This document shows positions 1 to 64,000 of a stretch of 64,000 nt of DNA, in pieces. Made by a program: the position numbers and the translations under genes. A model generated the notes under the pieces. The model was not told the origin of the DNA, did no database searches, and worked only from the letters and a program-made list of their open reading frames with translations. Position 1 is the stretch's first letter. The number at the start of each line of letters is the position of its first letter. The DNA comes from Sulfurovum sp. (lineage in GTDB: Bacteria; Campylobacterota; Campylobacteria; Campylobacterales; Sulfurovaceae): the NCBI GenBank assembly GCA_027068435.1, contig JAMOTA010000054.1, forward strand, positions 16,335-80,334, given 5' to 3'.

Positions 1-1461
1 ACCCCAAGCTTTCCTACGGGATGGCTACAAGCAGGACTTATAGCCCCTGACATACTCTCACGATTTCCTTATGAAGAACACCCATATAATATAGCGTTAG
101 TTCTAGTTATGGCAGAGCAACTTGACATAGATGAAGAAGAAGCCCTTAAAGCGATGGCAGACAATATCGTACCTGACTTAGGTGTACTCAAAGCCTATCC
201 ACCTGCACAAGTAGGTAGTAAAAGATTGCACTTTATTAACGGTATGAGTGCCAATGAACGCTTTGGAGCCTTAGGAAACTGGAAACGAATGGGACTCTAT
301 GAACGAGATGATGAAGCGTACCCTGATAGCTTTCTCACAACTGTGATAAACAACCGAGCAGACAGAGTCTCAAGGTCACGTGTTTTTGCCTCTATGATAG
401 TAGAAGATATTATCGCTGATTGTCATATCTTGATAGGCTCAAACCTTTCAGGTTTTTTTAACTACTTAGATGAGACGTGGCAAACCTATCAACTCACCCT
501 CTCTCTAACTGATGATAAAACAAAAAGTGTGGAAGAGAAGGTTATGGCGTATGCTAAAAAGTTTCGCCTTATAAGAAGTAGTTCACAGTTGAAAAAAAGA
601 CTTGAAGTGATGTTAAATGCTTCTACTCTTGAAGAGGCTTCTCAAGATGAAATATTGGAAAATTATCAAAATCTCTCACTCCTAGAAACACTACTAAGCA
701 ACGAAGCAGAGATTTGGAAATTTTATCAAGAAGCACAAAAACAGTACACAGAGCTAGAAGCATTTAAAACCAAAGTCAATACCCTACAAGATAACAATGC
801 TATCAATCAACTCTTTAGAGATACCCTCTGGATATGGCTAAAAGCTCGTGTTAAACCACTATATAACTACCACGCAACAGGTAATGAAGTGGTACAGACT
901 ATTGCAGACCATACCCCTGTAGGGATGTTAAATACTATTATAGGTATGCAAAATATCAAAGGTACGGGACTAGACTTTGCATATCGTTGGGTCGCTTGGG
1001 ACAGTTGCTATCAAGCTTGTCTAGCCATTAAAAGTAGTGAGAGTGAAAAGGTACGTGAAGGGGTTGAGACTTTAGCTGCTTTTGGTGATCATGGTCCTTT
1101 AACTTATATTCTTACTCAAGAGAGCATTGAGATAGCAAAACAAGCTATCGCCACCCAAACAGACTACTACCAAGCCCAAATACAACTCATAGAAACTACC
1201 CTTAAAGAAGCACAAGAGAAGTTTCAAGAGATAAAAGTATCTTCTCAGAATAGTACCTCTACCGTATCATGGTTAGATAAACTTTTAGGTATCATAGAAT
1301 CATTCTTAGATGCTGGTGACGCAGTTAAAAGACGCAAAAGAGCCAACCTCATCTACAAAGATCTTATTAACCATCACATTAGCCATAAAAAAGCTGCCAT
1401 GGAACTCCAAGCCATTACCAAACGCCAAAAAGGTGGATGGTTTGTGCAGAAGTTTAAGTAA
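1..1461 (+). CDS. Partial CDS, C-terminal part of a CapB/PgsB-like (poly-gamma-glutamate synthase, Mur-ligase-like) protein with a long helical C-terminal extension
   Basis: Frame is open from base 1 (TPSFPTGWLQAGLIAPDILSRFPYEEHPYNIALVLVMAEQL...). 'MADNIVPDLGVLKAY', 'FINGMSANERFGALGNWKRMGL' and 'NNRADRVSRSRVF' resemble PgsB/CapB C-terminal motifs. The ATP-binding part would lie upstream of the window. Confidence 0.55.
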   Translation, partial: TPSFPTGWLQAGLIAPDILSRFPYEEHPYNIALVLVMAEQLDIDEEEALKAMADNIVPDLGVLKAYPPAQVGSKRLHFINGMSANERFGALGNWKRMGLYERDDEAYPDSFLTTVINNRADRVSRSRVFASMIVEDIIADCHILIGSNLSGFFNYLDETWQTYQLTLSLTDDKTKSVEEKVMAYAKKFRLIRSSSQLKKRLEVMLNASTLEEASQDEILENYQNLSLLETLLSNEAEIWKFYQEAQKQYTELEAFKTKVNTLQDNNAINQLFRDTLWIWLKARVKPLYNYHATGNEVVQTIADHTPVGMLNTIIGMQNIKGTGLDFAYRWVAWDSCYQACLAIKSSESEKVREGVETLAAFGDHGPLTYILTQESIEIAKQAIATQTDYYQAQIQLIETTLKEAQEKFQEIKVSSQNSTSTVSWLDKLLGIIESFLDAGDAVKRRKRANLIYKDLINHHISHKKAAMELQAITKRQKGGWFVQKFK

Positions 1462-1462
1462 T

Positions 1463-3781
1463 CTACATTGACGGTCTGTAACGTTTAAACTCTAGTTTTA
1501 AACGATATGTTCCTTTAGCACCCTCTAGCTTAATAAACTCTCGTGCATGTGGAGTAGAGAGTTGGATAGGTTCACGTGTACTCAGATTCTCTTCCCAGTT
1601 AATAATAGCCAAATCATCCACATAAAGATGGGCTTTTTTTGTATGGGTATCTTTCATACGGATGTAAAACTTTAAAGCTCTTGCGTTTTCAGCTAAATAG
1701 ACAAGTATCTCATCAGACAAAACTTCATCTTTTGGCATAGGGATAGGGTACTCTATAGCTCTCCAGTCAAATGTACCACCTTGAGAGCTATGTAGAAGTG
1801 TACTTCCAAAAGTGAGATCACCAATACTTGCATGATAAGTTGACCCTATAGTAAATGGACGACTATCTTTACCTTTAAAGTAGCCATAAAATGATAAACT
1901 TTTATTAGGTTTATTACCTGCATCTCCTATCGTTCTAATACGCTTACCAAAGTATAATAAAGCACTATCTACCTGAGAAGCATCTCTCATGATGTGTGCA
2001 GAGACTTTACCTCGATGAGATACTCTACTAGAGGCTACAGCATCACTAAAATTCCAAATACTATTTTCATAATGTTGGGTATCTACATCATTATCCTCAA
2101 AAGAACCAAACCATAAGAGATCACGTCCCATACTAACGGTAAGCTCTTCATTCTCACTAGAGATACTAGATAGAGAGTATTCAGAATTTACTTCCCCTCG
2201 TAAATCAATAACCACATACCCCTTATCTGAAATCGTAACCTCTTTAGTGATAAACGTCTTCTCTATGGTATAGTTATTATCTAATGCCATATACTCTTGA
2301 TAATGATAAGGAAAAACCATTAAATCACTCTCTAACTCTGTCTCTAGTAGTTGTGAACCATTACGAGATGCTTCTGAGATATGACGGATAAAACGATTGG
2401 CTAAATCACCCGTAAGAAGTTTTGGTATATACTCTTTTATATAGATAGGATAACCTACTGCTTTTGTAGTATCTGTACCATTCGTATCACAAACAAGTAT
2501 ATGAGAAAGCAGTGTATCAAGTCTATCTTGGTCAAAGATAAAATTACCCATTCCATACGCCATAAAAACACCATCTTTTTTCCCATATCCTTGAGCAGTA
2601 TGTGGGTGATGTGAAACTACCAAAGAAGCGTTACTATCAATAGCACTTTTCATTAAGCCTAAAGAGACAGAATTAGGTGCATAGGTGTACTCTATACCTC
2701 CATGAAATTGATAGACTGTAAAATAATTTAAAGTGTGTTCTTGATTTAAAACAGTTGCTATTTTTTCTTCATCATGTGCATTGGCCGCACCACCTTGCGT
2801 AGCAAAAGGATCATCGCTTTGACTGTCGTGTTCATGGGCTACATAAAGAACTTCATGTTTCTTCCCACGTATAGATGTTGCACCTACAAAAGAGAAAGGC
2901 ATCTCTTTAATCGTTGTACGGTATGGCATAAAAGCCTCTTCTACATTTACACCTGCACCACTGTGTGCTATAGCGTTTTCATCTAGTGCATGAAGGGTAT
3001 CTATAAGTCCTATACTATTATAATCATATACATGATTATTTCCTAAAGTAACAAAATTAACATTCAAATCTTTAAGTAGTGGTAAAGAGAGATCGTTACT
3101 ATAGTAGGCAAAATCTTTAGTTGGATGGATATCATCAAGTGTACTTTGACTTCTTGTAGCAATAGATTCAAAATTAACAGTGGGGAAATCAACACTATGA
3201 AACAGTGGTCGTACAGGGTCAATCACCTCTTGACCACTCCCCACTAGATTAGAGACTTTTAGCGTAGCACCAGATACATCATTCTCTATAAACTTAATTG
3301 TTCTGTCTGGACTAGAAGGATCCATAAAACGTCTTGCAAATGATAAATCACCAGTAAATAATAAACGAACATTTTCATCAGTTTTAGGCTTCAGTATAAA
3401 ACTATCTTGCTGATTATCATCTACTGCATAGGTATATATCCCATCATAGTAGCCCTCTTTTTTTAAAATAATCATATCATTTGTCGCATCTATAGAAGAG
3501 AAATAAAATGCCCCATTGTCTTGAGTATAGACTTTAGTATCATGATACCTAAGCCTTACTTCTACTCCTGACAATGCAGAACCATCACTAGTGGATACAG
3601 TACCTGAGAAGCTCACTTTATTAATAACTATATCACTTTGTGTTTTTACATCTCCTCCATACTCTTCAGTACAAGCAGTCAATAAAAAAATAGAGATAAT
3701 AATATAAATAGATAAAGATTTTTTTAAATGTAAATAAAACATAGCACTTCCTAAATAAAATATAATTGGAACAATAAACAC
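1463..3781 (-). CDS. CapA/PgsA-family metallophosphatase-like lipoprotein with N-terminal carboxypeptidase-regulatory-like domain
   Basis: Lipobox-like 'LLTACTE', CarboxypepD-reg-like 'SGTVSTSDGSALSGVEVRLRY', CapA motifs 'RLLFTGDLSFARR', 'NFVTLGNNHVYDY', 'VVSHHPHTAQGY', 'MAYGMGNFIFDQ'. Confidence 0.8.
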   Translation of the reverse strand: MFIVPIIFYLGSAMFYLHLKKSLSIYIIISIFLLTACTEEYGGDVKTQSDIVINKVSFSGTVSTSDGSALSGVEVRLRYHDTKVYTQDNGAFYFSSIDATNDMIILKKEGYYDGIYTYAVDDNQQDSFILKPKTDENVRLLFTGDLSFARRFMDPSSPDRTIKFIENDVSGATLKVSNLVGSGQEVIDPVRPLFHSVDFPTVNFESIATRSQSTLDDIHPTKDFAYYSNDLSLPLLKDLNVNFVTLGNNHVYDYNSIGLIDTLHALDENAIAHSGAGVNVEEAFMPYRTTIKEMPFSFVGATSIRGKKHEVLYVAHEHDSQSDDPFATQGGAANAHDEEKIATVLNQEHTLNYFTVYQFHGGIEYTYAPNSVSLGLMKSAIDSNASLVVSHHPHTAQGYGKKDGVFMAYGMGNFIFDQDRLDTLLSHILVCDTNGTDTTKAVGYPIYIKEYIPKLLTGDLANRFIRHISEASRNGSQLLETELESDLMVFPYHYQEYMALDNNYTIEKTFITKEVTISDKGYVVIDLRGEVNSEYSLSSISSENEELTVSMGRDLLWFGSFEDNDVDTQHYENSIWNFSDAVASSRVSHRGKVSAHIMRDASQVDSALLYFGKRIRTIGDAGNKPNKSLSFYGYFKGKDSRPFTIGSTYHASIGDLTFGSTLLHSSQGGTFDWRAIEYPIPMPKDEVLSDEILVYLAENARALKFYIRMKDTHTKKAHLYVDDLAIINWEENLSTREPIQLSTPHAREFIKLEGAKGTYRLKLEFKRYRPSM

Positions 3782-3892
3782 TACGCATTATAATATAATT
3801 TCTTTATATTTAGAAAAGCATAATAATGTTAGTATATTGTCTATATTATTGACAATAATTATAGGAAAACCACACAAAAAGGAGACTATACA

Positions 3893-5137
3893 ATGTCTAT
3901 AACAAAAAGCAAGTTAATCAACTTAACTGCCATCATTGGGATTTTTTCAGGTTCATTACTTTTCGCCGATGTACCCCCAGCAGAAAAAGAGGCTCTAGTT
4001 GCACTATACCAAACAAGCAATGGTGACAATTGGAAAAAGAACACACACTGGATGAAAGGTGACCCATGTACAGATAAATGGTATGGTATTAGTTGTAATA
4101 GCGATAATACAGCTATTACAAAAATCAAACTTCATAGCAATAAGCTTACAGGTAGTATAGCTAATGAGCTAGGTGATCTTGAAGAGCTTCGTTACCTTTC
4201 ATTAGGAAATAATAAGCTAACAGGTAAGCTACCACAATCTCTAGCACAGCTGTCAAACTTAACAGATTTACGTTTATACAAAAATAAAATTTCAGGTCAT
4301 ATTCCAGAGAACCTTTCTGAACTTTCTAAACTTACAACACTTAATTTAAGTAAAAATAAATTAACAGGTCATATTCCAGCTTCTTTTGGATTATTATCTA
4401 ATTTGAAATACCTTTCATTAGGTGACAATAATCTTAAAGGTATTATCCCTCCTCAATTAGGAGAACTTTATAACCTTACAGAGTTAAAACTCTATAAAAA
4501 CTGTTTTTATGGTGTGATACCTAGAAGTTTAGGAAACCTTTTCAATCTTAAAACACTTAATTTAAGTAAAAATATATTGACAGGTCATATTCCAGCTTCA
4601 TTAGGTGAGCTTACAAACCTTACTTACCTTACACTTGGTGGTAATAAATTAGTAGGTCATATACCTAAAACATTAGGTAACCTTAGCAAACTTACAAACT
4701 TAAGACTCTACTCTAACAAATTGACAGGTAAAATTCCAAGAACATTAGGTGAGCTTACAAAATTAAAAACTTTACACTTATTCAATAACTCTTTAGTAGG
4801 AAGAATACCTAGTACACTAGGAAATTTAACTTTATTAGAGAGTCTTAAACTAGGGAAAAACCATCTTAGTGGAAAAATACCTAAAAGTATTACAGAGTTG
4901 ATGAAACTTAAAGAGTTTTATGTAGAGAGAAATAAAATGATAGGTGCTATTCCTACTAATATGAAAGATATGTCTGAATTAAAATGTGTTAGACTTTATA
5001 AGAACTTTTTATATGCTAAAGATGATGAACTTAAAAAGTTTTTAAGTTCAAAGTCTAAATGTATTACTAATGTTTATTATCAACCAAAATGTAAAGATCA
5101 TTTATGTCATGAGCCTAATGTAGTTATGCATTTCTAA
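3893..5137 (+). CDS. Secreted leucine-rich-repeat protein of plant receptor-like type
   Basis: Signal-peptide-like N-terminus, LRRNT-like 'ALVALYQTSNGDNWKKNTHWMKGDPCTDKWYGISCN', then about 12 24-aa repeats of LxxLxLxxNxLTGxIPxxLGxLxN. Confidence 0.85.
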   Translation: MSITKSKLINLTAIIGIFSGSLLFADVPPAEKEALVALYQTSNGDNWKKNTHWMKGDPCTDKWYGISCNSDNTAITKIKLHSNKLTGSIANELGDLEELRYLSLGNNKLTGKLPQSLAQLSNLTDLRLYKNKISGHIPENLSELSKLTTLNLSKNKLTGHIPASFGLLSNLKYLSLGDNNLKGIIPPQLGELYNLTELKLYKNCFYGVIPRSLGNLFNLKTLNLSKNILTGHIPASLGELTNLTYLTLGGNKLVGHIPKTLGNLSKLTNLRLYSNKLTGKIPRTLGELTKLKTLHLFNNSLVGRIPSTLGNLTLLESLKLGKNHLSGKIPKSITELMKLKEFYVERNKMIGAIPTNMKDMSELKCVRLYKNFLYAKDDELKKFLSSKSKCITNVYYQPKCKDHLCHEPNVVMHF

Positions 5138-5141
5138 AAAG

Positions 5142-5171
5142 ATACAATAGCGTATAAAATCGCTATTGTAT
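5142..5171. terminator. Bidirectional terminator-like hairpin between convergent genes
   Basis: ATACAATAGCG-tataaaat-CGCTATTGTAT, perfect 11-bp stem in a convergent intergenic gap. Confidence 0.7.
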
Positions 5172-5190
5172 AAACTATCTTTCAATACTG

Positions 5191-6363
5191 CTAATACAAT
5201 CTTTCAATCATTCTTTTCATTGTTCTTTGTGCCTTTTTAAGCATCTGTACACTTGCTGTAGAAAGTCTACCCTCTTCTGACATAGAGATAGAGGTGAAAT
5301 TTTGTAGAGAATTGATAAGATTTTTTGTCTCTTTCATCTCCTCTTTTGACTTTTCATGATAGTCTGAAAAATCCTCTTTTTCTTCTTCAAGATATAAAAT
5401 ACGTTGAAGTTTTCCTTTTTGCTCATTTAATATTACTTGGTAAGTATTAAGTGTTTTAATCGCATCTGTGATGTGTAAATCTACTCTATCCATTTCACTT
5501 TTACAGTCACTTTTATGTGCTGTATATGCTTCTGCATCTTCTAGTTGCTGTGTAGCAAAGTTAAGATTTTTAGTAGCTTTTGTACTCACACGAATAGCAT
5601 AAATAATACAAAAGACAAGAATCGTAACAAAAAGTACCAGTGCTAAACCAAAAAGAGGGTCACCATTCATACCGATAAGTTTACCATACCAAGAGAATAC
5701 AGGTTCAAGTGACTGCTGAGTAGGAACGGTTGTCGTATCAATAGTAATTCCAAGTTTTTGAATTGCAACATATACCATACCAACAAAAACACCAACAGCT
5801 AAAATAAGTGCCATAAGAAAACCTGTAAATTTACCACTAGAGACATCTTGTACAATTACGGGTTCTACTTCTTCTTTGACTTCAAAAACTACTTCATCTA
5901 CAATTACTTTTTCGTCAGAACCATCTTCATAACCGAGTGTAGTAAGTAACACTTCACACTCCTTTAATCCCCCTTCGTTTAAAGCCTCTTTAGCTTCATC
6001 ATACTCTTCTAAATCTTTTGCAAGTAAAAGCTGACACTCTTCCATCTGCATATCTGCATTATTTACTATTACCTTAGCTTCTTCAACTAATACTGCAGCC
6101 ATTTCACTATTTTTTAGTTCCCTAGTAGATAACTCTTCTTCAGTTTCAACTTCTTCAGCTTTTTGTTCATCATCTACTTTAGACTCTACATCTTTAGAAA
6201 CTTCATCTGTAGTCTCATTTTCTATTTGAGCCTCTTCTTTAACTGCTTTTTCTATTAACTCTTTTTCTACTAACGCTTTTTCAGAGTTCTCTTCTGCTAC
6301 TTCTGTCTCTAGTAATTCATCTTTTTTCTCAAGATTTTCTACTACCTTGCTCTCTTCTTTCAT
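5191..6363 (-). CDS. Hypothetical membrane protein with acidic Glu/Lys-rich N-terminus, two TM segments and coiled coil
   Basis: Long ORF; TM-like 'FTGFLMALILAVGVFVGMVYVAI' and 'LFGLALVLFVTILVFCIIYAI'; coiled-coil C-terminus. Confidence 0.6.
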   Translation of the reverse strand: MKEESKVVENLEKKDELLETEVAEENSEKALVEKELIEKAVKEEAQIENETTDEVSKDVESKVDDEQKAEEVETEEELSTRELKNSEMAAVLVEEAKVIVNNADMQMEECQLLLAKDLEEYDEAKEALNEGGLKECEVLLTTLGYEDGSDEKVIVDEVVFEVKEEVEPVIVQDVSSGKFTGFLMALILAVGVFVGMVYVAIQKLGITIDTTTVPTQQSLEPVFSWYGKLIGMNGDPLFGLALVLFVTILVFCIIYAIRVSTKATKNLNFATQQLEDAEAYTAHKSDCKSEMDRVDLHITDAIKTLNTYQVILNEQKGKLQRILYLEEEKEDFSDYHEKSKEEMKETKNLINSLQNFTSISMSEEGRLSTASVQMLKKAQRTMKRMIERLY

Positions 6364-6508
6364 TTTATCTATCCTTTCTTAATTAGTAATTTATATGATA
6401 TTCTAATTTATATTTTACCTAAATTATTACTTATACTATTAATATATATCAATATTTTACAACACTTAGATATAATCTGCTTAAAATTTACATATTTATA
6501 GGAACATC

Positions 6509-7564
6509 ATGGGTATTATAGTTGCACTCTTAGTCTTGTCGGTACTTATCTTCTTTCATGAGTTAGGTCATTTTTCAGCTGCTCGTTTTTTTGGAGTACA
6601 AGTTGATGTCTTCAGTATAGGGTTTGGAAAGCGTTTATGGACAAAAAAAATAGGGAAAACAGAATGGAGCCTTTCTGTTATCCCTCTTGGTGGTTATGTT
6701 AAAATGAAGGGTCAAGATGACACAGACCCCACAAAGATAAGTTATGACGATGACAGCTACAACAGTAAAAAACCTTGGCAACGTATTGTTATACTTCTTG
6801 CAGGTCCTTTTGCTAACTTCTTAATGGCATTTTTTCTCTACTTAGCTATCTCTTACATGGGTGTACCTAAACTACTTGCCTTTGTGGGTAGTGTAGGTGA
6901 AGATACTCCTGCATTTAAAGCTGGACTACAAAAAGAAGATAAGATAGTTCAAATAAATGGTGTAAACATTCTTTATTGGGAAAACTTAGGAGAAGAGATT
7001 GCAAAGAGTAGAAGTAATCTAAGTATTTTAGTAGAGAGAGATAAAAAACTACTAACACTACAACTTCAACCAAAAGTAATAGAAGACGAAAATGTTTTTG
7101 GTGAAAAGATTACACGTCGCATCATAGGTGTAAGTCCTATGGCTGGAAAAACGACTACTGTTTACTATGGTTTTACTGATGGATTCACTTATGCATGGAA
7201 TGAGACAAAAAAAGCCAGTCTGCTCATCTTTCAAAGTCTACAAAAACTCATTACAGGAGTAGTCAGTACAGACAAGCTTGGTGGCATTATCACTATTGTA
7301 GATGTAACAGCACAAGCTAGTTCAGCAGGCATACTCTCACTCTTTTTCTTTACCGCACTCATCTCCGTAAACTTAGGGGTACTAAATCTTATGCCTATAC
7401 CTGCACTTGATGGTGGGCATATCATGTTTAATCTTTATGAGATAATTAGTGGAAAAGCACCTAGTGAGAGTGTCATGTATTACATTACATTGGTGGGTTG
7501 GGGAATGCTCCTCTCACTCATGCTTTTAGGATTATATAACGATATAAATAGACTTTGGGGATAA
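6509..7564 (+). CDS. rseP: Site-2 RIP metalloprotease RseP
   Basis: HELGH motif, PDZ domain region, C-terminal 'NLGVLNLMPIPALDGGH'. Confidence 0.93.
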   Translation: MGIIVALLVLSVLIFFHELGHFSAARFFGVQVDVFSIGFGKRLWTKKIGKTEWSLSVIPLGGYVKMKGQDDTDPTKISYDDDSYNSKKPWQRIVILLAGPFANFLMAFFLYLAISYMGVPKLLAFVGSVGEDTPAFKAGLQKEDKIVQINGVNILYWENLGEEIAKSRSNLSILVERDKKLLTLQLQPKVIEDENVFGEKITRRIIGVSPMAGKTTTVYYGFTDGFTYAWNETKKASLLIFQSLQKLITGVVSTDKLGGIITIVDVTAQASSAGILSLFFFTALISVNLGVLNLMPIPALDGGHIMFNLYEIISGKAPSESVMYYITLVGWGMLLSLMLLGLYNDINRLWG

Positions 7565-7574
7565 AGGAGAAAAG

Positions 7575-8258
7575 ATGATATTAGATAAAGAAGTATTAAG
7601 AGCAAATTTAGATAAAGTAATTTGGAACATTGAAGAGGCACGTGTTGGGTTAAGTGAACACCACATCGTACAACTTGTAGCAGTAGGTAAATACACAGCC
7701 ATAGAGAACATAAGTACACTCTACTCTTTAGGACAAAGAGCCTTTGGAGAGAACCAAGTACAACAACTCAAAGAGCGTTCAGCTCTCTTAGAAGAGTTAC
7801 CTCTACAGTGGCAAATGATAGGCACACTTCAAAAAAATAAAATCAATAATCTTATTGATCTGAGACCCTCTCTTGTTCAATCTATTGACAGCCTAGAATT
7901 AGCCAAAGAGTTCAATAAAAAACTCCATACTAAAGAGCATACTATGAACTGTCTTCTACAGCTAAATGCTGCAAACGAAGAGAGTAAGTCAGGTGTAAGT
8001 AGTGAAGAGGCTTTTGACATATACCAAGAGATAAAAGAGAGTTGCCCTAACATTAACCTTAAAGGTCTTATGACAATAGGTGCTCACAGTGAAGATAAAA
8101 AACTTATACAACAAAGTTTTGAGACCACACACAGCATCTATGAAAAACTTGAAAAAGATGGTGCAACTATCTGTTCTATGGGTATGAGTGGTGACTATGC
8201 ACTGGCTATCAAATGTGGTTCAAACCTTGTAAGAGTAGGTTCTGCTATTTTTAAGTAA
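7575..8258 (+). CDS. YggS-family PLP-binding protein (PLPBP)
   Basis: 'LVAVGKYTAIENI', 'FGENQVQQL', 'WQMIGTLQKNKI', 'GLMTIGAH', 'SMGMSGDYALAI...VRVGSAIF'. Confidence 0.92.
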   Translation: MILDKEVLRANLDKVIWNIEEARVGLSEHHIVQLVAVGKYTAIENISTLYSLGQRAFGENQVQQLKERSALLEELPLQWQMIGTLQKNKINNLIDLRPSLVQSIDSLELAKEFNKKLHTKEHTMNCLLQLNAANEESKSGVSSEEAFDIYQEIKESCPNINLKGLMTIGAHSEDKKLIQQSFETTHSIYEKLEKDGATICSMGMSGDYALAIKCGSNLVRVGSAIFK

Positions 8259-8286
8259 CACAAAAAGAAAGATAAAAGAGGTTTTT

Positions 8287-9522
8287 ATGAAAAAAGAGAT
8301 ACTTTGCTTATGTCTGTTAGCTACGCTAATGGTAGGGTGTGGAGGTGGAGAAAAAGCCAAAGAGCCTATTGCAAAACCTGAAGAGAGTATTATTCCAGAG
8401 ATAAAAAAATCTTTTGATTTAAACGCTGCATGGCCACTATGTGGACGCATCACAGATAACAAACCTAATCAGTGGATTGAGACAGATGGTTGTCCTGAAG
8501 AGAGATGGGGAGAAGATTTTACAGATGAGCCATTCTCCTCAACGTATGGTCCAAGAAAAAAAGCATCTTCTGCGTTTAGATACGACTTTCATAGAGGGCT
8601 AGATATCCCTACTCCAAAAGATACACCACTTTTTGCTATTAGTGATGGTACGATTATGATTGCTGGAGAGAGTAGTGTATATAGTAATAAATTGATACAA
8701 ATCAGACATTACAAAAATGGTGAAAACAGCTGCGAGAAAGGCTGCTACTATAGTAACTATATGCATCTATCTAAATGGGTAGTTTCTGAGGGTGACGTTG
8801 TAAAAAAGGGTGAGCTTATAGGCTACTCAGGAGAGAGTGTAAATGGTTCGGAGCATTTACATTTTGAAATCAGAAATACTTTAAATGACGAGAGTGCTTG
8901 GACAAGAGACCTAATACACCCACTCATTGTTTTACCATACCATGACAAAAGTGCAGAGAATATACATCTGTCACTTGAAGTAAACACAGAAAATCTCATG
9001 CACCCTCTCATAAAAGTAAAAGTAGTCATGCCAAATACACAAGAGCTAGATTTAAATAAAATAGAAGTAAATATCTATAAAAAAGAGCATAACACTCTAA
9101 CGCTTGTTGAGCAAGAGATATATAGTGGTGCAAAAACACCAGAGAATGAACCCTATGAGGTAAACCCTTCATCGTACGACATGATGAAACTCAATAGACA
9201 ATATAGCTACAAAGATAGTTACACTTACCCATGGGAATCTTTTATGAGTGGTGGAGAGTACGAAAGTCCATACGCATTGGAACTACCTGCCACTTATGAT
9301 GATACTGTACATTTAGATAAAGCAACTGCTGAAGATAAGACTATTGGAGAGTTTAATGGATGCATAATAGACCCTAGTAGATTTAGTACTGCGTCAGATA
9401 ACTATGAGTTAACCCTTACCTTTACAGAGTTAAAAGGCATAGAGTCAGGCGAAATGTGTGTAAAAGCAATAGCCTATGATATACTGGGCAATAAAACAAG
9501 TACCGTAAGCGACAACTGCTAA
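8287..9522 (+). CDS. M23-family peptidase lipoprotein
   Basis: Lipobox 'LLATLMVGCGG'; M23 motifs 'HRGLDIPTPKDTPLFAISDGTI' and 'HLHFEIRN'. Confidence 0.85.
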   Translation: MKKEILCLCLLATLMVGCGGGEKAKEPIAKPEESIIPEIKKSFDLNAAWPLCGRITDNKPNQWIETDGCPEERWGEDFTDEPFSSTYGPRKKASSAFRYDFHRGLDIPTPKDTPLFAISDGTIMIAGESSVYSNKLIQIRHYKNGENSCEKGCYYSNYMHLSKWVVSEGDVVKKGELIGYSGESVNGSEHLHFEIRNTLNDESAWTRDLIHPLIVLPYHDKSAENIHLSLEVNTENLMHPLIKVKVVMPNTQELDLNKIEVNIYKKEHNTLTLVEQEIYSGAKTPENEPYEVNPSSYDMMKLNRQYSYKDSYTYPWESFMSGGEYESPYALELPATYDDTVHLDKATAEDKTIGEFNGCIIDPSRFSTASDNYELTLTFTELKGIESGEMCVKAIAYDILGNKTSTVSDNC

Positions 9523-9529
9523 GAGTTAC

Positions 9530-9563
9530 AAACATGGGGCTAAACAGATTTAGCCCTATGTTT
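9530..9563. terminator. Bidirectional terminator-like hairpin between convergent genes
   Basis: AAACATGGGGCTAAA-caga-TTTAGCCCTATGTTT; 15-bp stem with one G-U pair. Confidence 0.75.
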
Positions 9564-9578
9564 AAAGATCTTTAAACG

Positions 9579-10892
9579 CTAACGCTTGTCCCAACCTACC
9601 ATTCCCCACCCCTCTAAATCTTCTTGTAAAGTCTGCATATCTCTGTCATTTTTATGACAAGAGTAACAGGCATTTGTCTCTTTTGGCATCTTATACGCAA
9701 GGGTCTCTTTAGGGGTAGTAAAACCAAACAGATGCGTTCTTACTGTGATGGGCGACTTTCCTGTATGTTTACCCACCTTAGGCATATGACACTCTACACA
9801 CAAAGAACCTTTTGAGTTAGGCTTATGATTAGTATGCTTTGTTAAAGAGCTTTGGTGTGGACCTATGGGTGAACCAAAGCTATGACACTTCATGCAGAGG
9901 TCATTGCCTGTGTTGTTTTCAGCTGTGGGTTCTAAGGTATGTGGGTTGTGACAGTTTATACAAGTGATACCATGCTTTCCTTTCATGGAATGCACAAACT
10001 CATTACCTTGCATACGGTTCTTTTTACCCATACCATTTGCATAAAACTCTTTTGTCTCTTCTCCTAAAACAAATGGAGCAACTAACTTGTATTTACTAAG
10101 AGCTTTCCCCGCTTCATAACCAAAAGGATAGTCTCTAGCATCTCCATAAATAGCACTCATATTTTGCTCTTTTAAACGCATATCACGGTTACGCATATGA
10201 CACTGTAAACAAACTTCGTTTTGACGAACTGGGTCACTTAAAGAGGCAACATAGAGTTTTGACTCTGGGTTTGATACATGCTTTGAAGCAGGTCCATGGC
10301 AAGACTCACAAGCTATCCCTTCATCTACACGTTTCTCTGTAGACATAAACCCAGTAAAGTGACACCCATCACAAGCCCTTGAAGTAGGTAACTGCTCATT
10401 GTCATGTGGGTATGCATCTTTGTACCAGTACTTCCAAGGTTTAAACCCTTGCCACTTACCCGTTTGGATATTCCACTGGTAGTTTCCTAAAACATAATCT
10501 TCTTTTGCATTGATATCTTTTCGTATCATAAAGCGTTGTTTAAACTTACCACCTACTGTATATACTGCATCTTCTAACGCAAAGTTAGCATCTTTTGGTA
10601 GTTTAGAGAAGTCTGCAACCATCGTTTGAGGGTTAGCATGTGGGTCTTGTATCATCTTAGGGTGTTGAGAGTGAGACCATGCCTTGTGGTTCTCTTCATG
10701 GCACTCTTTACACTTCTTCGCCCCCACAAAATACGCCTCTTTTTGCTCCTCATCTTGTAAGTTTATTTCTGTACCTACTCTCTCTTGTGTCAACTGCAAA
10801 TAAAAAGGAAACAACTTATTCCCCTTCACATACAAAAGAGAACCCCCTACTAAAACAAGCACAAACAACATAAAATAAAAAACTCTCTTCAT
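9579..10892 (-). CDS. Multiheme c-type cytochrome (8 CXXCH motifs)
   Basis: CKECH, CDGCH, CESCH, CLQCH, CINCH, CMKCH, CVECH, CYSCH; N-terminal signal/anchor helix. Confidence 0.9.
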   Translation of the reverse strand: MKRVFYFMLFVLVLVGGSLLYVKGNKLFPFYLQLTQERVGTEINLQDEEQKEAYFVGAKKCKECHEENHKAWSHSQHPKMIQDPHANPQTMVADFSKLPKDANFALEDAVYTVGGKFKQRFMIRKDINAKEDYVLGNYQWNIQTGKWQGFKPWKYWYKDAYPHDNEQLPTSRACDGCHFTGFMSTEKRVDEGIACESCHGPASKHVSNPESKLYVASLSDPVRQNEVCLQCHMRNRDMRLKEQNMSAIYGDARDYPFGYEAGKALSKYKLVAPFVLGEETKEFYANGMGKKNRMQGNEFVHSMKGKHGITCINCHNPHTLEPTAENNTGNDLCMKCHSFGSPIGPHQSSLTKHTNHKPNSKGSLCVECHMPKVGKHTGKSPITVRTHLFGFTTPKETLAYKMPKETNACYSCHKNDRDMQTLQEDLEGWGMVGWDKR

Positions 10893-11015
10893 AGACTTAT
10901 CCTCTAAAATTTATTAATAAATATAACTTAGGAACTATACCCTATTTTAGTTATGAGTTTAATATGTTGTAAAAATGGGTTTAACTAAGACTATACTTTT
11001 AGCAATAATACAATC

Positions 11016-11084
11016 ACGTAGGGTTGGTTCACCAACCATTAAATTGCATATATATCAATTTTAGTTGATAAGTCAACCCTATGT
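11016..11084. repeat. REP/MITE-like palindromic element
   Basis: Outer inverted repeats ACGTAGGGTTGG...TCAACCCTATGT (one mismatch in the outer arms), plus inner hairpin GGTTGG-ttca-CCAACC. Confidence 0.5.
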
Positions 11085-11351
11085 ATCTTTTATATTTACC
11101 ATTTTGATAATATTTTGTATTAATATTAATTTTTAACTTTCAGTTATATGTAGCAGATTTAATATTTTCTTAATTTCATCCAAAGTTAAAATCTTGATGA
11201 TTTGAGGAAAGATCTGAAAAGTATGTGTTGTATTTTGGCATTATCAGAAGCTTAGTTCTCATCTTACTTAAATGAGTTATTTTTAATACTTATTAGATAT
11301 GATTCATCTAAAAAAGGATTTAGAATTTTAAAGCAAAAAGTAAAAATAGTA

Positions 11352-13658
11352 GTGGGTATTATTAGTATGAATAGTATGCTACTAAATAGATTACTAAAAT
11401 CCATGCAAATAGTTGATAACGAGAATATAGAGATAGATTTTAAGATTTTTGTAAATAGTCATAATTATGATAAGCCTATAGTAAATCTACCTCATACAAC
11501 CATAGACTATATTTATCTTGAAGAAGATAACTTCTTAAAAATAGCATCAGCACGAGATTTTTTACAACAAAAAATTTATGACCATTGTATAAAAAATAAG
11601 ATAAAACCTATAGTTTGGTTATTGGATGAAGATATAGAGATAGATAATAGAGCAAATAAGTATCTTCCTCGTTTAGTTGAATTTAAAAATAAGGGTTATG
11701 ATGTACTTATTGGTTCTATTGATGGAGATAGTCCAAATGCCTCTTTTTCAGGAATAAGTTTGGAGTTATTTGATTTGATTAAGAATTTAGAATGGTTAGA
11801 GAGTATGGATGAAAATGAACTATTACCCTCTCGTGAAAAATTAAATCAAGCATTAAGAGAGAAATACCCAAATTACTATTATGATTTATCTTCTGATAAA
11901 GATAAAAGTTACCGTATTAAACCTTTTTGGATTACTCCCATTAAAAATCAAGAGTGTGTTAAAGAGGCTAAGGAGCGTATTTATCTGCATTTAGTCGATA
12001 TTTTATCAGGGAAAAATTTCTTTAGAAGTATTATCCAACCACAGATAAATGAATATAAAAAAACTCTTCTTAGAGGGGCAAATACTTTTATTTTAAATCT
12101 TGATAGTTTAAAAGTTAGACAACCTATTATAAGAGTGGATGATAGAATAATTCGTAGGTCAGATATGTTGTGGGCATTGGCAAATCAAGAGTTTTTTGGT
12201 AGTAAAATTATTAAAGTAGACTTTAGTATTTGGCATAAAAGAGATATTAAACCCACCAAAGAGTTAACTGTAGAAAAAAGTATTGATGAGCTTTCAGGTT
12301 CTATTGTTTTTAATTCATTAAGACTTTTTTATGAGAATAATCAAGAGATGGCATTTGAAGAAATTTTAAAGCATCAAATTCGGACAAAAATAGAAGCTAT
12401 AAAAGAGAGTTTTCAAAGGACAAAAAAATATATAAGAGAGTTAAAAAGTTTTGGAAAATCAGAACTTACTCATTTTTGTCAACAGTTAGAAGATTTTTAT
12501 ACAGAGGAAAACTTAAATTTGATGATTAATCAAATAGAAATGATTTATACCTTTAGAGATAAAATTTTAAATAAATTCATCTCATATAAACCTTCAATTT
12601 TAAATAGTTGTGATTTGACAACTTCTTATTATGGTGTTTTTAAACAATATGATTTAGGTGATGATAATATAAAAATCTTATCTAAAAAGCCTATTGAAGA
12701 GATGGATAAAAATAGTCCGCCTTTGGTAAGAGTTCATTCATCGTGTTGTAATTCAGAGGTATTTCATGCCAATGATTGTGACTGTGCAAAACAGTTAGAG
12801 AAGTCGATGAGAATCATATCTAAGCAAGGAGATGGTATTATCTTTTATCTCAATCAAGAGGGGCGTGGTCATGGTTATTCAAACAAGATAGCCATTGTTG
12901 GTAAAATGCAAAAAGAGTCTATAGATACCTATCAATCTTGTAAGGCATTAGGACTAGAAAAAGATATAAGAGAGTACAAAAGAGTAGGAGAGCTTTTAAG
13001 AGAGTTTAGCTTTAATAAAATCCGACTCCTGTCAAATAATCCCAAAAAAATAGAAGATATAGAGAAGAGTGGAATAGAGATTATTAGAAAAAAGATTATT
13101 GGTAGCTACACAAAGCAAAATATTGATTATCTAAAGTCAAAACAGCAGTATGGTGGACATAAGAAACTTATCATTACTCAAAAGTTATTAATAGAAAGAT
13201 ATAAACCATTAGCAGACTCTATTGAATTTTATGAAAAAGAGGATGAGTATGGTGTTTTTTCTAACTTTTCAGATCATCCATTTGTTTTAGATAAAAAGTA
13301 TTGGAGAACAAGTGAACACTACTATCAAGCTAATAAATTTGAGCCATTTTCAAAAATTTATAATTCTATACAACAAGCCAAAACAGCAACTATAGCTAAA
13401 AATATCGCACATTCACATCAAATTGATGAATCGTGGGAAGAAAGAAAAATACTCTTTATGTATAATGCTCTCTATGAGAAATTTATTCAAAATAATGGGT
13501 TGATAAAGTTACTATTAAGTACAAAAAGTGCATATATTATTGAAAAAGCTATAGATGATGAATTCTGGGGTAGTGGAAGAGAAGGAAAAGGTAAAAACAT
13601 GCTTGGACGAGTGCTTATGTTTTTACGAGATGCATTCAAAGAAGAGATAGTAACATAA
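11352..13658 (+). CDS. Three-domain fusion: glycosyltransferase-like N-terminus, GTP cyclohydrolase II (RibA-like), NADAR (YbiA/COG3236-like)
   Basis: GT-A-like 'KPIVWLLDEDIEI' and 'RRSDMLWALANQ'. GCHII 'VRVHSSCCNSEVFHANDCDCAKQLE', 'YLNQEGRGHGY', 'RLLSNNPKK' with Zn-ligand Cys spacing kept. NADAR 'EYGVFSNFSDHPFVLDKKYWRTSEHYYQANKF' and 'EFWGSGREGKGKNMLG'. GTG start; the frame stays open upstream, so the start is uncertain. Confidence 0.85.
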   Translation: MGIISMNSMLLNRLLKSMQIVDNENIEIDFKIFVNSHNYDKPIVNLPHTTIDYIYLEEDNFLKIASARDFLQQKIYDHCIKNKIKPIVWLLDEDIEIDNRANKYLPRLVEFKNKGYDVLIGSIDGDSPNASFSGISLELFDLIKNLEWLESMDENELLPSREKLNQALREKYPNYYYDLSSDKDKSYRIKPFWITPIKNQECVKEAKERIYLHLVDILSGKNFFRSIIQPQINEYKKTLLRGANTFILNLDSLKVRQPIIRVDDRIIRRSDMLWALANQEFFGSKIIKVDFSIWHKRDIKPTKELTVEKSIDELSGSIVFNSLRLFYENNQEMAFEEILKHQIRTKIEAIKESFQRTKKYIRELKSFGKSELTHFCQQLEDFYTEENLNLMINQIEMIYTFRDKILNKFISYKPSILNSCDLTTSYYGVFKQYDLGDDNIKILSKKPIEEMDKNSPPLVRVHSSCCNSEVFHANDCDCAKQLEKSMRIISKQGDGIIFYLNQEGRGHGYSNKIAIVGKMQKESIDTYQSCKALGLEKDIREYKRVGELLREFSFNKIRLLSNNPKKIEDIEKSGIEIIRKKIIGSYTKQNIDYLKSKQQYGGHKKLIITQKLLIERYKPLADSIEFYEKEDEYGVFSNFSDHPFVLDKKYWRTSEHYYQANKFEPFSKIYNSIQQAKTATIAKNIAHSHQIDESWEERKILFMYNALYEKFIQNNGLIKLLLSTKSAYIIEKAIDDEFWGSGREGKGKNMLGRVLMFLRDAFKEEIVT

Positions 13659-15142
13659 TGTGTGGTATTGTTGTTGTTATTGGTAAAAATTCTAAAGTTA
13701 AAGCCAAAAAAGCTCTAAATAAAATTAAACATAGAGGAGGAGATGATTATACTATTGTGACTATTGACAATATGAGTATGGGTTTTACTAGACTCTCTAT
13801 TAATGAGCAAAGTTCAAAAGGAAACCAACCATTTTATTATGAGAACTATATCGGACTATTTAATGCAGAGATATATAATAGTAATCAGTTAAATAAAAAA
13901 TATAATCTAAATATAAAAAGCAAATCAGACTGTGAAGTAATACTTCCTCTCTATCAAAAAATTGGAAAAGAGGTCATTAATATATTAGATGGTTTTTTTG
14001 TAGGAGTCATTTATGATAAAAAAGAAGAAACACTTTTGATACTAAAAGATTATATAGGTAAAAAACCTCTTTTTTTTGCCTATGATGAAGATACTCAATA
14101 TATTATTAGTGAATTAAAAGCTCTACCAAAAATTCAATATTTTGAGGATTTTCCCAAAGGTATATCTATCCTAAAAGGTAAAGAGATTCGACTATTAAAA
14201 AAACATCATCATACTTTTTTAAATCATAAGTCATTCCTTAAAGATAGTCTATATAAAGCTGTTGAAAAACGGATTGAGGGTATTAAAAACATGAAAGTAG
14301 GTATTTTTTTAAGTGGTGGATTAGATAGCTCGATTGTTGCATCACTTGTAAATCAATTTTTACCTGCTAACAGAATACATTATTATGCTATTGCTGACCC
14401 CAAAAGTGAAGATTTACAATATATCAATATTATGAAAGATTTTTTAAATATTCATGATGATAAAATTTCTTATGTTCCTTTACCCAATAGAGAGAGATTA
14501 CTACATCTCTTACAAGAAGTTGTATATGCCACAGAAAGTACTAATCCTTCTATTATTAGTAATGGGATAGGTGCTTATATACTCTCTCAAAAAGCTCATA
14601 GTGATGAAATCAAAGTTGTGATAACAGGAGATGGAGCAGATGAAGTTTTTTTGGGATATTACAATAGAGATTTTCTGAGTAATTCAAGTAAATGGAGAAA
14701 ATTACAACAAGATTTTATTAATGAGTTATGTTTAACAGAACTTCGCAGAGTTGATTTGGCATGTATGGCAAACTCTGTAGAGGTTCGTTGTCCTTTTTTG
14801 GATAAAAAGGTTTGCGAAATAGCTCTAAATTTAGAGTATGAAGATTTTTTTGGTAAAGATATAGATTCATTAAATAAAAATATACTTCGAGATATATTTA
14901 AAGATGTATTACCACAAGAGATAACTAATCGTAAAAAAGTATCTTTTGATGTGGGTAGTGGACTACAACATAGAATTGTAGAGTTATGTACTGAAAATAG
15001 TTTAAGCGAAAGAGAATATCTTAAAAATATTTGGAATGAGATGTTTGGTAAAAATCTATCAAAAGTGGATAAAGACCCTTATTTTTGGTCATATCCACAG
15101 TTTGATAAAATGATAGAAAAACGAGGAGAGAAATATCAATAA
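13658..15142 (+). CDS. AsnB-like glutamine-dependent amidotransferase
   Basis: N-terminal 'MCGIVVVIG' (GATase II Cys2), 'KHRGGDDY', 'FNAEIYN', synthetase motif 'GIFLSGGLDSSIVASL', 'VVITGDGADEVFLGY'. TAATG overlap with the upstream gene. Confidence 0.87.
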   Translation: MCGIVVVIGKNSKVKAKKALNKIKHRGGDDYTIVTIDNMSMGFTRLSINEQSSKGNQPFYYENYIGLFNAEIYNSNQLNKKYNLNIKSKSDCEVILPLYQKIGKEVINILDGFFVGVIYDKKEETLLILKDYIGKKPLFFAYDEDTQYIISELKALPKIQYFEDFPKGISILKGKEIRLLKKHHHTFLNHKSFLKDSLYKAVEKRIEGIKNMKVGIFLSGGLDSSIVASLVNQFLPANRIHYYAIADPKSEDLQYINIMKDFLNIHDDKISYVPLPNRERLLHLLQEVVYATESTNPSIISNGIGAYILSQKAHSDEIKVVITGDGADEVFLGYYNRDFLSNSSKWRKLQQDFINELCLTELRRVDLACMANSVEVRCPFLDKKVCEIALNLEYEDFFGKDIDSLNKNILRDIFKDVLPQEITNRKKVSFDVGSGLQHRIVELCTENSLSEREYLKNIWNEMFGKNLSKVDKDPYFWSYPQFDKMIEKRGEKYQ

Positions 15143-15149
15143 TATATGG

Positions 15150-15920
15150 ATGTTTCATCGTATAAGATGTGAGAATAATTATATACCCAATATCTATGAT
15201 AAAAGATGTATGGTTCATCAGTTTGAAGAGATTATAGATCTTATAGATTTAGCGATAAAAAAAGGCAATGAATTTGGTTCAATTGCCCAAGCACTAGAAG
15301 ATAACAATACAATTCATATTAGCTTTGATGATGGGTATAAAGAGCATCTATGGGTAGCACAAGCACTAAAACAACGATATAAATTTTCATTTGACACCAT
15401 CACATTTTCAATTAATATTAAAAACTCTTTTTATGATAAAAAGCTCTGTATGGATATACTCTATGAATGGATAGAGACAAAAAATTTTAAACCATTTGAA
15501 GATCTATTTGATATGAAACCATCTGATATTGATGTGAATGTGATAAAAAAGAAAATATTTACAGATAAAAAATATATTTCTCTTTTAAATAGATATTATC
15601 CAAAAATGCAAAAGTACTTTTTGGATGAGCTTGAAGTGATTGAACTATCCAAACTATTCTCTATAGGAAGCCATTGTATAAACCACTTTTTTTTAACCTC
15701 ATTAGATAGTGATGAGGTTTATAATGAACTGAATCAATCAAAAAGAATCCTAGAATCTAAACTGCAAATATCTATTGATACAATCTGTTATCCTGAAGGG
15801 AAAAGCAGTGGCTCAATAGAAAAGATAGCCAAAAGTATAGGGTATAAATTTGGTCTTTCTATTTCAGGTAATAAAAAATTATATAAAATTAAAAGGGTTA
15901 TTCCAAGATGTATATTATAG
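15150..15920 (+). CDS. Polysaccharide deacetylase (NodB-like) family protein
   Basis: 'MFHRI' start, 'IHISFDDGYKEHL', 'GSHCINHFFLTSLDSDEVYNELNQSKRILE', 'CYPEGKSSGSIEKIAKSIGYKFGLS'. Confidence 0.8.
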   Translation: MFHRIRCENNYIPNIYDKRCMVHQFEEIIDLIDLAIKKGNEFGSIAQALEDNNTIHISFDDGYKEHLWVAQALKQRYKFSFDTITFSINIKNSFYDKKLCMDILYEWIETKNFKPFEDLFDMKPSDIDVNVIKKKIFTDKKYISLLNRYYPKMQKYFLDELEVIELSKLFSIGSHCINHFFLTSLDSDEVYNELNQSKRILESKLQISIDTICYPEGKSSGSIEKIAKSIGYKFGLSISGNKKLYKIKRVIPRCIL

Positions 15921-17095
15921 ATAAAATAGCTACTATATTATTTAAGTTTAAATATAGAAAAAATATTAAATATCCATCAGTAGTTATAGGATATAAAGGG
16001 ATGAAAATTGGTAAAAACAGTATTATTCAACCATTTTCTACACTTAAAGCAAATAAAGAAAATACGTATGGGAAAATAATAATTGGAAAGAATACTTATA
16101 TTGGAGAGCATAGCTATATATTAGGTGGCAATGGCAGTGTACACATAGGTAATGATTTTCATGCTGGAAATAATTTAATTTTACTAGGTGGAGGAGATAT
16201 ATATATAGGTAATAATGTTTTAATGTCTCAAAACATAGTTGTCTCATCAAGTTCACATGAATTTAAAGATACGAAAGTTATGGTAAATGAAACCGCTTCA
16301 ATCTTTAATACGGTAATTATTTCAGATAATGTATTCATTGGAGCAAATGCTACTATACTAATGGGAACAACTATAGAAAGAGGGGCAATTATTGGTGCTG
16401 GTAGTGTTGTGACTGAAAATACAATTATTAAAGAAGATGAAATATGGACAGGAAACCCTGCTAAAATGATAAGAACAAGAATCTCTCTAAAAGAGCAGAT
16501 AGAAGAAGAGATAGATAATTTTTTAAAACAATATCCCTTTCATAATCTTTTTCTGTTATATGGATTCAAAGATATTTTTGCCTCAGAATATGGGGGAACT
16601 TGTTCTGATAGAACCATACTATTTAAAGAGAAATTAGATGAAAAATTTCAAGAAATACCTATAAATATAAAATTACATCGTGCATTTATCAATGATAAAC
16701 AGACACATACAATTCTTAAGATAAAAATTTATAATAAGGTATATTTTTGTGATGTAGGTATGGGCTATCCTATTACAAAATTACTACCAAGTTATCAAAA
16801 TATAAAATTTAATAGTTATGGCATTAAATTTAAATCAGTTGTAGAGAAAAATAATATAACAGTTTATATTGATGAAGGGGATGGGGAAAAAGAGCTAATA
16901 AAAATAGTTAATGAAGTGCAATCACAAGAAGATATTAGACAAAGTATTGATAATAGATGGGAGAGTAGAGAAGAATTACCATTTAATAATCGATTGAGAT
17001 ATTTTTTTATTTATAAAAATATATATTATCAGATTAGAGATAATGATTTTTCATTTAATTGTGAGGCAAAGAGAATTTATTACAATCCAAAATAA
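15908..17095 (+). CDS. Fusion: left-handed beta-helix (hexapeptide) acyltransferase plus arylamine N-acetyltransferase (NAT)-like domain
   Basis: N-terminal hexapeptide repeats 'IIGKNTYIGEHSYILGGNGSVHIGNDF...VFIGANATILMGTTIERGAIIGAGSVVTENTI..WTGNPAKMI'. C-terminal NAT triad in 'EYGGTCSDRTILFKEKL' (Cys codon 16601-16603), 'QTHTILKIKIYNKVYFCDVGMG' (His, Asp). Confidence 0.75.
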   Translation: MYIIDKIATILFKFKYRKNIKYPSVVIGYKGMKIGKNSIIQPFSTLKANKENTYGKIIIGKNTYIGEHSYILGGNGSVHIGNDFHAGNNLILLGGGDIYIGNNVLMSQNIVVSSSSHEFKDTKVMVNETASIFNTVIISDNVFIGANATILMGTTIERGAIIGAGSVVTENTIIKEDEIWTGNPAKMIRTRISLKEQIEEEIDNFLKQYPFHNLFLLYGFKDIFASEYGGTCSDRTILFKEKLDEKFQEIPINIKLHRAFINDKQTHTILKIKIYNKVYFCDVGMGYPITKLLPSYQNIKFNSYGIKFKSVVEKNNITVYIDEGDGEKELIKIVNEVQSQEDIRQSIDNRWESREELPFNNRLRYFFIYKNIYYQIRDNDFSFNCEAKRIYYNPK

Positions 17096-17106
17096 CATAC
17101 TTAAAC

Positions 17107-17300
17107 TCCCTAAAAAAGCTCTTTTAGTGCTAATGCATGTCCCCTTTCATCTAATGGGTAGGATAGTAGTAGCTCTAATTTTAGTAAAATTTATCTCTAT
17201 GTCTCTGTCATTATCAGCTTTTGGGCTATCTTTACAATTGCTATTTTAAACGGGATTATACTTGTAAGTTTTATTGATGAACTAGATAATATTGATATTA
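17107..17300 (+). pseudogene. Decayed fragment of a CzcA/CusA-type heavy-metal RND efflux pump
   Basis: 'KALLVLMHVPFHLMGRIVVALILVKFISMSLSLSAFG' (cf. ALLVxxNVPFALxGGI...LSVxASVGF), then a frame change to 'FTIAILNGIILVSFIDEL' (cf. GIAVLNGVVLVSFIxxL). No intact gene. Confidence 0.65.
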
Positions 17301-17509
17301 ATTTCCCTTTTTTTAATATAATTATATTATATCGTAGTAAAATAAGAAACTAAAATAAAGTATTTTTTATTTGCAAAATAAATTTATTGATAAATGTATG
17401 CTACAAGCAAGAGTTTTGTATAATCTTAGATATATAGCAAATAAATAGGTATATTTTGAGTATATTGATTATTACCCTTCTCAAAAACCATATACATAGG
17501 ATTTAATAC

Positions 17510-17890
17510 ATGAAAATAAGAGTCTATTACGAAGATACTGACATTGGTGGGATTGTTTATCATACTAATTATTTAAAATTTTGTGAGCGTGCTAGGTCTG
17601 AGGTTTTTTTTGATAATGGGGTTGTACCTTTAGAAGAAGATAAAAGTGGGTTTGTAGTTCGTAACATTAATGCTGACTTTTTATCGACAGCGACACTTGG
17701 CGACATACTCACAGTAAAGTCTAAAGTTGTAACTACAAAAAGCTCTTCAGTTGTTTTACTTCAAGAGGTGTGGAGAGAAGATGTAAAAGTATTTAATATG
17801 AATGTTTTACTGGTTTATATCTCAAATGGTAAACCATCTCGTATTCCTGAGACATTTAAAGAAATTTTTAATACTTTTAGTAAAATATAA
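17510..17890 (+). CDS. YbgC-family acyl-CoA thioesterase
   Basis: 'RVYYEDTDIGGIVYHTNYLKFCERARSE' hotdog-fold motif. Confidence 0.92.
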   Translation: MKIRVYYEDTDIGGIVYHTNYLKFCERARSEVFFDNGVVPLEEDKSGFVVRNINADFLSTATLGDILTVKSKVVTTKSSSVVLLQEVWREDVKVFNMNVLLVYISNGKPSRIPETFKEIFNTFSKI

Positions 17891-17938
17891 TATTTAACTA
17901 TAGTAAATAGATGATATACTACTATTCAAGGGAGTGAT

Positions 17939-18529
17939 ATGTCAAAAACATTTATCTATATACTACTTATAAGTACACTATTTAGTACTTTCTTAATGGC
18001 ACAACCTAGAGAGTTGATACCTACTTCAAAAACAGAATTTTATTTTATTGATAAAAATGGTGATATTGAAGACTTAGACTTAAGTGGAAGAGATTTTATT
18101 CTTGTTTCTGTGAGAGAAGAAGATAGTGATGGAAGATTTTATGCTATAGACAAAGATGGTACTGTTTGGCTAAGTGGCGGTATCTCTTCTGGTGGAGAGA
18201 TGAAGTTTACACCCTCAGGAAAATGGAACGTATTAAAAAAAGTACGTTACCACACTTCAAGTGTCTATCCTGAAGCAGATGGCAGTAACAACATGGACTA
18301 CAGTCTCTTTTTTACCAAATGGGGACATGCTCTTCATAAAGGGAACATAGAGAAAACATCTCATGGGTGTATTCACATTAGAGATAGAGATATTCAAATG
18401 TTATATAAGTGGGCAAAACGTGGTATGCCTGTACTAGTAACTCGTCATCGTTTTATGCATTATGCAAGACCTGACTTAAGACGTATCTATTCAAGTGTCA
18501 AAAAGTACACTCGCAGAAAACACAAGTAG
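17939..18529 (+). CDS. L,D-transpeptidase (YkuD family)
   Basis: Signal peptide; 'HALHKGNIEKTSHGCIHIRDRD' catalytic His/Cys motif. Confidence 0.85.
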   Translation: MSKTFIYILLISTLFSTFLMAQPRELIPTSKTEFYFIDKNGDIEDLDLSGRDFILVSVREEDSDGRFYAIDKDGTVWLSGGISSGGEMKFTPSGKWNVLKKVRYHTSSVYPEADGSNNMDYSLFFTKWGHALHKGNIEKTSHGCIHIRDRDIQMLYKWAKRGMPVLVTRHRFMHYARPDLRRIYSSVKKYTRRKHK

Positions 18530-18530
18530 T

Positions 18531-18983
18531 TTAGAGTATATCTCTTATGACCATAGCGTAGTGTAAAACAAATAGGTTGAGAAAGAAAATAAGCATCGAC
18601 GAAGCACGAGAAATAAGGTTTTGTAAGTGTGTACGCTCTGTGTTATTTGTTTTTAGTGCTATAACAAAATGAATGATAGTCACAACAAGAAGTACCAAGA
18701 CCATCATAAGCTTAATACGTAGTGCATCTATCACTTCTGAATGGTAGTCTGTAAAAAGTAACTCTATCAACCCATAATCAGTAATCATGTAGGTACCTGT
18801 ACTAAGTAAGAACAGTAACGCCACCACTTCAAAATAACCAAAAATAGGACCAATATGCGGGTAAACTTCTTTTTGGGCTTTTTTATCTCTCATGGTAACA
18901 CCTAATGCAAACATAAAGATAGATCCACCTATCCATGCGATAGCCGCAAGAATATGCACATGTAATGCCCAACTTATACCCAT
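18531..18983 (-). CDS. CopD/DUF2269-like integral membrane protein
   Basis: Four TM helices, 'WALHVHILAAIAWIGGSIFMFAL' similar to CopD-like proteins. Confidence 0.6.
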   Translation of the reverse strand: MGISWALHVHILAAIAWIGGSIFMFALGVTMRDKKAQKEVYPHIGPIFGYFEVVALLFLLSTGTYMITDYGLIELLFTDYHSEVIDALRIKLMMVLVLLVVTIIHFVIALKTNNTERTHLQNLISRASSMLIFFLNLFVLHYAMVIRDIL

Positions 18984-20795
18984 CTAACTATCCAACTTTA
19001 AGACTGCCATAAATGCTTCTTGTGGTACTTGAACAGAACCAATAGACTTCATACGCTTTTTACCTGCTTTTTGTTTCTCTAAAAGCTTTCTTTTACGTGT
19101 AATATCTCCACCGTAACACTTAGCCGTAACATTTTTACCCATCGACTTAACTGTAGAACGAGCGATAACATTGTTACCGATACTCGCTTGAATAGCCACT
19201 TCGAAAAGTTGTCTTGGAATAAGCTCTTTAAGCTGTCCTACAAAAGCTAAACCTTTGGTTCTTGCTCTGTCTTCAGGTACTATAATAGAGAGTGCATCTA
19301 CCACATCTCCTGCTACTTTAATGTCAAGTTTTACAAGTTTTCCTTCTCTAAAGCCTATTGTTTCATAATCAAAAGAGGCATACCCTTTAGTGATAGATTT
19401 TAATTTATCGTAAAAATCCATAACTATCTCATTCATAGGAATATCGTACTCTAAAAGTACACGTGTTGCATTAAGATAATCCATCTTTATCTGAATACCA
19501 CGACGGTCGTTAAGTAGTTTAATCATATTGCCCAAGTACTCTTGAGGAAGTAAAATAGTTGCTTTAACATACGGCTCATAAATCTTAGATATTTTTTGAG
19601 GTTCTGGTAGTTCACTTGGATTTTGTATCTCTAACTCTTCACCATTAGTCTGTGTAACTCTATAGACAACTGTTGGTGCAGTAGCGATAAGCTCTAAGTT
19701 AAACTCGCGTTCCAAACGCTCCTTTATCACTTCCATGTGAAGCATACCTAAAAACCCTGTTCTAAACCCAGAACCTAAAGCTACAGAAGACTCAGGCTCA
19801 AAGCTCAAGGAAGAGTCGTTTAGTTTTAGTTTGTTAAGGGCATCTCTAAGGTCTTCAAACTTATCTGTCTCTATAGGGTAAATCCCTGCAAAAACGAAAG
19901 GCTTAGCAGGTTCAAAACCATCTATAATCTCTAAAGTAGGATTTTTAGAATCTGTAATTGTATCTCCAACTTGTAAAGAATCTACAGTTTTAAGCCCCAT
20001 TACTACGATACCAATTTCACCAGTTCTAATCTCATTTGTCTTAATAGGAGCAATAGGATTTGGGTACATTAAAGAGAGTACTTGATGGTCATCTTTTGTT
20101 CCCATAACTTTAAGCGTTTGCCCTTTTTCTATCTGTCCATCAAAGACACGTACTAGAGCCAAAGCACCTAAGTAGTTGTCAAACCATGAGTCATAGATTA
20201 ATGCTTTTAAAGGTGCATCTGCATCACCCACAGGTGCAGGGATACGCTCTACTATAGCATCTACAAGTTCAGGAACACCTAAACCTGTTTTAGCAGAGAC
20301 TAAACAGTGTTCTGTAGCATCTATTCCTATAGCCTCTTCAAGCTCGGTAAGTACTCTATCTGGATCAGCAGCAGGAAGGTCTATCTTATTTACTACAGGT
20401 AAAAGTTCAAGATCATTTTCTATGGCAATATAGACATTTGCAATAGTTTGAGCTTCAACACCTTGGGCAGCATCAACTATAAGCAATGCACCATCACTTG
20501 AAGCCAAAGAACGACTCACTTCATAAGAAAAATCAACATGCCCTGGTGTGTCTATAAGGTTAAGAATATAATGCTCTCCATCTTTTTCATAATCCAAACG
20601 TACTGATTGAGCTTTAATGGTAATACCACGCTCTTTTTCTATATCCATTGTATCCATAACTTGTGAAGACATTTGACGGTCTGAAACTGCCCCACACTCT
20701 TGTATAATACGGTCTGCTAATGTAGATTTACCATGGTCAATATGTGCGATAATAGAAAAATTTCTAATGTTTTTTTGAGGTACTGCTTTTGCCAA
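18984..20795 (-). CDS. lepA: Elongation factor 4 (LepA)
   Basis: '[19 protein letters not shown]', '[16 protein letters not shown]', '[13 protein letters not shown]', C-terminal '[25 protein letters not shown]'. Confidence 0.98.
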
Positions 20796-20828
20796 TGTGT
20801 TTCCTTCTGTTTACATTTTATGCTATTA

Positions 20829-20858
20829 AAATGCAGAGTCGCCTAAGCGACTGCTTTA
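20829..20858 (-). terminator. Hairpin between prs and lepA
   Basis: AGTCGC-ctaa-GCGACT core with flanking complementary GCA/TGC and A/T runs. Confidence 0.45.
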
Positions 20859-20899
20859 ATGAATACTTTATTATTCTTAAGTTGGTTAAAAAACCGTGC

Positions 20900-21838
20900 T
20901 TACGTATTTGACTCAAAGAGTGAATTTACACTCTCATTGTTATGTACTCTTCGTATCACTTCTCCTAGCATTTTTGCAGTTGAAAGCATTTTTATTTTTT
21001 TAGATTTCTGTACAACTGGAATAGTATTGGCTACTACAAGTTCATCAAGTTCACCCTCTTCTATACGTTTAAATGCTGGACCTGAAAGTACAGGGTGCGT
21101 ACAACATGCCATAACAGAAGTTGCTCCAAGTTTTTTAAGTGCTGAAGCTGCTTTTACCATAGTACCTGCCGTATCTACCATGTCATCAATAAGGATAACA
21201 TCTTTACCATCTACATCACCAATAATATTCATCACTTCACTCTCATTGGCTTTTTCACGACGTTTATCTACGATTACCATATCTAAACCTAGTTTTTTAG
21301 CAAAATATCTAGCACGTGCAACACCACCAATATCTGGAGAAGCAATAATAGGGTTTTTAAAGTTTTTTGCTTTAATATAATCTATAAATAAGATAGCTCC
21401 ATAAAGGTTATCAACAGGAATATCAAAGAAACCTTGAATTTGAGAAGCGTGAAGATCTACTGTTACCATACGAGTGATACCTGATGTCTCCATAAGATTT
21501 GCTACAAGTTTTGCAGTAATTGGCACTCTAGGAGCAGCTTTTCTGTCTTGTCTCGCGTATCCATAGTAAGGAACAACTGCCGTGATAGACTTTGCAGAAG
21601 AGCGTTTCAATGCATCTGTCATAATTAGAAGTTCCATCAAGTTACCATTTGCAGGTGCAGAAGTAGGTTGAATAATAAAAACATCTTTACCACGTACAGA
21701 TTCTGCAATCTGAATATTGATTTCCCCATCTGAAAAACGGTTTATAGTTGCCTTTGAAAGAGGCATTTCAAGATAAGATGCTATCTCCTCAGAGAGTTCA
21801 GGGTTTGATGTACCAGAAAAAATCATATATCCACTCAT
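20900..21838 (-). CDS. prs: Ribose-phosphate pyrophosphokinase
   Basis: 'PYYGYARQDRK', 'VTVDLHASQIQGFF', 'VILIDDMVDTAGTM'. Confidence 0.97.
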   Translation of the reverse strand: MSGYMIFSGTSNPELSEEIASYLEMPLSKATINRFSDGEINIQIAESVRGKDVFIIQPTSAPANGNLMELLIMTDALKRSSAKSITAVVPYYGYARQDRKAAPRVPITAKLVANLMETSGITRMVTVDLHASQIQGFFDIPVDNLYGAILFIDYIKAKNFKNPIIASPDIGGVARARYFAKKLGLDMVIVDKRREKANESEVMNIIGDVDGKDVILIDDMVDTAGTMVKAASALKKLGATSVMACCTHPVLSGPAFKRIEEGELDELVVANTIPVVQKSKKIKMLSTAKMLGEVIRRVHNNESVNSLFESNT

Positions 21839-21991
21839 ATAATATACCTTTATATCTATTTATTACTATTGTGAAAAGTTACTTCACGTGATAGTTATTA
21901 TCGCGTATTTTACACAAAACATCATAAAAAGGTGATTTAAAGCTCCTCAGTACTACACTAATACAAAATTATTTATTGGATTTTATTTTTA

Positions 21992-22558
21992 ATGATAAGA
22001 AAAGCATTTAAGAAAAAACCTTCAGGCTCAAAGCTTGACAAGTTTATAGAAAAGTATAACCTACCTCGTGAATACCTTAGTATTAACAGAAAAAGCATAA
22101 GCAGAGGTGTATTGATAGGTCTTTTTTGGGGCTTTATACCCATGCCTATGCAGATGGTTGCAGTCATGGCTACAACACCTTTCATACGCTTCAATGTGCC
22201 TATTGCTATCTCTATGGTGTGGTTGAGTAATCCTCTTACCATGCCTCCGATGTACTATATGGAGTACCTTACTGGTAATTTTCTCTTGGGACAAACGGGT
22301 TTAACCAATATAGAGATAAGCATGGAGTGGTTTAGTGACCATTGGGATTCTATAGTCATACCTCTGTATTTGGGTGCATCTTTTTACTCTTTGGTCATCT
22401 CTTCTATCTTATATATGGTGATAAACAGACTATGGATATTTTCTGTCAATAAAGAGAAATCTGAAAAAAAACAACAAAGAGAGAAGATGAAAAAAAGAAA
22501 AACAAAGAAAAACAAGCTCTTCTCATTTAAAACATCTACAAATAATAAAATAAAATAA
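21992..22558 (+). CDS. DUF2062 domain membrane protein
   Basis: 'SRGVLIGLFWGFIPMPMQM', 'NVPIAISMVWLSNPLTMPPMYY'. Confidence 0.8.
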   Translation: MIRKAFKKKPSGSKLDKFIEKYNLPREYLSINRKSISRGVLIGLFWGFIPMPMQMVAVMATTPFIRFNVPIAISMVWLSNPLTMPPMYYMEYLTGNFLLGQTGLTNIEISMEWFSDHWDSIVIPLYLGASFYSLVISSILYMVINRLWIFSVNKEKSEKKQQREKMKKRKTKKNKLFSFKTSTNNKIK

Positions 22559-22571
22559 ATAAAGGCTCATT

Positions 22572-23498
22572 ATGTCAAAACATCCAACACTTTTAAAACA
22601 ATTTCGCTCTTTTTGCTTTCAAAATAACATTACTGACGTTGATAAAGCGGTTGAGTACTTCTGTGTCTTTGGTGGTATGGGATGGAAAATAGATGTCTCA
22701 AAGCCAGTTGATCAACTCATAGAAGAGAAAGTACTTAAAAATTACCGTTACATTCATGGTGATATTACTAAAATTACGCAAAGCAATAATACCTATCATG
22801 CCCTACTCACTGCCATAGCTACAGGAGATAGAAGAGAACACTCTGCCTTTAAAAAAGCCAATCTTAAAAGAGAAGAGGGAGAAGAGGCTATTGATACGCT
22901 TATTAAAAGTGAGTTGATACTCTTCGATAAATCGGTAGAAAAACCTATTAATGAGAATGATGCAAACTCTGATAAACTTCTTTTTACACAACCCTTTATG
23001 CGTTTTTGGTTCTCTTGTATCTCCCCTTACTACAAAGGTATTAGAGAAAATGACTACAAAGAGTTTAAGACGTATTGGAGTGAGCACAAGGCTACATTTG
23101 GACATCTTATCTACACTCAACTTGTTATGGAAGTTATAAAACAGAGTTTTAAAGAGGCACCAAAAGGTGGGTATATTGGAACTATTGGTGCCTATTGGGA
23201 TAAACATACACAGATAGATATATTGGCAAAGAGAAAGTCAGGTAAATTTGTGGCTGGGTTGTGTAAGTACTCTAAAGCAAAAGCAGGAAAAAGTGAACTC
23301 AGCAAACTAAAAGAGAAGTGCAAACAAGCAGAACTTGACGTAGAGATATTTGTTATCTTCTCTAAAAATAAGTTTTCTAGTGAGCTTAAAAAAGAGAAAT
23401 CTAACAATGTCATACTTCTCTCTATAAGAAATCTACAGATACTTTTAGCTGACCTTAGTGAAAAAGATCTTTTAGTTCATACCAATAAGCGTTATTAG
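22572..23498 (+). CDS. DUF234-type protein (C-terminal domain of archaeal-type DEXX-box ATPases) without the ATPase domain
   Basis: 'ANSDKLLFTQPFMRFWFSCISPYYKGI' and PD-(D/E)XK-like 'IGAYWDKHTQIDILAKRKSGKFVAGLCKYSKAKAG'; no P-loop. Confidence 0.65.
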   Translation: MSKHPTLLKQFRSFCFQNNITDVDKAVEYFCVFGGMGWKIDVSKPVDQLIEEKVLKNYRYIHGDITKITQSNNTYHALLTAIATGDRREHSAFKKANLKREEGEEAIDTLIKSELILFDKSVEKPINENDANSDKLLFTQPFMRFWFSCISPYYKGIRENDYKEFKTYWSEHKATFGHLIYTQLVMEVIKQSFKEAPKGGYIGTIGAYWDKHTQIDILAKRKSGKFVAGLCKYSKAKAGKSELSKLKEKCKQAELDVEIFVIFSKNKFSSELKKEKSNNVILLSIRNLQILLADLSEKDLLVHTNKRY

Positions 23499-24181
23499 TA
23501 ACTGTTGAGTAACTGAGCATTTAAAAGTTCTAACCTTTTTGGAGTGCCTATATCTAGCCACTCCCCCTCATAGAGTTCTCCTGTTACCTTACCCTCTTTC
23601 ATCGCTTTTCTAAGTAGTGGAGGTAATGCACTTTTTCCATAACTTACCCCTTCAAATAGTTTAGGAGAGTAGTAGCCTATGCCAGAGAATGTGTAAGCTC
23701 TCTTATCTACAACTTTATGCCCCTCTAAAGCAAAATCTCCATCAGGGTTGTGTTCTGGGTTAGGTACAAGAATTAAGTGTGCTAAAATGCCATCTGCTAA
23801 CTTTCTATGGTATTGAAACTCATAGCTTGTAAAGATATCTCCATTGACTACTAAAAAAGTTTCATCTCCAAGTAGTGGCAGAGCTTTGATAATGCCCCCT
23901 GCACTCTCTAACCCTCCCTCTTCTTGTTCATCTGAGTAACTTATCTTTACACCCCACTCAGAGCCATCGCCTAGGGTTTGAGGTATCTGATAACCCAAAT
24001 GTGCAATGTTGATAATAATTTCTCTAAAGTCATTATGTCCCAAGCGTTCTATGTGCCACACAATAAGAGGGATACCACCCACTTTAAGTAAGGGTTTAGG
24101 GGTAACATCAGTAAGGGGTCTCATTCTTGAGCCTAAACCAGCTGCGAGTATCATACATTTCATCTCTTCTCCTTTTTCCAT
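23495..24181 (-). CDS. murU: Sugar-1-phosphate nucleotidyltransferase, MurU-like
   Basis: 'MILAAGLGSRMRPLTDVTPKPLLKVGG', 'VNGDIFT', 'WLDIGTPKRLELLNA'; overlaps the AmgK-like gene. Confidence 0.8.
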   Translation of the reverse strand: MEKGEEMKCMILAAGLGSRMRPLTDVTPKPLLKVGGIPLIVWHIERLGHNDFREIIINIAHLGYQIPQTLGDGSEWGVKISYSDEQEEGGLESAGGIIKALPLLGDETFLVVNGDIFTSYEFQYHRKLADGILAHLILVPNPEHNPDGDFALEGHKVVDKRAYTFSGIGYYSPKLFEGVSYGKSALPPLLRKAMKEGKVTGELYEGEWLDIGTPKRLELLNAQLLNSY

Positions 24182-25122
24182 GTAGTAAGTAGAGTTACAA
24201 GGGCTTGTGTCTCTTTGTACTTAGATGCTGTCTCTATCACATACTTTAATGTTAGAGGAATATCTTTAAGATACCCATCTTTTCCATCACGTAAATGTAA
24301 CCTAGCAAAGATACCAAGCACCTTTATATGACGCTGTAAGCCCATAAAATCAAACCATTTTATAAAGGTTGCATCATCTACTTTAAGCCCTACACTCTCT
24401 TTATAATAGAGTGCTAACTTCTCTACCTCTTCTTTGTTCCACTCTAAGTAACAGTCTTTAAGTAAAGAGACTAAGTCATACGTTATAGCTCCCGCACGAG
24501 CATCTTGAAAGTCTATAACGCCTATGTTACCTTGAGAAGTTAGCATAATATTACGCGAATGAAAGTCACGATGAACAAACACCCCTTGAGGCTGTTGAAG
24601 AGCCACATGAGTAATGGATTGGAGTACATAGTTAAGTGTAGTCTCTTCTTCATCGTTTATGGGTATCTGTAAATACTTACCCAAATACCACTCTTGCATT
24701 AGTGCCATCTCAAAATGTAAAAACGCTGCATCGTATGGGAGTAACTCCTCTACCTCAGCCTTTTGCATCTTTACTATCTCGTCTATGGCTTTTTTATAGA
24801 GTGTGATATAGTTCTCTTTAGTTAACGTATCAAAATAATGCTCACTACCAAAATCTTCTAATATAAGATAACCTAAATTCATATCTTTTACCATAACACG
24901 CGGTATTTTTACCTCAACAGCAAAAAGCTTCTCTTGCATCTTGATAAATGGTAACATACTCTCTAAAAGTAGTGAAGAGTCCATCAGTACATAGGTTTGA
25001 CTATCTTTTCTTAACCTGTAGTAACTTCTAAAACTCGCATCTACAGAAGCTACCTCTACACTCCACTCACTCCAACCTATCTGCTTTAGCCACAGTTTTA
25101 TTTTATCTATATTTTGTACCAT
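24160..25122 (-). CDS. amgK: Aminoglycoside phosphotransferase-family sugar kinase, AmgK-like
   Basis: 'VFVHRDFHSRNIML...IGVIDFQDARAGAITYDLVSLLKDCY'; coupled to the MurU-like gene. Confidence 0.78.
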   Translation of the reverse strand: MVQNIDKIKLWLKQIGWSEWSVEVASVDASFRSYYRLRKDSQTYVLMDSSLLLESMLPFIKMQEKLFAVEVKIPRVMVKDMNLGYLILEDFGSEHYFDTLTKENYITLYKKAIDEIVKMQKAEVEELLPYDAAFLHFEMALMQEWYLGKYLQIPINDEEETTLNYVLQSITHVALQQPQGVFVHRDFHSRNIMLTSQGNIGVIDFQDARAGAITYDLVSLLKDCYLEWNKEEVEKLALYYKESVGLKVDDATFIKWFDFMGLQRHIKVLGIFARLHLRDGKDGYLKDIPLTLKYVIETASKYKETQALVTLLTTWKKEKR

Positions 25123-25132
25123 TTACTACCTC

Positions 25133-26587
25133 TTATTTTATCGCCATTAAGAGACGATACTCCTCTAAAGCAAAGTCATCTGTCATACCACTAATGTAGT
25201 CTATAATAAGACGTACTCTGTAGTACCACTCAAGTATGGTATAGTTTTCCCTATCTTCTTTCTCAAGGCACTTCACATCTTGACGGTAAGCTGCTATCTG
25301 TTTAGAGGAGACTCTTTTAATAAGACGCATAGAGATAAAACACTCTATCTTCTCCTCTCTCATTAAGGCTTCAAAGTCACTATGATTCAAAACTAAAAGG
25401 GGTTGATAGGTATCTAACAGTCCATTGATAATAGCATACCCTTGAAGGTCTAAAGTTTGTACATCTTTATGCTCATAAATATACTTTACTGAAATTCTTT
25501 GCAAAATCTCAACAGCTTTGTAGTACTTACTCTCTTTGTCATACTCCAAGAGTGCAGCGTTAAATGAACCGTTATAGATAGCTTCATGGTTTTGCATATA
25601 GATATCTACTACATGAAAGACCAATGAAGTCACAAGTTTTGCCCTAGTAAGTGCAAAAAACATACTAAATTGATAAGGTTCTTCATTCTCTTTAGCTTGT
25701 TGGTATCGTTCTTCTATCATCTCTAAAAGATAATGCTCATTCTCTTTTTCACACTCATGTTTTATAAGGTTATATACTTCATCTAAGCTCAATATACCTT
25801 TCTCTACTGAGTCCTCTAAGTCTGCTGTGAGATAAGAGATGTCATCGGCTGCTTCCATAATGTACGTAATAGGAAACCGATGCCCCTCTTCTACTTCTAA
25901 CTGCTCTTGAATCTTTTTGATTAGCTCTTTTTCACTGTAGTAAAAACCTGGTTTTTTCTTGAGGTAATCAAAGGCTTCACCTTTTTTAGGTTTATCTTCA
26001 AAAGCCCCTCTTGTGTATTTGAGAACGGCTAAGGTTTGGGTGTAAGAGAGGTTAAGTCTTTGGAGTTTAGTAATCACCCGAATAGCTTGGGCATTACCAT
26101 CATAGTTAGTAATATCTTTAGCGATAAGCTCTTTTAGATTTTTTGTCTCTGTAGTAGTTGCTGGAAATGCTTTTAAAATAGGTACAGCATACTTCTCTAC
26201 CCATCTGTTAATCGTCTGCTCTGCAAAGTGTCCAAAGGGTGGGTTTCCTATGTCATGGAGTAAACTTGTCATCTCAGAGGTAGAGACAAAAGCATTTTCA
26301 AGTGCTTCAAGTCCATACGATTCAAGACCATTCACCCCTTTCTCTTCCAACTTACTCAAGATACTTTTTGCAATAAAGCGTGCAGTTTGTGCCACTTCAA
26401 GTGAGTGTGTTAGCCTTGTACGGATAGAGGCATTGAGTTCAAGTGCAAAGACTTGTGTTCTTTTCTGTAAGCGTCTAAAAGCAGGAGAAGAGAGTACTCT
26501 TCCTCTGTCACTCTCAACAGAAATATCTATATGCTTTGAGGGGTAAAACTCTCTATCTAGTGTCAATTTTTTTCTATAGTCAAGCAT
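25133..26587 (-). CDS. dgt: dGTPase (deoxyguanosinetriphosphate triphosphohydrolase)
   Basis: HD-domain motifs 'RTRLTHSLEVAQTAR', 'LLHDIGNPPFGHFAE', 'EAADDISYLTADLEDS'. Confidence 0.92.
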   Translation of the reverse strand: MLDYRKKLTLDREFYPSKHIDISVESDRGRVLSSPAFRRLQKRTQVFALELNASIRTRLTHSLEVAQTARFIAKSILSKLEEKGVNGLESYGLEALENAFVSTSEMTSLLHDIGNPPFGHFAEQTINRWVEKYAVPILKAFPATTTETKNLKELIAKDITNYDGNAQAIRVITKLQRLNLSYTQTLAVLKYTRGAFEDKPKKGEAFDYLKKKPGFYYSEKELIKKIQEQLEVEEGHRFPITYIMEAADDISYLTADLEDSVEKGILSLDEVYNLIKHECEKENEHYLLEMIEERYQQAKENEEPYQFSMFFALTRAKLVTSLVFHVVDIYMQNHEAIYNGSFNAALLEYDKESKYYKAVEILQRISVKYIYEHKDVQTLDLQGYAIINGLLDTYQPLLVLNHSDFEALMREEKIECFISMRLIKRVSSKQIAAYRQDVKCLEKEDRENYTILEWYYRVRLIIDYISGMTDDFALEEYRLLMAIK

Positions 26588-26699
26588 CAGTAAACTCTTT
26601 TCATTTTTAGTCTATGGTACAGCAGACATTTTATAAAGTATTGTAACGTAAATTAGAAGTAAATCTATAAATTTTGGCTTTGAATGGTTATAATAAGGG

Positions 26700-27839
26700 A
26701 TGAATAAACTAAACGTAAAAAATTTACCATCGCCATGTTGGCTACTTGAAGAGGAGTTGCTCTTAAACAACCTTAAACAACTCCAGCAGATTAAAGAAGC
26801 AACAGGTGCGAAAATTCTTCTTGCTTTAAAAGGCTATGCATTGTGGAAGAGTTTTCCACTTATACAACCCTATCTTGATGGCTGTTGTGCTAGTGGAGTA
26901 CATGAGGCTATGTTAGCCAATGATACCTTTGCTAAAGAGGTACATACCTACTCGCCTGCTTTTAAAGAGGAAGAGATACAAAAGATAGCAGAGATTTCTC
27001 ATCATATAATCTTTAACTCCCCCTCACAGTTTAAACGCTTCGCCTCCCAAGCAAAAGCCATAAACCCTAAACTCTCTTTAGGCTTAAGGGTAAACCCTGA
27101 GTACTCTCAGTCACCTAAAGAGATTTATAACCCTTGTGGACTCTACTCAAGGTTAGGTACCACATTGGCAAATTTAGATACTTCTATTTTAGCAGAGTGT
27201 GAAGGTTTACATTTTCATGCTCTTTGTGAACAAGATAGTGATGCCTTAGAGAGTGTACTCAAAAACTTTGAAGAGAAGTTTGGAGAGTATATCTCTCAAA
27301 TGAAGTGGATTAACTTTGGAGGGGGTCATCATATTACCAAAAAAGGTTACAACACCAAAAAACTCATTTCACTCATAAAGCAATTTAAAGACAAATACAA
27401 TGTAGAGGTATATCTTGAACCTGGTGAAGCAGTAGGATGGGAAACAGGTAGTCTTATTAGTACCGTACTTGATATTGTCCATAATGGCATGGATATTGCT
27501 ATTTTAGATACTTCAGCAGAGGCACACATGCCAGATACTATCATCATGCCTTACCGTTCAGAAGTACGAAATGCAGGCGTAGCAGGAGAGAAAGCCCACA
27601 CCTACCGTTTAGCAGGAAACACTTGTCTAGCAGGAGATATTATGGGTGATTACAGTTTTGATAGCCCATTAAACATAGGAGACAAAGTCATCTTTGAAGA
27701 TCAGATGCACTACACTATGGTAAAAGCTACCACATTTAACGGTATCAAACTACCTAGTATAGCCATAAAAAGAGTCAATGGAGCAGTTGAGATACTCCGT
27801 CAATTTGAGTATGAAGACTTTAAACTAAGACTCTCTTAA
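26700..27839 (+). CDS. nspC: Carboxynorspermidine decarboxylase
   Basis: 'SPCWLLEEELLLNNL', 'ILLALKGYALW', 'YLEPGEAVGWETGSL', 'DTSAEAHMPDTI'. Confidence 0.93.
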   Translation: MNKLNVKNLPSPCWLLEEELLLNNLKQLQQIKEATGAKILLALKGYALWKSFPLIQPYLDGCCASGVHEAMLANDTFAKEVHTYSPAFKEEEIQKIAEISHHIIFNSPSQFKRFASQAKAINPKLSLGLRVNPEYSQSPKEIYNPCGLYSRLGTTLANLDTSILAECEGLHFHALCEQDSDALESVLKNFEEKFGEYISQMKWINFGGGHHITKKGYNTKKLISLIKQFKDKYNVEVYLEPGEAVGWETGSLISTVLDIVHNGMDIAILDTSAEAHMPDTIIMPYRSEVRNAGVAGEKAHTYRLAGNTCLAGDIMGDYSFDSPLNIGDKVIFEDQMHYTMVKATTFNGIKLPSIAIKRVNGAVEILRQFEYEDFKLRLS

Positions 27840-27898
27840 TGGTAAATTACATCTATGGAAGCTATAATACATACAATAATAACTAGACAAGGATTCAA

Positions 27899-29740
27899 TT
27901 GAAAAATAGTAACTATTCACTCTTTATAAAAATAAATCTACTGATTACAACTATTCTATTTCTCTCTTTTTTACAATATAATAGAGACTATACTATAGGT
28001 GAATTATTAATAGTAGCAATGGGTACAATATCTAGTGCTACAATCTTATATATTTTACTATATATTTTACTTTTTATCTTTTTATTTAGCAAAAAATTCA
28101 TATTATACCTCTCTGCATTTATCTTTACTGCTGTAAATATAATTCTAATTATTGATTTTTTTATATTTAGGCTCTATAAGTTTCATATCAATGCGATGAT
28201 ACTAAATATTCTAACTTCTCCTGATGCTATGGACTCTATACAGCTTGGACTTTTACCTCTACTATTTTTTATAGCTATAATTTTAGGGTTTATAAGTCTT
28301 GAACTATATATTATTAAAAAACTTATAAGTATCAAAGAAAAAAGAAAATATCAACTTAATAAACAGTTAAATAGAGTCATAATTATTCCATTAGTACTTA
28401 TTATTTTTACAGAAAAGATAGGATATGGACTACTCTCTCTCTTTTCAAAAAATGAGACTATTTCAAAATTTAAAGTCATACCACTGTATCAACCCCTAAC
28501 CTTTACTAAAGTAGCAACAAAATATTTTGACTTCAACATAGAGAAAGAGGCAAAAAATATAATAAGAAAAGAAGGGCTACTTAACTACCCTCTATCACCA
28601 TTAAAACTAAAAGAAAACCAACAAAAAATAAATATCTTTATCTTTGCAAGTGATGCTGTAAATTATACTCAAATCAACGCTAAGACTACTCCAAATATAG
28701 AAAATTTTAAAAAAGATGCTATTAGTTTTCAGCATCACTATAGTGGAGGAAATGCTACAAGATTTGGTATTTTTTCACTAATGTATGGTCTTAACTCAAC
28801 CTATTGGTTCTCTTTTTTAAATGCTAATAGAGGTCCTGTTCTTTTTGATGTACTTAATGAACTAAATTACAATATTAGCATTATCTCCTCAACTAATACC
28901 AACTGGCCAGAATTTAGAAGAACTTGTTATGTTGATATACAAAATAGCATTCAAGATGATGCAGAAGGTAAACCATGGGAAAAAGATAAGCAGAGCAAAG
29001 AGAGATTTATATCTAAAGTAAATGGGTACAGTACAAAAGAACCTATATTCTCTTTTGTATTTCTTGACTCTCCTCATGGCTACTCCTCTCCAAAAGATTT
29101 CAATCCATTTAATGCAGAGGACAAAGAAATTAATTATCTCACTGTAGATAATAAAGGCAGAGATATAAAGACACTTTTTGCTCAATATAAAAATGCCGTA
29201 GCTTATAATGATAAACTATTTGGAGAAATGATAAACAAACTTAAAGAGAGAGAACTCTATGATAACTCACTAATTATCTACACTTCTGACCATGGTCAAG
29301 AGTTCTATGAGTATGGTTCATTTGGTCACAATTCCTCTTTTTCAACAGCACAAACCGTTACCCCTATGATTATCAAATTACCAAATAATCTAAAAGGTCA
29401 GTTAGAATTACCTGCTAAATTTCCAAACATTCTCACTAGCCACAATGATATAGTACCAACACTACTAACACTTTTAGGAGTAAAAAACTCAACTAATGAC
29501 TATAGTAATGGTTATAATATTTTTGATAGAAAATTTAATAGAACATCTATTTTTTGTGCTAATTGGAACCATAATGCTATTATTGACAAAAAATACTCTT
29601 ATATCTTTTCAAACCTTCCAAACAAAATGTTTAAAAGTAAAATTAAAGAGAATAGTAACTACAAAACAGTTAAAAATATAGAGATAAATAGTACAAAGAT
29701 TCTAAAAGTGATGAATGAAAATAAAAGGTTCTTAAAGTAA
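27899..29740 (+). CDS. YejM-like/DUF3413 inner-membrane sulfatase-family protein
   Basis: Multi-TM N-terminus; 'SGGNATRFGIFSLMYGLN', 'IIYTSDHGQEFYEYGSFGHNSSFS'. TTG start. Confidence 0.8.
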   Translation: MKNSNYSLFIKINLLITTILFLSFLQYNRDYTIGELLIVAMGTISSATILYILLYILLFIFLFSKKFILYLSAFIFTAVNIILIIDFFIFRLYKFHINAMILNILTSPDAMDSIQLGLLPLLFFIAIILGFISLELYIIKKLISIKEKRKYQLNKQLNRVIIIPLVLIIFTEKIGYGLLSLFSKNETISKFKVIPLYQPLTFTKVATKYFDFNIEKEAKNIIRKEGLLNYPLSPLKLKENQQKINIFIFASDAVNYTQINAKTTPNIENFKKDAISFQHHYSGGNATRFGIFSLMYGLNSTYWFSFLNANRGPVLFDVLNELNYNISIISSTNTNWPEFRRTCYVDIQNSIQDDAEGKPWEKDKQSKERFISKVNGYSTKEPIFSFVFLDSPHGYSSPKDFNPFNAEDKEINYLTVDNKGRDIKTLFAQYKNAVAYNDKLFGEMINKLKERELYDNSLIIYTSDHGQEFYEYGSFGHNSSFSTAQTVTPMIIKLPNNLKGQLELPAKFPNILTSHNDIVPTLLTLLGVKNSTNDYSNGYNIFDRKFNRTSIFCANWNHNAIIDKKYSYIFSNLPNKMFKSKIKENSNYKTVKNIEINSTKILKVMNENKRFLK

Positions 29741-29911
29741 CATAGACCCTAAATTTTTACAGATACAGAGTTTTGAAATATCTTCTTAAAAGTAGCATAA
29801 GATAATCTTTACTCTCTATTTTATAAAATATTACTTTATTTGTAAAAACTATCAAATTTTATTGTTAAGATAAGTATAGACTTGTGTATGAAATAAAAGT
29901 ATAATCTCATT

Positions 29912-32413
29912 ATGAAAAATCTACCTATTACTCACGTTATCCCTGATGTTAAAGAGAAACTCTTAAAGTATAATAGACTTGTACTTCAAGCTCCACCTGG
30001 GGCTGGGAAGACTACGGCTTTGCCTTTAGCTTTACTTGATGAGCCATGGCTTCAAGGTAAAAAGATTATTATGCTTGAACCTCGCCGTTTGGCTGTGAGG
30101 AGTTCTGCTTTTCGCATGGCTGAACTGTTGGGTGAAAAGGTGGGTGAGAGAGTTGGGTACCAAGTGAAGATGGACTCTGTGCAGAGTAAACAGACTCGTA
30201 TTCTCATAGTAACAGAGGGTATCTTGACCCGTAAACTACAAAATGACCCAAGCCTTGAAGAGGTTGCTCTTGTTATCTTCGATGAGTTTCATGAGCGTTC
30301 TTTACATGCTGACCTCTCTCTTGCTTTAGCTTTAGAGTCACAGTCTGTACTTCGTGAGGAACTAAAAATACTTGTTATGTCTGCAACACTCAACACCTCT
30401 GCCATCTCAAAGGTACTACAAGATGCCCCCATCATAAAGAGTGAGGGAAGAGCTTTTCCTGTAGAGTCTGTATTTTTACCTACAAACACTACGCAACCTA
30501 CAAAAAAAGAACTCCCTAGCTACATACATAGGCTCATTATAAACTTACTTGCTACAAAAGAGGGAAACATTTTAGTTTTTCTCTCAGGAGTAAGGGAGAT
30601 AAAAACAATAGAGAAGCTTCTTAAACTAAGTAATGTAAAAGATGTTTACATCTCTACTCTTTATGGAAACTTGAGCAAAGAAGCACAGAGTAGAGCCATA
30701 AAAGCACCCCCACATGGTACACGAAAAGTGGTACTTACTACCAACATAGCCCAAACCTCACTAACCATAGAAGGGATAAAAATAGTCATAGACTCTGGAC
30801 TTCACAATGTCTCTATATTTAGCCCTTTTTCAGGGATGAACAGACTTGAAAGTACCTTTATCTCCCAAGATGCTGCCACACAAAGAGCAGGAAGGGCGGG
30901 TCGTACTTCTACTGGTACAGCTTACCATCTTTGGCATCAGTCTAAAATACTCATAAAACATGACACCCCTGAGATACTCTCATGTGACCTTAGTCAGCTT
31001 TTGCTAGAACTAGCGTTATGGGGTAACGATGACATACATCAGATGACATGGATGGACACACCTCCTAAAAGCACTCTTCTTCATGCAAGAACACTGCTTC
31101 AAGAGCTGGGTGCGTTAAACAAAGAGGGGAGCATTACAGCTCATGGAAAAGCTATGGCAAAGTACCCCATGCACCCAAGACTTGCACACATGATGCTCAA
31201 AGCAAAAGAGTTAAACCTTAGCTATGAAGCTTCACTTCTTTGTGTTCTCATAAATGAAAAAGATATTTATACTCATGCCTTTAACTCTTCGGACTTACGT
31301 GAACGTGTAAATGCACTACATGATGTTCAGATGCAAAATGGCATCAACTCTGCATACATTAACCTCAAACAGTGTCAGTATCTGCTTAAAAATGCCAAAC
31401 GCATACACAAGCAACAAAAAGCTACCGTAGATGTAGAGATGTTAGGGGTACTTCTTGCTTTTGCTTACCCAGACCGTATTGCTAAACTGCGTGGTGACAA
31501 AAACAGTACCTACCTCCTTGCCAATGGTAAGGGTGCTGTACTGCACTCACAAGATGAACTCTATAACAGAGGTTTTTTAGTCATAGCCGATGTAGATGCT
31601 AAACATACCAACGCAAGCATATATAAAGCCATAGCCCTCTCTCATACACAGATAGAGGAGTATCTCTTTGAACAGTTAGTCGTACATGAAGATGTCACAT
31701 GGAATGAAGAACAAGAGCGTGTAGAGTCTCTTAAAATTACAAAACTTGGAGCCATAACACTCAAAGAAGTTCAAAGTAAAGATGCTTCTGAAGCGTTGGT
31801 TTTAGAGGTACTTCTTGAGGAGTTAGAGGCGTTAGGGTTAGAGACATTAAACTGGGCTACAGAAGCACTAGCACTAAGAGATAGAGTTTGCTTTGTAAGA
31901 GAGTATGAACAGAAACATCCCATAGACTTTCCTGACTTTTCACAGAACTACCTCTTGGAGAACATGGAGGAGTGGTTAGCACCCTACATGAGTAACATGC
32001 GTACACTTAGAGCATTGAAGGGACTAGATTTGTACAACATACTTCTAGGGCTTATGACTTTTGAACAGAGACAAGCCCTAGATAGACTTGCTCCACAAAA
32101 GGTTAAAGTAGCTTCAGGCTCGAACATAACCATAAACTACGAAAACATAAAACAGCCCATCTTAGCGGTACGACTTCAAGAGATGTTTGGAACAAAAAGT
32201 ACACCAACTGTACTAAATGGCGAGGTAAAACTCATGCTACACCTACTCTCTCCTGCTTCGCGTCCCATACAGATGACAAAAGACTTAGAGAGCTTCTGGG
32301 CAAATACTTATGATGAAGTAAAAAAAGAGTTAAGAGGGAAGTATAAAAAGCATTATTGGCCAGATAACCCCTTAGAAGCAGAGGCTACTAGTCGGACAAA
32401 GAGATTTATGTAA
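29912..32413 (+). CDS. hrpB: ATP-dependent helicase HrpB
   Basis: 'LQAPPGAGKTTALPLAL', 'IFDEFHERSLHADLSLAL', 'QRAGRAGRTSTGTAYHLW', C-terminal 'KKHYWPDNPLEAEATSRTKRF'. Confidence 0.95.
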   Translation: MKNLPITHVIPDVKEKLLKYNRLVLQAPPGAGKTTALPLALLDEPWLQGKKIIMLEPRRLAVRSSAFRMAELLGEKVGERVGYQVKMDSVQSKQTRILIVTEGILTRKLQNDPSLEEVALVIFDEFHERSLHADLSLALALESQSVLREELKILVMSATLNTSAISKVLQDAPIIKSEGRAFPVESVFLPTNTTQPTKKELPSYIHRLIINLLATKEGNILVFLSGVREIKTIEKLLKLSNVKDVYISTLYGNLSKEAQSRAIKAPPHGTRKVVLTTNIAQTSLTIEGIKIVIDSGLHNVSIFSPFSGMNRLESTFISQDAATQRAGRAGRTSTGTAYHLWHQSKILIKHDTPEILSCDLSQLLLELALWGNDDIHQMTWMDTPPKSTLLHARTLLQELGALNKEGSITAHGKAMAKYPMHPRLAHMMLKAKELNLSYEASLLCVLINEKDIYTHAFNSSDLRERVNALHDVQMQNGINSAYINLKQCQYLLKNAKRIHKQQKATVDVEMLGVLLAFAYPDRIAKLRGDKNSTYLLANGKGAVLHSQDELYNRGFLVIADVDAKHTNASIYKAIALSHTQIEEYLFEQLVVHEDVTWNEEQERVESLKITKLGAITLKEVQSKDASEALVLEVLLEELEALGLETLNWATEALALRDRVCFVREYEQKHPIDFPDFSQNYLLENMEEWLAPYMSNMRTLRALKGLDLYNILLGLMTFEQRQALDRLAPQKVKVASGSNITINYENIKQPILAVRLQEMFGTKSTPTVLNGEVKLMLHLLSPASRPIQMTKDLESFWANTYDEVKKELRGKYKKHYWPDNPLEAEATSRTKRFM

Positions 32414-32415
32414 GG

Positions 32416-33096
32416 TTAAAGGGTAGTTGTTACCTTTAACATCTCGTTTGCTCCTTTTTGAAACTCATACCCTGTCTTTACGATGGAAGTTTCATAACCA
32501 AGGTTTTCAAGTGCTTTTCTGACACCATCTACATGGGGTGACCGCTCCCCTTTTAAGTTTACCAATGGAAAGACTCTTACCTCTTTGGCTACTCTTAGCA
32601 TCTCTATAAGTGACACTATGTGAAAGGTTTCATCTAGCTGTTCGCTATAGAGAAAGAGAAAATGTGAACTAAGTGCAAGGTCAAACTCTTTCTCTTTAAA
32701 AGGGAGGTTTGGTAACTCAGCAGTCACATACCTACCCTCTTCTTTTCCTTCGTTGTAGTCTATGAGAAACTCTGTCATCGCTTCTATACGCATCTCGTAC
32801 AACATACCTGTAGAGGTAATGCTATGCCATACAAAATCTTCTTTATTTTTTACCACTTGCTCCATGACCTCTTCTGTGACATCATCTATGCGTTGCATAA
32901 TCTCTTGTTTACTATAGGCATAAAGAGGGTCAACAGAGACTACTTTGCCATCGTGCAAATCTACTTCCGTGTTAAAACTTGCAGGTCCATCACCACAACC
33001 TAATATCTTTGAATTTAAGTTATCACTTGTGAGTAAAAACATCGCTACATACTCTGTTAAGTTTCGTCCCCAAGGTACTATATTCTCTAATTCCAT
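32416..33096 (-). CDS. SAM-dependent methyltransferase-like protein
   Basis: 'ILGCGDGPASFNTEV', 'VVSVDPLYAYS', 'FDLALSSHFLFLYSEQL'. Confidence 0.7.
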   Translation of the reverse strand: MELENIVPWGRNLTEYVAMFLLTSDNLNSKILGCGDGPASFNTEVDLHDGKVVSVDPLYAYSKQEIMQRIDDVTEEVMEQVVKNKEDFVWHSITSTGMLYEMRIEAMTEFLIDYNEGKEEGRYVTAELPNLPFKEKEFDLALSSHFLFLYSEQLDETFHIVSLIEMLRVAKEVRVFPLVNLKGERSPHVDGVRKALENLGYETSIVKTGYEFQKGANEMLKVTTTL

Positions 33097-33264
33097 TTGC
33101 TTCTCCCATAATATTTTATGAGATTATATCAAGCTTATGTAGAAAGTAACTAAAGATAGCCTCTTATCTTCTTGATTTTTATTACTACTCTAAGATACTA
33201 TAAGCAGTAAATTTGATAAAATACTTCTAATAAAAAAGTATCAATATAAAAAGGTTTAATTAGT

Positions 33265-35511
33265 ATGAGTGAAAGCAAAGATTTTTTACGGACAATAGTT
33301 GAGGCAGACTTAAAATCAGGTAAGTATAAAGAGGTTACAACAAGATTTCCTCCTGAGCCAAACGGCTTCCCTCACATAGGGCATGCTAAGTCTATCTGTA
33401 TAAACTTTGGTATTGCCAATGACTACAATGGTCACTGTAACCTTAGAATGGATGATACAAACCCAACAAAAGAAGATACTAAGTATGTTGAAGCACTTAA
33501 AGATGCAGTAGAGTGGCTTGGGTTTGAGTGGGACAAGAGTGTACGTTACACTTCTGATTATTTTCCAAAAATCCATGAGTATGCTATAGCACTCATAAAG
33601 ATGGGTAAAGCGTATGTAGATAGTACCAACGAAGAGGAGATGCGTGAACTTCGTGGAACAGTGACTGAGGCGGGTAAAAGAAGCAAGTATGCTAACAGAA
33701 GTGTAGAAGAGAACCTTGAACTTTTTGAGAAGATGAAAAATGGCGAGTTTAAAGATGGCGAGCATGTACTTCGTGCCAAAATAGACATGAGTGCGGCTAA
33801 CATGAAAATGCGTGACCCACTACTCTACCGCATCAAACATGCACACCACTTTAGAGCTGGTGACGAGTGGGCTATCTACCCGATGTATGACTTTGCTCAC
33901 TGTCTCTCTGACTACATAGAGGGCGTTACTCACTCCATCTGTACGCTAGAGTTTGAAAACAACCGTGACATTTACAACTGGGTACTTGATACCTTAGGCT
34001 TAACATCTCCACGACCTTACCAACATGAGTTTGCACGATTAGGTATTAACTACACGGTTATGAGTAAAAGAAAGCTTTTAGAGCTGGTAGAGGGTGGTCA
34101 AGTAAACGGATGGGATGACCCTCGTCTGCCAACTATAGCAGGGTACAAAAGAAGAGGATACACAGCAGAGTCTATTTTAAACTTCTGTGACGGCATAGGT
34201 ATAGCAAAAGCCAACTCTATGGTAGATGTTGCACAGCTAGAGTTTAGCATAAGAGATGACTTAAACAAAAAAGTACCACGAGTTATGTGTGTACTTGACC
34301 CTCTCAAAGTCACCATAGTAAACTACGAAGGTTCAGAAGAGATAGAAGCATCTTACTACCCACATGATGTACCTAAAGAGGGTTCAAGAAAACTCCCTTT
34401 TGCTAAAGAGATTTACATCGACGGAGCTGATTTTGAGGAGAACCCTCCAAAAGGCTACTTCCGTCTTACACCTGAACAAGCAGTAAGACTAAAGTACGCT
34501 TATATCATCAAATGTAAAGAGATAATAAAAGATACTAATGGCAATATAGTAGAGATAAAAGCAGAGTACTACCCCAACTCTAAAAGTGGAGAAGACAGCA
34601 GTGGCATAAAAGTAAAAAGTGCCATCCAATGGGTAGAATCAACCCAAGCTAAAAAGATAGAAGTAAGAGTCTATGACAGACTCTTTAAAACAGAAGCACC
34701 AGAGGGAGTAGAAGATTTAAACCCTAACTCTTTACAAGTCATTAAAAATGCTTTGATAGAACCTGCTGTTATTAACCAAAAACCTGACGTACGTTTTCAG
34801 TTTGAAAGAGAGGGTTACTTCTACGCTGACCCTATAGACTACACAGATGAAAACCCAGTATTTAATAAGATAGTAGGACTTAAAGAGTCATCATCTAAAA
34901 AGAAAAAAGCACCTAAACCTGCACCAAAAGCAGAAGCTAAAAAAGTGCAAATAGATGGCGAAGTGGTAGCTATGAGTAAAGAAGAACAAGCACTATTTGA
35001 CAAATACACTCAACTAGGACTAAACAGCGAAGTGGCAAACACTCTAGCTCGTGATGCAAAGCTATCACACTTTTTTGAAGAGGCTCTACTTACACGCAAC
35101 AGCCCTGTAAATATTGCCAATATAGTAACAAACGATGTAGCTAGAGAGCTAAAACAAAAAGAGATAAATGAGTTAAAATTTTCAGCTAAGCAGATAGCTG
35201 AACTTGTAGAAATGGTAGATAATGAACTCATCTCAAGTAAAATTGCCAAGCAAGTATTTGAAGAGATGAACAAAAACGGAGCAAACCCAAAAGAGATAGT
35301 AGAAAGCAAAGGGCTAATACAGATAAGTGACCCAGCTATTATCTTACCTCTCATAGAAGAGATCATTGCAAAAAACCCTGAAAATGTAGAAAAATTTAAA
35401 GCAGGAAATACAAAACTACTTGGCTTCTTCGTAGGACAGGTTTTGAAGGCTACGAGAGGAAAAGGGAATCCTAAGGTTGTGAATGAGTTGGTGGCTAGGG
35501 AGTTGAATTAA
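33265..35511 (+). CDS. glnS: Glutaminyl-tRNA synthetase with C-terminal GatB/YqeY-like tail
   Basis: 'RFPPEPNGFPHIGHAKSICINF', 'YTVMSKRKL', 'WDDPRLPTIAGYKRRGYT'. Lys/Ala/Pro linker, then YqeY-like tail 'KQVFEEMNKNGANPKEIVESKGL...LGFFVGQVLKATRGKGNPKVVNELV'. Confidence 0.95.
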   Translation: MSESKDFLRTIVEADLKSGKYKEVTTRFPPEPNGFPHIGHAKSICINFGIANDYNGHCNLRMDDTNPTKEDTKYVEALKDAVEWLGFEWDKSVRYTSDYFPKIHEYAIALIKMGKAYVDSTNEEEMRELRGTVTEAGKRSKYANRSVEENLELFEKMKNGEFKDGEHVLRAKIDMSAANMKMRDPLLYRIKHAHHFRAGDEWAIYPMYDFAHCLSDYIEGVTHSICTLEFENNRDIYNWVLDTLGLTSPRPYQHEFARLGINYTVMSKRKLLELVEGGQVNGWDDPRLPTIAGYKRRGYTAESILNFCDGIGIAKANSMVDVAQLEFSIRDDLNKKVPRVMCVLDPLKVTIVNYEGSEEIEASYYPHDVPKEGSRKLPFAKEIYIDGADFEENPPKGYFRLTPEQAVRLKYAYIIKCKEIIKDTNGNIVEIKAEYYPNSKSGEDSSGIKVKSAIQWVESTQAKKIEVRVYDRLFKTEAPEGVEDLNPNSLQVIKNALIEPAVINQKPDVRFQFEREGYFYADPIDYTDENPVFNKIVGLKESSSKKKKAPKPAPKAEAKKVQIDGEVVAMSKEEQALFDKYTQLGLNSEVANTLARDAKLSHFFEEALLTRNSPVNIANIVTNDVARELKQKEINELKFSAKQIAELVEMVDNELISSKIAKQVFEEMNKNGANPKEIVESKGLIQISDPAIILPLIEEIIAKNPENVEKFKAGNTKLLGFFVGQVLKATRGKGNPKVVNELVARELN

Positions 35512-36314
35512 TCAACGATAGGATTAATAGTACTAATAAAATCTTGAAATCGTCTTATTTTATCATTATTAGTACAATCTAATATTTTTAAGTGATTTCT
35601 TAAAATAGTTTTATAATGAGAGTTTAGTTTCATATTTTCTAAACTTTCTTGAAAAAACTTAATAAACAGATCTAATTCCTTATAAATCTTTTCTATCTCT
35701 TTATGATAAGCTATTCCACCCATAGTTCTTATTTCAATATGAGCATTACCTCTTCGCTCAATACTCCAAACTCTACCTTTATTATTTTTTAATATTTTAG
35801 CTTCTTCTTCATTTAAACAATTTAATATTTCCATAGGATTCAGACTATACCCATTTCTCTCTCCCCAACTATTTAACAAGTTAGCATCATCACACAATAG
35901 AAGAAGAGCATAAAAATCCATATTTTCTTTATTTTTCATAGAGATATGAATATGAAAGCCTGTATCTTCATTAGTAGTTCCATATTCATCTATAATATAA
36001 GAAATATGACCAATGTAATAACACAAGGTATCATAAGAACAAATTGGTATAGAAATTTCAACTCCAGCATCTGCAAGAGAACTATCGTATTTTAAACATA
36101 AACAATTATGAGAATCATCCTCCGCAGGTACTTCACTAAGATTAATTAAAATATCTGATCCACTTATAGATTTAAGTTCTTCAATAATTTCTTTAGTATT
36201 ATTTCCACTAATGTAAAATTCAAATTCACAACCAAATCTAAGATTATTGGGGAATGAAATAACAGCTCTAGGCAAAACTTGCTCTTTACAAATTATTCGA
36301 GTACTTGTTTTCAT
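35508..36314 (-). CDS. GS-like (COOH-NH2) amidoligase family protein
   Basis: 'LRFGCEFEFYI', 'SLADAGVEISIPI', 'TGFHIHISMKN', 'NAHIEIRTMGGI': amidoligase-type motifs. 5 nt from the GGCT gene. Confidence 0.75.
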   Translation of the reverse strand: MKTSTRIICKEQVLPRAVISFPNNLRFGCEFEFYISGNNTKEIIEELKSISGSDILINLSEVPAEDDSHNCLCLKYDSSLADAGVEISIPICSYDTLCYYIGHISYIIDEYGTTNEDTGFHIHISMKNKENMDFYALLLLCDDANLLNSWGERNGYSLNPMEILNCLNEEEAKILKNNKGRVWSIERRGNAHIEIRTMGGIAYHKEIEKIYKELDLFIKFFQESLENMKLNSHYKTILRNHLKILDCTNNDKIRRFQDFISTINPIVD

Positions 36315-36319
36315 AATAA

Positions 36320-36937
36320 CTATCCAAGTATAGATTGATAATAAGCATTAAAGTCTATATCAATTTTTCTTTTATTTTGAACCCAAGATTTTAAGGGCTT
36401 TTGGTTTAATGGAACCCTAGGGGATGATAATACATATGTTTTTACTTTAATTTTTCGGCTTCGTGTTTGCACAAAAATATTTTCATGTTTAAAGTATATA
36501 GGAGCACATTCAAATTCATCTACTCTTTTTAATATATCTTGGCGTGTTATCTCATATACTTCACCATCAATATTTTGACCATATTGTGCATCATCTATAA
36601 TATATGGATAATCATGATTTTCTTCTTTATACATTGCAAATTTACGCAAAGTTTTAGCTTGACTAATATAATTAGCATCCGATAAAATATCATGATTTTC
36701 AAATCCTTTTTTCAAAGAACCATATACAAATAGATAAGTTTTAAATTGCTCTTCTTTAACAAATTGTCCACGCCCATTTATTGTAATTATACCTTGTTTA
36801 TGTAGACGATGAAGAGCCTTTCTAAAACTATCGACATTTATTTCTTTATCCATTTGAGAGCGTAAATCTTTAAAAGTAATAATTTTATCATCTGAAAATT
36901 TAGAAAGCTTTTTTTTAATTTGATTAGTTAAATTCAT
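36320..36937 (-). CDS. wHTH plus gamma-glutamylcyclotransferase (AIG2/GGCT-like) fusion
   Basis: N-terminal winged-helix-like region (1-60), then 'LFVYGSLKKGFENHDIL' and 'DGEVYEITRQDILKRVDEFE' (GGCT fold). Confidence 0.75.
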   Translation of the reverse strand: MNLTNQIKKKLSKFSDDKIITFKDLRSQMDKEINVDSFRKALHRLHKQGIITINGRGQFVKEEQFKTYLFVYGSLKKGFENHDILSDANYISQAKTLRKFAMYKEENHDYPYIIDDAQYGQNIDGEVYEITRQDILKRVDEFECAPIYFKHENIFVQTRSRKIKVKTYVLSSPRVPLNQKPLKSWVQNKRKIDIDFNAYYQSILG

Positions 36938-37020
36938 AATAAACTATTATACCATATACAAATTGATGTCACGATAAGTTCATAAATATTATTTTTTGAA
37001 AGATTGCATTTGAGAAGACT

Positions 37021-37566
37021 CTACCGAAACCTCTTAAAAACACGTTCAAAGTCTAAATTTACTTTGCATGTTGTCTCTTCAAAACTGTAGCTCTCATTTA
37101 AGAAGTCACCTTGTTTGTCATATTTTGACCCTTCAAGTTTGTAAACTTTGGCTCTTAGGTCGTTAGGATAGACTAAAATATAATAGGTGACTTTCTCTTT
37201 TTCATAAATCTCAAACTTATACTTTTCATCACGTTTGGCTGTTGACTTTAAGATAATCTCTACTACAATTTCAGGAGATTTAGTAAGATAACTTTCGTTT
37301 GTCTCTCCACAAGTTAGAACAATGTCAGGCTTTAAAATAGTGTCATCACTCACTTTATAGTCTATCTCTCCTAGAACCTCACACTGAGTACACTCTTCTA
37401 GTTGATTGTGAAGTTCAGTTATAATAACTGTTGCTAAACTTTGATGTTTTCGCATAGGAGCAGGTGCCATTGCCAAAGGCATACCAGCTATAAGCTCCCA
37501 ATTACCATCCCACTGCTTATAGTCGTCATAAGTATAAAATTCAATTGCTCGTGCTAATGATGGCAT
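37021..37566 (-). CDS. Uma2-family (DUF820) putative endonuclease
   Basis: 'WELIAGMPLAMAPAPMRKHQ', 'LKPDIVLTCGE', 'SPEIVVEIILKSTAKRDEKYKFEIYEKEKVTYYILVYP'. Confidence 0.88.
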   Translation of the reverse strand: MPSLARAIEFYTYDDYKQWDGNWELIAGMPLAMAPAPMRKHQSLATVIITELHNQLEECTQCEVLGEIDYKVSDDTILKPDIVLTCGETNESYLTKSPEIVVEIILKSTAKRDEKYKFEIYEKEKVTYYILVYPNDLRAKVYKLEGSKYDKQGDFLNESYSFEETTCKVNLDFERVFKRFR

Positions 37567-37676
37567 AAATGCTCCTTTAGTCTGTTAGATATATATTTAT
37601 TATAGCAGAGTTTTAAATAATATCTTTGAATTATACAGACTGTTTAAAGTATAATATCCTCATAAAAGGAAACCTA

Positions 37677-38906
37677 ATGAAAAAAATCCTAATTATTGGT
37701 TATGTGTGGCCTGAGCCTAACTCTTCTGCTGCTGGTAGTCATATGATGTCTATCTTGAGACTCTACAGAGAGCAAGGTTGGCAAGTGGAGTTTGCTACTC
37801 CTGCTCAGCCTACAGAGCATATGATAGACTTAGAAAAAGAGGGTATAACAAGTCAGAGTATCAGACTCAATTGTGACAGCTTCGATACGTATATCATGCA
37901 GTATCAACCTGATATAGTGATGTTCGATAGGTTTATGATGGAAGAGCAGTTTGGTTGGAGGGTAGATAAATACGCCCCTTTAAGCCTCAAGATACTAGAT
38001 ACTGAAGATTTACAGTGCTTACGTCACGCACGCCATCAAGCTCTTAAAGCCCAACGTGACCTTACACAAGCAGACCTCTTTAGTGACTTAGCAAAACGTG
38101 AGATAGCTGCTATTTTACGTTGTGATATATCTTTGATTATTTCTAGTTATGAAATTGAACTTCTTGTAAATACTTTTAAAGTAGATGCCTCTTTACTTCA
38201 CCATCTTCCTTTTATGGTAGAGTTAGAAAAAGCACCTAAAAAAACCCTCTGCTTTTCAGAGCGTAAACACTTTATGACTATCGGTAATTTTCGTCATGCT
38301 CCTAACTGGGATGTTGTCTTGTACCTACAGAAGATTTGGCCTCTAATCAGAAAACAGATACCCGATGCACAGTTACATATTTACGGCTCTTACCCACCAC
38401 CTAAAGCAACAGCACTACATAACCCTAAAACTGGTTTTCTCATCAAAGGTTGGGCAGAAGATGCCTTTAAAGTTATGGAAGCATCTCGCATCTGTTTAGC
38501 ACCCATACGTTTTGGTGCAGGTATTAAAGGTAAACTTCTTGATGCAATGGTTATGCAAACACCCACAGTTACTAGCTCAGTAGGTAGTGAAGGAATGTAC
38601 CAAAACGAACCATGGGGTGGCATAATAGAAGATGACATAGAGAAGTTTGTAGAAGCAGCCGTTAAACTTTACAAAGATGAAGAAGCATGGGTAGAAGCAC
38701 AAAAAAATGCAACAGCACTTCTTTATGCAAGGTATGACAGCAGAGTACTAGGTAGTGAATTACTTGACAAAATCACTCTTACTCAAAAGAACTTAGCACA
38801 ACACCGTTTAAAGAACTTTACAGGTGCTATGCTTAAACATCACACCATGATGAGTACCAAATACATGTCACAATGGATAGCAGTAAAGAACTCTATCAAT
38901 GCATAA
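37677..38906 (+). CDS. Glycosyltransferase (GT4-like)
   Basis: 'KKILIIGYVWPEPNSSAAGSHM', 'APIRFGAGIKGKLLDAMVMQTPTVTSSVGSEGM'. ATG at 37677 with upstream AAAGGA; the 37626 TTG start is less likely. Confidence 0.82.
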   Translation: MKKILIIGYVWPEPNSSAAGSHMMSILRLYREQGWQVEFATPAQPTEHMIDLEKEGITSQSIRLNCDSFDTYIMQYQPDIVMFDRFMMEEQFGWRVDKYAPLSLKILDTEDLQCLRHARHQALKAQRDLTQADLFSDLAKREIAAILRCDISLIISSYEIELLVNTFKVDASLLHHLPFMVELEKAPKKTLCFSERKHFMTIGNFRHAPNWDVVLYLQKIWPLIRKQIPDAQLHIYGSYPPPKATALHNPKTGFLIKGWAEDAFKVMEASRICLAPIRFGAGIKGKLLDAMVMQTPTVTSSVGSEGMYQNEPWGGIIEDDIEKFVEAAVKLYKDEEAWVEAQKNATALLYARYDSRVLGSELLDKITLTQKNLAQHRLKNFTGAMLKHHTMMSTKYMSQWIAVKNSINA

Positions 38907-38926
38907 TTTGAAGTTTATCTTAGTTA

Positions 38927-40975
38927 CTAAACTGAAATTTCTTTAATATCTGCTATGGCTTTAAATGTTTTATAGATAGAACCTATCATGTTTAGTCTGT
39001 TTGCTTTTAGGGCTTCATCTTCACTATTTACCATAACGTCATCAAAATATGCATCTAGTTCACGTTTAAGCCCAAAGAGTGCTTCTAAGTGTGTTTTGTA
39101 GTCTACGTAGTCTTGGTTGATAACTTTTACATAGGCATTGTAAAGGTTTACTTCTGCATCTTCTTTGAAAAGCGTAATATCTATACTTAACTCACTATCT
39201 AAATTTACATCTTTAGAGATATTTGCTACACGTTTAAAAGTAGAAAACTGCTCTTTAAAGATGTCTGAAGAGACTATCTCATTGAGTGCAGATACTTTTT
39301 TTGCTATTTGGCTAATATCTCTTTCACCTGAAGCAAGAACTGCGGCAATAACTGATGGGTTTGCATCTAAAGATTTATTAATACGTTCTAAGATAAAGTC
39401 TGAGAGTAGCTTAGTATCAAACTCTTTATAACTATCTTTTAGTAGTATGATAATATCATCAATATTAAAACTTAAATCGTAAGCTGTTACGATGCGTACG
39501 ACTCCGTTTACTGCACGTCTAAGAGCAAAAGGATCTTTAGAACCTGTTGGTATTTTACCTACGGAGAAGAGTCCAAATAGCGTGTCAAGTTTGATACTCA
39601 TAGCAACAATAGAAGAGAATATAGATGCAGGTAACTCAGCACCCTCACCTACTGGCATGTATTGCTCTTTTATGGCAGAGTAAACAACAGCATCTTCGCC
39701 TAGTGCTTTGGCATAGTAGTACCCCATAAGTCCTTGAAGTTCTGTAAACTCATATACCATCTCAGACATAAGGTCAGCTTTAGCAAGTGATACAGAGTTA
39801 TCCATCATTTTTTCTAACTCTACACTACTTTTACTTGTCTCTTTCTCTACATTTTTCATGTACAGACCCAACAGACGCATAGCAATCTTCTTCTCTCTGT
39901 CTATTTTGTCTGCAAGTGTTCCTAGTCCATCTATAAACTGTACTTTTTCAAGTCCATCTGTAGAGAGTCCGTTTTTAAGATCATTTTTGTAAAAGAAAAG
40001 CCCATCTGCAAGACGTGGTTTAAGTACACGTTCATTCCCTTCAACTACTTTAGTGTAGTCGTCTGTATAAGCATTACTTACAACTACAAACTTATTTGCT
40101 ATTTTCCCATTTTCAAATACTGGAAAGTAACGTTGATGCTCTTTCATAGATGTAATAATCACTTCAGGTGGTAACTCTAAGAAGAGCTCATCAAAAGTAC
40201 CCACAAGTGCTTTAGGGTTTTCTGTTATAGCTACTACCTCTGCGATAAGTGAACGGTCTCTCTCTATGATGATATTGTGTTCTGCTTCTAGGGCATCGAA
40301 CTCTGCTAAAATTTTACTCTCTCTGTCTGAGGGGTAGAGCATTACTGCACCCTCTTTTAAAAGTCCTTCATACGCCTCAATACTAGGTACTTCTACTGTA
40401 TCGTAACTAACCATTCGGTGAAGGTAGGTTTTTGTACTTGAAGTAACTCCAAATAGCTCTACAGGTACAGAAGTTTTGCCTAGTCTTACTTGAAGCCAAC
40501 GAATAGGACGTATAAACTCATCGGTTCTACTTCCCCAACGCATCATCTTTCCAAAAGACATAGAGGCTATCCATTTTTCAAGCATCTCTTGAAGAAGTGA
40601 AGTAGTATCTGAACCCTTCTCCTCTTTTTTAAAGTAAAGCACCTCTTTACCATTCTTCTCTCCACGACCAAGTGCGTCAAAACTTACACCACATTTACGT
40701 GCAAAACCTTCTGCTGCTTTAGTAGGCTCACCATCTTTAAGTGCTGCAACTAAAGGAGGTCCAAAAAACTCTACAGTTGCATCTTCTTGTTTTGTAGGTA
40801 TTGCACTCTGTTTAAGTACCAATCTTCTTGGTGTATAGATAAATTCAAACTCTGATGTTAGGTTATACTCTTTCAGTAGTTTTTGCCAAGATTTTTCTAT
40901 GTTAGATACGATTTTAAGTAGTGGTATAGCAGGAAGTTCCTCTACACCGATTTCAATAAGTAGTGGTTGTGTCAT
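38927..40975 (-). CDS. glyS: Glycyl-tRNA synthetase beta subunit
   Basis: 'LLIEIGVEELPAIPL', 'SFGKMMRWG', 'ANKFVVVSNAY', 'DPFALRRAVNGVVRI'. Confidence 0.95.
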   Translation of the reverse strand: MTQPLLIEIGVEELPAIPLLKIVSNIEKSWQKLLKEYNLTSEFEFIYTPRRLVLKQSAIPTKQEDATVEFFGPPLVAALKDGEPTKAAEGFARKCGVSFDALGRGEKNGKEVLYFKKEEKGSDTTSLLQEMLEKWIASMSFGKMMRWGSRTDEFIRPIRWLQVRLGKTSVPVELFGVTSSTKTYLHRMVSYDTVEVPSIEAYEGLLKEGAVMLYPSDRESKILAEFDALEAEHNIIIERDRSLIAEVVAITENPKALVGTFDELFLELPPEVIITSMKEHQRYFPVFENGKIANKFVVVSNAYTDDYTKVVEGNERVLKPRLADGLFFYKNDLKNGLSTDGLEKVQFIDGLGTLADKIDREKKIAMRLLGLYMKNVEKETSKSSVELEKMMDNSVSLAKADLMSEMVYEFTELQGLMGYYYAKALGEDAVVYSAIKEQYMPVGEGAELPASIFSSIVAMSIKLDTLFGLFSVGKIPTGSKDPFALRRAVNGVVRIVTAYDLSFNIDDIIILLKDSYKEFDTKLLSDFILERINKSLDANPSVIAAVLASGERDISQIAKKVSALNEIVSSDIFKEQFSTFKRVANISKDVNLDSELSIDITLFKEDAEVNLYNAYVKVINQDYVDYKTHLEALFGLKRELDAYFDDVMVNSEDEALKANRLNMIGSIYKTFKAIADIKEISV

Positions 40976-41037
40976 TTAGATAGTCCTATACGAATAATAA
41001 TAGCTTTTATTCTATCTAAATATTGGTAAATAGAGGG

Positions 41038-41229
41038 TTAGTCTTTCTTTATCTCTATCTCTTTTTTCTCTGATTTATCTGAAACATAATCATCTTCATA
41101 CTCATCGACTAAGTCTTTACGTCTCTCTTGGTCGTCGAATTTAGATAAAAAGTTATTTCTAACAATAGTAAAAGTCATAAACGAGAAGAGTATAACAACA
41201 AAAATATAAAGATAATCTCCAAATGACAT
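41038..41229 (-). CDS. Small membrane-anchored hypothetical protein
   Basis: 63 aa, one TM segment, abuts the trmL-like gene. Confidence 0.5.
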   Translation of the reverse strand: MSFGDYLYIFVVILFSFMTFTIVRNNFLSKFDDQERRKDLVDEYEDDYVSDKSEKKEIEIKKD

Positions 41230-41723
41230 TAGGACTCCTTCAAAGTATTTGCTATGGTAATTTTTTTAAATCCCTCATAGTTTTGACGCAAAGCATCATA
41301 GATAACAACCCCTACACTAACACCAAGGTTAAGGCTTCTACCCTTACCAGCCATAGGGATAGTAATACACTGCTCAGGATTAGCTAAAAGAATTTTTTCA
41401 TCTAAACCTTTAGTCTCAGAACCAAATAAGATGTAGTCATCTTTCTTAAAAGGTGCATTAAAATAGAGGTTATCTGTTTTTGTAGTTGCCATAAAACTGT
41501 TCTCATCTATTGGATGGGCTTCTAAAAACTCAGAAAAGCTCTCCCATATAACTAAATCCAAATCTTTCCAATAATCAAGACCTGCACGTTTGACAGCTTT
41601 GTCGTCTATGTCAAACCCTAGAGGTTTAACTAAGTGAAGAGTTGCACCAAGGTTGACACATAGACGACCTATGGTACCTGTATTTGGTGGAATTTGTGGT
41701 TCTACTAGTACGATGTTAAACAT
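41229..41723 (-). CDS. trmL: tRNA (cytidine/uridine-2'-O-)-methyltransferase TrmL
   Basis: 'NIVLVEPQIPPNTGTIGRLCVNLGATLHLVKPLGF', 'LFGSETKGL', 'IPMAGKGRSLNLGVSVGVVIYDALRQ'. Confidence 0.92.
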   Translation of the reverse strand: MFNIVLVEPQIPPNTGTIGRLCVNLGATLHLVKPLGFDIDDKAVKRAGLDYWKDLDLVIWESFSEFLEAHPIDENSFMATTKTDNLYFNAPFKKDDYILFGSETKGLDEKILLANPEQCITIPMAGKGRSLNLGVSVGVVIYDALRQNYEGFKKITIANTLKES

Positions 41724-41735
41724 AACGCTAATCCT

Positions 41736-42572
41736 TTAAAATATAACTGTTTTGTTACCATTGACAAAGACTCTATCGTTTAAAACTAACGACAATGCAC
41801 GTGAAAGTACTATCTTCTCTCCATCACGTCCTGCTTTTTGCATATCTCTCCATGTAAGACGGTGGTTAACAGGGATAACATCTTGAGCAATAATAGGTCC
41901 TTCATCTAAGTCATCTGTAACATAGTGTGCCGTTGCCCCTATAATCTTAACCCCTCTCTCAAACGCTTGCTTGTAGGGGTTAGCCCCTATAAATGCAGGT
42001 AAGAAAGAGTGATGAATATTGATAATTTTTTTAGTGTATGATTTTACAAATGTAGGAGTTAAAATACGCATATATTTAGCAAGAACAATGTAGTCAAATT
42101 CAAACTTATTAATATGCTTCATCACCTCTTTTTCATGTTCTTCTCTGCTCATGTTAGTTGCAGGAATATAGAAAAAAGGAATGTTAAATTTACGAACTAA
42201 ACTCTCTAATGTGTCATGGTTGGCTATGACACAAGCTATATCTGCTCCTAATGCACCATCTTCATGACGGATAAGAATATCACCCAAGGCATGAGACTCT
42301 TTGGTTGCCATAATGATAATTTTCTTATCTTTAGGTTCTATAACTTTAATCTGTGCATCTTTAGGAACAACAGACTCTAACTCATATTGTAACTCTTGTG
42401 CATTAAAAAGCCCCGTTACTACTGTACGCATGAAAAATCTTCCATGCTCTTTATCTACAAACTCACGGTTATTGTCTATGTTTAAATCTCTGTCATAAAA
42501 AACTTTTGAAATTTTATAGACTAAACCTTTTGCATCTTCACAATCAATAAGTACTCTTGCTCTATTTTCCAT
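41736..42572 (-). CDS. purU: Formyltetrahydrofolate deformylase
   Basis: ACT-like N-terminus; 'VLAKYMRILTPTFV', 'INIHHSFLPAFIGANPYKQAFERGVKIIGATAHYVTDDLDEGPII'. Confidence 0.95.
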   Translation of the reverse strand: MENRARVLIDCEDAKGLVYKISKVFYDRDLNIDNNREFVDKEHGRFFMRTVVTGLFNAQELQYELESVVPKDAQIKVIEPKDKKIIIMATKESHALGDILIRHEDGALGADIACVIANHDTLESLVRKFNIPFFYIPATNMSREEHEKEVMKHINKFEFDYIVLAKYMRILTPTFVKSYTKKIINIHHSFLPAFIGANPYKQAFERGVKIIGATAHYVTDDLDEGPIIAQDVIPVNHRLTWRDMQKAGRDGEKIVLSRALSLVLNDRVFVNGNKTVIF

Positions 42573-42586
42573 CGTAATACGGTATG

Positions 42587-43657
42587 CTATTTACTACTAT
42601 AATCGGCGATAATATCACCCATTTCAGTACAAGTACAAATCTCTTTTGCATCATAGTCACCTAAGTCACCAGTACGGTAACCCTCTGAGAGTGCTTTTTT
42701 AATGGCATCGTCTATTTTGTCTGCTGCATCATTTTCACCCAATGCATAACGTAACATCATACTTGCACTAGAGATAGTTGCTAATGGGTTAGCGATACCT
42801 TGACCTGCTATGTCTGGTGCTGAACCATGTATAGGTTCAAATAGCCCTACACCTTTACCTGTACTAGCACTTGGTAAGAGTCCAATAGAACCACTCAACA
42901 TAGATGCTGCATCTGAAAGGATATCACCAAAAATATTACCAGTTAAGATAACATCAAACTGTTTAGGTTCACGGATAAGTTGCATAGCAGCGTTATCTAC
43001 ATACATGTGTGAAAGTTCAACTTCTGGGTAATCTACAGCTACCTCTTCTACTATTTCTCTCCAAAATTGACTAACTTCAAGTACATTAGCTTTATCTACA
43101 GAACAGATACGTTTTTCGCGTTTCATAGCAATATCAAAAGCAACAATAGCGATACGTTTTACCTCTTCTCTTGTATATACCATCGTGTTAAATGCCATAT
43201 CTTGGTGAAGCTCTCTTGGCTGACCAAAGTAGATACCACCTGTTAATTCACGTACAACCATAATATCAACACCTTGAATCACCTCTGCTTTAAGACTTGA
43301 AGCATTTACCAATTCATCATACACCATTGCTGGTCTTAGGTTTGCAAATGTTCCCATCTCTTTACGTAAACCAAGAAGTCCAGACTCAGGACGTAAATGT
43401 CTCTCTAAAGTATCCCATTTTGGTCCACCAATAGCACCAAAAAGAATAGCATCACACTTCTTAACACCTTTAATAGTCTCTTCTGGTAAAGGCACACCTG
43501 TTTCATCTATAGCAGCACCACCAAGTAGCATCTCTTCATATTTGAGATTAAATCCTTGTGATACAGAGACTGCATCAAGTACTTTTATCGCTTCATCAAT
43601 AATTTCTGGACCGATACCATCACCTTTGATTACACCAATTTTATAACTTTTACTCAT
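42587..43657 (-). CDS. leuB: 3-isopropylmalate dehydrogenase
   Basis: '[13 protein letters not shown]', '[15 protein letters not shown]', '[27 protein letters not shown]'. Confidence 0.97.
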
Positions 43658-43658
43658 A

Positions 43659-44165
43659 TTAAGCCTTTTTTGTTCTTTCTTTTTCTGCTATCTCTTGTTT
43701 AGCAAACGCGATAAGTCCACCTGCATCTACTAACTCTTGCATAAACTCAGGTATAGGTGAGAACTTGTATGTTTTTGATTGGGAGATATTGATCACTTCA
43801 CCTGCAACCATATCGACTCTTACTGTATCACCTTCGTTTATCTCTGCTGACTCTTCTAGCTCAAAGATAGGAAGTCCCATATTAAATGCATTTCTGTAAA
43901 AAATACGTGCAAATGTAGGAGCAATAATAGCTGAAACACCTGCTGCTTTAAGTGCAATAGGTGCATGTTCACGGCTTGAACCACAACCAAAGTTTTCACC
44001 TGCAACGATAATATCACCTGCATTCATTTTACTTACAAACTCAGGGTCTGCATCTTCCATTACATATTTTGCCAACTCTGATGGCTCACTTGTATTAAGA
44101 TATCTTGCTGCGATAATCAAATCTGTATCTATATTATCGCCAAATTTCCAAACTTTACCTTGCAA
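43659..44165 (-). CDS. leuD: 3-isopropylmalate dehydratase small subunit
   Basis: '[15 protein letters not shown]', '[17 protein letters not shown]'. Confidence 0.95.
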
Positions 44166-44303
44166 AATTGTTCCTTTTAATAAGAGCCTAGACCCTAGTA
44201 AATTTTCGCGATTATAGCTAAATAAATAAAAATCTCCTAATTTCTTATCAATATTTCATAAAATTTCGGTATAATCCACCTTAATTATTACTGAAGGATA
44301 CAC

Positions 44304-46139
44304 ATGGCAGTTAAAGACAATTCTAAAAACATTGAAGCACTATTTAAATCTAAGAAAAAAGGTGATGTTGTTACATTTGAAAACATCGCTAAAGAGTTTA
44401 GTAAGTCTCCTACTGTTGCACAAGCTAAAAAGATTTTTAAGCTCTCTACAGATACTAAAACAGAGCTTATTTCTGCTTCTGAGTATGCAAAATATCTTAC
44501 TGCTAAAGAGCTAAAAAGAAGAGATGAAGCAAGAAAAAAACTTGCAGAGAGTGATGATGATGAGTTTGACTTACACAAAGAGAAAGAGCTGCTAGAGTGG
44601 AGTCGTTCAGACTCTCCTGTCAGAATGTACTTACGTGAAATGGGTAAGATTCCTCTTTTAACTAAAGAAGAAGAGGTTGACCTCTCTATGCGTATTGAAG
44701 AGGGTGAAGATATTATTATCGATGCTATCTGTTCTGTTCCTTACCTTATAGGGTATATTTTAAACTACAAAGAGCCTTTACTTAATCGTGAAAGACGTGT
44801 AAAAGAACTCTTTAAAAACTTTGAAGATGAAAAAGTTGACCCAGAGAAAGAAGAGAGTGAAAAAGAGACAGATAAAGCACCTAAAAATGACAAAAGAGTA
44901 AAACTTGTTGTAGAGAGCTTTAAACAACTAGAGAAAGCTAAAAAAGAGTGGATGAAATCACGCGATGAGCTTGAAGAGTTTATGAAAGTAGAGAAAGATC
45001 CTATTAAAATAATTCATGAGCGTCTTAAAATTGCTTATAAAAAAGAGTTACTCAAAGCTGCTCTTCTTAACCTTGGTCCTACATCTAAACTTATTAATGA
45101 GCTTGTAAAAGCTATGGAGACAGCATTAAAAAGTGATGATAGTTTTGATAAAGAGCTTAAACGTTTAGAGTATAAACTGCCACTCTTTAACGATACTCTC
45201 CTAGCAAACCATAAAAAACTTCTTGATGATATTATTAACCTAGATAAAGAAGATATTATAGACATTGTACCAGAGACTACTATGGTAAGTACCTATGTTG
45301 AGATTAAAAAACTTTTTGAAACAAGAGAAGCGAGTAAAGGAAGTTTTGACTTAACAGAAGAGAAACTTCAAGAGATTTTAGGTCAAATCCGTCAAGGTAA
45401 AGCCAAATCTGAAGTAGCAAAAACGCGTATGGCAAAGTCTAACCTTAGACTTGTTGTATCGATTGCTAAACGTTACACTAACCGTGGGTTACCATTCCTT
45501 GACCTTATTCAAGAGGGTAACATTGGTCTAATGAAAGCTGTAGATAAATTTGAGCATGAAAAAGGGTATAAATTTTCTACTTACGCTACATGGTGGATAC
45601 GTCAAGCAATTAGCCGTGCTATTGCAGATCAGGCAAGAACGATTCGTATCCCTATCCACATGATAGAGACGATTAACCGTATCAATAAGATTATTAGAAA
45701 ACACCTTCAAGAAGAGGGAAGAGAACCTGATCTTGATACCATTGCTGAAGAGGTGGGTCTCTCTGTTGACAAGGTTAAAAATGTCATCAAAATTACAAAA
45801 GAGCCTGTCTCTCTTGAGACACCAGTTGGTGATGAAGATGATGGTAGATTTGGTGACTTTATTGAAGACAAAGCAACACTAAGTCCAACTGATGTTGTAC
45901 TAAAAGATGATTTAAATAACCAGATAGATGAAGTACTTGACCAACTTAACGAGAGAGAAAAAGCCGTTATACGTATGCGTTTTGGTCTACTTGAAGATGA
46001 GAGTGATAGAACACTAGAAGAGATAGGAAAAGAGCTCTCTGTAACACGTGAGAGAGTAAGACAGATAGAGTCATCTGCTATCAAGAAACTAAAACACCCT
46101 AAAGTAGGACGTAAACTTAAAAACTATATAGAGGAGTAA
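44304..46139 (+). CDS. rpoD: RNA polymerase sigma factor RpoD
   Basis: '[50 protein letters not shown]', region 4 '[30 protein letters not shown]'. Confidence 0.98.
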
Positions 46140-46186
46140 GCTTAAGCTTCTCCCTATGAAAAAACTTCAAGTGCAGATAAAGCCTA

Positions 46187-46636
46187 CTATTTACCTGTAC
46201 TTCCAAAACCACCCATACGTTTTGCTTCTGTAGTGTAAGATGCAGGAAGCAATTCTCCCTCATGCCTTTTCAAAAGAAGTTGCCCTATTTTATCTTGCTT
46301 AGCAATACTAAAAGTTTGATTACCAATAGGGTTATGAACAATCATTTTTATCTCATTTCTATAATCCATGTCTATGATTCCAGGAAGAATAATAAGCCCT
46401 TTCATTCGTAAAGAAGAGCGTGGATGAAGTTCTAAAAAGTGTGCTAACATAAATGCTTCATTCTCTACTTCGTTCATATTTTTAAACCATTTTTCATCTA
46501 TAGCAATACCAAGTCCAACAGCCTTAGTCTGCCCCTCTTCAATGTTCATATCTTCATCTGCATATACATCAAAACCTGCACTATGTGAGGTTGCTCTTAA
46601 TGGTTGTTTAGCAGTAGTACTAAGTGTAATAAACAA
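46187..46636 (-). CDS. dut: dUTPase (trimeric type)
   Basis: 'SAGFDVYAD', 'HPRSSLRMKGLIILPGIIDMDYRNEIKMIVHN', 'KRMGGFGSTGK'. Confidence 0.9.
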   Translation of the reverse strand: MFITLSTTAKQPLRATSHSAGFDVYADEDMNIEEGQTKAVGLGIAIDEKWFKNMNEVENEAFMLAHFLELHPRSSLRMKGLIILPGIIDMDYRNEIKMIVHNPIGNQTFSIAKQDKIGQLLLKRHEGELLPASYTTEAKRMGGFGSTGK

Positions 46637-46645
46637 TATAGACTC

Positions 46646-47281
46646 CTAATCAGTTATTTTTGTTAAATCTTGTTCTAGTACTTGACTACCATGAACACTT
46701 ACTTGTATCGCTATACGTATATTTTTACTCTTGTCATATCCACACTCTGAAGCACATTTAACCGTACCAATAAGATAATAACTTCCTGTTGGTACACCAT
46801 AAAATGCAAACTCTCCATTACTGTTTGATGCTGTAAACTTTAAATAATTAAAGAGTCTAGCATCAGCTTTTTCCATTTTCTGTCCACCTATATAGCTCTC
46901 ACGGTACCACTGTTTAGAGTAACTCGTTAAAGGGTTAAGATAGAGTCTTGTCCCTGAACCTAATACTTTTTCACCATTTAAATCTCTAACATAGATAGTA
47001 CCTTTAATAGTTGCTTTACCAGATGAAGATAAATGACTATACTCAGAGACGGGGAATGGAACACGTTTTTTTCTTACATTATTAGACTCTTCACTAATCA
47101 TCGTCTCAGTCTCAGATAAGTTCTCATCAAGATCTGAAGTATCCACATCATTTACATTAGTCTGTTCAGCCCATGTATTGCTACCTGAGTCTTTAGGCTC
47201 AACCAAAAGTTCTCTCTCTACACATCCTGTAAAAAGCAATATCAAGATAGATGTTGTTATCAATAGTTGTTTTTTAATCAT
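46646..47281 (-). CDS. Hypothetical lipoprotein with CarboxypepD-reg/SpaA-like fold
   Basis: Lipobox 'ILLFTGCVE'; 'FTASNSNGEFAFYGVPTGSYYLIGTVKC'. Confidence 0.6.
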   Translation of the reverse strand: MIKKQLLITTSILILLFTGCVERELLVEPKDSGSNTWAEQTNVNDVDTSDLDENLSETETMISEESNNVRKKRVPFPVSEYSHLSSSGKATIKGTIYVRDLNGEKVLGSGTRLYLNPLTSYSKQWYRESYIGGQKMEKADARLFNYLKFTASNSNGEFAFYGVPTGSYYLIGTVKCASECGYDKSKNIRIAIQVSVHGSQVLEQDLTKITD

Positions 47282-47355
47282 AAATTTTATAGCCTTTTTT
47301 AATAATTTAAATCATACTGTATTAACTTTAGAAAAGTAAATACGCTTCTAAACCT

Positions 47356-48696
47356 TTATTTTCCTAAGCAAAACTCGCCGAACATTTTATCTAATATCTC
47401 TTCACTGTCGTACGGTTTAGAGATAGAAGAGATAGCCTTAACTGCCTCTTGAAGATGGTAAGAGAAGAATTCTAATTCACCGTTAAGTAGTGGTATTTTA
47501 GCCTCTAAAATAGCTTCTCTACTCTTTTTAACTGCTTCTATCTGACGTGTTGAGATAAGCATAAGTTCATCTCCTTCACCAATAGAGTTAAAAAAAGACT
47601 CCAACGCATTAGTAAGTTTTGTAAAGCTCATTTTTGCACTTACCTCTAACGGATGATACATAGCAATTTTATTACGTTCAAAAGAGCTTTTCAAATCTAC
47701 TTTATTGAGTGCAACAATAATATGCTTATCTTCCAATTTGGATATAAGTGAAAGTATCTTCTCATCTTCACTATCAAAAATCCTTGAGTCATCAAAAAGA
47801 GCGATAACCACATCAGCATCTTCTATGGAGCTTAACGTTCTCTCTATACCTATTTTTTCTATAGTATCGTTAGAATCTCGTATGCCAGCAGTATCTACAA
47901 GTCTAATAATGTGTGAGCCTATACGTACCTGCTCTTCAATGGTATCTCTTGTTGTTCCTGCTATGTCACTTACGATAGCTCTATCATAAGAGAGTAAAGC
48001 ATTTAAAAGAGAACTTTTACCTACATTTGGTTTGCCAATAATAGCAACTCTAAAACCTTCAATAAGTCCTCTCCTACGATAACTAGCATCTACAATCTGT
48101 TCTATTTTAGTAGTAAGACCATCAAGCTGTGTAACTATACTTTGCATAATGTCATCAGGAATATCCTCTTCAGCATAGTCTATCATCACTTCAGAATATG
48201 CTAAAGATTTCAATAGTCCATCCCTGCTCTCATCTACAAAAACCTTTAACTCACCCTTCATCTGCTTTGCTAAAATCTTCGCAGCATCTACAGATTTGGC
48301 TTCTATCAATTTAGAGATGGCTTCTGCTTCTGTAAGGTCTATTTTACCATTAAGAAAAGCCCTTTTAGAGAATTCTCCAGGTTCTGCAAGTCGCACTCCA
48401 TACTCAACTATAGTGTCAAGTATCTCTTGAGCTACTATCATACCACCATGACACTGGAACTCTACTATCTCTTCTCCAGTAAAACTGTTAGGAGCAGAGA
48501 AATAAATCATAATAGCTTGATCTATAAGTGAATTATCTTTTCGGTAAAGAGAGGTAAGGTGTGCATAGCGAGTAGTAATAATTTTTAACCTAGATATTTT
48601 ATAAGCAATATCTAATGCCATCTCTCCACTTACTCTAATAATAGAGATAGAAGAGACACCATGTGCTGTAGCTATAGCAGCGATAGAATTATTCAT
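47356..48696 (-). CDS. mnmE: tRNA modification GTPase MnmE
   Basis: 'RVAIIGKPNVGKSSLLNALLSYDRAIVSDIAGTTRDTIEE', C-terminal 'EEILDKMFGEFCLGK'. Confidence 0.97.
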   Translation of the reverse strand: MNNSIAAIATAHGVSSISIIRVSGEMALDIAYKISRLKIITTRYAHLTSLYRKDNSLIDQAIMIYFSAPNSFTGEEIVEFQCHGGMIVAQEILDTIVEYGVRLAEPGEFSKRAFLNGKIDLTEAEAISKLIEAKSVDAAKILAKQMKGELKVFVDESRDGLLKSLAYSEVMIDYAEEDIPDDIMQSIVTQLDGLTTKIEQIVDASYRRRGLIEGFRVAIIGKPNVGKSSLLNALLSYDRAIVSDIAGTTRDTIEEQVRIGSHIIRLVDTAGIRDSNDTIEKIGIERTLSSIEDADVVIALFDDSRIFDSEDEKILSLISKLEDKHIIVALNKVDLKSSFERNKIAMYHPLEVSAKMSFTKLTNALESFFNSIGEGDELMLISTRQIEAVKKSREAILEAKIPLLNGELEFFSYHLQEAVKAISSISKPYDSEEILDKMFGEFCLGK

Positions 48697-48700
48697 TTAG

Positions 48701-49606
48701 CTATTTGACTTTATTATTAAATTCATTAATTACAACAAATTTTTTACCATCTCTGCCTGTTTTTACAGCAACGTATTTATTTGGAAATCTCTCACGCAGT
48801 TGTTCCAAGGCAATCTGTACTAAGATACCGTCAAGTGTGCGTGTTTTTCCTCTACCATTTTTTTCTACATTTTCAATAACTGGTTTAATATAGTTACTTA
48901 TCATCTCTTGTTGCGATGTAAGAAACTCTGCAATTTCTAACTTAATAAAAAGTTCATATTTTGTATGTAACCAGTTAAAAAGCATGTAAGAAAGAGCATT
49001 ATAACGATACCCCTCTTTCCCAATAAGAAGTGCTGCATCTTCACCATCTATAAATATAAGTGCTGTATTATCTCTTACATCAACTTCAACAACATCTATA
49101 TCGAAGCATGAATAAGAGAGAAGTTCTTTTAATTGATTTTCTATTAACATTGCTAACTCATCATAGATAACTTCTTCTTCAACTATCTCTTCAGCAGTTT
49201 CTATATCTTCTACAAGTTCTTCTTTATGTTCAAAAAAGCTATCTAGTACTGCATCTTTCTCTTTTGGAGTTTCTGCTTTTTTTACTTCTTGAATTTTTTT
49301 TATCTCTTTGTTACTCTTTAGAATTACTTTTTCAACAACTAAAGGTTCTTCTTTCACTGTCTCTAGTACTTCCATAGCTAAACTCTCTTCTTTACTTATA
49401 AGTGTTTTAGCTTTTTTTACTGTAATTTTTTCTTTTTTATCTATTTTGCATGTTGCAACGATAATAGCCTTTTTTTTCATAAAACCTAAAATTCCACTAG
49501 AAGGATATTGTATCACTTCATATTTTAAATTAGTAATCGAACATTCTAAGAGTGTTGCAGCTTTTACATATGCCTCTTCAAGTGTAGATGCTTCAACTTT
49601 TTTCAT
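48701..49606 (-). CDS. Jag/KhpB-family RNA-binding protein
   Basis: Jag_N 'KKVEASTLEEAYVKAATLLECSITNLKYEVIQYPSSGILGFMKKKAIIVA'; KH 'LIGKEGYRYNALSYM'; gene order yidC-jag-mnmE. Confidence 0.88.
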   Translation of the reverse strand: MKKVEASTLEEAYVKAATLLECSITNLKYEVIQYPSSGILGFMKKKAIIVATCKIDKKEKITVKKAKTLISKEESLAMEVLETVKEEPLVVEKVILKSNKEIKKIQEVKKAETPKEKDAVLDSFFEHKEELVEDIETAEEIVEEEVIYDELAMLIENQLKELLSYSCFDIDVVEVDVRDNTALIFIDGEDAALLIGKEGYRYNALSYMLFNWLHTKYELFIKLEIAEFLTSQQEMISNYIKPVIENVEKNGRGKTRTLDGILVQIALEQLRERFPNKYVAVKTGRDGKKFVVINEFNNKVK

Positions 49607-49617
49607 AGTAAATTCCT

Positions 49618-51225
49618 TTATTTGTTCTGTTTTGCAATTGCAGCTGTTGCTTTATGTTTTTTATAAGCATTATTGATAACATATTGTTGACCAATTGTAA
49701 AGAGGTTATTCACAACCCAGTAAAGAACCAACCCAGATGGAAAAGGCATAATAATAAACATAATTGCCATAATTACAGGAAACCATTGAAATATTTTCTC
49801 TTGTAGTGGATCTGTAAAGTTATTGGGTGTAATTTTTTGTTGAAACCACATAGAAGCACCCATCAATATTGGTAAAATATAATATGGGTCAGCAGTTGCT
49901 AGGTTATCAATCCACATAGGTATCCATGACGCACCTTGTAACTCATCTGCATTTAACAATACTCTATAAAGTGCAAAGAAAACAGGGATTTGTAGTAACA
50001 TAGGAAGACAACCACCCATAGGGTTTGCTCCATGCTTCTTATACATCTCCATCATCTGTGCATTCATCTTAGCTGGGTCACCTTTATGTTTCTCTTTTAG
50101 CTCTTTTATCTTAGGAGCTAAGTCTTTAAGCTTCTGCATAGACATCATCCCCTTATATGAGAGAGGAAATAAAATTAATTTAACAAGAAGAGTAAAGAGA
50201 ATAATCGCCCAACCCCAATTTCCTATAATATTTTGTAACCATAAAAGTATTTTATAAAAAGGTTTAGAGAGAAAAGTAAACCAACCAAACTCAATAGCAT
50301 CAGTAAGTTCAGGATTAATAGACTTTAAAATCTCATATTCTTTTGGACCAATGTATCCACCTAAATTTAATGATTCTCTACCTTCAATAAAGATAAGAGG
50401 ATCACCCTCACCCTCTTTTAAAATAGAAACATTCATACCTTTGTTAAAGTCATAAAGCATTGAAGCTACATATCTGTCAAAAGCAGATGCAAGTTTTGCA
50501 TTTTTAACTACTTCATTACCCTCTGCATTACCATCTTCTATACTTAATATAATATCGTCAGGACCTTTTACTAAAGCACCTCTAACAAGCATATACATAG
50601 ATTCATCTGCCATTGGTCTATGCCCTGGAGTAATAAAGTAATCTGCTTTATTAGAAGTAGTAACTTCTACATTATAAGCACCATTTGGTTGAATAGTAAT
50701 TTTCTTTGTTACCACTAGAGATGAAAGTTTCTGTGTTAATATTATGGTTTTAGCAGAAGATGATACATTTACACTCTTTTTTCCACTGTAAGTATAGGGT
50801 GTTTTAAATGCTTCTGCATTCAGTTTTACATCTGAAAATCTAAGCTCTAAAGGTTTTACTTTATTAGCTCCTAGTATTTGAAGATTATTTCCTTCTGCAT
50901 TTTTATACTTATCTTCTAAAAGTTCAAACTGTGAAATACGTCCTAGCTCATCTATGCCCATTTTAAAAGTATTAGAAGTTATAGTTGCTAATAAGTTTGT
51001 ACTAGTCGTTACAGGTGCATCAGCAGTTGCTTGTTGTATGTTTATAGGAGTTGATGTACTACTAACTACAGGTGTTTGTTGTAATTGAGTTTGTGTTGAT
51101 GTACTTGTTTGTGTTTGAGAAGTATCTGTTTGTTGTTGGGGAAATAAATAACCAAAACCTATAAATACAAAGAATGAGAGCACGAGTGCGAGAATAAGTC
51201 GTCTGTTTAAATCTTGTTGTTCCAA
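49618..51225 (-). CDS. yidC: Membrane protein insertase YidC
   Basis: 'RRLILALVLSFFVFIGFGYLFP', 'SYKGMMSMQKLKDLAPKIKELKEKHKGDPAKMNAQMMEMYKKHGANPMGGCLPMLLQIPVFFALY'. Confidence 0.97.
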   Translation of the reverse strand: MEQQDLNRRLILALVLSFFVFIGFGYLFPQQQTDTSQTQTSTSTQTQLQQTPVVSSTSTPINIQQATADAPVTTSTNLLATITSNTFKMGIDELGRISQFELLEDKYKNAEGNNLQILGANKVKPLELRFSDVKLNAEAFKTPYTYSGKKSVNVSSSAKTIILTQKLSSLVVTKKITIQPNGAYNVEVTTSNKADYFITPGHRPMADESMYMLVRGALVKGPDDIILSIEDGNAEGNEVVKNAKLASAFDRYVASMLYDFNKGMNVSILKEGEGDPLIFIEGRESLNLGGYIGPKEYEILKSINPELTDAIEFGWFTFLSKPFYKILLWLQNIIGNWGWAIILFTLLVKLILFPLSYKGMMSMQKLKDLAPKIKELKEKHKGDPAKMNAQMMEMYKKHGANPMGGCLPMLLQIPVFFALYRVLLNADELQGASWIPMWIDNLATADPYYILPILMGASMWFQQKITPNNFTDPLQEKIFQWFPVIMAIMFIIMPFPSGLVLYWVVNNLFTIGQQYVINNAYKKHKATAAIAKQNK

Positions 51226-51325
51226 AATTATACCTTTTTTCTATATCAATTTAAAATAATATTTTGCTGATAGTATAGTCTTAAATGTGTTAAAATGTGC
51301 TAATAAATGCGTGGAAATAAGAAAT

Positions 51326-51682
51326 TTATGTTATTGAGGTACACTTTTTTAGTGTATGTAGATATGTTTTACTAATCTCTTTAAAATCTTTAGTTAATAA
51401 AGCTGGTTTTGCAACCAAAACATAAGATCCTTCAGATAAAAGGTTGATATTTTCAATGAAGTGTGCTCGAAGTAAACGCTTGGCTCTGTTACGATAGACA
51501 GCATTACCAACTTTTTTACTAGCCACAAAACCTACGTTATATCCTTTGTGCTTCTTATAAAAAAGCACAAAAAATGGATTGTGACAAGTTTTAGTAGAGC
51601 TTTTATAAACTCTATTAAACTCTCTGGTAGTTTTTATTCTAGTAAAGTGTTTTATAAAACTGATGGTATTTACTCTCTCAAT
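51326..51682 (-). CDS. rnpA: Ribonuclease P protein component (start uncertain; no ATG/GTG/TTG in the conserved N-terminal region)
   Basis: Upstream extension of the 51326..51568 ORF reads IERVNTISFIKHFTRIKTTREFNRVYKSSTKTCHNPFFVLFYKKHKGYNVGFVASKKVGNAVYRNRAKRLLR. Matches RnpA; directly downstream of rpmH. Confidence 0.8.
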   Translation of the reverse strand: MERVNTISFIKHFTRIKTTREFNRVYKSSTKTCHNPFFVLFYKKHKGYNVGFVASKKVGNAVYRNRAKRLLRAHFIENINLLSEGSYVLVAKPALLTKDFKEISKTYLHTLKKCTSIT

Positions 51683-51683
51683 C

Positions 51684-51818
51684 TTATACTGATAATCTCT
51701 TTCTACCTTTAGCTCTTCTTGCAGAAATTACTTTTCTTCCGTTTTTAGTTTTCATTCTTGTTCTAAAACCGTGTGTTCTTTTTCTTGGTGTGTTATGGGG
51801 TTGAAACGTTCTTTTCAT
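51684..51818 (-). CDS. rpmH: 50S ribosomal protein L34
   Basis: Translated by hand: [44 protein letters not shown] (44 aa). Too short for the ORF track. Confidence 0.98.
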
Positions 51819-52013
51819 TTTGGATAATCCTTAATCTATTTTAGTTGCATTTATGCATACTATTGTTTGGTCGTGATTTTACACAAATATGACTTAAAGC
51901 ATACTAATTTAAAGTTTTAAAAGTAATTTCTAGCTTTCTTATTTGAATATCTTGTAAAATATAGTCAAATATAAATTAGACAGCTCTCTTAAATATCTAT
52001 CTTTAAATGGTAG

Positions 52014-52364
52014 TTACCCTAAAAGCTCTATTATGTTTTCAATAGGACGACCTATTACTGCTTTACCATCTTTTATCACTATAGGTCTCTCTATAAGCTT
52101 TGGATTTGCTACCATAGCTTCTATAAGTTTCTCATCATCATCTAATGCGTTAAGATTTAACTCTTTGTAAATCTCTTCTTTTGTTCTCATAAGTTCTCTT
52201 GCAGATATACCTAGCTGAGAAAGTACTATTTTAAGTTCCTCTTTTGTAGGAGGTGTATCAAGGTACTTAATCACTTCTGCTTCTATGCCTTTCTCTTCTA
52301 AGAGAGCTGCTGCATTTCTTGATTTTGAACATCTTGGATTGTGCCATAATGTAATATTACTCAT
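52014..52364 (-). CDS. arsC: Arsenate reductase (ArsC glutaredoxin type)
   Basis: 'ITLWHNPRCSKSRNAAALLEEKGIEAEVIKYLDTPPTKEEL', 'RPIVIKDGKAVIGRP'. Confidence 0.9.
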   Translation of the reverse strand: MSNITLWHNPRCSKSRNAAALLEEKGIEAEVIKYLDTPPTKEELKIVLSQLGISARELMRTKEEIYKELNLNALDDDEKLIEAMVANPKLIERPIVIKDGKAVIGRPIENIIELLG

Positions 52365-52392
52365 AATTTTCCTTCATTATATTTATAGTATC

Positions 52393-53427
52393 TTATCTAA
52401 CTTCTATCTTCTCTACTACATCTAAACCAAAACCAGCAAGTCCAACAAACTCTGTTTCTTTATTACTAGTAAGTAAGTTGATGTTTTTAATACCTAAATC
52501 TTTAAGTATTTGAGCTCCTACACCAAACTCTTTAGCTTGTTCATGAGAGATAACCTTAGTATCAAGGAAAACAAGTACACCACCGTTTTGCTTTAAGTAG
52601 TCTATAGAGTTATTTAATGCAGAAAATCGTTTATCATCAAGTACAAGATCAATATCTGTACCAATATTATGAAACTTTACATTTGCTCTTTCATGCGATT
52701 TGTAAAACTGCATTACAGTATGTGTTCTATCTAAGTGATCTTTATAGCTTATTTTCTTTACAACAACACCTCTTAGTTCAGTCTGCTCTTCTGAAATACG
52801 AGTAATAAGTTGTTCATTAGCTAAACGATACTCTACAATATCAGAGATATATAAGATACACATATCATGTTCTTTAGAGAAAATTTCAAGATCATCCATA
52901 CGTGCCATTTTTCCATCATCTTTAATGATTTCACAAATAACCGCAGCAGGAGCAAGACCTGCTAATTTACATATATCTACTGATCCCTCAGTATGTCCCG
53001 TACGTACCAAAACTCCACCATCTTTAGCAATAAGAGGAAAGATATGCCCTGGACGAACAAAGTCACTAGCTACAGTTAAAGGATTAGAAAGTTTAGAGAT
53101 ACAGTCATCTCTCTCAGCTGCAGATATACCTGTTTCTGCATTAGTCGAATCAATAGAAACAGTAAATGCAGTTTCATGGTTAGAAACATTATTTGTAACC
53201 ATAGGCATTAAATCTAATTTAGATGCTATCTCTTTAGTAACAGGTGTACAGATAAGCCCTCTAGCCTCTTTAGCCATAAAGTTAACAAGTTCAGGAGTAG
53301 AGAAAGTTGCAGCATAAACAAGATCTCCTTCATTTTCACGATCTTCATCATCCATCATGATGACCATCTTTCCTCTTTTTATCTCATCTATCGCTTTTTC
53401 TACTCTTTGTATTGCATCTGTTAGCAT
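52393..53427 (-). CDS. ribB: 3,4-dihydroxy-2-butanone-4-phosphate synthase (RibB) with degenerate GCHII-like C-terminal domain
   Basis: 'MMDDEDRENEGDLVYAA', 'RPGHIFPLIAKDGGVLVRTGHTEGSVDICKLAG'. The C-terminal GCHII-like part has no cysteines (Zn ligands absent). Confidence 0.92.
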   Translation of the reverse strand: MLTDAIQRVEKAIDEIKRGKMVIMMDDEDRENEGDLVYAATFSTPELVNFMAKEARGLICTPVTKEIASKLDLMPMVTNNVSNHETAFTVSIDSTNAETGISAAERDDCISKLSNPLTVASDFVRPGHIFPLIAKDGGVLVRTGHTEGSVDICKLAGLAPAAVICEIIKDDGKMARMDDLEIFSKEHDMCILYISDIVEYRLANEQLITRISEEQTELRGVVVKKISYKDHLDRTHTVMQFYKSHERANVKFHNIGTDIDLVLDDKRFSALNNSIDYLKQNGGVLVFLDTKVISHEQAKEFGVGAQILKDLGIKNINLLTSNKETEFVGLAGFGLDVVEKIEVR

Positions 53428-53587
53428 ATTTTCTCCAGAAATTATTAATTGGTTATTTAATGTATTATACCTATCCTAAATTTAAATAAGTAGTGCAACA
53501 TAATAATTTTTATTAAATGCTAATTAAAATATGGATTTTAGTTATGAAATAAACAGTTATGTGGTTTAATGTAAGTGTTTTTTGAAT

Positions 53588-53664
<77 letters not shown>

Positions 53665-53709
53665 ACATTTGAATGTAGATATTAATTTCATGTTCTATTA
53701 AATAAGAAT

Positions 53710-53786
<77 letters not shown>

Positions 53787-53807
53787 ACATGAAATAAAAT
53801 TGTACTG

Positions 53808-53882
53808 TGGATGGGGTAGAGGGATTCGAACCCCCGAATACCAGTACCAAAAACTAGTGCCTTACCGCTTGGCGATACCCCA
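53808..53882 (-). tRNA. tRNA-Gln (TTG)
   Basis: TGGGGTATCGCCAAGCGGTAAGGCACTAGTTTTTGGTACTGGTATTCGGGGGTTCGAATCCCTCTACCCCATCCA; loop TTTTGGT gives anticodon TTG. Confidence 0.9.
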
Positions 53883-54107
53883 ATCTTCATAAGTTGTCAT
53901 GCTTATGTGGACGGCATTATAGCACCAAAATCTTTTTATGTCAAGGGTTTTTAGAAAAAATATGAAAATTCTTTTTTAGTCAAGTTTTAAGGCATATATT
54001 TAAGTAATTATGTAGAATTTACAGAATATGAAGTAAGTATATTTAAGATATGAATTGTCTAGTAAAAGTAGGAATTTATTTGAATTTTAGGTTTATATAT
54101 TTGTATG

Positions 54108-54182
54108 TGGCTCCGGCACGAGGATTCGAACCTCGGACCAAATGATTAACAGTCATCTACTCTACCGCTGAGCTATGCCGGA
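54108..54182 (-). tRNA. tRNA-Asn (GTT), copy 1
   Basis: TCCGGCATAGCTCAGCGGTAGAGTAGATGACTGTTAATCATTTGGTCCGAGGTTCGAATCCTCGTGCCGGAGCCA; anticodon GTT. Confidence 0.95.
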
Positions 54183-54223
54183 ACAATTAAAAAGGTGTAA
54201 CAAAACTATATAAATATAAAAAG

Positions 54224-54298
54224 TGGCTCCGGCACGAGGATTCGAACCTCGGACCAAATGATTAACAGTCATCTACTCTACCGCTGAGCTATGCCGGA
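54224..54298 (-). tRNA. tRNA-Asn (GTT), copy 2
   Basis: Identical to copy 1. Confidence 0.95.
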
Positions 54299-54323
54299 AT
54301 AATTATATTTACAAAAAATGAAG

Positions 54324-54398
54324 TGGCTCCGGCACGAGGATTCGAACCTCGGACCAAATGATTAACAGTCATCTACTCTACCGCTGAGCTATGCCGGA
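54324..54398 (-). tRNA. tRNA-Asn (GTT), copy 3
   Basis: Identical to copy 1. Confidence 0.95.
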
Positions 54399-54456
54399 AC
54401 AATCAAAGTTTTGTGGAGAGGATTATAGATAAAATTTGCTTTAATGTCAATGATTT

Positions 54457-55368
54457 TTACAACTTTTTATAAAATTTAACACCATTTGTCTCTATAATCT
54501 TTATTTTTTGTTTATGATAAAGATTTTCTACTCTCTCTTGACTCTCTTTATCAAACAGTGCTTCTATATCTTCTTTTGTTAAAGGACGTTTATCTAAGGT
54601 CTCTAATATCTCTTCATAAGAGTAACTAGAAGATGATATCTCAGCCTTTTTACGTGAAGCGATATAGACACTCAGACTACTATCAAAAAGATGGCTAATA
54701 CGCAGTAGCTCTTCATAACTAACTGGTTTTACATCAAAAGCAGGAGGTCTGTCTATTGTCCCTATATCTATGCGTGTAGGTTGTAGTTTTAAAAGAAAGG
54801 TATTAAGCTTTGCTATCTCTTCATGAGAATCATTTAAACTTTTCACTATAAGAACCTCTATAACCAAAGGTCCAGAGTACTTCTCTTTAAAGGCTAGCAT
54901 TCCAGACTTTATATTTTCTACATCTATGTTAGAATGAGAACGGTCAAGTTTTTTAAGACACTTCTGTGTAGCACAATCTAAAGAGAGCTTCACTTCATCA
55001 AGCTTAAGCAGTGCCTCTTGTACCTCTATGTTATCTATAGTAGAGGCGTTGGTAAGTATAAGTGTTTTGGTTTTACCTTTAAAAATATTTATCTCATCTA
55101 TAAGTTCTGAAAGATACGGATAGAGTGTAGGCTCACCATTGGCAGTCAGTGTGATAAAATCAACATCATCATGCTCTACTAGTGCTTTCTTAAGTGCTGT
55201 AGTCACTTCATCTACACTTACTACATCTGAATAAGTACCCACAGTCTTAGCAGGATCTAGCTCACAATAAAGACAATCAAAATTACACTGCTTCTTAGAT
55301 GGACTCAAATCAACACCTAAAGATTTACCAAAACGACGCGAATGTATTGGACCAAATATTATGTTCAT
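54457..55368 (-). CDS. Radical SAM protein (COG0731-like Fe-S oxidoreductase)
   Basis: 'FGPIHSRRFGKSLGVDLSPSKKQCNFDCLYCEL' (CxxxCxxC), 'ITLTANGEPTLYPYL'. Confidence 0.88.
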   Translation of the reverse strand: MNIIFGPIHSRRFGKSLGVDLSPSKKQCNFDCLYCELDPAKTVGTYSDVVSVDEVTTALKKALVEHDDVDFITLTANGEPTLYPYLSELIDEINIFKGKTKTLILTNASTIDNIEVQEALLKLDEVKLSLDCATQKCLKKLDRSHSNIDVENIKSGMLAFKEKYSGPLVIEVLIVKSLNDSHEEIAKLNTFLLKLQPTRIDIGTIDRPPAFDVKPVSYEELLRISHLFDSSLSVYIASRKKAEISSSSYSYEEILETLDKRPLTKEDIEALFDKESQERVENLYHKQKIKIIETNGVKFYKKL

Positions 55369-55486
55369 GGGGGTTTCCTTTATTGTATGCTTTAATTATA
55401 GTATATCAGAAATAGATTAGGTAAATGAGTATATTGGATTTTTAGGAGTTATCGTCTTTAAAAATAGTACTTGGAAGATTGATAAC

Positions 55487-55514
55487 TAAAAGTCGGTAGA
55501 GTCGCCGACTTTTA
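55487..55514 (-). terminator. Hairpin downstream of hemE
   Basis: TAAAAGTCGG-tagagtcg-CCGACTTTTA, 10-bp stem just after the hemE stop. Confidence 0.6.
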
Positions 55515-55532
55515 AAGCTTACTTTTTATTAG

Positions 55533-56582
55533 TTACTTCTTAGCACTTACTCTTTTACACTCGCTTACAAAGTGAATAGCGTTTTCAACTGGTACGTCAG
55601 GTAAGATACCGTGTCCTAGGTTAAATATGTGTCTTTTTGTACCCATGATTTCTTGGATAGCTTCAACACATTTAGTTGTCTCTTCTTTTGAATATAGACG
55701 ACATGGTTCCATGTTTCCTTGGAGTACATACTTGTCACCTAGTTTCTCTTTAGCCATCGCCATAGGTGTTCCCCAGTCTACTCCAAATACATCAAAGTTA
55801 CCATATACAAGCCCTCTTTCTATGAATGCCGAAACACCCTTAGGGAACATAATAATAGGTACATTAGGGTACTTAGATTTGAGATAATCTGCTATCTCTA
55901 CCATGTATTTCCATGAGAATTCATCATATTTACCTGGTTCTATTGCTGATGCCCATGAGTCAAAGATTTGAACTACATCTATACCTGCTTCTATCTGCTT
56001 CTCCATGTAAAGTTTTACAACTTCCGTTACTTTTGCAAGAATGTTATGTAGTAGTTCGGGGTTAGAGTACATCATTTTTTTACAGATGTTATATGTCTTT
56101 GTTCCTTGCCCTTCTATCATATAAGTTGCAAGTGTCCAAGGTGCTCCTGTAAAACCGATAAGTGCTATCTCATCACCACGTTCATCTAGTTGTTTTCTTA
56201 AAAGCTCAATAGTCTCAAACACATACGTCAACTTAGAAGCTGCTTCATCTCCACCGATGAGTCTGTCTAAATCTTCTTGTGATGTTAAAGGGTCAGAAAA
56301 CTTTGGTCCTTCACCTTTTACAAAACTCAAATCCATTCCCATCTCATCTGGTATAACCAAAATATCTGAAAACAAAATAGCCGCGTCAACACCTACGATG
56401 TCAAGTGGCTGAATAGTTACTTCAGCAGCTTTAGCAGGGTTATGACAGAGGTTAAGGAAGTTTCCAGCCTCTGCTCTTACTGCCATATACTCTGGCAAGT
56501 AACGTCCTGCTTGTCTCATCATCCATACAGGTGTGTATGCTGTCTCTTTACCTAAACATGCGTCTACAAAAATTTTACTCAT
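55533..56582 (-). CDS. hemE: Uroporphyrinogen decarboxylase
   Basis: '[22 protein letters not shown]', '[20 protein letters not shown]', '[16 protein letters not shown]'. Confidence 0.97.
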
Positions 56583-57091
56583 TATTTACCTACCTTACCT
56601 AAAAAATATAACCCAACAGCTAATGCTGTAATAGAAAGTGCCAAATACAACATCTCTAAAGGTGTTGTAAAGTTTGTGTGTAAAACTCTTTGAAAGAAAT
56701 TTACGACTAGAACCATCACGATAACTTTTGCTATTTTATCTTTGAGTTGGTCTAGTGAGTGTATAGCTAAAAGCTTTGAACCATTTTGACCTTCTGCTGC
56801 TTCTATATCTGAGATAAAAAGCTCATAGAGACCAAAAGAGAAGATAAATAGCACTACGGCGATTAGATATAAATCAACTGCTCCTATAAGCCCTGCTACT
56901 ACATCTTCATGAAAATGTTCAGGGTGTGGAACAGTATGCATAATCACTTGAAATGAATCTACAGTCACTTGCCAAATATCAAGTGACGCAATAACAAAAA
57001 GAAGTATTGCTCCTAATAAGCCAAAAATAACTGCGAGTATTACTACAAAACGGCTGTTCCAGATAAGACCTTCAAATAATCTCTCTACCAT
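56582..57091 (-). CDS. YqhA/UPF0114 family membrane protein
   Basis: '[27 protein letters not shown]', '[23 protein letters not shown]'. Confidence 0.85.
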
Positions 57092-58128
57092 TATGCATTC
57101 TCCTCTAATTTAATCCATTTAAATGCGATTCTTACTGCATTGGTTGCTGCTCCAACTCTTACTTGGTCAGCTACTCCCCAAATATGTAAAATATTATCTG
57201 CAAATAAATCTTTTCTAATACGTCCTACATACGTCTCATCTGTATCTGTTGAGATAATAGGCATTGGGTACTCATTTTTCTCCATGTTGTCTATTACTGT
57301 AACATTTTCAAAGTTTGACAATACTTCTCTTGCTTTATCTACATTGACATTTACATCGTTTTCAAATGTAATAGTAATAGACTCAGAGTGACTTCTTAAA
57401 ACAGGTACACGAACACATGTAGCACTTAACGCAAAGTCAGTACCCATGATTTTCGCTGTTTCGTTAACCATTTTCATCTCCTCTTTAGTGTACCCATTCT
57501 CTAGTGGTACATCTATATGAGGAATAACATTTAGTGCTATCTGATGAGTAAATGCTTCTACTTTTGATTCACTTAATTTAAAGGCAAAAAAGTCTTGCAT
57601 CTGCTTTACAAGCTCTTCCATTCCTGCTTTACCTGCACCACTTACTGCTTGGTAGGTACTCACATCTACTCTTTTTATGCCATAAAGGTCATGAAGAGGT
57701 TTAAGCAGTTGTACCATCTGAATAGTAGAACAGTTAGGGTTAGCTATAATCCCTGTATCTTCCCATAAGCAAATATCTTCAGGGTTTACTTCAGGTACAA
57801 CTAAAGGTACTTTTGGATCCATTCTAAAGTGAGAAGTGTTGTCTATAACCACAGCTCCAGATTCTACTGCATACTTAGCAAAATGTGCAGAGACACTTCC
57901 ACCAGCAGAGAAAAACGTGATGTCTATCTCTCTACCTTTAAATACCTCTTCTGTAAGCTCTTCTATTTTATATGCTTTACCTTGACACTCTATCTCTTCA
58001 CCTACACTCTTAGCACTTGCTAAAGGAAGAAGTTCTCCTATAGGAAACTTTACCTCTTCTAAGACTCTAAAAAGCTCTTCACCTACGGCACCTGATGCAC
58101 CAACTACTGCTATGTTAAATTTTTTCAC
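57091..58128 (-). CDS. asd: Aspartate-semialdehyde dehydrogenase
   Basis: 'NIAVVGASGAVGEELFRVLEE', 'IIANPNCSTIQMVQLLKPL', 'ATCVRVPVLRSHSESI'. Confidence 0.97.
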   Translation of the reverse strand: MKKFNIAVVGASGAVGEELFRVLEEVKFPIGELLPLASAKSVGEEIECQGKAYKIEELTEEVFKGREIDITFFSAGGSVSAHFAKYAVESGAVVIDNTSHFRMDPKVPLVVPEVNPEDICLWEDTGIIANPNCSTIQMVQLLKPLHDLYGIKRVDVSTYQAVSGAGKAGMEELVKQMQDFFAFKLSESKVEAFTHQIALNVIPHIDVPLENGYTKEEMKMVNETAKIMGTDFALSATCVRVPVLRSHSESITITFENDVNVNVDKAREVLSNFENVTVIDNMEKNEYPMPIISTDTDETYVGRIRKDLFADNILHIWGVADQVRVGAATNAVRIAFKWIKLEENA

Positions 58129-58215
58129 GTTATTGTCCTTTAAAAAAAGTCTATTAATGTGTGTATTTTATCTAATCACTTGTAAGTATTTGCTTTTTAT
58201 GCTCTTTTGTCATCA

Positions 58216-61200
58216 TTAAGTTAAAACCTTATCCATCAATTCACCGTAATCTTTAACACAATCATAACTTATACTATCATCATTTAAACACTCAAAATAC
58301 TTTTTCGCATACTCTATTTTTAAATCTTCACTACCTTTTAATTGAAGTTTATCCATACAGTTACCTTTTGTTTCAGCTATAAAATATATATCTTTTTTAT
58401 CTGTTCCATTAAATACTATTGCCCAATCAGGGTTATAGTTACCCATAGGTGTTGGTATTTTGAAGTCATTTGGTAGTTTTGCATACACGACTATCTCATT
58501 ATCATCCATCTCTTTAGCCATTACTCTTTCTACTTGTGAATCATACTTTAGGTAATCATATATATGTTTTTTGACTTCCATAGTATCTTTTGATAGATTA
58601 TATTTGAAATTTGGTATCGTAAATATATCTGTCTCATACACCTCATCAGTTTTAAAATACTTGATACCACTGACTAAAAGTTTTGCTTTTTGAGTGTTGA
58701 TAATATGTGTTACTTTTATGATAAACTCTTCAGGATTTACTTTAAACTGGTTAAATTTCTTTTCGTTTATCTCTGCTAATATTTTGATAATCGTTTTTCT
58801 AGTCAATAGTGTATTTTTCTCTATCTCTCCTACCAAGTCATATCGAGTACTCCCTAGCTCATGGTTTAGAAGTTCATACTTTTTTTTCTCACTTGACATC
58901 ATACTGCTGTTTTTTTCAAGATTTTCAACTTTTAAATGCTCTTTTTGTGAAGATGAGGAGATGATTACCTTCACTTTGCTAACTTCAAGTTGTTGGTTTA
59001 TAGCTTCTACACTCTCATCTTTCAACACTACACTATCTACATTTATGGTGTAAGTTGCTTTAGCGTTTATCTTACTCCAAAGTGCTTGAAACTCTTTTTT
59101 ATCAAAATTTTCATTTGGTTTTAGCTCACCTACAGTTACATTTTTACCATTACCTATCATATCACCAACTACTGCAACACTATTAGCTTTTATCACTAAT
59201 TCTTTTACTTGCTTTTCCCAAAGTTTAAGTTGTGGTATCACATCAAATGAACCATCTTTTATATCTTTTATAGCAACATCAGTAATAAACTCATCATCCC
59301 CTATATAACCTTTTTCTTTCCAATCTTTAACAATCTCTTTAGCCAACTTGTCGCCTATTTTTAGTTCCATCCCATCATCATTCATAAGTATAATTTGACT
59401 CAATACTTTTAGGGTTATCTTTGTCTCTCGTGATAGTGAATCAAGTATCTCTTTTTGCAATGTTGAAGCAAACTCATCATAAGATTCACTAGCTATAACA
59501 GTAAGTGAATTGACATCAAAAAACGCACCACCTAGTAGGCTTTCATCTTGTCTTATACCGTGATTATCTACACATATCCGTAAACCTCTTCCTATCTCTT
59601 GTCTTTTGCTATCTGTACTGTTTGAGTGTTTTAATGTACATATCTGAAATACATTAGGATTATCCCAACCCTCTTTGAGTGCAGAGTGTGAAAATATAAA
59701 CCTAGTAGGCTCTTTCAAACTCAACAACTTCTCTTTGTCTTTCATTATCAAGTCATACGCACTGCTATCTTTTTCTATTTCAGACACTTTTGTTTTTGGC
59801 TTTCCTTTTTTATCTACAGAAAAATAACCTTTATGAATATCATCTATTTCAAACGACTCAACATATTTAGCATACTCACTATCAAATAGCCCTATTTCAT
59901 CTTTTAAAATATTTTGATACTCTTCCTCAAATACTTCACCATATTCAGCTTTTATTTTTGCATTGTTGCCATCATAGATTCTATATTTTGCTACCTCATC
60001 TATGAAAAATAGGCTCAATACTTTGATGCCCTTAGCATATAATTCTTTCTCTTTTTGTATATGGCTTTTGATAGTTTCTCTTATCTGTATTCGTCTTAGA
60101 TGTTTCTCTTGGACTGACCCAACTACCCCACCTGCAAATATCTTTGTCCCATTTAAAAACTCTATGCTATTTTCGTCTGCTCTTATGGATTTGACTATAA
60201 ACTTATCTTGATATTCATTGAGTTGGTTAGATATATCAAATATATTATCACCCTCACTTACTCGTACGCTTTTTTTAACTACAGCATTTTTAAGCTTCAT
60301 ATCTATCTCAATTAATGCTGTGGGGTCTGATTTACTCACTTTTATATTGTCTAAAAATATATATCCTCCAGTAGCACTATCAGTTTTGACATCTATGGCT
60401 TTTACAGAGATTCTTTTTACCAACTTTTGATTGTACGCATCTATGGCATCAAGTCGATAGACCTTGTGAAATTCAAAACCTTTTTTATGTGTAGCACTAT
60501 ATCTCAGGGTAAAAAGTGCCTTGAACTCCTCTAGCTTTTTCTCTGCTGTTTTGCCTAGTCTTTGTGGCTCATCTATGATAAGTATTGGATTTGTGCTACT
60601 TATCACATCTATGGGCTTGCTAGAGATGGGTGATTGCATAAAGTCTTGTTTTTCGTATATTTTTCTACTCTCTTTAGATTTTGTAGCAAAGGCTTGATAG
60701 TTCATTATCATCACCTCTATCTCACTACTGCTAGAGAAGTTACTTATATTTGTAAGGTTTGAGGAGTTCTTTGTATCATATATAAAAAATCTTAACTTTT
60801 TTTCATACTTCTCTTCATATTTAAAATGCTCTGCTGTTATCTCCAAAGATTTCTTCACGCCCTCTCTTATGGCGATACTTGGCACGATGATGATAAATTT
60901 ATTCCAACCGTACTTTTTGTTTAGCTCAAACATCGTCTTGGTATAGACATAAGTTTTTCCAGTTCCTGTCTCCATCTCTATAGTGAAGTGTAACCCTTGC
61001 TTCATATCTAGACTCTGCTTTAAGAGTTCATCTTTTTTCTGTATAGTTTGAATGTTATTTAAGAGTTCTATCTTTATAGGATTATTTGAAAATCTTGAAG
61101 TTACTTTTTCTTCTACAATCAATCCACTTTTTATAACTCTTCTGTCAACTATATCTTCCCTACTACCCCTACCTTGACCCTTAAATATATCGACAACGGC

Positions 61201-61248
61201 ATTAGTAGCATCAGTCTGATAATCTTGTGATTTAAATTGTAATCTCAT
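58216..61248 (-). CDS. Type III restriction enzyme, Res subunit
   Basis: 'IEMETGTGKTYVYTKTM', 'ILIIDEPQRLGK', 'LKEGWDNPNVFQICTL', 'QEIGRGLRI', PD-(D/E)xK-like 'YNPDWAIVF...YFIAETKG'. Confidence 0.93.
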   Translation of the reverse strand: MRLQFKSQDYQTDATNAVVDIFKGQGRGSREDIVDRRVIKSGLIVEEKVTSRFSNNPIKIELLNNIQTIQKKDELLKQSLDMKQGLHFTIEMETGTGKTYVYTKTMFELNKKYGWNKFIIIVPSIAIREGVKKSLEITAEHFKYEEKYEKKLRFFIYDTKNSSNLTNISNFSSSSEIEVMIMNYQAFATKSKESRKIYEKQDFMQSPISSKPIDVISSTNPILIIDEPQRLGKTAEKKLEEFKALFTLRYSATHKKGFEFHKVYRLDAIDAYNQKLVKRISVKAIDVKTDSATGGYIFLDNIKVSKSDPTALIEIDMKLKNAVVKKSVRVSEGDNIFDISNQLNEYQDKFIVKSIRADENSIEFLNGTKIFAGGVVGSVQEKHLRRIQIRETIKSHIQKEKELYAKGIKVLSLFFIDEVAKYRIYDGNNAKIKAEYGEVFEEEYQNILKDEIGLFDSEYAKYVESFEIDDIHKGYFSVDKKGKPKTKVSEIEKDSSAYDLIMKDKEKLLSLKEPTRFIFSHSALKEGWDNPNVFQICTLKHSNSTDSKRQEIGRGLRICVDNHGIRQDESLLGGAFFDVNSLTVIASESYDEFASTLQKEILDSLSRETKITLKVLSQIILMNDDGMELKIGDKLAKEIVKDWKEKGYIGDDEFITDVAIKDIKDGSFDVIPQLKLWEKQVKELVIKANSVAVVGDMIGNGKNVTVGELKPNENFDKKEFQALWSKINAKATYTINVDSVVLKDESVEAINQQLEVSKVKVIISSSSQKEHLKVENLEKNSSMMSSEKKKYELLNHELGSTRYDLVGEIEKNTLLTRKTIIKILAEINEKKFNQFKVNPEEFIIKVTHIINTQKAKLLVSGIKYFKTDEVYETDIFTIPNFKYNLSKDTMEVKKHIYDYLKYDSQVERVMAKEMDDNEIVVYAKLPNDFKIPTPMGNYNPDWAIVFNGTDKKDIYFIAETKGNCMDKLQLKGSEDLKIEYAKKYFECLNDDSISYDCVKDYGELMDKVLT

Positions 61249-61621
61249 ACTCTATACCTTCTTTTATTTTAGTGGCTATACTAAGACACTCTAGGCATAT
61301 ATTTTCATCTGGTTCAAAATCTGCCAAAACAGAACCAAAGGGATATTTTGAAGAGAGATATATGCTATCTATCAAATCTATTTCATCATCTGATACATCC
61401 AAAAAGAGATTATTTTGCTTTAAAGTTTCATTTAATGATAAAATATTGTGAGTTTTTCGCAACTTCAAACCATTTTCAATAAAATATGCTTTGATATATT
61501 TTTCGATAGCTTGTTGAGAATTTTGCAATGATGGATTATACAAAAAACTCTCAACCAATATTTTTGCTGATTTTAAGTTTTCATTGGCATATTGTAGCCA
61601 CTGTTTAGTCTCTTCTTTCAT
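61232..61621 (-). CDS. HEPN domain protein
   Basis: 'WLQYANENLKSAKILVESFLYNPSLQNSQQAIEKYIKAYFIENGLKLRKTHNILSL'; overlaps res by 17 nt and the MNT gene by 17 nt. Confidence 0.82.
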   Translation of the reverse strand: MKEETKQWLQYANENLKSAKILVESFLYNPSLQNSQQAIEKYIKAYFIENGLKLRKTHNILSLNETLKQNNLFLDVSDDEIDLIDSIYLSSKYPFGSVLADFEPDENICLECLSIATKIKEGIEYEITI

Positions 61622-61916
61622 ATATAACCTCTCCTTTATTTATCTCCTGCAAAAATGTACCATTGATATTTTGCTTTATTGGTACTATGTCTAGGGGTAT
61701 TATTTTTGACAACTCTCTTAATACTTTTCTATATTTTAATGATAAAACTAAAAAATTATTATTTGAGTTTTGGATTACTGCAATATCTATATCATTTGGA
61801 TTATTTGATTTTGGAAATGAACCAAATAGTATAATCTTATTTACTTCAGAGAATCCTGTAAGAGCATCTTTTATAGTGTTTACAATATCTGCTTTGCTTT
61901 TATTTGTAAGTTTCAT
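61605..61916 (-). CDS. MNT-type minimal nucleotidyltransferase
   Basis: 'IILFGSFPKSNNPNDIDIAVI' (GS...DxD pol-beta NTase motif). Confidence 0.82.
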   Translation of the reverse strand: MKLTNKSKADIVNTIKDALTGFSEVNKIILFGSFPKSNNPNDIDIAVIQNSNNNFLVLSLKYRKVLRELSKIIPLDIVPIKQNINGTFLQEINKGEVIYERRD

Positions 61917-61933
61917 ACTAATCCTTAGGTTCT

Positions 61934-63805
61934 TTATATAACGCTTACAGTAGATACTTTGGACAAACTCTCAACTGCATTTATTTTATCTTTATCTTCT
62001 TTAAAACAACTATCTTTTAGTACCACTTGATAAGGTGCTATTTTTTTAATCTCTTCTATCACTTCTATAGATATATCATCACTCATACAAGCTACAAGTT
62101 CACTATTTTCTAGGATATATATGGTCGTACCATCTACTACTTTGGGGTTTATCTTTAGCGACAACTCCACACCCAAATCCAACATCACTTGAAATAGCAA
62201 ATCTAACTCTGTTCTATCTTCTTTTATGTTATTTTCTGCATCTTCCTCTTTATACAAACTTTGACTAAGTTCATTTGGGTGATAATAGACATCTTTCATA
62301 TTGGAGCTATCTATTTTAAGTACTCTAAAGCCAATGTCTAGTTTACTTAAATCTTTTGGTTCTTTTGATGCTTCATTATCTTCAAGTATCTTTTTACCTG
62401 CACGGCGTATTCTCTCTTTTCCTATCTCAGGGATGCTTTTATACCCTGTCTTGTAAGCTTCACTCTTTTCATCTGTAAGTTCTGGGAGTTGAACCATAAT
62501 GTGTTTTCTATTTCCTCCATCTTCACTATTTAGTTGCATCACTGCATGGGCTGTTGTTGCTGAACCTGAGAAGAAGTCTAGGACTAGGTCATTTTTATCT
62601 GTTAATACAATATCTAAAAAATAATTTATTAAACTAATTGGCTTTGGATTATCAAACAATTTTTTATTAAATAACTTAATAACTTCTTTATTTCCATTTT
62701 GTGTAAAACCTACAATTTCCTGTTTTAATATCGCTCTTGGCTTAACTTTTCTTTTTATACCATTTTCATCATATAAATAAGTTTTTGTATATATTTGCCA
62801 ATCTTCATTTTTATCTTTTTTAAATTCAATATTATTTAAAGCTTTTCTTCTTTTTAGTTCTTCTTTAGATAATCTCCAAATTGCAGGTGAAATATCTTTT
62901 AATGTTCCATCAGGACATTCTATAGGGTAAATTAAGTTAGGTCTATTAGAATCAATACCTTTTTTATCTAATCTATCTAAATAGTATTTCCCTCTTTCAT
63001 CTTTATATCTAAATAATTTCTCATAATCAGGTGCATATTTTCCAAAAAAATGTTCTAGTTTAGTAATACTTTTTGAAAATACTAGAATATTTTCATTTTC
63101 TGCCACTATAAAAGGGCTGTCACCACCACCACCATGTTTATTTTTCCAAATAAATGCCCCAACAAAATTACTCTCCCCAAAAACCTCATCACAAAGTTTC
63201 CTAAGATTATGCACTTCATTATCATCAATAGAGATAAATATAACCCCATCATCTTTAAGTAAATCACGAGATACCAATAGCCTCTCATACATCATACTCA
63301 ACCAATCACTATGAAACCTGCCGTTGCTGTCTGTGTTTTTGAAGAGTTTGTTATCGTCCTCATCTCTTAGCCCTATCTCATCTTCAAAATCGGCTTTACT
63401 TTGAGTAAAGTTGTCACTATATACAAAGTCTTTCCCAGTGTTGTATGGTGGGTCTATGTATATCATTTTGACTTTGTTTAGGTAGCTCTCTTGTAGGAGT
63501 TTCAACACTTCAAAGTTGTCACCCTCTATGTATAGGTTTTCTGTATTGTCAAAATCTACACTCTCTTCTTTGCAAGGTCTTAGTGTTTTGTCTATGGCTG
63601 TATTGACTTTGAGGAGTGAAGCCTTTTTGCCTACCCAGTCAAGCCTATATCTCTCATCATCACTCTCTACTATCTCATCACTCAACATCTGCTTCAAAAG
63701 GTCAAAATCAACCTTGCCCTCGCTTACTACATTTGGAAAAAGTTGTGCTATTTGCTCTACATTTGTTATGGTTTTATCTGTGGTTTTCATATCTAGTTTT
63801 TTCAT
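61934..63805 (-). CDS. Type III restriction-modification methyltransferase, Mod subunit
   Basis: 'MIYIDPPYNTGKDFVYSDNF' (DPPY), 'DDGVIFISIDDNEVHNLRKLCDEVFGE', 'DLVLDFFSGSATTAHAVMQLN' (SAM-binding). Confidence 0.95.
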   Translation of the reverse strand: MKKLDMKTTDKTITNVEQIAQLFPNVVSEGKVDFDLLKQMLSDEIVESDDERYRLDWVGKKASLLKVNTAIDKTLRPCKEESVDFDNTENLYIEGDNFEVLKLLQESYLNKVKMIYIDPPYNTGKDFVYSDNFTQSKADFEDEIGLRDEDDNKLFKNTDSNGRFHSDWLSMMYERLLVSRDLLKDDGVIFISIDDNEVHNLRKLCDEVFGESNFVGAFIWKNKHGGGGDSPFIVAENENILVFSKSITKLEHFFGKYAPDYEKLFRYKDERGKYYLDRLDKKGIDSNRPNLIYPIECPDGTLKDISPAIWRLSKEELKRRKALNNIEFKKDKNEDWQIYTKTYLYDENGIKRKVKPRAILKQEIVGFTQNGNKEVIKLFNKKLFDNPKPISLINYFLDIVLTDKNDLVLDFFSGSATTAHAVMQLNSEDGGNRKHIMVQLPELTDEKSEAYKTGYKSIPEIGKERIRRAGKKILEDNEASKEPKDLSKLDIGFRVLKIDSSNMKDVYYHPNELSQSLYKEEDAENNIKEDRTELDLLFQVMLDLGVELSLKINPKVVDGTTIYILENSELVACMSDDISIEVIEEIKKIAPYQVVLKDSCFKEDKDKINAVESLSKVSTVSVI

Positions 63806-63808
63806 ATC

Positions 63809-64000
63809 TTACCTTTTTAAGTTCTTTAACGCTTCTTCTTTTGGTTTTAGTAGCCTACTTAGTTCTAACTGTTTGTTAAACTGTTTCTCTTTTTTTAGCT
63901 TGTTTTCTAGTGTTTGTATCTCTTTTTCTAAAGTTTTTATATGTTTATCTATCTCTATGCTTTGCTTGAAGTCTATACTACTATCTTCTTTTATGTTTTT
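63809..64000 (-). CDS. Partial CDS, C-terminus of a DUF4391-like protein
   Basis: Hand translation of the minus strand: KNIKEDSSIDFKQSIEIDKHIKTLEKEIQTLENKLKKEKQFNKQLELSRLLKPKEEALKNLKR*. Resembles the coiled-coil end of DUF4391 proteins found beside type III RM genes. Confidence 0.6.
   Translation of the reverse strand, partial: KNIKEDSSIDFKQSIEIDKHIKTLEKEIQTLENKLKKEKQFNKQLELSRLLKPKEEALKNLKR

What the first reader, a model, noticed from the sequence alone, without database searches (positions are those of the whole stretch)
11352..17095. Four-gene operon built around a GT-like/GTP-cyclohydrolase II/NADAR fusion: candidate undescribed purine-derived metabolite pathway or GTP-consuming system
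Seen: four co-directional, tightly packed genes (TAATG overlap at 13658, 7-nt gap at 15142/15150, 13-nt overlap at 15908/15920) encoding GT-like/GCHII/NADAR, AsnB-like, NodB-like and hexapeptide-NAT proteins. Established: GCHII opens GTP to the diaminopyrimidine riboflavin precursor, and COG3236/NADAR proteins hydrolyse the N-glycosidic bond of early riboflavin intermediates. Inference: the fusion could convert GTP to a free triaminopyrimidine plus ribose-5-phosphate. The free arylamine would suit the AsnB-like enzyme (amide formation) and the NAT-like domain (arylamine acylation), while the GT/NodB/hexapeptide proteins suggest a sugar moiety. Alternatively it is a regulated GTP-depleting defence module.
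Basis: partly seen in the sequence, partly recalled or inferred. Interest (0 to 1): 0.88.

Follow-up and report, generated by a model that had tools for sequence, protein, structure and literature searches.

The report
Uncharacterised GTP-derived metabolite gene cluster
Four packed genes in a sulfur-oxidising-type bacterium belong to a small, horizontally spread gene cluster, also found in unrelated bacteria, that most likely opens GTP to make an unknown sugar-linked small molecule; I found no description of it in the papers I could search.

Summary
Four co-directional genes (11352-17095) encode GT-like/GCHII/NADAR, AsnB, NodB and hexapeptide-NAT proteins, in a low-GC island (0.26-0.29 versus 0.36) of a Sulfurovaceae genome. 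The set is real: six loci in two phyla share GT-A domain + GCHII + NADAR + NAT, five of them with AsnB, including a Pseudoalteromonas plasmid and a locus beside a transposase. Two more loci keep GT, NAT and NodB but carry an SLOG/LOG-like protein instead of GCHII-NADAR. All five searched hosts of the GCHII form keep a separate housekeeping RibA. The six cluster GCHIIs form one clade (99/94) with a changed active site: E53S, Y105V plus one inserted residue and T149S, where 26 RibA comparison loci are invariant. Zinc cysteines and R128 are kept. The unannotated N-terminal domain models as a GT-A glycosyltransferase. Best reading: a mobile specialised-metabolism cluster that turns GTP into a free aminopyrimidine (possibly still formylated), then glycosylates and acylates it. 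GTP-depleting defence and extra riboflavin supply are less likely. A GCHII-NADAR fusion alone is not new (Vibrio RibA-COG3236). The product is unknown and nothing biochemical was tested. New variant of a known kind; interest 0.6.

The parts
11325..11351 (+). probable true N-terminal extension of ORF1 (ATT start, RBS AAAGGA at 11313-11318)
   Evidence: frame open, residues resemble L026 N-terminus; not proved
11352..12620 (+). ORF1 N-terminal domain: GT-A glycosyltransferase-like (residues 1-423; DxD-type D92-E-D94; invariant R268 R269 D271)
   Evidence: AF2 pLDDT 79.9, pTM 0.78; Foldseek PDB top hits all GT-A enzymes; alignments A4/A7
12621..13190 (+). ORF1 middle domain: divergent GTP cyclohydrolase II (Zn Cys kept, R128 kept; E53S, Y105V with +1 insertion, T149S)
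   Evidence: Pfam; PDB hits 4rl4, 2bz0; alignment A8; comparator RibA
13221..13655 (+). ORF1 C-terminal domain: NADAR of YbiA class (TIGR02464; EHYYQA, catalytic Glu in IIEKAIDDEFWG)
   Evidence: class marker from PMC11125620
13658..15142 (+). ORF2: AsnB-like glutamine-dependent amidotransferase (Cys2, SGGLDSS, GDGADE kept)
15150..15920 (+). ORF3: NodB/polysaccharide deacetylase family (FDDGY, HxxxH kept)
15908..16483 (+). ORF4 N-terminal part: hexapeptide (left-handed beta-helix) acetyltransferase; 51% identical to stand-alone L026 protein
16484..17092 (+). ORF4 C-terminal part: NAT-like acyltransferase, Cys-His-Asp triad kept
11000..17500 (.). low-GC island (genes 0.263-0.285 versus 0.355 +/- 0.031 in other window genes)

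Best explanation
It is a small, mobile specialised-metabolism cluster. The divergent GCHII opens the imidazole ring of GTP to a pyrimidine ribonucleotide, perhaps keeping the formyl group. The fused NADAR cuts off ribose-5-phosphate to give a free aminopyrimidine base. The fused GT-A domain joins a sugar to it (or to its nucleoside); in the Campylobacterota form NodB de-N-acetylates that sugar. The AsnB-like and NAT-like enzymes then form amide bonds on the exposed amines or acids, and the hexapeptide protein acetylates. Shown: domain identities, catalytic-residue retention, co-occurrence, a dedicated GCHII clade, GT-A fold of the model. Inferred: order of steps, substrates and product.
For: Same gene set in six loci of two phyla and in unrelated contexts; every searched host of the GCHII form keeps its own RibA; cluster GCHIIs form one clade with 99/94 support, apart from host RibAs; S53/V105/S149 in 6 of 6 cluster enzymes versus E/Y/T in 26 of 26 RibA loci; NAT triad, NodB metal residues and AsnB Cys2/PP-loop conserved; GT-A fold with nucleoside glucosyltransferase AvpGT among the matches; two related loci replace GCHII-NADAR by an SLOG/LOG-class protein next to GT, NAT and NodB, a hint that freeing a base is the shared step. 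Precedent for nucleotide N-glycosidase followed by a glycosyltransferase: mildiomycin MilB/MilC (PMC11784345).
Against: No product, substrate or activity is known. No transporter, resistance or regulator gene adjoins in the window. NodB, hexapeptide, AsnB and PhyH vary between loci, so one common product is unlikely. The GT-A match is fold-level only (best Foldseek E 1.2e-3, TM at most 0.53). SLOG cluster 4 proteins are not proved N-glycosidases. NADARs can also remove ADP-ribose from guanine (PMC11543638).
Confidence: 0.58

Rival explanations
1. Surface-glycan decoration cluster: GT, NodB, hexapeptide, AsnB and NAT build or modify an acylated amino or uronamide sugar on a polysaccharide, with GCHII-NADAR supplying an unusual substituent or a side activity.
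For: NodB, hexapeptide O-acetyltransferase, GT2 and AsnB-type amidotransferases all occur in polysaccharide clusters; best ORF4 NCBIfam matches are WcaF/WbbJ-type; gamma forms carry a second classical GT2 domain.
Against: No flippase, polymerase or nucleotide-sugar genes recognised in the eight loci; GCHII-NADAR is present in six of eight and is fused to the GT in Campylobacterota; hexapeptide and NodB are absent in the gamma GCHII loci.
Confidence: 0.2
2. Anti-phage defence module that either depletes GTP or makes an antiviral nucleoside-like metabolite.
For: Sporadic distribution (2 of 175 family genomes), plasmid location next to conjugation genes, transposase and integrase fragment beside L043, no exporter; a NADAR candidate defence model matches weakly.
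Against: No defence genes adjoin in the loci seen; no sensor or regulator domain; five biosynthetic enzyme classes are not needed for GTP depletion; hosts keep RibA which itself consumes GTP.
Confidence: 0.12
3. Extra riboflavin-pathway capacity or damage control, like the Vibrio RibA-COG3236 protein.
For: The same two domains are fused in V. cholerae/V. vulnificus (PMC5312566); TIGR02464 equivalog-domain match above cut-off.
Against: Domain order is reversed relative to the Vibrio fusion (L023: NADAR first, Tyr105 kept); no ribD/E/H/B nearby; hosts have their own RibA; active-site changes fixed in the clade.
Confidence: 0.06
4. NADAR serves as an ADP-ribosyl-guanine hydrolase and the operon is a toxin-antitoxin or repair unit.
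For: YbiA-class NADARs remove ADP-ribose from guanine and can be antitoxins (PMC11125620, PMC11543638).
Against: No ADP-ribosyltransferase gene recognised in any locus; GCHII fusion and biosynthetic partners unexplained.
Confidence: 0.03

Closest known systems
RibA-COG3236 (NADAR-GCHII) fusion of Vibrio riboflavin operons
   Same: Both enzymatic domains in one protein
   Different: In L023 the order is NADAR then GCHII, with E53/Y105/T149 kept; the window enzyme is GT-GCHII-NADAR with changed active site, next to AsnB and NAT genes
GCHII-dependent azapteridine antibiotic clusters (toxoflavin, fervenulin, pseudoiodinine psdABCDEFG)
   Same: A dedicated GCHII starts a specialised metabolite from GTP (PMC9911603)
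   Different: The psd cluster uses RibD-like, methyltransferase and WD-repeat genes; it has no GT, NADAR fusion, AsnB, NodB or NAT as here
Mildiomycin/blasticidin peptidyl nucleosides (MilB-MilC logic)
   Same: Nucleotide N-glycosidase frees a base, then a glycosyltransferase adds another sugar (PMC11784345)
   Different: Starts from CMP and uses UDP-glucuronate; homology to the window genes not tested; no GCHII or NADAR
AvpGT/NucGT nucleoside 3'-O-glucosyltransferases
   Same: GT-A fold, GT2 family, act on nucleosides
   Different: About 9% identity in the structural alignment; fold-level resemblance only
GdmF-type amide synthases / arylamine N-acetyltransferases
   Same: ORF4 C-terminal domain and homologues keep the Cys-His-Asp triad and match NAT and GdmF structures
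   Different: Shorter, low identity; substrate unknown

Membership tests
GTP cyclohydrolase II | Three zinc cysteines (E. coli C54, C65, C67) | tested here: met
   HSSC...DCDC in all six cluster proteins
GTP cyclohydrolase II | Arg128 and Asp126 | tested here: met
   DIRE/DIRD/DVRS-type motif keeps D and R in all six
GTP cyclohydrolase II (riboflavin type) | Glu53, Tyr105, Thr149 | tested here: not met
   S, V (with one inserted residue) and S in six of six, versus E, Y, T in 26 of 26 RibA loci. TIGR00505 ribA equivalog cut-off not reached: 134 versus 206 bits
GTP cyclohydrolase II | Opens GTP with release of formate and pyrophosphate | not testable with these tools
   needs enzyme assay
NADAR, YbiA subfamily | Catalytic Glu in the last strand | tested here: met
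   E308 of the 345-aa fragment invariant in A8; marker from PMC11125620
NADAR, YbiA subfamily | N-glycosidase activity on early riboflavin intermediates | not testable with these tools
   TIGR02464 match above its cut-off, 111.5 versus 73.7 bits, is the only evidence
GT-A glycosyltransferase | GT-A fold and DxD motif | tested here: met
   Model pLDDT 79.9; top Foldseek matches are GT-A enzymes, though all at E above 0.001; D92/D94 invariant in eight sequences
GT-A glycosyltransferase | Sugar donor and acceptor | not testable with these tools
   fold does not give substrate
Glutamine-dependent asparagine synthetase family | N-terminal Cys2 and PP-loop SGGxDSS | tested here: met
   invariant in five homologues
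NodB (CE4) deacetylase | Catalytic/metal Asp pair and HxxxH | tested here: met
   D60, D61, H175, H179 invariant in four homologues
NAT (arylamine N-acyltransferase) | Cys-His-Asp triad | tested here: met
   C74, H105, D120 (L026 numbering) invariant in six homologues
Known anti-phage defence system | Match to a described system's full gene set | tested here: not met
   PADLOC finds only a NADAR candidate model in ORF1 among the window proteins

The most novel reading that the evidence does not exclude
An undescribed, plasmid-mobile class of specialised metabolites built on a GTP-derived formamidopyrimidine or triaminopyrimidine base that is freed by NADAR, re-glycosylated and amidated. The same GT/NAT core would have recruited two unrelated nucleotide N-glycosidase families (NADAR or SLOG), and the product would act inside the cell, possibly against phage or competitors.
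Probability: 0.33. Interest if true: 0.82.

Novelty: new variant of a known kind. Interest (0 to 1): 0.6.

Why it matters
If right, it shows that NADAR/COG3236, known as a damage-control enzyme and as an antitoxin, has been built into dedicated biosynthesis. It also gives a compact (5.6-6.5 kb, 3-5 genes), self-contained and naturally mobile pathway that can be tested by heterologous expression. It flags GCHIIs with a replaced conserved tyrosine as possibly product-altered enzymes that annotation pipelines currently call RibA.

Tried and rejected
Riboflavin housekeeping: rejected, see rival. Phage origin: GT-like domain not found in viral contigs; the viral hits to the GCHII-NADAR profile cover only its NADAR part, and no phage record covers most of ORF1. 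Empty-site comparison: neighbours of the flanking ybgC-like gene are not conserved in the genus, so no clean insertion site could be shown. Kinase-like middle domain of the gammaproteobacterial GT protein: weak kinase hits (E 0.014), no credible Pfam hit, low-confidence model (mean pLDDT 58.9), so left undecided. Repeats, promoters and terminators around the operon: nothing convincing. Glu127 of E. coli GCHII was first noted as changed, but it varies in ordinary RibA too, so it was dropped. Literature: no paper found describing this gene combination. The key GCHII paper (Spoonamore et al. 2006) and Frelin et al. 2015 were not held.

Full report
WHAT IS THERE. The four ORFs are as reported. Pfam and NCBIfam give ORF1 = [no family]-GTP_cyclohydro2-NADAR, ORF2 = AsnB, ORF3 = Polysacc_deac_1, ORF4 = Hexapep plus Acetyltransf_2. 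The four genes have GC 0.263-0.285 against 0.355 (sd 0.031) for other window genes, consistent with acquired DNA. The genome (G000, 2.0 Mb, 94% complete) shares its GTDB family with an uncultured Sulfurovum MAG, so it is most likely Sulfurovaceae, Campylobacterota. ORF1 probably starts at an ATT (11325) rather than the GTG (inference).

IS THE SET CONSERVED? Yes. A full-length homologue was found on a mobilizable Pseudoalteromonas donghaensis plasmid, directly downstream of traC: GT2-x-GT-like | GCHII-NADAR | AsnB | NAT. GT-like, AsnB and NAT are 34, 43 and 32% identical to the window proteins. Profile searches then gave a Sulfurovum MAG, L026 (GT-GCHII-NADAR | NAT | PhyH | NodB | hexapeptide; ORF1 51% identical); a Gammaproteobacteria MAG, L027 (GT2-GT | GCHII-NADAR | AsnB | NAT); and two more proteobacterial genomes, L042 and L043, with the plasmid's gene order. 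L043 lies beside a transposase and an integrase fragment. The cluster is rare: of 175 family genomes only the window's and the Sulfurovum MAG's had it; 1 of 397 in the phylum sample had the full-length protein.

A WIDER FAMILY. Two distant GT-like relatives lack GCHII and NADAR. L036 is NAT-GT fusion | DUF4915-like | SLOG | NodB. L037 is SLOG | NodB | NAT | PhyH | M20 | GT. The PhyH of L037 is 33% identical to that of L026, so the modules really mix. The SLOG proteins are LDcluster4/TIGR00725 with a weak match to the cytokinin phosphoribohydrolase LOG model. LOG enzymes split a base from a nucleoside monophosphate (own knowledge), which is the same kind of step NADAR performs on riboflavin intermediates (reported in PMC11543638). 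Whether these SLOG proteins do so is unknown. Across all eight loci GT-like and NAT are universal, a nucleotide N-glycosidase class (NADAR 6, SLOG 2) is always present, and NodB is in four.

THE GCHII IS NOT ORDINARY. Each of the five searched GCHII-bearing genomes has a separate RibA; the Pseudoalteromonas chromosome was not searched. The six cluster GCHIIs form a clade with 99/94 support spanning two phyla, apart from host RibAs. They keep Zn Cys54/65/67, Asp126 and Arg128 (E. coli numbers), but all have Ser for Glu53, Val at Tyr105 with one inserted residue, and Ser for Thr149. Twenty-six comparison RibA loci, including the hosts' own and a Vibrio NADAR-RibA fusion, all have E, Y, T. Two of those 26 (L002, L052) are the same gene, so 25 are distinct. 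The Y105 placement depends on where the one-residue insertion is put: in the Pseudoalteromonas protein the next residue is Tyr. From memory, Spoonamore et al. 2006 (doi 10.1021/bi061005x, title confirmed, text not held) showed that a Streptomyces GCHII with another residue in place of this tyrosine stops at the formylated pyrimidine. On that basis the cluster enzymes may make 2-amino-5-formylamino-6-ribosylamino-4(3H)-pyrimidinone 5'-phosphate; this is a prediction, not a result.

OTHER PARTS. NADAR is of the YbiA class, with the catalytic Glu conserved. The N-terminal domain models well (pLDDT 79.9) and its top Foldseek matches are GT-A enzymes: mannosylglycerate synthase, TarS/TarP, PcManGT and AvpGT, at E 1.2e-3 or worse and 7-14% identity. 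AvpGT glucosylates nucleosides (PMC11959488); that is suggestive only. AsnB keeps Cys2 and the PP-loop, NodB its metal residues, and NAT its triad in all six sequences aligned.

HOW IT LIKELY WORKS. GTP -> ring-opened pyrimidine nucleotide (GCHII) -> free base + ribose-5-phosphate (NADAR) -> glycosylated base (GT-A) -> de-N-acetylated sugar (NodB, Campylobacterota form) -> amide formation (NAT, AsnB) and O-acetylation (hexapeptide). Steps one and two rest on family biochemistry, the later ones on family membership and co-occurrence. The release-then-glycosylate logic has a precedent in mildiomycin (PMC11784345), and GCHII-initiated specialised metabolism in toxoflavin and pseudoiodinine (PMC9911603).

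NOVELTY. A GCHII-NADAR fusion is known (PMC5312566). The combined cluster was not found in the literature searched, which covers open-licence papers only. I rate it a new variant of GCHII-initiated specialised metabolism.

LIMITS. No activity, product or phenotype was tested. The survey sampled genomes and used one pattern scan of the GTDB collection, so both frequency and architecture diversity are lower bounds.

Noticed in passing
window 52393-53427 (-): RibBA-like gene: complete DHBP synthase followed by only the end of a GCHII domain (residues 295-341), so GCHII function for riboflavin presumably comes from the separate RibA on contig C13.
   Followed up: partly
window 27899-29740 (+): Sulfatase/DUF3413 protein with GC 0.275, as low as the operon, between normal-GC genes; possibly another acquired gene.
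   Followed up: no
window 58216-61248 (-): Type III restriction enzyme Res subunit (ResIII plus RE_endonuc), about 41 kb from the operon; not linked to it.
   Followed up: no
window 3893-5137 (+): Leucine-rich-repeat protein, 414 aa, with seven LRR stretches.
   Followed up: no
L022/L042/L043 GT protein, about residues 280-650: Invariant NNIHPKNLI...IDYGSDIRPW stretch resembling a protein-kinase catalytic loop with the catalytic Asp replaced; no credible Pfam family, weak kinase hits only.
   Followed up: partly
L036 2492-3565: DUF4915/TIGR03032-like protein (below cut-off) inside the SLOG-type cluster, not seen in the other loci.
   Followed up: no
G604 and G622 genomes (loci L036, L037): No GCHII match at E <= 0.001 in the two genomes that carry the SLOG variant; incompleteness or a different riboflavin route not checked.
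   Followed up: no
window 11023-11080: Short inverted-repeat-like segment (GGGTTGG...CCAACC, then GTTGATAAGTCAACCC) in the AT-rich intergenic region upstream of the operon.
   Followed up: no
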